Part shown: one piece after another, positions 1 to 21,088 of the stretch | Position numbering within the stretch: the first letter of the stretch is position 1 | How the letters are laid out: each line of letters starts with the position of its first letter | From: a virus | Virus record (IMG/VR): IMGVR_UViG_3300031227_016376 | Location: 1-21,088 of that record | DNA: 21,088 nucleotides | Direction: 5' to 3' (one strand) | Notes under the pieces: generated by a model | Told to the model about the DNA's origin: nothing | Database searches by the model: none | Seen by the model: only the letters and a program-made list of their open reading frames with translations | Position numbers and translations under genes: made by a program

Positions 1-1
1 C

Positions 2-604
2 AAAGAAGGAATGGTAAGTAAAGGAGGGGTGGGAAGCCCTCCAACTATGCCAGCACCTCCGCCTCCGAAAGGACAAGGTGACAATGTTGTGAAGGATGGT
101 TCGAGTCAATTGAAGAGTTTAGGGAGCAAAAAGGAAGAGTCCAGTTTTTTAAAGGATGATGTGAGTGGGCTGAAGAGTTTAGGGAGCAAGAAAACAAATT
201 ATCCGACTGTGACAGGGATAAATTCAGAGTTGCTAGAGAGGATCCCAAATCTTTATAAGGATAGAAGGTATGTGGTGAGATTTCGAACAAAAGAGCTGAC
301 CAGCCTTTGTCCTCGAACAGGTCAGCCGGATGGGGCAACACTTACAATCAAGTATATTCCTGATGAATTTATGGTGGAAAGTAAATCATTAAAATTGTAT
401 GTTGTTAGTTTTAGGTCAGCAGGCATGTTCATGGAAAGCCTTACCAATCTTATTGTTACCCATTTGGTTGCATGTATAAAACCTGTCGAGTTAATTGCAG
501 TTACAAACTTTAATGCAAGAGGCGGGATTACAACAGATGTTAAAATTCATTACGTTCGTGGCAAGGGTGTTCAAATGGATATTAATGAGGAAATGGTAAT
601 TTAG
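2..604 (+). CDS. queF: QueF-like 7-cyano-7-deazaguanine (preQ0) reductase, 5' end outside the window
   Basis: QueF reduces preQ0 to preQ1 with NADPH. Numbering from the ATG at 11, the catalytic segment CPRTGQPD (Cys100, Asp107) and the NADPH-binding signature ESKSLKLY (123-130) are both intact, followed by SFR and NARGGI as in type I QueF. The His that normally precedes the active-site Glu (B. subtilis His96-Glu97) is Met141 here, while Glu142 is kept. QueF homology starts near residue 54. Before it lie an imperfect copy of the same LKSLGSKK segment and a Gly/Pro-rich stretch (about 5-30). The frame is open to the window edge, and the ATG at 11 has GGA directly against it with no spacing, so the true start is probably upstream, perhaps in a fused domain. 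dpdA and queE in the window suggest a role in phage DNA modification. The family call is firm; the exact chemistry is less so. Confidence 0.85.
   Translation, partial: KEGMVSKGGVGSPPTMPAPPPPKGQGDNVVKDGSSQLKSLGSKKEESSFLKDDVSGLKSLGSKKTNYPTVTGINSELLERIPNLYKDRRYVVRFRTKELTSLCPRTGQPDGATLTIKYIPDEFMVESKSLKLYVVSFRSAGMFMESLTNLIVTHLVACIKPVELIAVTNFNARGGITTDVKIHYVRGKGVQMDINEEMVI
111..189 (+). repeat. Direct repeat inside queF, 60-base period
   Basis: The 19-base sequence TGAAGAGTTTAGGGAGCAA occurs at 111-129 and exactly again at 171-189. A weaker match extends the repeat upstream to about 92 and 152 (AAGGATG). It encodes two copies of LKSLGSKK. The downstream copy is in the normal QueF N-terminal position, so the upstream copy looks like an in-frame 20-codon duplication. 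Confidence 0.85.
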
Positions 605-648
605 TTGTAAAACAATTCTTCCGATTTCCAACAGAAAGTATAACATGA

Positions 649-755
649 TAAGACCAGAAGCAAAATTCCACTTAAAAATCAAACAGGCGCATGTTGTCAG
701 GTGCAGTAGTTCCTTTCTTGGTGCTTCTGGTCTTAGCCTACTCATGTGCCTGTTT
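649..755 (+). promoter_or_regulatory. Interleaved inverted repeats (predicted RNA pseudoknot) in the homing-endonuclease leader
   Basis: Two long inverted repeats interlock. Arm A (649-662, TAAGACCAGAAGCA) pairs perfectly over 14 bp with A' (722-735). Arm B (681-693, AAACAGGCGCATG) pairs with B' (743-755, CATGTGCCTGTTT) over 13 bp, with one G-U wobble as RNA. The order A-B-A'-B' is that of an H-type pseudoknot. B' ends 6 bases before the GGAG (762-765) and 15 bases before the ATG at 771, so a folded leader would sit against the ribosome site. No T-run follows, so it is not an ordinary terminator. The repeats are read directly; the fold and any regulatory role are inference. Confidence 0.65.
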
Positions 756-770
756 AGTATTGGAGTGAAA

Positions 771-1727
771 ATGAAAGCACAATCAATCAAAGTATTACCT
801 TTATGTGCATGTGGTTGTGGTAAAAGAGTTAAAACGCCTGGGAGTAAATATGCTTGGGGACATGCTCGAAGATTACCTAAACCAAAACCTGAGGATTTTC
901 CATTTTGTACATGTGGTTGTGGTAAAAGAGTTTTAGCAAAGGGAAACAAATTTATACATAATCATCATATGAATTGTCCTGAGTATCGAGAAAATGCTGC
1001 AGAGTATGCTAAGACTCAATGGCAGGATCCTGAGTTTCGCGAGAAAGGGGTAAAATATTTAGCTCAAGGGTCAAAGAAACGCTGGGAGACTCCAGGTGAA
1101 CGAGAACGACAAAGCGAACGATCTAAAGCGATGTGGAAAGATCCTGAGTACCGAAAAAATGAAGTAGCTTGTTTATCAAAGTCTGCAAAAAAGCAGTGGC
1201 AGGACCCTATGTTTCGAGCACACATAAAAGCATTGTGGGCAGATCCTGATAAGCGACTTCTAGCATCTCAGAAATCTACTGAAGCTAATTTGCAAAGATG
1301 GGCGGATCCTGAGTACTATGAGCGTACATGCGAAGCCATGCGAAATGCTGTGTTAGTTGTTGGAAGTAGTCGAAGTGTAGGAAAAAATGAGCATGCTTTT
1401 TTTGAATCACTTAGATCAGTTTGTAATTATCAAATTGTGGAGCAGTATAATGTTTATGGATATGTGATTGATGGATATCTTCCTGAAGTGAATATAGCAA
1501 TTGAGTTTGATGAACCTTATCACTTTAGTGAGAAAGGCAGAACAACAAAAGATTTTTATCGAATGGGTAATATTGCATTTAAAGTTGGATGTTCATTCAT
1601 TCGAGTTGAAGAAAAAGAGTATTTAAATGAAAAAGAAAGATTACTTATTCGGGTAGTAAAAACAATAGGGGAAATTAAAAATCAGAATCTGCCTTATCCT
1701 AAGTTTGTAATTATGTTATATAATTAA
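771..1727 (+). CDS. Homing endonuclease, Vsr-like (EDxHD/I-Bth0305I type), with zinc-knuckle and WxDPE repeats
   Basis: This is a free-standing selfish nuclease gene of 318 residues. Two similar Cys/His modules come first (CACGCGKRV at 12-20 and CTCGCGKRV at 46-54, each followed by a His). Then there are about five helical repeats with a W-x-DPE-x-R core (84-183), probably for DNA reading. A C-terminal nuclease core follows: Glu207, Asp234 in VIDGYLPE, IEFDEPYH (245-251), then Asp261 and Arg264. This matches Vsr-like EDxHD homing endonucleases. The start at 771 is chosen because GGAG lies 5 bases upstream. An in-frame ATG at 645 has no ribosome site and sits beside the inverted-repeat arm. 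The gene separates queF from dpdA, both of which look intact, so it appears to be an intergenic insertion. The exact family is less certain than the homing-nuclease call. Confidence 0.8.
   Translation: MKAQSIKVLPLCACGCGKRVKTPGSKYAWGHARRLPKPKPEDFPFCTCGCGKRVLAKGNKFIHNHHMNCPEYRENAAEYAKTQWQDPEFREKGVKYLAQGSKKRWETPGERERQSERSKAMWKDPEYRKNEVACLSKSAKKQWQDPMFRAHIKALWADPDKRLLASQKSTEANLQRWADPEYYERTCEAMRNAVLVVGSSRSVGKNEHAFFESLRSVCNYQIVEQYNVYGYVIDGYLPEVNIAIEFDEPYHFSEKGRTTKDFYRMGNIAFKVGCSFIRVEEKEYLNEKERLLIRVVKTIGEIKNQNLPYPKFVIMLYN
808..932 (+). repeat. 23-base direct repeat within the homing endonuclease gene
   Basis: An exact 23-base repeat occupies 808-830 and 910-932, 102 bases apart (it begins CATGTGGTTGTGG). 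It encodes the two CGCGKRV zinc-knuckle modules. Near identity at the DNA level suggests recent duplication of the module or gene conversion. Confidence 0.8.
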
Positions 1728-1752
1728 ATGTAATAAAGTTTGAAGGATTATT

Positions 1753-2727
1753 ATGCACATTATATTTGCGACTGCTTCTTTTGCGAGTCAATATTTGTTG
1801 CTTGGCATAGCTCAAAACATTCTTGAAGCATGGCCAAAAATTGTTCCTTGTCCTAAATTATCTCAATGGCTCCGTGAGAATCCGGATCCAAAAAGGGTGA
1901 CTATATGTGATTCTGGAGTATTTTCGACATGGTCTCAAGGCAATGAAGTTGATATTAATGCGTATGCAGAGTTTTATAAAGATCAAAATGATATATGGAA
2001 GTACTTTGTGAATTGTGATGTAATTCCAGGTACCCCAGGGCATATTCCTACAGACCAAGAGGTGGAAGAATCGGCTCAGAAAGGGTGGGATAATTGGATG
2101 ACTTTACTTGATGCAGGACTTCCTGCTGAAAAGGTAATTCACGTTTTCCATCAGAATGAAGATCTTAAGTGGCTTGAGAAGTTGATGGATTTTCAAGATA
2201 AGTATGTTAAAGATGGTTACATTGGAATTTCTCCTGCTAATGACAGAACTCCTCATCAACGAATGCTATGGCTAGATCAAGTTATGCCATATATTTGTAA
2301 TAAAGATGGATCTGCAAGAATTAAATTTCATGGATTTGGTGTGACAAGTGTTTCTATTTTGAAGCGATTCCCATGGTTCACAGCTGATAGCACAAGCTGG
2401 ATGCGCGCTGGTGCAATGGGAAGGTTGAAAATACCTCAATATAATAAAAAGTTCCCTCATTTAGAGAGCAAAACACTTATTGCTGTTACAAAAGGAACAG
2501 GTGAATCTAAAGGAACTACTCATTACGATAGTTTAGGGACTCAAGCGCAGAAGATGCTACAACAGTATGTGGAAAGCAATGGGTTTACAATAGAAGATGT
2601 TGCTCAGGATGAGCATAAGGGTGTTTTGGCTCGTCAAACATGTAATTTAAATTACTGGAAACACATGGAGAAAGAGTTAAATACATTCGATTTAAGATGG
2701 AAACCATCTCAACCAGGATTTCTTTAG
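1753..2727 (+). CDS. dpdA: DpdA-like DNA 7-deazaguanine transglycosylase (TGT family)
   Basis: Enzymes of this family swap guanine for a 7-deazaguanine base; DpdA acts on DNA, while the related TGT acts on tRNA. The 324-residue protein shows the phage-type pattern: DSGVFS (Asp53, equivalent to the DSGGF segment of TGT), NCDVIPG (Asp89), VFHQNEDLKWL (131-141), YIGISPAND (156-164), HGFGVTS (193-199) and ADSTSW (Asp212, the likely nucleophile position). The start at 1753 has AAGGA 6 bases upstream. The gene follows the homing endonuclease and queF, and queE lies about 9.5 kb downstream. folE, queD and queC are not in the window; they could be elsewhere in the genome or supplied by the host. A tRNA substrate cannot be excluded from sequence alone, but phage context and the ADSTSW motif favour DNA. 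Confidence 0.78.
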   Translation: MHIIFATASFASQYLLLGIAQNILEAWPKIVPCPKLSQWLRENPDPKRVTICDSGVFSTWSQGNEVDINAYAEFYKDQNDIWKYFVNCDVIPGTPGHIPTDQEVEESAQKGWDNWMTLLDAGLPAEKVIHVFHQNEDLKWLEKLMDFQDKYVKDGYIGISPANDRTPHQRMLWLDQVMPYICNKDGSARIKFHGFGVTSVSILKRFPWFTADSTSWMRAGAMGRLKIPQYNKKFPHLESKTLIAVTKGTGESKGTTHYDSLGTQAQKMLQQYVESNGFTIEDVAQDEHKGVLARQTCNLNYWKHMEKELNTFDLRWKPSQPGFL

Positions 2728-2735
2728 GAAAAATT

Positions 2736-3137
2736 ATGAAAAAAGAAGAAATAATTATTGGTACACAGAAAGAATTAGTTGACTATTTTAAGGATGAATT
2801 GAAGATACTTTCTTATCGAGTTAGATTTGGGCATAATGAGAAAGGTGAGTTTGATCCTGAATTATATACAAAACTTTGTAAGGAGGGTGCAAATGTTGAA
2901 ATGGCTGAAAAAGTTACTATAGAAAGTCAACTTAATGCCCTTGGGGTAGATAAAGAAGGATTTGGAATGATTGTTTGGAGCAAAATGTCTCCTGAAAAAA
3001 TCAGTAAAGATTCTTTACAAATACCAGAAGTTGAAATATGGATAACACATACTTTAGTTTGGAAGAAAAGTAAAACAGATAAGGAAATTGTAAAGGAGAT
3101 ACATGAAAACAAAAACATTGCTGGAAGCGACAAGTAA
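2736..3137 (+). CDS. Hypothetical protein (133 aa)
   Basis: I do not recognise a family. The ATG at 2736 is preferred because TAGGAA (overlapping the dpdA stop) lies just upstream; an in-frame ATG at 2697 lies inside dpdA without a ribosome site. The protein is soluble and charged, without membrane segments or Cys clusters. Its middle (LNALGVDKEGFGMIVWSKMS) and the following VEIWITHTLVWKK look like beta strands. It overlaps the start of the clamp gene by 35 bases, so the two are probably translationally coupled. Confidence 0.7.
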   Translation: MKKEEIIIGTQKELVDYFKDELKILSYRVRFGHNEKGEFDPELYTKLCKEGANVEMAEKVTIESQLNALGVDKEGFGMIVWSKMSPEKISKDSLQIPEVEIWITHTLVWKKSKTDKEIVKEIHENKNIAGSDK

Positions 3138-4146
3138 AATTTTACCTGCGGTAGATAATAAGGGACTTGTCCCTGAGTTCCAACATCTATTTTTTGATGG
3201 TCATTATGTTGAGGCTACTAACGGATCAATGTTTATTCGAGCTGAGCTGGATGAGGAGGTTCCTACATTTGCAGTAGAGGCTGCTGTTTTTCACTCACTT
3301 CTTAAGACGATTCAGGATGATGAAATCGAAATCGCAGTGAAAGAAAAAGCTGTTTCTATAAAAACAAAGAGCATTAAAACTGAGTTAGGTCTTCCAGAAA
3401 AAAAGTTGGTTAGTAGTATCAATTTTGATGTTGAAGAATGGAAAGAAGTTCCTGAAAACTTTTTAAGAGGGTTGTTCTTGTGTCGATATACTGCATGCCC
3501 TGATCAAACTGCAGGTCCACTTACAGGGGTCTGGGTAGGGGATGATGCTATTCTGTCCTGCGATCGCTGGAGAATTAGCCTGTATTCACTTAGTGTTAAG
3601 ATGGCTAATATGATTATACCTGTTGATATGATTGACCAGGTACAACGGTATGCAGATCAAGTTGAAGGGTATGCTGTGCAAAATGGTACGATTTATTTTA
3701 ATCTTGGAAAAGCAAAAATTGGTGCTAAACTGCTTTCAGGAGAGTATCCATCCGAAAATTTAATTAAATCGCTTGCCCAAGTGGACGATGCAGTTAAACT
3801 TTCTCTTTCAAAAGATTTAAAAAAGAGAATTTCAGAAGCTGGGAAGCGTCAAAATATTATTCAAACAAAGGCTCTTGAATTTGATCGTGTTTCTAATGTT
3901 AATATTGATAACGGAAAGATGACATTGTTTGCACAAAATGAGTCTGTAGGAACAATTGAAGAAACTCTTGGTTGTGAGGATGCAAAGGATGTAAAGTTTG
4001 AGTTTGCAATCAATCCTATATTTTTAACCCAGATGTTTACTGAAGTTACTAATCTATTATATTCTCAAATTAATAGTGTATGTGGGTTTGAAGGAGGTTC
4101 ATTCATTCACTTAGTTAAGACTAAGAGTGAAACAAAAGATGAATAA
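3103..4146 (+). CDS. dnaN: DnaN-like sliding clamp (beta clamp)
   Basis: A sliding clamp encircles DNA and tethers the polymerase. At 347 residues the protein is close to the roughly 366 of bacterial beta clamps and much longer than the T4 gp45 type (about 230). Family-like features are KTLLEATSKILPAV at the N-terminus, a central LLSGEYPSENLI segment (matching the L-G-x-FP of beta clamps) and a late FAINPIFLTQMF segment like the start of domain 3. AAGGAG lies 4 bases before the ATG. The start overlaps the previous gene and the end overlaps the polymerase gene by 8 bases, as expected for a clamp/polymerase pair. No strict catalytic motif exists in this family, so the call rests on pattern, length and context. 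Confidence 0.72.
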   Translation: MKTKTLLEATSKILPAVDNKGLVPEFQHLFFDGHYVEATNGSMFIRAELDEEVPTFAVEAAVFHSLLKTIQDDEIEIAVKEKAVSIKTKSIKTELGLPEKKLVSSINFDVEEWKEVPENFLRGLFLCRYTACPDQTAGPLTGVWVGDDAILSCDRWRISLYSLSVKMANMIIPVDMIDQVQRYADQVEGYAVQNGTIYFNLGKAKIGAKLLSGEYPSENLIKSLAQVDDAVKLSLSKDLKKRISEAGKRQNIIQTKALEFDRVSNVNIDNGKMTLFAQNESVGTIEETLGCEDAKDVKFEFAINPIFLTQMFTEVTNLLYSQINSVCGFEGGSFIHLVKTKSETKDE

Positions 4147-6664
4147 CGCTTCAATACAGCAAAGATCATTTGTAGTGGACGAAGCAGTTCTGCGTAAGAT
4201 AGAGAAATCTCATCGTCGTTTGCATCCTGCCAAGTCTAAATCAAAATATAAGCCAAAGCCACTTGTTCGAGATTGTTCTGTTTGCAAGTTGTTTCAGAAT
4301 TGTAATTCTCCAAAAATGGAGCCTTATGGTAAAGGTCAACTTAAGATTGCAGTTGTAGGGGAATCTCCTGGTAAAAATGAAGATCGAGAAGGTATTCCTT
4401 TTATTGGACCAAGTGGAAAATTATTAGATCGTGGATTTAAGTTGTATGGAATTGACATGAATCGTGATTGCATAAGAGTTAATGCATTTCAGTGTATGAC
4501 TACAGAAAAGAAAACGCCTACTAAAATGAAATTTTGGATGGATTGTTGTAGGCCTAGATTAGAAAAGCAACTTAAAGATTTTGAGCCAAAACTTATTATA
4601 GCACTAGGAGCTGAGGCTATGCGTGCTGTTCTTCGACCCTCATTTGAAAAGCCATCAGCTAATAGATACAGAGGTCTTGCGGTACCATCTCAAAAGTATA
4701 ATTGTTGGGTTGGATGTTGTTGGCATCCTGCATTTATTTTGCGCAGCAATGATGATTTAGAAGATCTATTTTTTAATGATTTAGCTATAGCACTAGAGTA
4801 TTTAGATAAGCCTGTCCCTCCATTGCTACCAAGCAATCATACTGTGCTTTCTACTGTTGAAGCAGCAAAAAAGTTTCTATTAGAGGCACAAACAGGCAAG
4901 ACTCCAATGGCATTTGATTTTGAAACTAATACTCTTAAAACCTATAATAAAAATGCAAAGCTTCATTGTTGTTCTTTTTCTGATGATCCTCAAACAGGCT
5001 ATTTCTTGCCATTACAATACAAAACTTTTTGGACAGAAGATGAGTTAGTTGAGATATTAGAAGCATTAGCTGATTGGATTATTTCTGATAGACCAAAAGT
5101 TGTACAAAATTTGTCAATGGAAGAAAAATGGGTCAATGAGTTTCTTCATGTATCAATTAATAATGTTGTAAATGATACTATGGTAACTCATCATGCTATT
5201 TATAATCGTTCGAAGACAACCAATTTAGCATTTCAATCATTTTTGTTAGGAGGAGCTGATTATAAAAATAGTATTGATGTTAAAAGAGAGGGTTGGGCTG
5301 ATATTGAACCAGAGGACAAAGTAATAAAATACTCAACATTTGATTCTCAGTATACTATTTTGTCACATCATAGCCAAATGGAAAAACTAGAAAAGATGCC
5401 TGAAGTAAAGAAAGGAGCAGAGTTTTTTGTACATTGTTATCCAGCTTTGATTGATATGGAAATGCAAGGGGTTGCAATTGATTGGAACCTTTTAGCAAAA
5501 CAAAGAGCAAATGCGGAAAAGAAACAGAAAGATTGCGATCAGTATTTTGAGCATAGCAGTTTTGTTAAAGATTTTCGACATACTACTGGAAGAGATGTTT
5601 GGAAACCAGGTTCTCCAAAAGATTTTATTGATCTGTTCTATAAGACGTTAAATTGCAACCCTCCTGATTGGAGAACTAAAGGAGGATCCCTTCCAGCAGA
5701 TAAGGAAGCTGTTGCTTTTATTGTTAGCCATGTGCAAGACGAATCGTTAAAAGAGTTCTGTGCTAAGATGATGGAGTGGAAAGGAGTTGATACTCTTTTA
5801 ACAACATTTATTTCGGGGCTTGAAAAAGCTAAGCAAGATGATGGTCTTATACATCCTAGTTTCTTGTTAAATACAGTTTCAAGTTATCGGTCAAGTAGTG
5901 CTAATCCAAATTTCCAGAATCAAGCTAAGAGAGGTGTTGAGCATGGTGAGTTTAGAAAAGTATTTATTCCTCATATAGGAAATCTTCTTGGTGAAACTGA
6001 TGCCTCTGGATCAGAAGTTCGAACTGTGGCAATGCTTTCTAAAGATTCTGTGCTTACTAAACAGATCCAGGAAAAGTTTGATCCTCATAGGTTTTGGGCT
6101 TCAAGGATATTTGATATTCGTGAACAAGATGTGACAGATCAGTTAAGATTTCTAGGGAAGAATAAAGTTGTTTTCCGATTATTTTATGGAGGTAGCTATA
6201 AAGCTGTTGCACATGATTGTAAGATTCCTGAAAGGCATGCCAAAAAGATAGTGGAAGAGTTTTGGGATGCATACAGCGAAGTTAAACAATGGCAAGATAG
6301 CGTAATTGCATTTTATAATAAATATCATTATATAACTATGCCAATGGGATTTAGAAGATATGCTCCACTTTCTCGAGAGCAGTTATTAAATACTGCTGTG
6401 CAAGGAACAAGTTTTCATATGTTGTTAACATCACTTAATGATATTATGAATGACATGAAGAAGAAAGAAATGAAAAGTGTCATGGAGATTGAGGTACATG
6501 ATTCTGCAGTTACTGACATTGTTGAGGAAGAAGTTGAAGATGTTCAAAAGATTCAAATTGCAAGAATGAGAGAGAAGCAATTTTCGTGGCAAGGAGATGT
6601 TCCTAGAGATTGTGATTTTACTTTAGGACCTAATTGGGGTGAACAACAAAAAATGGAGATATAA
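4139..6664 (+). CDS. polA: Family 4 uracil-DNA glycosylase fused to family A DNA polymerase with 3'-5' exonuclease
   Basis: The 841-residue protein has three parts. Residues 43-225 look like family 4 uracil-DNA glycosylase: GESPG (74-78), GIPFIGPSGKLLD (85-97), four Cys placed for an Fe-S cluster (46, 49, 119, 136 or 137) and HPAFILR (196-202). Residues 255-410 are a DEDD exonuclease: DFETN (Asp260, Glu262), QNLSMEEKW (323-331, with Glu where exo II normally has Asp) and YSTFD (Asp402). Residues 430-841 are the polymerase: motif A DASGSEVR (Asp621), motif B KNKVVFRLFYG (674-684), motif C EVHDS (His787, Asp788). The ATG at 4139 overlaps the clamp stop; a GTG at 4127 would add four residues. 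This is the likely replicative polymerase, working with the clamp before it and the loader after it. A UDG domain on the polymerase could detect or remove uracil at the fork, which is inference. Confidence 0.9.
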   Translation: MNNASIQQRSFVVDEAVLRKIEKSHRRLHPAKSKSKYKPKPLVRDCSVCKLFQNCNSPKMEPYGKGQLKIAVVGESPGKNEDREGIPFIGPSGKLLDRGFKLYGIDMNRDCIRVNAFQCMTTEKKTPTKMKFWMDCCRPRLEKQLKDFEPKLIIALGAEAMRAVLRPSFEKPSANRYRGLAVPSQKYNCWVGCCWHPAFILRSNDDLEDLFFNDLAIALEYLDKPVPPLLPSNHTVLSTVEAAKKFLLEAQTGKTPMAFDFETNTLKTYNKNAKLHCCSFSDDPQTGYFLPLQYKTFWTEDELVEILEALADWIISDRPKVVQNLSMEEKWVNEFLHVSINNVVNDTMVTHHAIYNRSKTTNLAFQSFLLGGADYKNSIDVKREGWADIEPEDKVIKYSTFDSQYTILSHHSQMEKLEKMPEVKKGAEFFVHCYPALIDMEMQGVAIDWNLLAKQRANAEKKQKDCDQYFEHSSFVKDFRHTTGRDVWKPGSPKDFIDLFYKTLNCNPPDWRTKGGSLPADKEAVAFIVSHVQDESLKEFCAKMMEWKGVDTLLTTFISGLEKAKQDDGLIHPSFLLNTVSSYRSSSANPNFQNQAKRGVEHGEFRKVFIPHIGNLLGETDASGSEVRTVAMLSKDSVLTKQIQEKFDPHRFWASRIFDIREQDVTDQLRFLGKNKVVFRLFYGGSYKAVAHDCKIPERHAKKIVEEFWDAYSEVKQWQDSVIAFYNKYHYITMPMGFRRYAPLSREQLLNTAVQGTSFHMLLTSLNDIMNDMKKKEMKSVMEIEVHDSAVTDIVEEEVEDVQKIQIARMREKQFSWQGDVPRDCDFTLGPNWGEQQKMEI

Positions 6665-6666
6665 AT

Positions 6667-7602
6667 ATGCTGTACCAAAAATGCCGCCCAAATACATTTC
6701 GTGATATTGTAGGCAATAAACAAGTAGTAAAAGGTCTTGAGCAGGTGGTAAAGACAAAAGGGTCTAAACGACCTCATGCTTATATGTTTGTCGGGCAAAC
6801 TGGCTGCGGAAAAACAACGTTTGCTAGAATTCTTGCAAAGGAGTTTGGATGTGATGGAATTAGTTTGACGGAGATTAACAGTGCTAATTTTAATGGGATT
6901 AAGACTGCTAGGGAGATCGCAGATTCAATTAATATAGCTCCTATGTTTGGTGATGCAAAATGTTATATTTGTGATGAGTCTCATGAACTTACGTCAGCCG
7001 CTCAACAAGCTCTTTTAAAAGTGATTGAGGATTGTCCTGATTATGTTTATTTTATATTTTGTACAACTGATCCAAATAAGATTATTCCTACTATTAGGAA
7101 TAGATGTGCAATTTATAAAGTGACGCCTTTAAGACCTTCAGAAATGAAAGTTCTTCTTGAGATCACATGCAAAAATGAGAAGATAAAATGGGGAGATAAT
7201 GAGGATGTTCTTCAAGCAATTACCAAAGCAGCCAGGGGGTGCCCTAGACAAGGATTAATGTTACTCGAGCAAATTCAAGATATAGAGGACCCAAAAGAAA
7301 TTCTTGAATTTATTTCTTCTGCTGAAACTGGAAGTAAAGAAGTGATAGAGTTAGTCAGGGAGATTGTATCAGGTCGAGCTAACAGATGGAGAAGATGTGT
7401 CGATCTTTATACAAAAGTATCGGCTGATCCCGAAACGATCAGATTATCAGTATTAGGATATTTAAGAAAGATGCTTTTAAATGCTAACTCGTTAGAAGAA
7501 GCGGGACAGATTGTTGAGATGGTTCATATTTTTAAACATCCTACTTATTCAGGAGGAGGTGCATTATTACTAGGTCAAATTTTTGAAAGTAGCTTGGTAT
7601 GA
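6667..7602 (+). CDS. dnaX: DnaX-like AAA+ clamp-loader ATPase
   Basis: This ATPase would open and load the clamp encoded at 3103-4146. Seen in the 311 residues: the N-terminal YQKCRPNTFRDIVGNK box typical of DnaX/RFC small subunits, Walker A GQTGCGKTT (43-51), Walker B with DExH variant CYICDESHEL (99-108), sensor 1 FCTTDPNKI (131-139) and the arginine-finger motif TIRNRC (142-147; SRC in most relatives). The zinc module of bacterial DnaX is absent, as in T4 gp44 and archaeal RFC small subunits. GGAG lies inside the polymerase tail and the ATG follows its stop by 2 bases. No second loader subunit (delta or gp62-like) is recognisable here. Confidence 0.88.
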   Translation: MLYQKCRPNTFRDIVGNKQVVKGLEQVVKTKGSKRPHAYMFVGQTGCGKTTFARILAKEFGCDGISLTEINSANFNGIKTAREIADSINIAPMFGDAKCYICDESHELTSAAQQALLKVIEDCPDYVYFIFCTTDPNKIIPTIRNRCAIYKVTPLRPSEMKVLLEITCKNEKIKWGDNEDVLQAITKAARGCPRQGLMLLEQIQDIEDPKEILEFISSAETGSKEVIELVREIVSGRANRWRRCVDLYTKVSADPETIRLSVLGYLRKMLLNANSLEEAGQIVEMVHIFKHPTYSGGGALLLGQIFESSLV

Positions 7603-7626
7603 AATTTAACTTTTTACTTAGTTTCT

Positions 7627-7655
7627 TTGTTTAAAGTTGTAATAATAAATATAAT
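7627..7655 (+). promoter_or_regulatory. Possible sigma70-type promoter
   Basis: TTGTTT (7627-7632) and a perfect TATAAT (7650-7655) are separated by 17 bases. A second TATAAT lies at 7659-7664. This is one of the few short gaps between genes and precedes the single-strand binding protein gene, which needs high expression. The -35 match is only 3 of 6 and the region is very AT-rich, so chance is a real alternative. Confidence 0.3.
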
Positions 7656-7833
7656 GAATATAATGTTGCCATTTTTTAAATTTATACTATGGGCAGGGGG
7701 ATGGATTATAGGAGTAGTTGCTGCATTTGCAGTTGCATTATTTATACTGTTTTGTATATTTCGTGCTGCAACAGCTGGATATTTTTCAGCTAAAGAATTC
7801 GATAAAAAGAAAAAGGAGAAAGATCATGAGTAG
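7654..7833 (+). CDS. Small membrane protein, one transmembrane helix
   Basis: The frame encodes a hydrophobic helix (from about FILWAGGWIIGVVAAFAVAL through FILFCIF) followed by a basic tail rich in Lys (DKKKKEKDHE). The start is uncertain: ATGs at 7654 and 7663 have no clear ribosome site, and a TTG at 7627 is also possible. Starting at 7654 gives 59 residues. It overlaps the next gene by 8 bases. It stands out as the only membrane protein in a run of replication genes. No family is recognised; one-helix phage membrane proteins may act in membrane anchoring or host takeover, but nothing here shows which. Confidence 0.55.
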   Translation: MNIMLPFFKFILWAGGWIIGVVAAFAVALFILFCIFRAATAGYFSAKEFDKKKKEKDHE

Positions 7834-8842
7834 ATTAGATGCTATTAAAGGTGCACAGGCAGAAAAAGAAACAGGGGGATATGGAGTGCCTCGTAAGTGG
7901 TATACCAACAAAGAACTTTTAAAGAAGCAAGGTATAAAAGAATTCAAAGCAAAGGCATCAACAAATTTCCTTAGATTATGCCCTCCAGAGAATCCTGATG
8001 TATATTTTGGGCTTCGTATTTTTGTTCATTATAATATGGGTCCTAATGGTAGTGATGCATTTTTGTGCCCTGCAATGATGAAAGGGGAGTTATTAAAAAT
8101 TGGACGAAATGATCTTGCTGACAAGCTTCCAGCAATTTGTCCTATATGTAAGAGAAGGGAAGTGCTTGTAGCTGCTGAGGCAGATAAGGATGTTACAAAA
8201 GCCTTTTCTTGTTTTCCTCCACGATATCTTTACATTGTTTTTAATGTTGAGACTGAGGAAACAGAGAAAGAAGGCGCTCAGTTATATGATGCTCCTCAGA
8301 AGATCAATAATGAAATACTTGGTCTTAGCCAGAACAGAAGAACAGGCGAAGTAATTGATATCAGTGATATTGATAATGGGAAAGTTTTGGTTTTCGATAG
8401 AACAGGAACAGGTGCGTTAACTACTTCTTATAGTGCTTTTGAACTTGATAAAGGGGAACCTATTCCTGACGAGTGGCTTGATGGAGTCCTCCCAATAGAA
8501 GACTTTCTTCATTTTGCATCAGAAAAAGAGCTGCAAGAAGCTCTTGGAACGGCTGCTCCGGAAGAGTCTTCAGATGAAAACAAAGAGGTTGCTTCTGAAG
8601 AACCTCGGCAACGCCGTCCACGAAAAACTTCAAGGGAGCCTGCAGTAGAGAAAAAAGAAGAGCTAAAAGCAGAGGTGACTGATGAAGAGCCTGCACGTCG
8701 ACGTCAGCGGATTCCAAGAGATGCTCAACCTGAGGAGACGCAGTCTGAAGCACCAAAAGCAGAGGTGGTAGAAGATGCAAGTGCTGATGATGTCAAGGCA
8801 CGCTTAAAAGAAAGATTAGCAAAAAGACGGGAAGGGGTATAA
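7826..8842 (+). CDS. Single-stranded DNA-binding protein, T4 gp32-like
   Basis: This protein would coat single-stranded DNA at the fork and in recombination. The 338-residue form starting at 7826 has AAGGAG upstream. It shows NFLRLCPPE, then a zinc-site pattern of His68, Cys81, Cys105 and Cys108. The His-x12-Cys spacing and the closing Cys-x2-Cys equal those of T4 gp32 (His64, Cys77, Cys87, Cys90), with a longer middle loop. PPRYLYIVFNVE (131-142) fits the OB-fold strand of this family. The last 100 or so residues are low-complexity, mixing acidic stretches with Arg clusters (RQRRPRK, ARRRQR), unlike the mainly acidic gp32 tail. It is followed by UvsY-like and RecA/UvsX genes, the recombination partners of gp32 in T4. 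The call rests on the zinc spacing and the gene neighbourhood. Confidence 0.72.
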   Translation: MSRLDAIKGAQAEKETGGYGVPRKWYTNKELLKKQGIKEFKAKASTNFLRLCPPENPDVYFGLRIFVHYNMGPNGSDAFLCPAMMKGELLKIGRNDLADKLPAICPICKRREVLVAAEADKDVTKAFSCFPPRYLYIVFNVETEETEKEGAQLYDAPQKINNEILGLSQNRRTGEVIDISDIDNGKVLVFDRTGTGALTTSYSAFELDKGEPIPDEWLDGVLPIEDFLHFASEKELQEALGTAAPEESSDENKEVASEEPRQRRPRKTSREPAVEKKEELKAEVTDEEPARRRQRIPRDAQPEETQSEAPKAEVVEDASADDVKARLKERLAKRREGV

Positions 8843-8862
8843 TTAAGAGGAGATTATTGTAA

Positions 8863-9327
8863 ATGATATCTTATGAAGAACTTAAAGAATCAGTTCCAAT
8901 TGATATACATCAACTGGATCAAAATTGTGCAAAGCAATCCACGTTATTTTTAGAAGCTTGTGAATTAGCGACTGACGCAAAGGCAACTAGCAAAGCGGCA
9001 AAACATAATCTGGAGTTTACAAAAGCTACTATAGCACTTCAATATAGAGCAGGTACTTTAGCAACACCAATAAAAATAACTGAAACTTCAGTTATAGCAT
9101 TAGTGGATGCTCATGCAGATGTTGTTAAAGCTAAAAGTAAACTTTGTGAAGTGGAGAAGACTTCAGGTTTATGTGATGCTCTTGTTAACAGTTTTGATCA
9201 AAGACGGAGTATGCTAAACAATGAAGTTACACTTTACAATTCTGCTTACTTTCAAACGAGTGATATTAAAGGAAGCAATGTTGAAGAGCAAATTCGTAAA
9301 GTAAGAGCTCCTAATAATAACGCATGA
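8863..9327 (+). CDS. UvsY-like recombination mediator (putative)
   Basis: UvsY helps load UvsX recombinase on gp32-coated DNA. This 154-residue, largely helical protein is close in size to T4 UvsY (137) and sits between the gp32-like and RecA-like genes. The pattern matches by eye: an N-terminal YEELKESVPIDIHQLD like the T4 LQEELKKDVFIDSTKL, a middle block ending in an Arg-containing QYRAG, and a second half with LVDAHADVVKAKSKL resembling T4 VLSADKDVLKVDTSL. GGAG lies 10 bases before the ATG. There is no catalytic motif to confirm the call, so position and pattern carry it. Confidence 0.6.
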   Translation: MISYEELKESVPIDIHQLDQNCAKQSTLFLEACELATDAKATSKAAKHNLEFTKATIALQYRAGTLATPIKITETSVIALVDAHADVVKAKSKLCEVEKTSGLCDALVNSFDQRRSMLNNEVTLYNSAYFQTSDIKGSNVEEQIRKVRAPNNNA

Positions 9328-9334
9328 GGAATTA

Positions 9335-10372
9335 ATGGAAGATAAAACTCAATTAGAAGGTTCTGATTTTTTAAAAAAGCTAGGTCCTGTTAAAGCATAT
9401 TTGTCAACAGGATGTACTTTACTGGATCTTGCGATAGCCGACAAGTTACCAGGGGGATTTCCTGCTGGTCGAATTGCTCAGATTTATGGTGAGGAATCAA
9501 CAGGTAAAACTGTTCTTGGAGCTGAGGTTCTCGGAAGTGCTCAGAGACAAGGAGGATTAGCTAGCATTGATGATGTTGAATGTGTTTGGGATCTTGATCG
9601 AGCAAATGAACTTCATGGTGTGTGTATTGATGATCCTGCAAAATGGGATTACTCAGTTTCCACATCGATTGAAGATCTGTTTGATACTAAAATTAAGGAT
9701 TTGATTAAAAGATGTAGTGAAATTCAAAGTCCTTGTTGTAGAGTAGTAGACAGTTTATCTGCTCTTCCATCTGAAGTTGAGTTAGCAGCAAATCTGACTG
9801 ATGCTACTTATGGGGCTACACGAGCTAAACAACTTAGTGTAGCATTTCGAAAGTACATTGTACAACTTAGTAATATAGGATTAGGAGTGGTTTTTATTGA
9901 TCAGACACGTGATAATTTAGGAGTTACATTTGGAGATAAAAAAACAACTTCGGGTGGAAATGCTCTTAAATTTTACGCTTCAGTAAGAGTAAAACTTTCA
10001 CATATGCAGCGTATTACAAATTCTAACGAGAGAATAATTGGAGTTAAATTAGGATTTTTTACAAAGAAGAACAAAGTCGCAGCTCCATTTCGAGAAGGTT
10101 CATTTCGAGTTTTATTTGATTATGGAATTGATGATATTGGCTCATCTGTTGAGTGGCTTCATGAGAATGATCCTGAATTAATAAAAGAAGGAAAAAAACG
10201 AGCACCTTGGGAAATAAAGAATTTAAAATTAAAGCCTGCAAGAGGATTAAACGCCCTTGCTAAAAAGATTGAAGATCAAAATTTAGAACAAGAACTTGCT
10301 GCAGAAGTTGAACGGGTTTGGCGAATTGTGTATGCACCTTTAGTTCGAAAGAAAAGAGTTAGGCTTTACTAA
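9335..10372 (+). CDS. recA: RecA/UvsX-family recombinase
   Basis: This strand-exchange ATPase has 345 residues. Seen: PGGFPAGRIAQIYG leading into Walker A GEESTGKT (52-59), a DDVECVWDLDRANELHG segment (RecA-like IDAEHALDP), Walker B RVVDSLSALPSEVEL (136-150), FIDQTRDNLG (188-196, the loop L1 region) and TTSGGNALKFYASVR (204-218), which matches the RecA TPGGRALKFYASVR loop L2 motif closely. The C-terminus is Lys/Arg-rich. GAGG precedes the ATG, and the previous gene ends 7 bases upstream. With the gp32-like and UvsY-like genes it forms a T4-type recombination set. The L2 motif looks more RecA-like than UvsX-like. Confidence 0.88.
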   Translation: MEDKTQLEGSDFLKKLGPVKAYLSTGCTLLDLAIADKLPGGFPAGRIAQIYGEESTGKTVLGAEVLGSAQRQGGLASIDDVECVWDLDRANELHGVCIDDPAKWDYSVSTSIEDLFDTKIKDLIKRCSEIQSPCCRVVDSLSALPSEVELAANLTDATYGATRAKQLSVAFRKYIVQLSNIGLGVVFIDQTRDNLGVTFGDKKTTSGGNALKFYASVRVKLSHMQRITNSNERIIGVKLGFFTKKNKVAAPFREGSFRVLFDYGIDDIGSSVEWLHENDPELIKEGKKRAPWEIKNLKLKPARGLNALAKKIEDQNLEQELAAEVERVWRIVYAPLVRKKRVRLY

Positions 10373-10385
10373 TTAAGGTATTTCA

Positions 10386-11333
10386 GTGGTAAAAATTAAT
10401 GAGCAAAAACAGAAACTTATTAATATTCTTAAGTTTTTGGGGATTGATTATACTACTTCAACATCTAATGCAGTAAATGTATGTTGTCCATTCTGCCCTT
10501 CTGGCGATGACAACTACCATTGTGGTATATTTTTTGATGACTTCAATTATACTTGTTGGAAATGTAAAGCAGGGGGATCTTTATTTGAACTTCTAACTGA
10601 GCTTACTGGAATCTCATTTAGAGATTATAGAGAATTAATGCAGAGTGGGCAAACGCCCACAGGTGATTCAGCTCTTGATCAAATTAACAATATTTTATCA
10701 CAAGAGCTTATTGTCAAAGGATCTCCAAAGGAGATAATTTGGCCTCCTTATGGCTCCGTAAAAATTGATATTTTAAAAACTGATCCTCTTGTGTTATACT
10801 TCTTGAAAAAAAGAAATCTTTCTATAGATTTTTGTATTAATAAAGAGGTAAGAATTGGTGTTATAGGAAGATACATAGGTCGTTTCATTATCCCAATTTA
10901 TTTTAAAGGTGCAATAGTAGCATACCAAGCTAGAGATATGACAGAAAAAGCAGATAATCGATATTTAACTGAAGGAGATATTTCATATTTTCTGTATGGG
11001 CTTGATGATATTGATCCAACTAAACCAGTTGCTATAACGGAAGGTATTTTTGATAATTGGGCAGTTAAAGATAATGTTGTCGCGTCGTTTAGTAAAAGTT
11101 TGTCAGATACTCAAATTGACTTGATGAAGCAAATGAATCCTCCTTATTGGATTTTAAGTTGGGATATAGGTGAAGATGGGTCAGATGCATTCTGGCATGC
11201 TAGAGTTACATGCAACCAGCTTACAGGATTATTTGGCTCAGATAAAGCTGTTTATGTTACGCTTCCAACTGGTACGGATCCAGCAGAATTAGGGTATGAA
11301 AAAATGGAGAAAATCTTATCAAAAGTGAGATAA
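10386..11333 (+). CDS. DNA primase (CHC2-type zinc finger and Toprim)
   Basis: Primase makes RNA primers on the lagging strand. The 315-residue protein starts at GTG 10386, with TAAGG about 8 bases upstream. The zinc finger is CPFC (34-37), His45 and CWKC (57-60), the order of DnaG-type CHC2 fingers. After a linker there is a Toprim domain: AITEGIFDNW (Glu219) and SWDIGEDGSDA (Asp260, Asp264), the expected acidic metal site. It is short compared with DnaG (about 580) and lacks a recognisable helicase-binding domain. The DnaB-like helicase gene lies 2.5 kb downstream. Confidence 0.82.
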   Translation: MVKINEQKQKLINILKFLGIDYTTSTSNAVNVCCPFCPSGDDNYHCGIFFDDFNYTCWKCKAGGSLFELLTELTGISFRDYRELMQSGQTPTGDSALDQINNILSQELIVKGSPKEIIWPPYGSVKIDILKTDPLVLYFLKKRNLSIDFCINKEVRIGVIGRYIGRFIIPIYFKGAIVAYQARDMTEKADNRYLTEGDISYFLYGLDDIDPTKPVAITEGIFDNWAVKDNVVASFSKSLSDTQIDLMKQMNPPYWILSWDIGEDGSDAFWHARVTCNQLTGLFGSDKAVYVTLPTGTDPAELGYEKMEKILSKVR

Positions 11334-11347
11334 TCAATAAAAAATCG

Positions 11348-11854
11348 ATGCTAGAAAAGCTTTCTGAAGCAGATATAACTTCAATTACTAAGATTATTAT
11401 TCATCTTTCTGCAGGGTTTGCACAAAGATTTCCTTTTTTAGTATTGGATGATTGTATTCAAGTTGCTTGGCATGAATTAATTCAGTATCAAGAGTACTAT
11501 GATCATACTAAAGGTAAGGTGACATCTTGGGTATATAAGCTTGTTAGAGATACATTAACTAGTTATGCCCAACGCGAGTATAAAAAAACTCAGAGCTGGA
11601 CTGATATAGAAGATTACCAACTTTTTGATAAAAAAGATACAAAGGCAAGTGATTCTTGTGAGCATTCTGATTTGGTTGCGACATTGAAAGAGTTACTTTC
11701 GCCTCGTTGTTTTTGCTATTTGAAGCAACTTCAAGATAATCCAAAAATTAGTCTTGCTGAGTTATCGAATAAACTTAAATTATCTGATCGAGATTTAATC
11801 TGTTTAAGAAATGAATTGAGAGTAACAACTCAACATATTATGGATGCTCAATGA
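11348..11854 (+). CDS. Sigma-70-like RNA polymerase sigma factor (putative)
   Basis: The 168-residue protein resembles small sigma factors. A region 2-like block covers about 25-80: LDDCIQVAWHELIQY, YDHTKGKVTSWVYKLVRDT and YAQREYKK, comparable to the D-x-Q-x-x-W and F-D-x-x-G-S-F-x-x-W-L-Y-x-I-A patterns of sigma region 2. A region 4-like helix-turn-helix follows at about 115-160 (LSPRCFCYLKQLQDN, then ISLAELSNKLKLSDRDL). It would redirect host RNA polymerase to phage promoters. The ATG at 11348 has no clear ribosome site. It overlaps the next gene by 4 bases (ATGA). No anti-sigma partner is evident. Confidence 0.6.
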   Translation: MLEKLSEADITSITKIIIHLSAGFAQRFPFLVLDDCIQVAWHELIQYQEYYDHTKGKVTSWVYKLVRDTLTSYAQREYKKTQSWTDIEDYQLFDKKDTKASDSCEHSDLVATLKELLSPRCFCYLKQLQDNPKISLAELSNKLKLSDRDLICLRNELRVTTQHIMDAQ

Positions 11855-12174
11855 CTCAAAAGATTCCTCATTGTTTTGGTGAGCTTTACAATGCTCAAGT
11901 AAAAGAATGTCAGGTTTGTAAATACTCAATGCAGTGTTGGGAAAAGATGAAACAAAAAGGAATGACTCATTCTTCGGTACATAGTGGTTATGTTCTTGCA
12001 GCGATAAACATTATTGCAAAAGGGAAGCAAGTAACTGTTACTGATATTCAAATAGAAATGAGCAAGAGATTTGGTAAGGAGTTTAATATTTATTATTACA
12101 TTGGTGTTCTAAAGAAGAAAGGTTTAATTGATGTTAAAATTGCAGGTAGACAACGATACTACTCAATACGTTAA
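11851..12174 (+). CDS. Winged-helix DNA-binding protein with N-terminal Cys cluster
   Basis: The 107-residue protein has two parts. The first 35 residues carry a four-Cys pattern (Cys8, then ECQVCKYSMQC with Cys20, Cys23 and Cys29) likely to bind zinc or an Fe-S cluster. The rest reads as a winged helix: VTVTDIQIEMSKRFGKEF, then YYYIGVLKKKGLIDVKI and a wing ending RQRYYSIR. Its start overlaps the stop of the sigma-like gene (ATGA), so the two are co-translated. A transcription regulator acting with that sigma factor is a reasonable inference. No specific family is recognised. Confidence 0.65.
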   Translation: MTQKIPHCFGELYNAQVKECQVCKYSMQCWEKMKQKGMTHSSVHSGYVLAAINIIAKGKQVTVTDIQIEMSKRFGKEFNIYYYIGVLKKKGLIDVKIAGRQRYYSIR

Positions 12175-12186
12175 AAAGGAAAAACT

Positions 12187-12876
12187 ATGAAAGTTCACAG
12201 CATATTTATTACTATTCAGGGTGAGGGGCTATATTCAGGTGCTATTACTACGTTCATCAGATTTGCAGGCTGTCATTTGAGATGTGATTATTGTGATACT
12301 CGATATGCTCAGAATAATGATGACATTGATGATGTAGGGGTTCCATATATCATTGATAAAGTTACTTCTCTTTCTTCTAATCCAAGGTATATTTGTATTA
12401 CTGGAGGGGAGCCACTTGAGCAGCCTCAAACAGAAATGTTTAATCTTTTACAAGCCCTACAAAATTGGTGTGGTGCAAAGGGATTAGAATCAATAGTGAT
12501 TGAAACTAATGGGGCACAAGATGTTTCTTGGTTACTAGATAAACCTTTTAGATCAATTACTTCTTTATCAGTTGATTATAAACTCCCTTGTTCTGGTCAG
12601 GAAGATAAAATGCTTCTTAGTAACTTTAAGCATTTAGGACCAAGAGACGCCATGAAATTTGTTTGTAAAGATAAACAAGATGTTGATGTGGCTTTGAATG
12701 TTCTGGATAAATTAAAAGATTGTCCTGAATGCCAGCCTGTTGTGCTTTTTCATGCTTTAGGAGGTAAAGCAAGTGAGTGGTTACCTAAGTTGATGCTTAG
12801 TTGGGGAGAAGAGCTAAAACAAAGATGGGCTCTTCGTTATGGAATTCAGTTACACAAACTAGTGAATATGCAATAA
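12187..12876 (+). CDS. queE: QueE, 7-carboxy-7-deazaguanine synthase (radical SAM)
   Basis: QueE converts 6-carboxytetrahydropterin to 7-carboxy-7-deazaguanine, the ring-forming step of the preQ0 pathway. The 229-residue protein opens with SIFITIQGEGLYSG, followed by FIRFAGC and the radical SAM cluster motif CHLRCDYCDTRYA (Cys29, Cys33, Cys36). CITGGEPLEQP (70-80) is the SAM-binding GGEP segment. A later VIETNGAQD strand matches the ETNG of QueE. Length is typical of the family. A strong AAAAAGGA precedes the ATG. Together with queF and dpdA it supports a phage-encoded deazaguanine pathway. Confidence 0.92.
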   Translation: MKVHSIFITIQGEGLYSGAITTFIRFAGCHLRCDYCDTRYAQNNDDIDDVGVPYIIDKVTSLSSNPRYICITGGEPLEQPQTEMFNLLQALQNWCGAKGLESIVIETNGAQDVSWLLDKPFRSITSLSVDYKLPCSGQEDKMLLSNFKHLGPRDAMKFVCKDKQDVDVALNVLDKLKDCPECQPVVLFHALGGKASEWLPKLMLSWGEELKQRWALRYGIQLHKLVNMQ

Positions 12877-12886
12877 GTAGAAAAGA

Positions 12887-13765
12887 ATGACAGAATCTAA
12901 AATCATTGCAGATATAATTATTGAAAATCTTCAATATTCTATTCAAGTACCTTCTTCTGTAATTGAAAAACTTAAGGTAAGCAAACATTGGAGAGGATCA
13001 GTAATCATTTCATCTGCTGCTACAAAGAAGTCAAATAATCGTCAAAATGCTATTCGAGGTCAAGTAGGCGAAAAGTTCAAATTTAAACATGTAATCCGTG
13101 CTACAGTTGATGAAAGACATGTTGTTCGTGCATGGAATCGAAGTCGTTATATTCAAGCTCAAGAAAAGCGCTCAGATAGAGAGGCTCGTAATTATCCTCT
13201 TCCTTTTAGAAAGATTGCAGCCGCCCTTCCTTTAGTAAGAAAAACTCTTAGAGAAGTTAGTCTAGTTAAGATCATTAGAAATATGGAAACTTACTTTGAT
13301 TTTTGTACTGCAGGCGGTCATATTTGGGAAGGTCAGAGCCATGGATTTAAAACACTGACAGGATTTCTTGAGAAAATTAGAACTGTTCATAAAAAAGGTG
13401 AACGACCTTGGTGGGATATAAGAGAAACTCCAACTCGAGTAGTTGATGATGAGCATGTTAGACTTACTAATAGGATTGCAAATTCATTTGCACAGACGTT
13501 TATGGAGGAGGGAAAATTTCCTTTGATACAAGGGAGTAAAGAGCATGTTCAATTTGCAAAGGCGGCTTCTCAGATGGTTCATTATATAAGTCGAAAAAAG
13601 AGACAGGGGATTGAATTAACACAAACTGATATGATTAAGTATTTATTGGAGTTTGTGGATGAATTGTTTGCACAATATGACGATCCTGTATATCCAGCGC
13701 ATTTATCGTCCAGTGCTGTGTGGTCAGCCCTTCCACAATTTTTATCTGAAAAGGGAATCATATAA
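12887..13765 (+). CDS. Hypothetical protein (292 aa) next to the replicative helicase
   Basis: I do not recognise the family. The N-terminal 40 residues look like a strand-rich start. Residues 60-110 are strongly basic (RATVDERHVVRAWNRSR, QEKRSDREARNY), suggesting nucleic-acid contact. The C-terminal half appears helical (VQFAKAASQMVHYISRKKR, MIKYLLEFVDELFAQYDD). There are no Walker, zinc or nuclease motifs. It lies 31 bases upstream of the DnaB-like helicase gene, a position where phages often place helicase loaders or adaptors; that role is only a guess from context. Confidence 0.7.
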   Translation: MTESKIIADIIIENLQYSIQVPSSVIEKLKVSKHWRGSVIISSAATKKSNNRQNAIRGQVGEKFKFKHVIRATVDERHVVRAWNRSRYIQAQEKRSDREARNYPLPFRKIAAALPLVRKTLREVSLVKIIRNMETYFDFCTAGGHIWEGQSHGFKTLTGFLEKIRTVHKKGERPWWDIRETPTRVVDDEHVRLTNRIANSFAQTFMEEGKFPLIQGSKEHVQFAKAASQMVHYISRKKRQGIELTQTDMIKYLLEFVDELFAQYDDPVYPAHLSSSAVWSALPQFLSEKGII

Positions 13766-13796
13766 AAATAAAAAGATTATTTAAGGAACATATGTT

Positions 13797-15197
13797 ATGG
13801 CTAAGACATTAGAGTTATCTGTTCATATTCAAGATTCAATAATTTTTTTATCTATTGTATCAACCCCTTTTCTTAAGCTTGTTAGAAATTATGTTCGACC
13901 TGATCTTTTAAGTGTTGATATTGCATATTGGGTTCTTAAAGCGTGTTATGCATATTACGATCTTACTAAGGAAGCTCCAGGTGATCATCTTTGTGATGTG
14001 CTTGATGATCAAATCAAAGGGGTAGCTCAGTCAAAAAGGGATTTAATCTATCATTTTGTTGATCGTGTTTCGCAGATGAAACCTCCTAATACTGATTATG
14101 TAATTTCAAAATTAAATGCATTTGTTAAGACTCGTGAGTTTGAGTTGGCTGCAGTAGAGTTTGTTAATTTAGTTGATAAACAGCAGTTTCCGGAAGCTGA
14201 ATTATTGATGCATAATACTTTGAAACGAGGAATTGAACAGGTAAACCTAGGGTGTGATTATCTGCATGATTTTTCTTTTCTAAATAGGCCTCCAGAAAAT
14301 GCTCCTTTGTTAAGATTAGGTATAAAGCATTTTGATCCATTAAGAGTATTCCATCGCTCGGAATTGTGTTGTATTTTAGGCGGGTATAAAGGGAAAAAAT
14401 CTTGGATGGGCATACATTTTGGCAAGATGGCATTACTTCAGGGATTGGATGTGCTTCATATATCTCATGAAAACTCATTGGAAGAGACAGAGGCTCGTTA
14501 TGATAGAGCGATTGGAGCATTAGCTAATGAGGACTTTCTGCATAAGCCTGTTACGATACAATATATAGATAAGAAAACAGGAAAGTTGCGTTCTATGAGA
14601 GAACAGAGACCTTGTATTTTAGATAATGGGGCTCGAAAGAATGCAAGAATATTGATGAAAAAATATGGAGGGAGGCTTATTATCAAGAAGTACCCTCCTT
14701 ATACATGTGATATAGGAGAAATAGATCGCTATCTTGATTATTTGGAACGCTTTGAACATTTTGTACCTGATCTCTTTATTAACGATTTTCCGGACATTAT
14801 GAAGCCGCGAGATGCTCATATGGCAACTCGCGATCAGTTAAACGAATTATATTTGCATCATAAACGATGGGTAGATGAGAGAAGGATGTTAGGATTAGTA
14901 TTTTCACAATCTACGAGAGAGGCGATTAGAGCTAAGAGGTTGACCATGAAGCACTTTGCTGAAGATATACGAAAATTGAGTAATGTTGATACTGCATTAG
15001 GGTTGTGTCAAACAGATATTCAAGCCGAAGCAAATTTAGCTACTTTGTATGTTGTAGCTGCTAGAAAAGGGAAGATGGATGTAGGATGCGGAATTGTACA
15101 AAATTTGGATATTGGTCAGGTTGCTTCAGATTCCTTCGAAATGAAGCTTGGAGTTAAAGTTGCCGATGAAGAAAGTGACTCTAATAAGGATAGTTAA
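13797..15197 (+). CDS. dnaB: DnaB-like replicative DNA helicase
   Basis: This is a RecA-fold hexameric helicase candidate of 466 residues. Residues 10-150 form a helical N-terminal domain similar in layout to DnaB. The ATPase domain has LGGYKGKKSWM (194-204) at the Walker A position, an SHENSLEETEARYDR segment (223-237, matching the SLEM...R helix of DnaB with catalytic Glu225) and Walker B DLFINDFPDIM (325-335; Asp330). The Walker A is irregular: the residue just before the catalytic Lys, normally Gly, is Lys. AAGGA lies 9 to 10 bases before the ATG. The stop is followed directly, in the same frame, by the SNF2 helicase coding region. Confidence 0.78.
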   Translation: MAKTLELSVHIQDSIIFLSIVSTPFLKLVRNYVRPDLLSVDIAYWVLKACYAYYDLTKEAPGDHLCDVLDDQIKGVAQSKRDLIYHFVDRVSQMKPPNTDYVISKLNAFVKTREFELAAVEFVNLVDKQQFPEAELLMHNTLKRGIEQVNLGCDYLHDFSFLNRPPENAPLLRLGIKHFDPLRVFHRSELCCILGGYKGKKSWMGIHFGKMALLQGLDVLHISHENSLEETEARYDRAIGALANEDFLHKPVTIQYIDKKTGKLRSMREQRPCILDNGARKNARILMKKYGGRLIIKKYPPYTCDIGEIDRYLDYLERFEHFVPDLFINDFPDIMKPRDAHMATRDQLNELYLHHKRWVDERRMLGLVFSQSTREAIRAKRLTMKHFAEDIRKLSNVDTALGLCQTDIQAEANLATLYVVAARKGKMDVGCGIVQNLDIGQVASDSFEMKLGVKVADEESDSNKDS

Positions 15198-15200
15198 ATT
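15186..15200 (+). promoter_or_regulatory. Ribosome site and probable ATT start codon of the SNF2-like gene
   Basis: AAGGA (15186-15190) inside the helicase tail is followed after 7 bases by ATT (15198-15200), directly after the TAA stop at 15195-15197. From there the frame is open through 44 sense codons to the first ATG at 15330. No in-frame ATG, GTG or TTG exists in between. The spacing fits the other ribosome sites in the window. Confidence 0.5.
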
Positions 15201-16712
15201 AATAATTCTCTTATAACGTCTCAGCAAGCAAAATCATTAGTACAAGAAGATTTTGATTACATCTTTGGGGATAAATATAACTTTGCAACTCCTCCCAAGC
15301 TTCATCAATCTGCATCTATTCTATGGGGAATGTTTCAAGATAGGATTTTATTTTTACATGGAATTGGAACAGGCAAAACATTAGCTGCGCTCTATATGAC
15401 TGCCGTTTGGTATGCTGATCGAGTTCTTGTTGTGTGCCCATCTACTGTTTGCCAAACGTGGGTGGATGAGATTAAAAAACGTACTGATTTATGTTGTGCT
15501 GTGTTACGTGGTGATGCTAACATGAGAAAGCACATCATGGAAACAGATTTTTCTAGATTTCACATCATAAATTATGAAGGATTAAAATCTATTTATGGAA
15601 AAAAAGTACCTGTTATGAAAAAAGGCAAAGTGGTGAAACATAAGTATGTACCTGACCATAAAAAAATTGCTCAATCTCATTATGATTGTTTGATATTTGA
15701 TGAATTTCATCGTCTTAAAGCATTTCAAACTAGACAAGCTCAAATTTCATATGAGTTGTCAAGGCAGGCTACTAAAGTACTTATGATGTCAGGTACCCCT
15801 GTCGCCAAAGATATTCGAGATTTCTGGAGTGAGCTTATGATTTTAGATAATGGAGCAACTCTTGGAAACGATGAAATGGTATTTTTGCATACCTACATGA
15901 ATCGAGTTGAGATTAGAACTAAAACTCATCGCTTCTTTGAATGGTATCCCAAAAAAGGAGCTGCTGATAAAGTTGTTAAGAAAGTTAGTCAAGTTGCCAT
16001 TCGTTATGACGCTTCGGAATGTCTTGATCTTCCAGAATTGGTAGATGAAAAGAGATATATTGATGTATCAGCTGAACAAAGAAAAATAACTAAATCAATT
16101 CTCAATGGGTTAAAAGTTGAATTAGAAGAAGGTAAATTAACAATCAGAAATGCAGTTAATAAATCTGCAAAACTAGCCCAGATAGGAAGTGGGTTTATCA
16201 TAGGGGAACAAGGGATAGAATACCTTCATACAAGTCCAAAGTTAGATGAGTTGATTACTCTTCTTCAAACTGAGATTACAGGACAATGTATTGTTTATCA
16301 TAATTTTGTAGGTGTTGCTCATATGATTGAAGAGAGATTTAGAAAAGAAAAGATTAAATTTAGAGCTATTAGAGGAGAGATTAAGGATAAAGATAAGCAG
16401 ATCAAGGATTTTCAAGAGGATTCTACTATTAAAGTTCTTTTGGCTCATCCTCAAAGCGGCGGGGAAGGCATTAATCTTCAAGGGGCAAATGTAGTGATCT
16501 TTTTTGATCAGATTTATACTGGAGCAACACTTAGAAAACAGTGCGTTGGAAGAGTTCATAGACAAGGGCAGACACAGAAATGTGTAGTGATTGATTTGTT
16601 AATTAAGGATTCCTTAAGTAAGAAGGAGTCAATTGATGAGCAAATTTATGGAGTTGCAAAAAGCAAGAAGGAATTAGCAGAAGAAATTTTAAATTACATT
16701 AAAAGTAGTTGA
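15198..16712 (+). CDS. SNF2-type superfamily 2 helicase
   Basis: The motor motifs are clear (numbers from the ATG at 15330): motif I HGIGTGKT (10-17), motif II FDEFHRLK, motif III MSGTPVAK, motif V GGEGINLQGANVV and motif VI QCVGRVHRQGQ. These define SNF2-like DNA translocases; phage members are linked to recombination or fork remodelling, like T4 UvsW. The first ATG falls only 9 residues before motif I, which would delete the upstream Q-motif region. In-frame sequence before it (SQQAKSLVQEDFDYIFG, then KYNFATPPKLHQSASILWG) looks coding and includes the P-x-x-LHQ-x-x pattern expected there. I therefore extend the gene to ATT 15198, giving 504 residues. Read-through from the helicase stop is the alternative. 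Confidence 0.85.
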   Translation: MNNSLITSQQAKSLVQEDFDYIFGDKYNFATPPKLHQSASILWGMFQDRILFLHGIGTGKTLAALYMTAVWYADRVLVVCPSTVCQTWVDEIKKRTDLCCAVLRGDANMRKHIMETDFSRFHIINYEGLKSIYGKKVPVMKKGKVVKHKYVPDHKKIAQSHYDCLIFDEFHRLKAFQTRQAQISYELSRQATKVLMMSGTPVAKDIRDFWSELMILDNGATLGNDEMVFLHTYMNRVEIRTKTHRFFEWYPKKGAADKVVKKVSQVAIRYDASECLDLPELVDEKRYIDVSAEQRKITKSILNGLKVELEEGKLTIRNAVNKSAKLAQIGSGFIIGEQGIEYLHTSPKLDELITLLQTEITGQCIVYHNFVGVAHMIEERFRKEKIKFRAIRGEIKDKDKQIKDFQEDSTIKVLLAHPQSGGEGINLQGANVVIFFDQIYTGATLRKQCVGRVHRQGQTQKCVVIDLLIKDSLSKKESIDEQIYGVAKSKKELAEEILNYIKSS

Positions 16713-16748
16713 TTTTTGTTGTATATAATATTGAAAGGAGAATATAAA

Positions 16749-17225
16749 ATGAAAGATAATAAACTTTTGGTTCCTGGTGAACAATTAATGTATCATGCTT
16801 TAGGTCCTATGATTGATCCGGAAATTAAACGTGATGAATCTACAGAAGATGCAGCTTATACTTTAATAAATTTAGTTGAGGAACTTGTGAAAGGATGTGC
16901 AGCTCCAAATGATGTAGAAGGCACAGAGTATCGAGTTAAAGCTCTTCGATACTGGGCTAATGTAGCTGAGTTGTGGGATAAGGAAGCTAAAGAGTACAAA
17001 CAACAGAAGAGAATAGAAATAGAGGCAATGACCCCTGAAGATCGTAAATTGCTAGAGCGTGCAGTTTATGTGAAATTACTCGAAAAAGGTACGTCTGATA
17101 AAGAGGCTGAATTTGCAATCAAGGCGTGGAAAGAAGGAGTTGATAATTCTATTTCTCTGGAACTTCTTGAGAAGGTCATTGAAAATTTGAAATTATCTTC
17201 TAAAACGAAGAAAGAGGTGGAATAA
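16749..17225 (+). CDS. Hypothetical helical protein (158 aa)
   Basis: No family is recognised. AAGGAG precedes the ATG at 16749 by 8 bases, so the longer frame from TTG 16716 is not used. The protein is acidic and mostly helical (STEDAAYTLINLVEELVKG, YRVKALRYWANVAELWDKEA, PEDRKLLERAVYVKLLEKG) with no Cys cluster or catalytic motif. It ends one base before the next gene, with which it shares a transcript. Confidence 0.7.
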   Translation: MKDNKLLVPGEQLMYHALGPMIDPEIKRDESTEDAAYTLINLVEELVKGCAAPNDVEGTEYRVKALRYWANVAELWDKEAKEYKQQKRIEIEAMTPEDRKLLERAVYVKLLEKGTSDKEAEFAIKAWKEGVDNSISLELLEKVIENLKLSSKTKKEVE

Positions 17226-17226
17226 T

Positions 17227-17538
17227 ATGTATTGTTCAAATTGTCATTATGGAAGTGAAACTTGCAAACTTCAGGAAACTGGAAAGGTTATAGTTACTTC
17301 TACAGAATTTCAGGGTAAGATAGTTAAATCTGAAGTTAATGAAGTAAAATGTCCTCAATGTGGTTGTAAAGCAGCTCCTCTTTTAGCATCTCCTTTTAAC
17401 CACAAAAAAGGTAAGCCTAAACCAAAAACTCATAAGCAAACAAGAAAACAGCAGCATGAGGCTAAAGATGATCATCAAGATATTGAGGATGCTACTAGTG
17501 GTCATATTAGGGCTATTGATTATACAAGAAACACATGA
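17227..17538 (+). CDS. Small zinc-ribbon protein with basic/His-rich tail
   Basis: The 103-residue protein has two Cys pairs, CSNC (3-6) and CPQCGC (42-47), with another Cys at 13, consistent with a zinc ribbon. A basic linker (KKGKPKPKTHKQTRKQQ) and an acidic/His-rich tail follow. GAGGTGGA lies upstream. Its stop overlaps the rad50-like start (ATGA), so the two are translationally coupled. Function is unknown; a nucleic-acid or protein adaptor role is possible. Confidence 0.65.
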   Translation: MYCSNCHYGSETCKLQETGKVIVTSTEFQGKIVKSEVNEVKCPQCGCKAAPLLASPFNHKKGKPKPKTHKQTRKQQHEAKDDHQDIEDATSGHIRAIDYTRNT

Positions 17539-18725
17539 TTGATTCAATCCATCTTAAAAATTTTCAAGCTCATAAGGATTCATTATTTGAATTCTGTAAA
17601 GGTGTCAATGTACTTATTGGTACTTCGTTTCATGGAAAAACGTCTTTGCTTAGATCCGTAAGATGGGTTAAAGATAATCGTCCAATAACTACAGGTGTTA
17701 TTCGGAGAGCCGCTGGTTCTGTTAGCAAGAAAGGAGTAAAAAAGATTGGGACAGCTGAAGTTACTATGGTTATGCAATCAGAAGCTGATCCTGAAAAGAA
17801 GGATGTTGTTACTAAAATTCGAGGGCCTGGGATTAATGATTATTACGTTAATAATAATCCACTCAGGGTTGTTGGACGCGCAGTTCCTGAAGATGTGACT
17901 CAAGCATTAAATCTTGACGAGATTAACATTCAAGATCAATTAGAACTTCCTTATTTGTTACTAGACACACCTGGAGTTGTAGCGGCAACATTTAATAAAT
18001 TTACTAATCTAGATAAAGTTGGAGCTACAGTAGATTTCTTATCATCTGATCTTCGAGCTAGAAGAAGTGATAAATTAGAAGCAGAAAATCTCTCAAAAAA
18101 ACTTTTGCAGCAGATTGAAGGGTATAGTTATCTTGCTGAATTAAAGGAACTTGTTACTATTTTGAATGAAATAGCTGATGAATTAGAAATAGCAACTGAA
18201 AGGGAAACGATTTTAACAGAAATTATTAGAAGGATGCAAGAAAATGAAGAGAAAGTTAAACAGACAGTTGAAAGAATTAAAACTCTTAAACCAGTTGTAG
18301 AAGAGGCAAATAGATTACTGCCAAAGATCCAGAATCTTGATGTTGAGCAAGAAAAGAGTTTTGCTCTGGTAGAACATTTGTCCCATAACATTAGAGATAT
18401 AGGTGATGCACAAGAGAGATTAAGGGAGATTACAGTTGCATTACCAGTTAGGAGGAAAGAGTTAGGGATAAGAAAGAAACAAATTCTCACTGCCAAGCAG
18501 GTTGAAGATCTAGAATCCACTGAGGAAGCTGAGCAGGGCTTGATTGATAAAATTAAAGATACAGAATTTCAAATTATTGGTAGAAAAAATAACCTTGAAC
18601 AATTTCACATAGAAATGAAAGCAGTTAAGAGTGAGCTAGGAAAAATTGATGTATGTGTGACTTGTGGTAGTAAACTGACTGATAAAACGCGTAAAACTAT
18701 GCTACAAAACTTGGAGGAATTATAA
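17535..18725 (+). CDS. N-terminal half of a split Rad50/SbcC-like ATPase
   Basis: Rad50/SbcC clamps DNA ends for the Mre11/SbcD nuclease. This 396-residue protein is only the N-terminal half. It begins IDSIHLKNFQAHKDSLFEF, typical of SMC-like heads, with Walker A GTSFHGKT (29-36) and a Q-loop at INIQDQLELPYLL (130-142). From about 165 it is a long coiled coil. It ends 19 residues after a zinc-hook Cys pair, CVTC (374-377). Walker B, the signature motif and the returning coil are missing and are supplied by genes at 19668 and 19916. The start overlaps the preceding stop; the end overlaps the proposed Mre11 start. The clean end just past the hook argues for a real split rather than a random truncation. 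Confidence 0.85.
   Translation: MIDSIHLKNFQAHKDSLFEFCKGVNVLIGTSFHGKTSLLRSVRWVKDNRPITTGVIRRAAGSVSKKGVKKIGTAEVTMVMQSEADPEKKDVVTKIRGPGINDYYVNNNPLRVVGRAVPEDVTQALNLDEINIQDQLELPYLLLDTPGVVAATFNKFTNLDKVGATVDFLSSDLRARRSDKLEAENLSKKLLQQIEGYSYLAELKELVTILNEIADELEIATERETILTEIIRRMQENEEKVKQTVERIKTLKPVVEEANRLLPKIQNLDVEQEKSFALVEHLSHNIRDIGDAQERLREITVALPVRRKELGIRKKQILTAKQVEDLESTEEAEQGLIDKIKDTEFQIIGRKNNLEQFHIEMKAVKSELGKIDVCVTCGSKLTDKTRKTMLQNLEEL
18713..18724 (+). promoter_or_regulatory. Strong ribosome site and probable ATA start codon of the Mre11-like gene
   Basis: GGAGGAA (18713-18719) is the strongest ribosome site in the region. ATA at 18722-18724 follows GGAGG after 4 bases, the same spacing as GGAG to ATG in the clamp gene. 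It overlaps the upstream TAA (18723-18725) as ATAA, mirroring the ATGA overlaps elsewhere. ATT at 18728 is the other candidate. No ATG, GTG or TTG exists in this frame before 18746. Confidence 0.5.
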
Positions 18726-19666
18726 AAATTGCATTTACAGGTGATGTGCATTCGAGATTTTTGCCTCCAGAAAATCGTACTGACAAAGATTTCTTTGCAG
18801 TAGTTCTTAATAAGTTAGAACAAATTTTTCAGATAACGAAAGAACATAACTGCAGTGTGCTTTTTCAACCAGGTGATATGTTTGATGCACCTGACCCTTC
18901 TCGTTTTGTAATTTCATCTATGCTTAGGGTTTTTCGAAAGTATTCAGATATTAAGGTATTTGGATGCTTGGGGCAGCATGATCTTGCTTATCGATCATGG
19001 CAAAATTTTAATCGAACTGCTTCTTATCTACTTGAAAGTGCAGGGGTTTTGACGATTGTTGGTCTTGATGGAAAAGCTGTTGAGTTGGAAAAGAACATTT
19101 TTCTGCATGGGCATTCTTTTGAGCAAACAGAAAATTTATCAAATCCTGTTGAAGGAGCATTTAATATTCTGCTTGCTCATGCTACTGTAGGAACAAGACC
19201 TTTATTTCCGGGTCATGAGCTTCCAAGTCCAAAAGCATTTGCTAAAAAGAATCCAGGATACTCACTTATAGTACTTGGAGATATACATTATGCATTTCAT
19301 TCAGTGTTTCAGGATACTAATATTTTTAACGCAGGTGTTGTACTTAGAAAGACTATTGCTGAAAAAGAACAAAAACCAAATGTAATTATTTATGATACTG
19401 AAACTGGAAAGTTTGAAATTGTTTTTCTAAAAGTTGAGCCCTGGCAGAATGTATTTACGATTCCAAAGAAAGCTAAAGAAGAGCAAAATAATAAACTTCA
19501 AAAGTTTATTGCAATTGTTCAAGGGAAAAAGAAGTCCATGGTATCATTTGATGACAACTTACAAACCTATTATGTAAACAATGAAGTAGCAAAACCAGTA
19601 CAAGATCGAGTCGCATTAGCAATGGAAAAGTGCGGGATGAAGATAAACGAACGGAAGGAGTTATAA
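18722..19666 (+). CDS. Mre11/SbcD-like (gp47-like) nuclease
   Basis: This metallophosphoesterase is the nuclease partner of the split Rad50. Started at ATA 18722 it has 314 residues and opens KIAFTGDVHSRF, giving motif I Asp8-Val-His10. Further motifs are QPGDMFD (GDxxD), GCLGQHD (normally GNHD; Gln replaces the metal-bridging Asn), LLAHATVG and VLGDIHYAF. The usual bacterial start choice would be GTG 18746, but that codon is the Val of DVH, so it would remove the catalytic Asp. Residues beyond about 220 form the capping and Rad50-binding part. It sits between the two rad50 half-genes and ends one base before the coiled-coil gene, so all four products are likely made together. Confidence 0.85.
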   Translation: MKIAFTGDVHSRFLPPENRTDKDFFAVVLNKLEQIFQITKEHNCSVLFQPGDMFDAPDPSRFVISSMLRVFRKYSDIKVFGCLGQHDLAYRSWQNFNRTASYLLESAGVLTIVGLDGKAVELEKNIFLHGHSFEQTENLSNPVEGAFNILLAHATVGTRPLFPGHELPSPKAFAKKNPGYSLIVLGDIHYAFHSVFQDTNIFNAGVVLRKTIAEKEQKPNVIIYDTETGKFEIVFLKVEPWQNVFTIPKKAKEEQNNKLQKFIAIVQGKKKSMVSFDDNLQTYYVNNEVAKPVQDRVALAMEKCGMKINERKEL

Positions 19667-19667
19667 T

Positions 19668-19919
19668 ATGTCAAAGGTAGAAGAAATTCAGACAAGAATT
19701 AAAGAGCTTGAAGGCCAGGTAAAAGAAGAAGAAACAATGCAGAGTGTGCTTGAAGGCAAGTTGCAAGTGTTAAAAGACCAATTGAAAGAAAAGTTTAATT
19801 GTGGTACGTTGGAACAAGCTGAAGAGCAGTTACAAATAAATAAGCGAAAAAATGAGAAACTTAAAGAAGAACAAAAGGAATTGTCAGAGCAACTTGACAT
19901 GTTGGTAGCCTCTAAATGA
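19668..19919 (+). CDS. Small coiled-coil protein within the split rad50 operon
   Basis: The 83-residue protein is almost entirely heptad-like and charged: VEEIQTRIKELEGQVKEEE, LEGKLQVLKDQLKEKF, then after a short NCGTLEQ break KNEKLKEEQKELSEQLDML. It has one Cys and no hook pair. AAGGAG precedes the ATG. It overlaps the next gene by 4 bases (ATGA). Lying directly before the C-terminal Rad50 half, which has a short coil, it could supply part of the missing returning coiled coil; that is inference from position and length. Confidence 0.75.
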   Translation: MSKVEEIQTRIKELEGQVKEEETMQSVLEGKLQVLKDQLKEKFNCGTLEQAEEQLQINKRKNEKLKEEQKELSEQLDMLVASK

Positions 19920-20518
19920 ACAGATACGAACAAATTTTAACTGAACGTCAGGCTGAAAGAGACCTTTTAATTCAGCAAAAATCTGATAGTGATAAGCGAG
20001 CCATTGAGATGTCACAAGAGATTGTTGAGTTAGAAGAAGCTAGGGTTGTTGTCAATAGTGTTCTTCAAGCTACTCAGATCATCATATCAGATTATATTGA
20101 AAGTGTTGTATCAACTTTATTACAGGTTGTATTTGGTGATTCGTTTGCATTCAAAGTTGTATATGAGCTCAAAAGAAATCAAAGTGAAGCTCATCTTTAT
20201 GTTTTAGAGGATGGAGAGATGTATGAACCTAAAGGGGAATGTGGAGTCGGCACTTTGAATGTTGCTGCGATTGGACTACGTCTAGGACTATGGGCTTTAA
20301 GAGGTAATTTAACGCGAAAGACCTTTTTATTAGATGAGCCAGCTAAATGTTTAAGTAAGGATAAAATTTCAAAATTTGGAAGTGTATTAAAAAAATGTGC
20401 TGAAATGTTAAAGGTGCAGTTGATTGTTATTTCTCATGACCCTGCACTTATAGAAGCAGCTGGCAAAGCATTTCAGGTTAGTAAAAAAAATGGTGTGAGT
20501 GAAGTGGAGGTTTGTTGA
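19916..20518 (+). CDS. C-terminal half of a split Rad50/SbcC-like ATPase
   Basis: The 200-residue protein starts with about 55 residues of coiled coil and then carries the C-terminal ATPase lobe. GVGTLNVAAIGLRLGLWAL (110-128) sits at the ABC signature position (LSGG in most relatives). Walker B is TFLLDEP (136-142), followed by a D-loop-like KCLSKD and an H-loop VISHD (171-175). It lacks Walker A, which is on the protein encoded at 17535-18725. The two must associate to form one ATP site, with Mre11 bound to the coil bases. The coil here is much shorter than the roughly 200-residue coil of the N-terminal half. Confidence 0.85.
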   Translation: MNRYEQILTERQAERDLLIQQKSDSDKRAIEMSQEIVELEEARVVVNSVLQATQIIISDYIESVVSTLLQVVFGDSFAFKVVYELKRNQSEAHLYVLEDGEMYEPKGECGVGTLNVAAIGLRLGLWALRGNLTRKTFLLDEPAKCLSKDKISKFGSVLKKCAEMLKVQLIVISHDPALIEAAGKAFQVSKKNGVSEVEVC

Positions 20519-20533
20519 GAAAGGAGAACAAAA

Positions 20534-21088
20534 ATGCCAGATATAAGTATGTGCCAAGATCACAATTGTCCTCTTAAAGAAAAGTGCTATAGATATCGAG
20601 CTATACCATCTCAGTGGCAATCTTATTCTATCCCAGATCGTGAAGGTAAGAAGTGTAAGGACTTTATGTCAATTCTCGAAGGTGATCGACTATCTGTAGT
20701 AGAATGGGAAGGGGGAGTTCCATCTATTTCGAGTTATAGCATAGCTACTGGAAAAGTAGATGAAGTCATAAAAGAATTAGAAGATAATGGATTTGAGGCA
20801 ATAGATATTACAGGTAAAAAATGGGATGCTATAAAGCCTCTTGTAAAGAAATATCGCAAGGATATAGATCGTTTAGAAGCATTTCCCCCACTTCTTTTGA
20901 ATGATGTTAGCGGAAGGACAATTCAAACTGAATGGATTGCATGGAATGTAAATTTTGGTGCTGGAGCATCGAAAGAAGATAAGATATATCTGCCTGTTTC
21001 TGTGGCAATACAAGCCAAACCTACAGTGAATTCAATGAAAGCGAATGGAGGTTTAATTTCTGATCTTCCCGATGATGTAATTCTGGCT
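20534..21088 (+). CDS. Hypothetical protein with N-terminal Cys cluster, 3' end outside the window
   Basis: A frame open from ATG 20534, with AAGGAG 7 bases upstream, runs 185 codons to the window edge. The N-terminus has Cys7, Cys12, Cys18 and Cys41 in CQDHNCPLKEKCYRYRAIPS, then WQSY and KKCKDF, a pattern seen on other phage proteins and likely to bind zinc or an Fe-S cluster. The rest (SYSIATGKVDEVIKELEDNG, WDAIKPLVKKYRKDIDRLEA) is unfamiliar. It follows the recombination operon by 15 bases and is probably co-transcribed. Confidence 0.75.
   Translation, partial: MPDISMCQDHNCPLKEKCYRYRAIPSQWQSYSIPDREGKKCKDFMSILEGDRLSVVEWEGGVPSISSYSIATGKVDEVIKELEDNGFEAIDITGKKWDAIKPLVKKYRKDIDRLEAFPPLLLNDVSGRTIQTEWIAWNVNFGAGASKEDKIYLPVSVAIQAKPTVNSMKANGGLISDLPDDVILA

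Follow-up and report, generated by a model that had tools for sequence, protein, structure and literature searches.

Crossed long helices ahead of a phage homing-endonuclease-like gene and their possible role in restraining translation

A selfish endonuclease gene can last only where it does its phage no harm. A homing-endonuclease-like gene of an uncultured phage, carried by a 21,088-base virus record (the window, which is the whole stretch of DNA analysed), raises the question of how such a gene might be kept quiet, and whether two long, mutually crossing helices encoded just ahead of its ribosome-binding site could be part of the answer.

The endonuclease-like gene and its leader

The gene (771-1727, + strand) encodes a protein of 318 aa with Cys-rich CGCG motifs, a repeated WxDPxxR and a C-terminal EDxHD/DUF559-like nuclease domain. 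A homing endonuclease had been proposed here from the sequence alone, and profile comparisons are in keeping with a homing-endonuclease-like product through family-level matches: among the PHROG homing endonuclease families the ORF matches phrog_3339 (E 1.2e-5), and its nuclease domain gives weak matches to MTES_1575, PvuRts1I-like and DUF559 families, all below curated cut-offs, and aligns with phage proteins that have in common the motif Y-x-x-DGY-N-E-x-DE-x-x-H. On this family-level evidence we regard the product as probably EDxHD-type and homing-endonuclease-like. A PDB sequence search returned no match, a search of bacterial genomes found no copy of the endonuclease, and a profile of the nuclease domain picked out seven loci, whose leaders lie outside the leader counts given below.

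The upstream neighbor is a QueF-like (preQ1 synthase) gene at 11-604 on the + strand (PF14489, E 1.7e-23; TIGR03139, 134 bits against a cut-off of 86.9) and the downstream neighbor, also on the + strand, is a dpdA-like gene of the queuine tRNA-ribosyltransferase family at 1753-2727 (phrog_887, E 4.8e-43; tblastn matches to phage DpdA/Tgt genes). Together with a QueE-like gene at 12187-12876, these neighbors suggest a phage with 7-deazaguanine-modified DNA. Elsewhere in the window, a single ORF (4127-6664) encodes a family A DNA polymerase with 3'-5' exonuclease joined to a domain of the uracil-DNA-glycosylase superfamily; no tRNA or tmRNA gene was found in the window.

The 166-nt intergenic gap between the queF-like and endonuclease-like genes (605-770) is unusual for this tightly packed region. 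The frame of the endonuclease ORF is open back to an ATG at 645, and the 42 codons that this would add (645-770) score -0.10, where stretches of the same length in the window's genes have a first percentile of 0.07; an N-terminally extended ORF from ATG 645 was ruled out on this codon score. ATG 771 is preceded at good spacing, six bases upstream, by the Shine-Dalgarno sequence GGAG (762-765, + strand). Given the low codon score of the extension and the GGAG before ATG 771, 605-770 is most likely a non-coding leader.

A search for pairing scored by stacking energy identified four arms on the + strand of this leader. Arm A (649-662) pairs with arm A' (722-735) in a helix of 14 Watson-Crick pairs out of 14 (stacking -27.3 kcal/mol), and arm B (681-693) pairs with arm B' (743-755) in a 13-bp helix in which one pair is G-U (stacking -24.2 kcal/mol). 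The order of the arms, A-B-A'-B', is that of an H-type pseudoknot, and the loops between the crossed arms measure 18, 28 and 7 nt. Apart from helix A, no Watson-Crick stem in the 21 kb window reaches 12 bp within a span of 160 nt. The sequence-only reading had described two long arms crossing in this order within 107 bases, one perfect and one with a single G-U, and its coordinates were recovered exactly; its statement that the 3' arm adjoins the ribosome site also stands, as B' ends at 755 and GGAG begins 6 nt after it. The core helix thus stops 6 nt before GGAG, and the Shine-Dalgarno sequence is covered (three of its four bases) only by a weak outer extension of helix B predicted in the minimum free energy (MFE) fold of 645-775, in which CACUU at 669-673 (+ strand) pairs with GAGUG at 763-767.

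Non-random pairing and competing folds

The chance of such an arrangement was evaluated with a statistic defined as the stacking energy of the weaker helix in the best interleaved A-B-A'-B' pair. When 611-775 was dinucleotide-shuffled 20,000 times, no shuffle matched the leader value of -24.2 kcal/mol; a further 20,000 shuffles reached -14, -16 and -18 in fractions of 0.0139, 0.0012 and 0.0001 and never reached -20, so that the tail drops about tenfold per 2 kcal. The runner-up among 165-nt stretches of the 21 kb window scores -14.0, far weaker than the leader, and correcting for about 130 such stretches leaves the non-chance conclusion intact. The earlier judgement that both arms are very unlikely to have arisen by chance is therefore upheld by the shuffles and by the weak runner-up, and the pairing is real, with a function as nucleic acid almost certain.

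Whether both helices form in one molecule is a separate matter. The MFE nested fold of 645-775 contains helix B with the 669-673/763-767 extension at -37.3 kcal/mol, and the B form is preferred in 645-775, 639-790 and 650-790 (-37.3 to -37.6). Over 600-790, a nested A fold that recruits an upstream strand (616-648 paired with 742-769) reaches -45.1 versus -39.3 with B forced, and over 560-850 B is again preferred, by 2.5 kcal. In the nested folds, bases 763-765 are predicted to be mostly paired for all transcript starts tried. A rough estimate for the pseudoknot, computed as the stack sum plus a penalty of 9.6 kcal, is -40.5 (-43.1 to -35.1 for penalties of 7 to 15) versus -37.3 for the nested fold, both over 645-775. 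In our judgement the loop sizes make a knot possible, but the 7-nt loop beside a 14-bp helix would probably be too short for the classical coaxial form. Because the pseudoknot and the two competing nested folds are similar in estimated energy, a true pseudoknot with both helices in one molecule is plausible but unproven. Of the large pseudoknot originally predicted, the crossed pairing potential holds, whereas the simultaneous presence of the helices does not follow, since nested folds with A only or B only are about as stable.

Among the 23 gene starts tested in the window, the leader (-130 to +30, -37.6 kcal/mol) has the lowest folding energy, and the mean Shine-Dalgarno accessibility of the endonuclease gene is the sixth lowest. 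Taken alone, the segment from -80 to +15 is no more stable than its shuffles (z 0.49).

Relatives of the leader and of its layout

The sole close relative found is a contig of 6,134 bases (IMGVR_UViG_3300035698_029139) that aligns with the window over 4,779 bases with 3 mismatches; its leader is identical. The same leader in a second contig makes an assembly artefact unlikely, yet a single population could be the source of both. Viral contigs holding close relatives of the endonuclease and both neighbors amounted to this one contig with the same leader, a search of the IMG/VR viral contigs with the A-arm pattern matched only this near-identical contig, and blastn of the leader against the phage collection and plasmids gave nothing significant. 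The collections searched contained no diverged version, which leaves a single leader sequence and hence no covariation support; nor, with regard to the earlier suggestion that the structure may belong to the mobile unit itself, did an empty site turn up. In L013, which holds the nearest relative of the endonuclease itself, the gene is without such a leader. The sister contig (L092), otherwise nearly identical, diverges before position 83 of the window, so that the N-terminal end of the queF-like gene differs between the window (1-82) and that contig, and it carries a tnpB-like (IS605 OrfB) transposase gene on the - strand (147-1265), about 0.7 kb upstream.

Recurrence of the layout was evaluated in 95 EDxHD-type endonuclease leaders including the window, 222 control starts and 38 GIY-YIG/HNH leaders, with start codons taken as first ATGs, some of which will be wrong. 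Three of the 95 EDxHD-type leaders reached P ≤ 0.005 (0.5 expected): the window, L069 and L081. In L069 helices of 10 bp (A) and 9 bp (B) lie 18 nt before the ATG (score -18.5; P 0.001, 0 of 1000 shuffles), and in L081 helices of 10 bp (A) and 18 bp (B) lie 13 nt before it (score -15.5; P 0.003). The three have order and position in common and no sequence similarity. L081 also has a consensus promoter (TTGACA-17-TATAAT) whose predicted transcript start falls at the beginning of helix A; its leader is unchanged in several contigs, all of the same phage. Control starts gave 5 of 222 at P ≤ 0.005 (1.1 expected), and the strongest control scored -15.1. At a threshold of -15.5, which was chosen after the data had been seen, 2 of 94 EDxHD-type leaders qualify (the window excluded, as the reason for looking) versus 0 of 222 controls. 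Recurrence of the crossed layout is suggestive only, the control comparison being statistically not decisive.

The pattern is absent from the nearest relatives of L069 (L094 to L099) and from eight further relatives, and none of the 38 GIY-YIG or HNH leaders contains anything at the strength of -15.5. EDxHD-type start regions are slightly more structured than neighboring gene starts (P 0.003), and Shine-Dalgarno accessibility of the endonuclease genes as a group is no lower than that of controls. It is a doubtful, though conceivable, proposition that the window, L069 and L081 represent independent origins of a recurrent class of phage leaders in which a large A-B-A'-B' pseudoknot abuts the Shine-Dalgarno sequence and gates a selfish gene.

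Several other matches were set aside: interleaved repeats in L047-L049 are G-U-rich repetitive coding sequence in a terminase/intein-like frame, the numerous pairs in L021 were treated as a single locus and disregarded, and the L217 match looks, in our reading, like a tRNA gene. The comparison also brought up loci of separate interest. In L047/L049 (1051-3845) an EDxHD-type ORF interrupts a terminase-like gene and the downstream frame opens intein-like, which gives the appearance of a gene that has been split or interrupted, the endonuclease sitting in the gap. In L025 an EDxHD-type ORF (1913-2902) is followed by the C-terminal part of a DNA polymerase, and the gap between them holds a strong interleaved pair of 12 bp and 9 bp (P 0.003) with no Rfam intron match. 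In L081 (716-3975) a terminase-like gene is followed by a tandem array of three related endonuclease-like ORFs, the first of which is preceded by a consensus promoter of its own. Very stable simple hairpins occur at the endonuclease start codons of L192 (upstream of 1875; z about -6) and L189 (upstream of 1878; z about -5), and these are nearer to the T4 hairpin arrangement than the crossed helices of the window are.

Probable translational restraint and its alternatives

We consider the chances about even that 649-770 is a structured leader restraining translation of a free-standing homing-endonuclease-like gene. Helices A and B, either as a pseudoknot or as alternatives exchanging during transcription, would set a long duplex against the Shine-Dalgarno sequence, which the predicted outer extension of helix B would cover; initiation at AUG 771 would then be slow unless the structure were opened, and a potentially harmful nuclease may in this way be kept low or delayed inside what appears to be a single queF-dpdA transcription unit. 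Supporting this are the non-random pairing, the lowest leader energy of 23, the proximity of B' to GGAG, the predicted Shine-Dalgarno pairing, the non-coding look of the extension, the unusual gap, the L069 and L081 layouts and the documented T4-type precedent. Counted against it are the missing covariation, an accessibility that is only sixth-lowest, the z of 0.49, the L013 leader and the lack of an I-TevI-like promoter, as the arrangement with a late promoter inside the structure was not found at the leader.

Several alternatives bear on how the helices would act. It is rather unlikely that A-A' and B-B' are mutually exclusive and that the leader is bistable, interchanging between two nested folds, one of which (A with 616-648/742-769) would lock the Shine-Dalgarno sequence only in transcripts arriving from upstream. 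The preference for nested A over 600-790 and for B over shorter spans fits such a switch, as does the upstream strand, which carries UUCUUCC opposite GGAG with a duplex energy matched by 8 of 1000 shuffles; against it, the preferred fold varies with the ends chosen, and with the real upstream strand in place the total energy is unremarkable. As 200 of 1000 shuffled strands are as low in total energy, that strand may be chance, and 616-648 was downgraded as a designed switch arm. An improbable role lies in mRNA stability or processing, in which the structure would be a decay-blocking 5'-terminal duplex, or would be cut by RNase III between queF and the endonuclease-like ORF, and would not act on initiation. 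The transcript start predicted at helix A in L081 would suit this, and a -10-like hexamer in the window (TATAAC, 639-644, + strand), noted by direct reading and speculative as a promoter, lies 4 nt 5' of arm A, equally far as in L081. This hexamer has no convincing -35, a scan for sigma-70 promoters reported no consensus site at 639-644, and adjacency to the Shine-Dalgarno sequence is better explained by translational control.

Less probable again is that the inverted repeats act as DNA, as remnants or ends of a mobile element, an operator or an endonuclease binding site, RNA folding being incidental. I-TevI is autorepressed through an operator located 5' of its coding region (PMC2988022) and the tnpB gene of the sister contig shows mobile elements to be active here, but no target-site duplication was noticed around 649-755 and the repeats have no other copy in IMG/VR, the phage collection, plasmids or the rest of the window. 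Least probable is that the arms are coincidence or belong to the coding part of an extended endonuclease; the open frame from 645 would allow the latter, whereas the shuffle tests, the codon score and the well-spaced GGAG all oppose it. Translational restraint is the reading that we prefer.

Known systems offer partial parallels to a leader of this kind. preQ1 riboswitches are pseudoknots that sequester the Shine-Dalgarno sequence, and the window encodes a QueF; the leader differs in having far longer helices and no match to Rfam covariance models (preQ1 riboswitches, introns, ribozymes, HEARO), even at E up to 10, and the L069 and L081 leaders were likewise negative in Rfam. The best precedent available is the one that the sequence-only reading had invoked, T4 endonuclease leader hairpins, and by analogy it may apply here: the ribosome-binding sites of I-TevI, I-TevII, I-TevIII, segB and Aeh1 mobE are sequestered by RNA structures (PMC2988022). 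Common to these and the window are stable pairing at the initiation region and an endonuclease gene inside another transcription unit; the T4-type leaders are described as hairpins, and in several of them a late promoter takes the 5' arm out of the transcript, whereas the window has crossed helices and no evident promoter of this kind (PMC2988022). In Aeromonas phage 25, seg43(25) has a very stable structure directly upstream of, and not mainly over, the ribosome-binding site of a free-standing endonuclease gene, but as one hairpin with no crossing, and the function is putative in both (PMC2988022). The T4/RB69 gene 32 translational operator is a pseudoknot in a phage mRNA leader, ahead of the start codon, and was described in 2010 as possibly the sole viral example used in translational autoregulation; this H-type knot is short and coaxial, lies about 67 nt upstream, and is bound by gp32 and followed by an A+U-rich tract (PMC3014915), while the leader in the window has long helices, a middle loop of 28 nt and no known ligand. 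A literature search of partial coverage found no paper describing a homing endonuclease with a pseudoknot in its leader.

The locus at present offers one strongly supported pairing pattern, from which we infer a role. Work on T4 has established leader hairpins as one way to quiet selfish endonucleases; a crossed-helix version in unrelated endonuclease genes from uncultured phages, if true, would mean that large pseudoknots also serve this end, and would provide a compact natural test case.

Follow-up and report, generated by a model that had tools for sequence, protein, structure and literature searches.

Four genes of a 21,088-base IMG/VR virus record, analysed over its whole length and here called the window, most probably encode an Mre11-Rad50 machine with a three-chain Rad50, whose arm is built from repeats and ends in a zinc hook; we put the probability of this reading at about 0.78. 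Textbook Rad50 is one chain, with two arms that pair along their entire length. In the set studied here the ATPase is divided between an N-chain, which ends shortly after a terminal hook motif, and a C-chain; the division is conserved in phages, plasmids and bacterial chromosomes, the N-chain arm is made of a 47-residue repeat, a small protein (S) accompanies the two chains, and the bacterial genomes that carry the set are almost devoid of canonical SbcCD. A three-chain Rad50 had been suggested in a first-pass annotation of this DNA: the split right behind the hook, with a small protein and Mre11, has stood, while the role proposed for S, completion of the returning arm, has not.

The four genes and the predicted ATPase head

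The annotation had located a Rad50 split into two ATPase genes around Mre11 and a small helical gene at 17535-20518, and these coordinates were confirmed. The features of the locus are the following:

17227..17538, + strand: small zinc-ribbon-like protein (CxxC...CPxC), 103 aa, recognised from its sequence; 4-nt overlap with the N-chain start
17535..18725, + strand: Rad50 N-chain (ABC head N-lobe, outgoing helical arm and zinc hook), 396 aa; phrog_16465, Rad50 NCBIfam models, AlphaFold
17619..17642, + strand: Walker A GTSFHGKT, N-chain residues 29-36; G29, G34 and K35 invariant in 51 N-chains
18654..18665, + strand: putative half zinc hook CVTC, residues 374-377, 19 residues from the chain end; C374 and C377 invariant in 51 N-chains
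18722..19666, + strand: Mre11/SbcD-like nuclease, 314 codons from ATA 18722; PF00149, phrog_100; start placed from the nearest relative, L016
19668..19919, + strand: S, 83-aa helical, putative third subunit (helix, turn FNCGT, helix); family HMM
19916..20518, + strand: Rad50 C-chain (coil of about 55 residues and ABC head C-lobe), 200 aa; phrog_15167, Rad50 structures
20234..20251, + strand: ABC signature region GECGVG (..GGG.. in most relatives); G110 invariant in alignments
20321..20341, + strand: Walker B FLLDEPA; L139, D140 and E141 invariant in the alignment

All four genes overlap or touch, as had been described (the S and C-chain genes share 4 nt, and 1 nt separates Mre11 from S), and the start codon of Mre11 is the only exception to the gene calls. 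The neighbouring genes of the window, encoding a clamp, a polymerase, a clamp loader, a UvsX-like recombinase, a primase, a DnaB-like helicase and a SNF2/UvsW-like helicase, are a recombination-dependent replication module. The 103-aa zinc-ribbon-like protein, for which no Pfam family was matched, may belong with the Rad50 system; L016 has a similar small gene at the same position (L016:5823-6023).

The N-chain contains the ABC N-lobe with Walker A that is typical of Rad50/SbcC. In a profile search it matched phrog_16465 (E 9e-25), it is recognised by Rad50 NCBIfam models, and among solved structures a chromosomal N-chain comes closest to the A chains of Pyrococcus Rad50. Judged by its motif, it would also carry the zinc-hook CxxC at the tip of the arm, and the chain stops 19 residues past CVTC (residues 374-377 of 396), just where the annotation had seen it end. 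Every full-length N-chain of one survey set has a CxxC near its C-terminus; the N-chain of Microbacterium phage Magritte (L134), which has no hook, is the exception. In an AlphaFold model of the window N-chain alone (m88e6ebebb6cc, mean pLDDT 81) the arm is predicted to form helices at residues 159-195, 199-286, 296-324 and 330-368, followed by the hook loop and a short return helix (383-395), and the N-lobe alone superposes on SMC/RecF/Rad50 N-lobes with Z 10-13.

The C-chain, in turn, presents an ABC C-lobe with Walker B (LLDEP) and a signature that is atypical, having GVG/GGG instead of the usual LSGG. It matches phrog_15167 (E 4e-27), its closest matches of known structure are separately expressed C-terminal chains of Pyrococcus Rad50 (3QKR_B, 1II8_B and 1F2T_B), and the coil ahead of the head is indeed limited to about 55 residues. 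The N-chain and the C-chain are predicted to form one composite ABC head. The model behind this prediction is that of a relative, L108, in which the N, S and C genes lie in one frame, separated by single TAG codons, and were read through the two TAGs, a covalent joining that favours association. The model (pLDDT 81, pTM 0.56; heads mostly >90, arm and S mostly 50-80) superposes over residues 1..792 as a single head on SMC/Rad50 heads with Z about 30 (Z 32 for 5XNS; Z 29.6 and 4.4 A over 355 residues for the Mre11-bound Rad50 3AV0), whereas for the N-chain by itself Z is no higher than about 13. Furthermore, a natural 700-aa fusion in genome G069 (L128) joins Mre11 to the N and C heads, which indicates that the two halves of Rad50 belong together.

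The product of the gene between the N-chain and S matches PF00149 (E 5e-12) and the SbcD-like phrog_100 (E 2e-15), and it has the Asp/His/Asn motifs of the metallophosphoesterases (GDVH, GDMFD, GQHD, HA and GDIH), although the window lineage has GQHD where GNHD is usual and GDIH where GHxH is usual; in view of these variant residues and of an unusual start codon, it is a putative nuclease. No ATG, GTG or TTG stands at the proper place of its frame, before the first strand, and the sole annotatable start, GTG 18746, would leave out both strand 1 and the Asp that is the first metal ligand. In the alignment with relatives the frame opens instead at ATA 18722 (ATAAAAATTGCA, 'MKIA'), which overlaps the N-chain stop as ATAA. 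Such a start, together with the position of Mre11 in the –1 frame relative to the N-chain, might be read as a –1 frameshift producing a single N-chain-Mre11 fusion protein. This was rejected as very improbable: no slippery heptamer was seen at the junction, L016 shows there an ordinary ATGA start-stop overlap, and natural fusions put Mre11 first.

Distribution of the split set and of canonical SbcCD

The split is old and conserved, and is not a local break. A survey of other phages for the same gene order, proposed in the annotation, found the identical arrangement N-Mre11-S-C in Microcystis phage Mvi-JY20, and the three-part set is also present in Bacillus phage vB_BboS-125, in Magritte and in a 485-kb phage, as well as on Bacillus, Paenibacillus, Geobacillus and other plasmids, in which Mre11 is often fused to N (such fusions are present in Paenibacillaceae plasmids). 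Single-protein scans gave two relatives for the window N-chain and none for the window C-chain and Mre11, and a nucleotide search of phage records with the window gave no match; scans of viral and genome collections yielded 110 further loci, and the profiles built here 114 loci with both N and C (near-copies included), 112 of them with Mre11 nearby as in Rad50/SbcC. The homologues of all four genes thus stand together in more than 100 loci, which places the set beyond chance.

In Bacillota chromosomes the order Mre11-N-S-C is kept in 71 of 72 loci, with median gaps of -8, 3 and 0 bases. Nevertheless, the stoichiometric co-translation that had been thought likely from the overlapping genes is not required. 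Four clostridial genomes keep the Mre11-N-S trio intact but have the C gene on another contig, in phage Tunturi_5 N and S are about 100 kb away from C, and L017 has the genes in the order C, N, S; with C far from N and S in several genomes, assembly of the chains in trans must be possible.

One-chain SbcC relatives are known in phages, for example in Achromobacter phage JWF (670 aa), and the two halves might therefore be seen as what an ordinary phage sbcC has become after recent fission or decay. Unsplit close relatives, which the annotation had named as evidence against its reading, were not found; every close relative has the split at this position, which refutes a recent fission, and we give that explanation almost no credence. 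Both halves are still conserved, with open frames, and the split recurs across phages and genomes from several groups of hosts, with a deep tree. In the tree of the C-chain the window groups with L016, outside the main Bacillota and prophage groups, with the deep placements on long branches.

The relation to canonical SbcCD was followed in a sample of 199 Bacillota genomes, the SbcC search scoring three candidates per genome. The split C-chain was found in 33 genomes, canonical SbcC in 78 and canonical SbcD in 74, so that about one in six sampled genomes has the split set. SbcC is present in 1 of the 33 split-set genomes vs 77 of the 166 others (one-sided Fisher p 3e-7, kinship ignored), and the SbcD search agrees on this exclusion, with 1 of 33 vs 73 of 166 (one-sided Fisher p 9e-7, kinship again ignored); the only genome with both the split set and canonical SbcC/SbcD is G122. 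Among 25 genomes picked for having the split set, 21 have no SbcC at E 1e-20, and two of the four exceptions (L048 and L050) carry phage-type copies. From this near-exclusion we infer that in its bacterial hosts the split set takes over the function of SbcCD, as its probable replacement.

The arm and the small protein S

The arm of the N-chain is built from a 47-residue helical repeat. In 48 of 51 N-chains the arm, taken from where the head ends up to the CxxC, is 254 (4 chains), 299-303 (40) or 347-349 residues (4) long, lengths that follow 19+47n with n = 5, 6 or 7; the remaining arms, of the window (215), L016 (222) and L017 (176), extend the full range to 176-349 residues. Self-comparison of the arm profile gives its strongest peak at a shift of 47, then at 94 and 141, a self-similarity matched by none of 500 heptad-block shuffles. 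By contrast, S (74-92 residues) and the C coil (49-64) are constant while the arm varies, and their lengths are uncorrelated with it (rho 0.00, p 0.99, 51 loci). This Rad50 is no single polypeptide with equal outgoing and returning arms, being encoded by three genes and having a coil of 49-64 residues against an arm of 176-349. A co-evolution analysis of 107 loci (effective 81), both inter-chain and within the arm, gave noise, with the hairpins of the head only partly recovered.

S matches its family HMM with E 3e-17, the window S being among the HMM seeds, and the bacterial members match phrog_18563; no solved structural relative was matched, and a G-V-x-P turn is conserved at its middle. It was found in all of the 114 loci carrying both N and C (near-copies included), in none of which S is fused to C or to N; the long C frames checked in G168, G133, G222 and G202 are ordinary separate genes. 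A search of the 199 Bacillota genomes with phrog_18563 matched 32, including 30 split C-chain genomes, where S adjoins the C gene and is always its own short frame; the other two matches fall within long frames.

According to the annotation, S may complete the returning arm, in which case the usual antiparallel coiled coil of Rad50 would be restored from three pieces, N, S and C. Three features of S would suit this role: its helical nature, the place of its gene between those of N and C in most loci, and its loss along with the arm; yet S and the C coil are of fixed length while the arm moves in 47-residue steps, which argues against S as a full returning arm, and hook tail, S and C coil together come to just about 156 residues, short of arms of 176-349. 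The conserved turn, moreover, interrupts S at its middle, and we regard this role as distinctly improbable. S might also be an independent regulator or DNA-binding accessory, merely co-transcribed with a two-chain Rad50 and outside the arm: S matched no solved relative, and in Magritte, where S adjoins the nuclease gene and N is elsewhere, the linkage of S and N is broken. This too seems unlikely, as S keeps company with the N-chain where C does not, is almost confined to the split system among the 199 genomes, and is missing from the arm-less fusion L128. The latter has neither arm nor hook nor S, which ties S to the arm; S would accordingly be a small arm-linked subunit, and we infer that it binds the arm.

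Proposed mechanism and known systems

In the proposed mechanism, the N-chain and the C-chain would meet as one ABC ATPase head, like the halves of a normal Rad50, and Mre11 would bind the heads. The N-chain would carry the whole outgoing arm of 47-residue helical repeats, stopping just past the half hook, and two complexes may be joined through zinc at the tips of their arms; a full returning arm would be missing, the C-chain giving a coil of about 60 residues at the root, and S would be a conserved helix-turn-helix subunit associated with the N-chain arm. In the phage, the machine would serve recombination-dependent replication by processing DNA ends, in the manner of T4 gp46/gp47, and in bacterial carriers it would most likely do the work of SbcCD. 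More broadly, at a little short of even odds, this could be an old and distinct Mre11-Rad50 architecture whose arm, instead of forming an antiparallel hairpin, is a single N-chain arm of tandem 47-residue units, self-folded or paired with the arm of a partner complex, ended by a hook and braced by the small subunit; it would have taken the place of SbcCD in a sizeable share of the Bacillota and in several lineages of phages.

In T4, gp46/gp47 is the phage Mre11-Rad50 (SbcCD), working beside UvsX and UvsW, and gp46 is a single chain. The window resembles this system in having UvsX- and UvsW-like genes, and differs from it in that gp46 is unsplit. With Rad50/SbcC (TIGR00618, COG0419; Pyrococcus furiosus Rad50, E. 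coli SbcC) it shares the N-lobe with Walker A, the C-lobe with Walker B and signature, the linkage to Mre11/SbcD and the zinc hook (CPxC), but three genes take the place of one, the N-chain breaks off shortly past the hook, a full returning arm is missing, the outgoing arm is made of a 47-residue repeat and a small subunit is added. The engineered catalytic domain of Rad50 (PDB 1F2T/1F2U, 1II8 and 3QKR) is likewise made of two chains forming one ABC head; these are man-made truncations without most of the arm, whereas the present form is natural, keeps its arm and hook, and includes a third protein.

Yoshida, Claverie and Ogata (2011; PMC3175470) reported fusions of Mre11 with Rad50 from phages, plasmids and Firmicutes, with one SbcC P-loop segment that "was not observed" in Anaerostipes and in Bacillus phage 0305phi8-36; these fusions may be a partial view of the system described here. 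In the available part of that paper the missing half is not presented as a separate gene, and neither S nor the split system is described. The full-text literature searched, to which subscription papers and most preprints do not belong, holds no description of a split or multi-chain Rad50/SbcC, and a jumbo-phage survey discusses split polymerases and not SbcC. The families of the N-chain, S and the C-chain are listed separately as PHROGs 16465 ('exonuclease'), 18563 (unknown) and 15167 ('ATPase'), and are not recognised as parts of one Rad50. The Lamassu LmuB and Wadjet JetC models (PADLOC) gave only weak matches to the shared ATPase or coil, and the Mre11 partner and the replication-gene context point away from defence SMC systems.

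A natural Rad50 without a full returning arm, and with an arm in fixed units, would make the jobs of head, arm and hook genetically separable and individually testable. It also exposes a gap in annotation: about a sixth of the sampled Bacillota would read as having no Mre11-Rad50 although they carry the split form.

Ends of the N-chain gene and motifs of Mre11

Both in the window and in its nearest relative (L016), the start of the N-chain gene, which encodes the N-terminal half of the split Rad50, is directly overlapped by the gene of a small zinc-ribbon-like protein. At the other end of the N-chain gene (window 18719-18750), the apparent start codon of the Mre11 nuclease gene is ATA (18722), sharing ATAA with the N-chain stop codon; the matching position of L016 reads ATGA. 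The ATA is either a rare start codon, or the outcome of a G-to-A change, or a sequence error.

Window 17227-17538; L016:5823-6023: small zinc-ribbon-like protein
Window 18722-19666; L016:7206-8168; L005:3588-4547: Mre11 with variant metal-site motifs

In these three phages, where the genes run N-chain, Mre11, S (the small helical partner protein) and C-chain, the Mre11 metal-site motifs GNHD and GHxH are replaced by GQHD and GDxH, respectively; the other relatives checked keep the usual metal-site residues.

Variation around the N-chain in relatives

In Bacillus phage vB_BboS-125, the N-chain and S genes are separated by an inserted AP2-domain gene (L002:5137-5709), possibly a homing endonuclease. 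In one prophage group (L018-L030 and relatives), a stretch of about 310 bases, in which no gene is recognised, lies between N and S. Within the N-chain arm of L017:6001-7011, a unit of about 38 residues is repeated almost perfectly (DTSEINKIISQIESIEIPDYS occurs twice); the other N-chains have a longer unit, of 47 residues.

A natural fusion lacking the arm

L128 (G069:C6), 5152-7254, minus strand: Mre11, Rad50 N-head and Rad50 C-head fused, 700 aa

Both coiled-coil arm and zinc hook are absent from this protein, and no S gene was found nearby in the 10 kb of sequence examined.

Probable 7-deazaguanine genes of the window

Window 11-604: QueF-like protein
Window 1753-2727: queuine tRNA-ribosyltransferase-like protein
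Window 12187-12876: radical SAM protein

Together, these genes likely represent a phage 7-deazaguanine pathway for DNA or tRNA modification.

Follow-up and report, generated by a model that had tools for sequence, protein, structure and literature searches.

A candidate AUA start codon for a phage Mre11/SbcD-like nuclease, and possible AUH starts on other phage DNA-processing genes

An Mre11/SbcD-like gene between the halves of a split Rad50

The window (21,088 bases) spans an entire IMG/VR virus record and consists of a replication and recombination gene block encoding a clamp, a UDG-DNA polymerase A, a clamp loader, a UvsX-like recombinase, a primase, a DnaB-like helicase and an SF2 helicase, with a split Rad50 and an Mre11-like protein at its right end (Table 1). 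One Rad50/SbcC half carries Walker A and, close to its C end, the zinc-hook-like CxxC sequence CVTC, and the other carries the Walker-B-like motif. The Mre11 gene and an 83-aa gene sit between the two halves (17535-20518); a PHROG search with the 83-aa protein returned no match. Rad50 is split likewise in Bacillus phage vB_BboS-125, as well as in many IMG/VR contigs. The arrangement in vB_BboS-125 resembles that of the window in its separate Rad50 halves (PHROG 16465, exonuclease; PHROG 15167, ATPase) and in a small gene preceding the C-half; it differs in that an AP2 gene lies between the halves and Mre11 lies downstream of the C-half, whereas in the window Mre11 lies between them, with ATA as its candidate start.

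Table 1 Features of the window discussed in the text.
Feature	Position	Strand	Remarks
SF2 helicase frame (PHROG 62)	15198..16712	+	first canonical start ATG 15330, past the conserved HQ motif
ATT, best candidate helicase start	15198..15200	+	AGGA 7 nt upstream; alternative ATA 15213
Rad50/SbcC N-terminal half	17535..18725	+	PHROG 16465, 8.8e-25; relatives
Weak predicted RNA hairpin around the Mre11 start	18699..18751	+	-10.7 kcal/mol, z -1.8
GGAGG, Shine-Dalgarno-like	18713..18717	+	GGAG-to-ATA gap 5 nt
ATA, most likely Mre11 start codon	18722..18724	+	codon -7 from motif-I Asp
Mre11/SbcD-like phosphoesterase, 314 aa	18722..19666	+	Pfam, PHROG, PDB profile, fold
Motif I D-V-H (GAT GTG CAT)	18743..18751	+	first in-frame canonical start is GTG 18746, the Val
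83-aa coiled-coil-like small protein	19668..19919	+	
Rad50/SbcC C-terminal half, Walker-B-like LLDEPAK	19916..20518	+	PHROG 15167, 4.4e-27

Several lines of evidence identified the product as a putative nuclease of the Mre11/SbcD type. It matched Pfam Metallophos (4.8e-12) and the SbcD-like PHROG 100 (1.6e-15), and a profile built from alignment A4 matched Mre11 chains in the PDB, including Pyrococcus furiosus Mre11 (P. furiosus; 1ii7) at 1.8e-8. The predicted model had a mean pLDDT of 84.6, and the 50 Foldseek matches listed were Mre11/SbcD entries, at TM scores of about 0.5-0.6. The flanking genes for the N- and C-terminal halves are those of the expected Rad50/SbcC partner. The frame runs uninterrupted for 314 codons and retains the motif-I DxH, GD, GQHD and GDxH as in its relatives, with the metal-ligand residues D9, H11, D53, H87, D88, H154 and H190 all present. 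The usual metal-ligand motifs of Mre11/SbcD are DxH, GD, GNHD, H and GHxH. GQHD (18971-18982) and GDxH (19277-19288) occur in the window and were invariant in all nine rows of alignment A4, and we therefore read them as a clade variant of GNHD and GHxH; the Listeria, Bacillus and Staphylococcus phages of alignment A3 carry GNHD and GHYH.

Elsewhere in the block, an 845-aa family A DNA polymerase (4127-6664) combines an N-terminal UDG domain (Pfam UDG, 6.7e-23, residues 66-217) and a 3'-5' exonuclease in a single protein. A queuine tRNA-ribosyltransferase-like gene (1753-2727, PHROG 887) and a putative QueE-like gene of the radical-SAM type (12187-12876), named from its sequence, suggest 7-deazaguanine chemistry.

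The start region of the Mre11-like gene

The Mre11 frame is open from 18695 to 19666. Read in codons from its upstream in-frame stop, it runs TAA (18692) AAC TAT GCT ACA AAA CTT GGA GGA ATT (18719) ATA (18722) AAA ATT (18728) and continues GCA TTT ACA GGT GAT (18743) GTG (18746) CAT. Direct reading found no ATG, GTG or TTG from the stop at 18692 up to the Asp codon of motif I at 18743, and ATT 18719, ATA 18722 and ATT 18728 are the only AUH (AUA, AUU or AUC) codons in that interval. This bears out the earlier note, which had stated that every standard start removes the catalytic Asp, that GTG 18746 encodes the Val of DVH, and that ATT, ATA and ATT are the only in-frame candidates before the upstream stop. 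Its observation that the ATA overlaps the preceding stop as ATAA was likewise correct, the stop being the TAA of the Rad50 N-half at 18723-18725. Seventeen codons devoid of a canonical start are not rare in random sequence, so that the absence alone proves nothing; it is homology that makes the gap unusual.

To place the start, we collected Mre11 relatives through alignments of the Rad50 N-half and of Mre11, which gave 108 rows; 83 distinct Mre11 sequences remained once two rows without the motif column had been dropped and exact duplicates over 150 residues had been merged (near-duplicates were kept). None of the 83 lacked a canonical start upstream of the motif-I Asp. In 52 of them a start occupies codon -7, which corresponds to ATA 18722 (ATG in 47, GTG in 5), and Met1 of P. 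furiosus Mre11 (1ii7) aligned in the same column. An ATG at this codon, which the earlier note had proposed to look for in homologous phages, is thus present in 47 of the 83 distinct relatives. In the control set for the Rad50 N-half (142 rows, 32 dropped), 0 of 88 distinct sequences lacked a canonical start before the FQ motif. Since 52 of 83 relatives have a start at codon -7 and none is without a canonical start, ATA 18722 is the best-supported start, in agreement with the proposal of the earlier note.

The last base of the GGAGG lies 5 bases before the A of ATA 18722, with 4 nt between. The starts in the window that are preceded by GGAG have gaps of 4-10 nt; the 5-nt gap at Mre11 lies in this range at its short end, so that the earlier description of the Shine-Dalgarno sequence as ideally placed holds for its being in range and not for its being ideal. 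The + strand of the window contains 20 copies of GGAGG, of which only that of Mre11 stands at a chosen start; because of this frequency the match by itself is a weak argument, consistent with the start and not decisive. Taken together, the Mre11 frame combines the lack of a canonical start, an AUH codon at the start position of its relatives and a Shine-Dalgarno sequence within range.

Initiation at one of the two in-frame ATT codons is distinctly improbable. AUU is the better-known weak start, being that of E. coli infC and reportedly of E. coli pcnB, and GGAGG stands 10 nt from ATT 18728. That codon occupies position -5, whereas all of the 77 relatives listed have a start at -7 or farther upstream, and a start there would cut into strand 1 of the predicted model (residues 3-6), which begins just past the ATA codon. 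ATT 18719 follows GGAG by just 2 nt, too near to the Shine-Dalgarno sequence. We give almost no credence to a fusion in which a -1 frameshift from the Rad50 N-half gene within 18695-18722 would lead into Mre11 with no initiation at all. The Mre11 frame does remain open back to 18695, overlapping the end of the Rad50 N-half, and SD-like GGAGG sequences can stimulate frameshifting. Against this, no X XXY YYZ heptamer is in register, and the relatives' Mre11 genes are separate, with starts of their own, in several cases far from the Rad50 N-half gene.

The ATA might instead be a base error or a strain mixture in the assembly, with a canonical start truly present at 18722. A single base separates ATAA from an ordinary ATGA overlap, and three other overlaps in the window (11851, 17535 and 19916) are ATGA; all 83 relatives, moreover, have a canonical start. 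Single-protein scans of IMG/VR with Mre11, the Rad50 C-half and the helicase recovered no close relative, a genome scan with the helicase of the window recovered none either, and a degenerate DNA pattern spanning the Mre11 start had no match in IMG/VR. The base reported at 18722 comes from one contig.

AUH starts on a helicase and on FEN-like nucleases

The SF2 helicase of the same contig bears on this alternative. Its frame opens immediately past TAA 15195-15197 of the DnaB-like gene and contains no ATG, GTG or TTG before ATG 15330, and homology extends 5' of that ATG: the PHROG 62 match begins at residue 26, the nearest relative (35% identity) aligns from residue 25, and all six sequences of an alignment share P33 and Q37. 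A canonical start precedes the [HY]Q motif in 12 of the 12 helicase relatives inspected and is missing in the window (matches L154-L156, L159 and L073-L081 were left out; L129 and L131 repeat others). The alternative candidate ATA 15213 aligns by eye with the Met of one relative (L153) and has no Shine-Dalgarno sequence. On the sequence, then, the lack of a canonical helicase start is certain, and the codon itself, ATT 15198 or ATA 15213, is uncertain.

A decaying Mre11 gene, which has lost its start and yields either no working protein or a product from GTG 18746 without the motif-I Asp, would account for the departure from the 83 relatives. The 314-codon frame with motifs intact as in those relatives, the intact Rad50 halves on both sides and the same start pattern in the helicase make this very unlikely.

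To look for further cases, we ran a homology screen of loci for missing starts among ORFs of at least 100 aa. An initial version had flagged 69 of 844 ORFs, many of them antisense frames, and was superseded by an overlap-filtered screen in which 867 ORFs were testable (694 distinct) and 30 were flagged, including two of the nine testable ORFs of the window. Besides these two window genes, ten of the 30 flagged rows belong to a clade of FEN-like 5' nucleases (PHROG 107; five distinct sequences, with four contigs counted twice). Three further rows (L022, L023 and L046) are one sequence, a small protein that may start at AUU: in L022 3082 the first canonical start falls at residue 72 and homology begins near residue 41, and the upstream sequence TAA AGGAGAACA ATT suggests another AUU start. 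The remaining 15 were set aside by eye: they had a canonical start no more than a few codons from where the alignment begins, were supported by just half of the relatives, or had no AUH codon with SD support.

The FEN-like set comprised 22 distinct sequences, 21 of them complete on the 5' side, and in 5 the motif Asp is not preceded by any canonical start. These five come from six IMG/VR contigs (L132-L137, position 2501), and the AUH codon is conserved among them; four have ATC and the fifth has ATA, each preceded by AGGAG or AGGAGG. Pairwise comparison of the five sequences counted 5 synonymous and 87 nonsynonymous differences in the 10 codons 5' of the AUH, where stops are also present, against 88 synonymous and 18 nonsynonymous differences in the 20 codons from the AUH onward; the coding signature therefore begins at the AUH codon. 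A frameshift or readthrough common to all five was rejected, as the relation to the upstream frame differs within the clade, that frame ending at -14 in three sequences and at -15 in two. Three of the FEN-like phages, when placed on the Mre11 tree, fell on a different branch from that of the window, and the Mre11 gene of each begins with ATG; they therefore support the habit of AUH initiation and not codon 18722 itself. Together with the two genes of the window, they indicate that AUH starts recur on different genes in different lineages.

These observations weigh against an assembly error at 18722. A second, independent error at a start codon would be needed to explain the helicase, the window's main reading frames are unbroken, and the AUH codon is conserved in five distinct FEN-like sequences. 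Because AUH starts recur in this way, a lone base error is unlikely, and the concern raised by the single contig is lessened, not removed.

Proposed initiation at AUA and comparison with known systems

We consider it probable, at roughly 0.75, that the Mre11/SbcD-like nuclease starts at AUA 18722 and is read by the ordinary fMet-tRNA of the host. AUA is a near-cognate start, at which this tRNA forms base pairs with the first two positions. Recoding of ATA as a general Met codon was rejected, internal ATA codons aligning with I in 13, L in 11, V in 7 and M in 3 of 46 cases, which are modest counts. No phage tRNA gene that might supply an initiator tRNA was found in the window, in 10 loci or in 8 records, all of which may be fragments.

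The GGAGG, together with ribosomes finishing the Rad50 N-half at the overlapping UAA, would position the 30S subunit on the AUA, and the terminating ribosome may melt the hairpin predicted around the start. As 8 of 200 shuffles fold equally well or better, this hairpin is suggestive at most: it fits the idea of coupling and proves nothing. The yield of Mre11 would probably be about a tenth of that from an AUG, to judge from AUA reporters in Staphylococcus aureus, so that little of the nuclease may be made, its synthesis coupled to that of its Rad50 partner. The SF2 helicase would likewise most likely start at AUU 15198 (or AUA 15213), with its upstream stop adjoining. We infer the initiation at AUA, the coupling and the low yield, the coupling from gene anatomy and from the general case of re-initiation; that a low nuclease dosage would be of benefit is a guess. 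More broadly, and at odds somewhat short of even, we propose that some tailed phages, probably of Bacillota, use conserved AUA, AUU or AUC starts to keep enzymes attacking DNA structures, namely Mre11, the SF2 helicase and the FEN-like 5' nuclease, at a low, ribosome-controlled dosage, and that such starts arose more than once.

Natural precedents are available in bacteria. Work on S. aureus describes AUA starts for infC, ccpN and citZ and an AUU start for cvfC1, with a yield for AUA or AUU of about 10% of AUG, rising to 30% for ccpN in rich medium (PMC13009471). As described there, these genes resemble those of the window in having a Shine-Dalgarno sequence ahead of an AUA or AUU codon as start, and the conservation of the AUH codon in ccpN and cvfC1 parallels that of AUC or AUA in the FEN-like clade (PMC13009471). 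They differ in being bacterial genes studied by ribosome profiling and reporters, whereas ours are phage DNA-processing genes known from their sequences; compared with those cases, the Shine-Dalgarno sequence of the window Mre11 is not extended, and AUC appears in the FEN-like phages (PMC13009471). The E. coli genes pcnB and infC share with ours a weak AUH codon that limits gene expression; they are single bacterial genes, whereas here several phage genes are concerned, two of which adjoin or overlap upstream stops. For coupling, geneV-geneVII of phage M13 offers a case of translational re-initiation that has been tested (PMC2268962). As there, the start overlaps or adjoins the upstream stop; in our genes coupling is read from this anatomy.

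AUA starts are very rare. In a comparison across 36 genome triplets, 1 of 61,358 ancestral AUG starts had changed to AUU, and none was listed as having changed to AUA (PMC5622118). On these figures the rarity cuts both ways: a true AUA start is surprising, and two genes on one contig together with a conserved clade are hard to dismiss. A literature search for AUH starts in phages found no paper, and a natural AUC start was not met in the passages covered. AUA and AUU starts in bacteria are thus known; what is new, as read from the sequences, is their recurrence on phage DNA-processing genes, including a conserved AUC. If confirmed, weak AUH starts would be a recurrent phage device for nuclease dosing, and AUC would be a conserved start.

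The choice of start also affects annotation. Gene finders that accept only ATG, GTG and TTG would trim the first 8 residues from Mre11, including the catalytic Asp, 44 from the helicase and 18-35 from the FEN-like nucleases, and genes trimmed in this way would be annotated as inactive or fragmentary.
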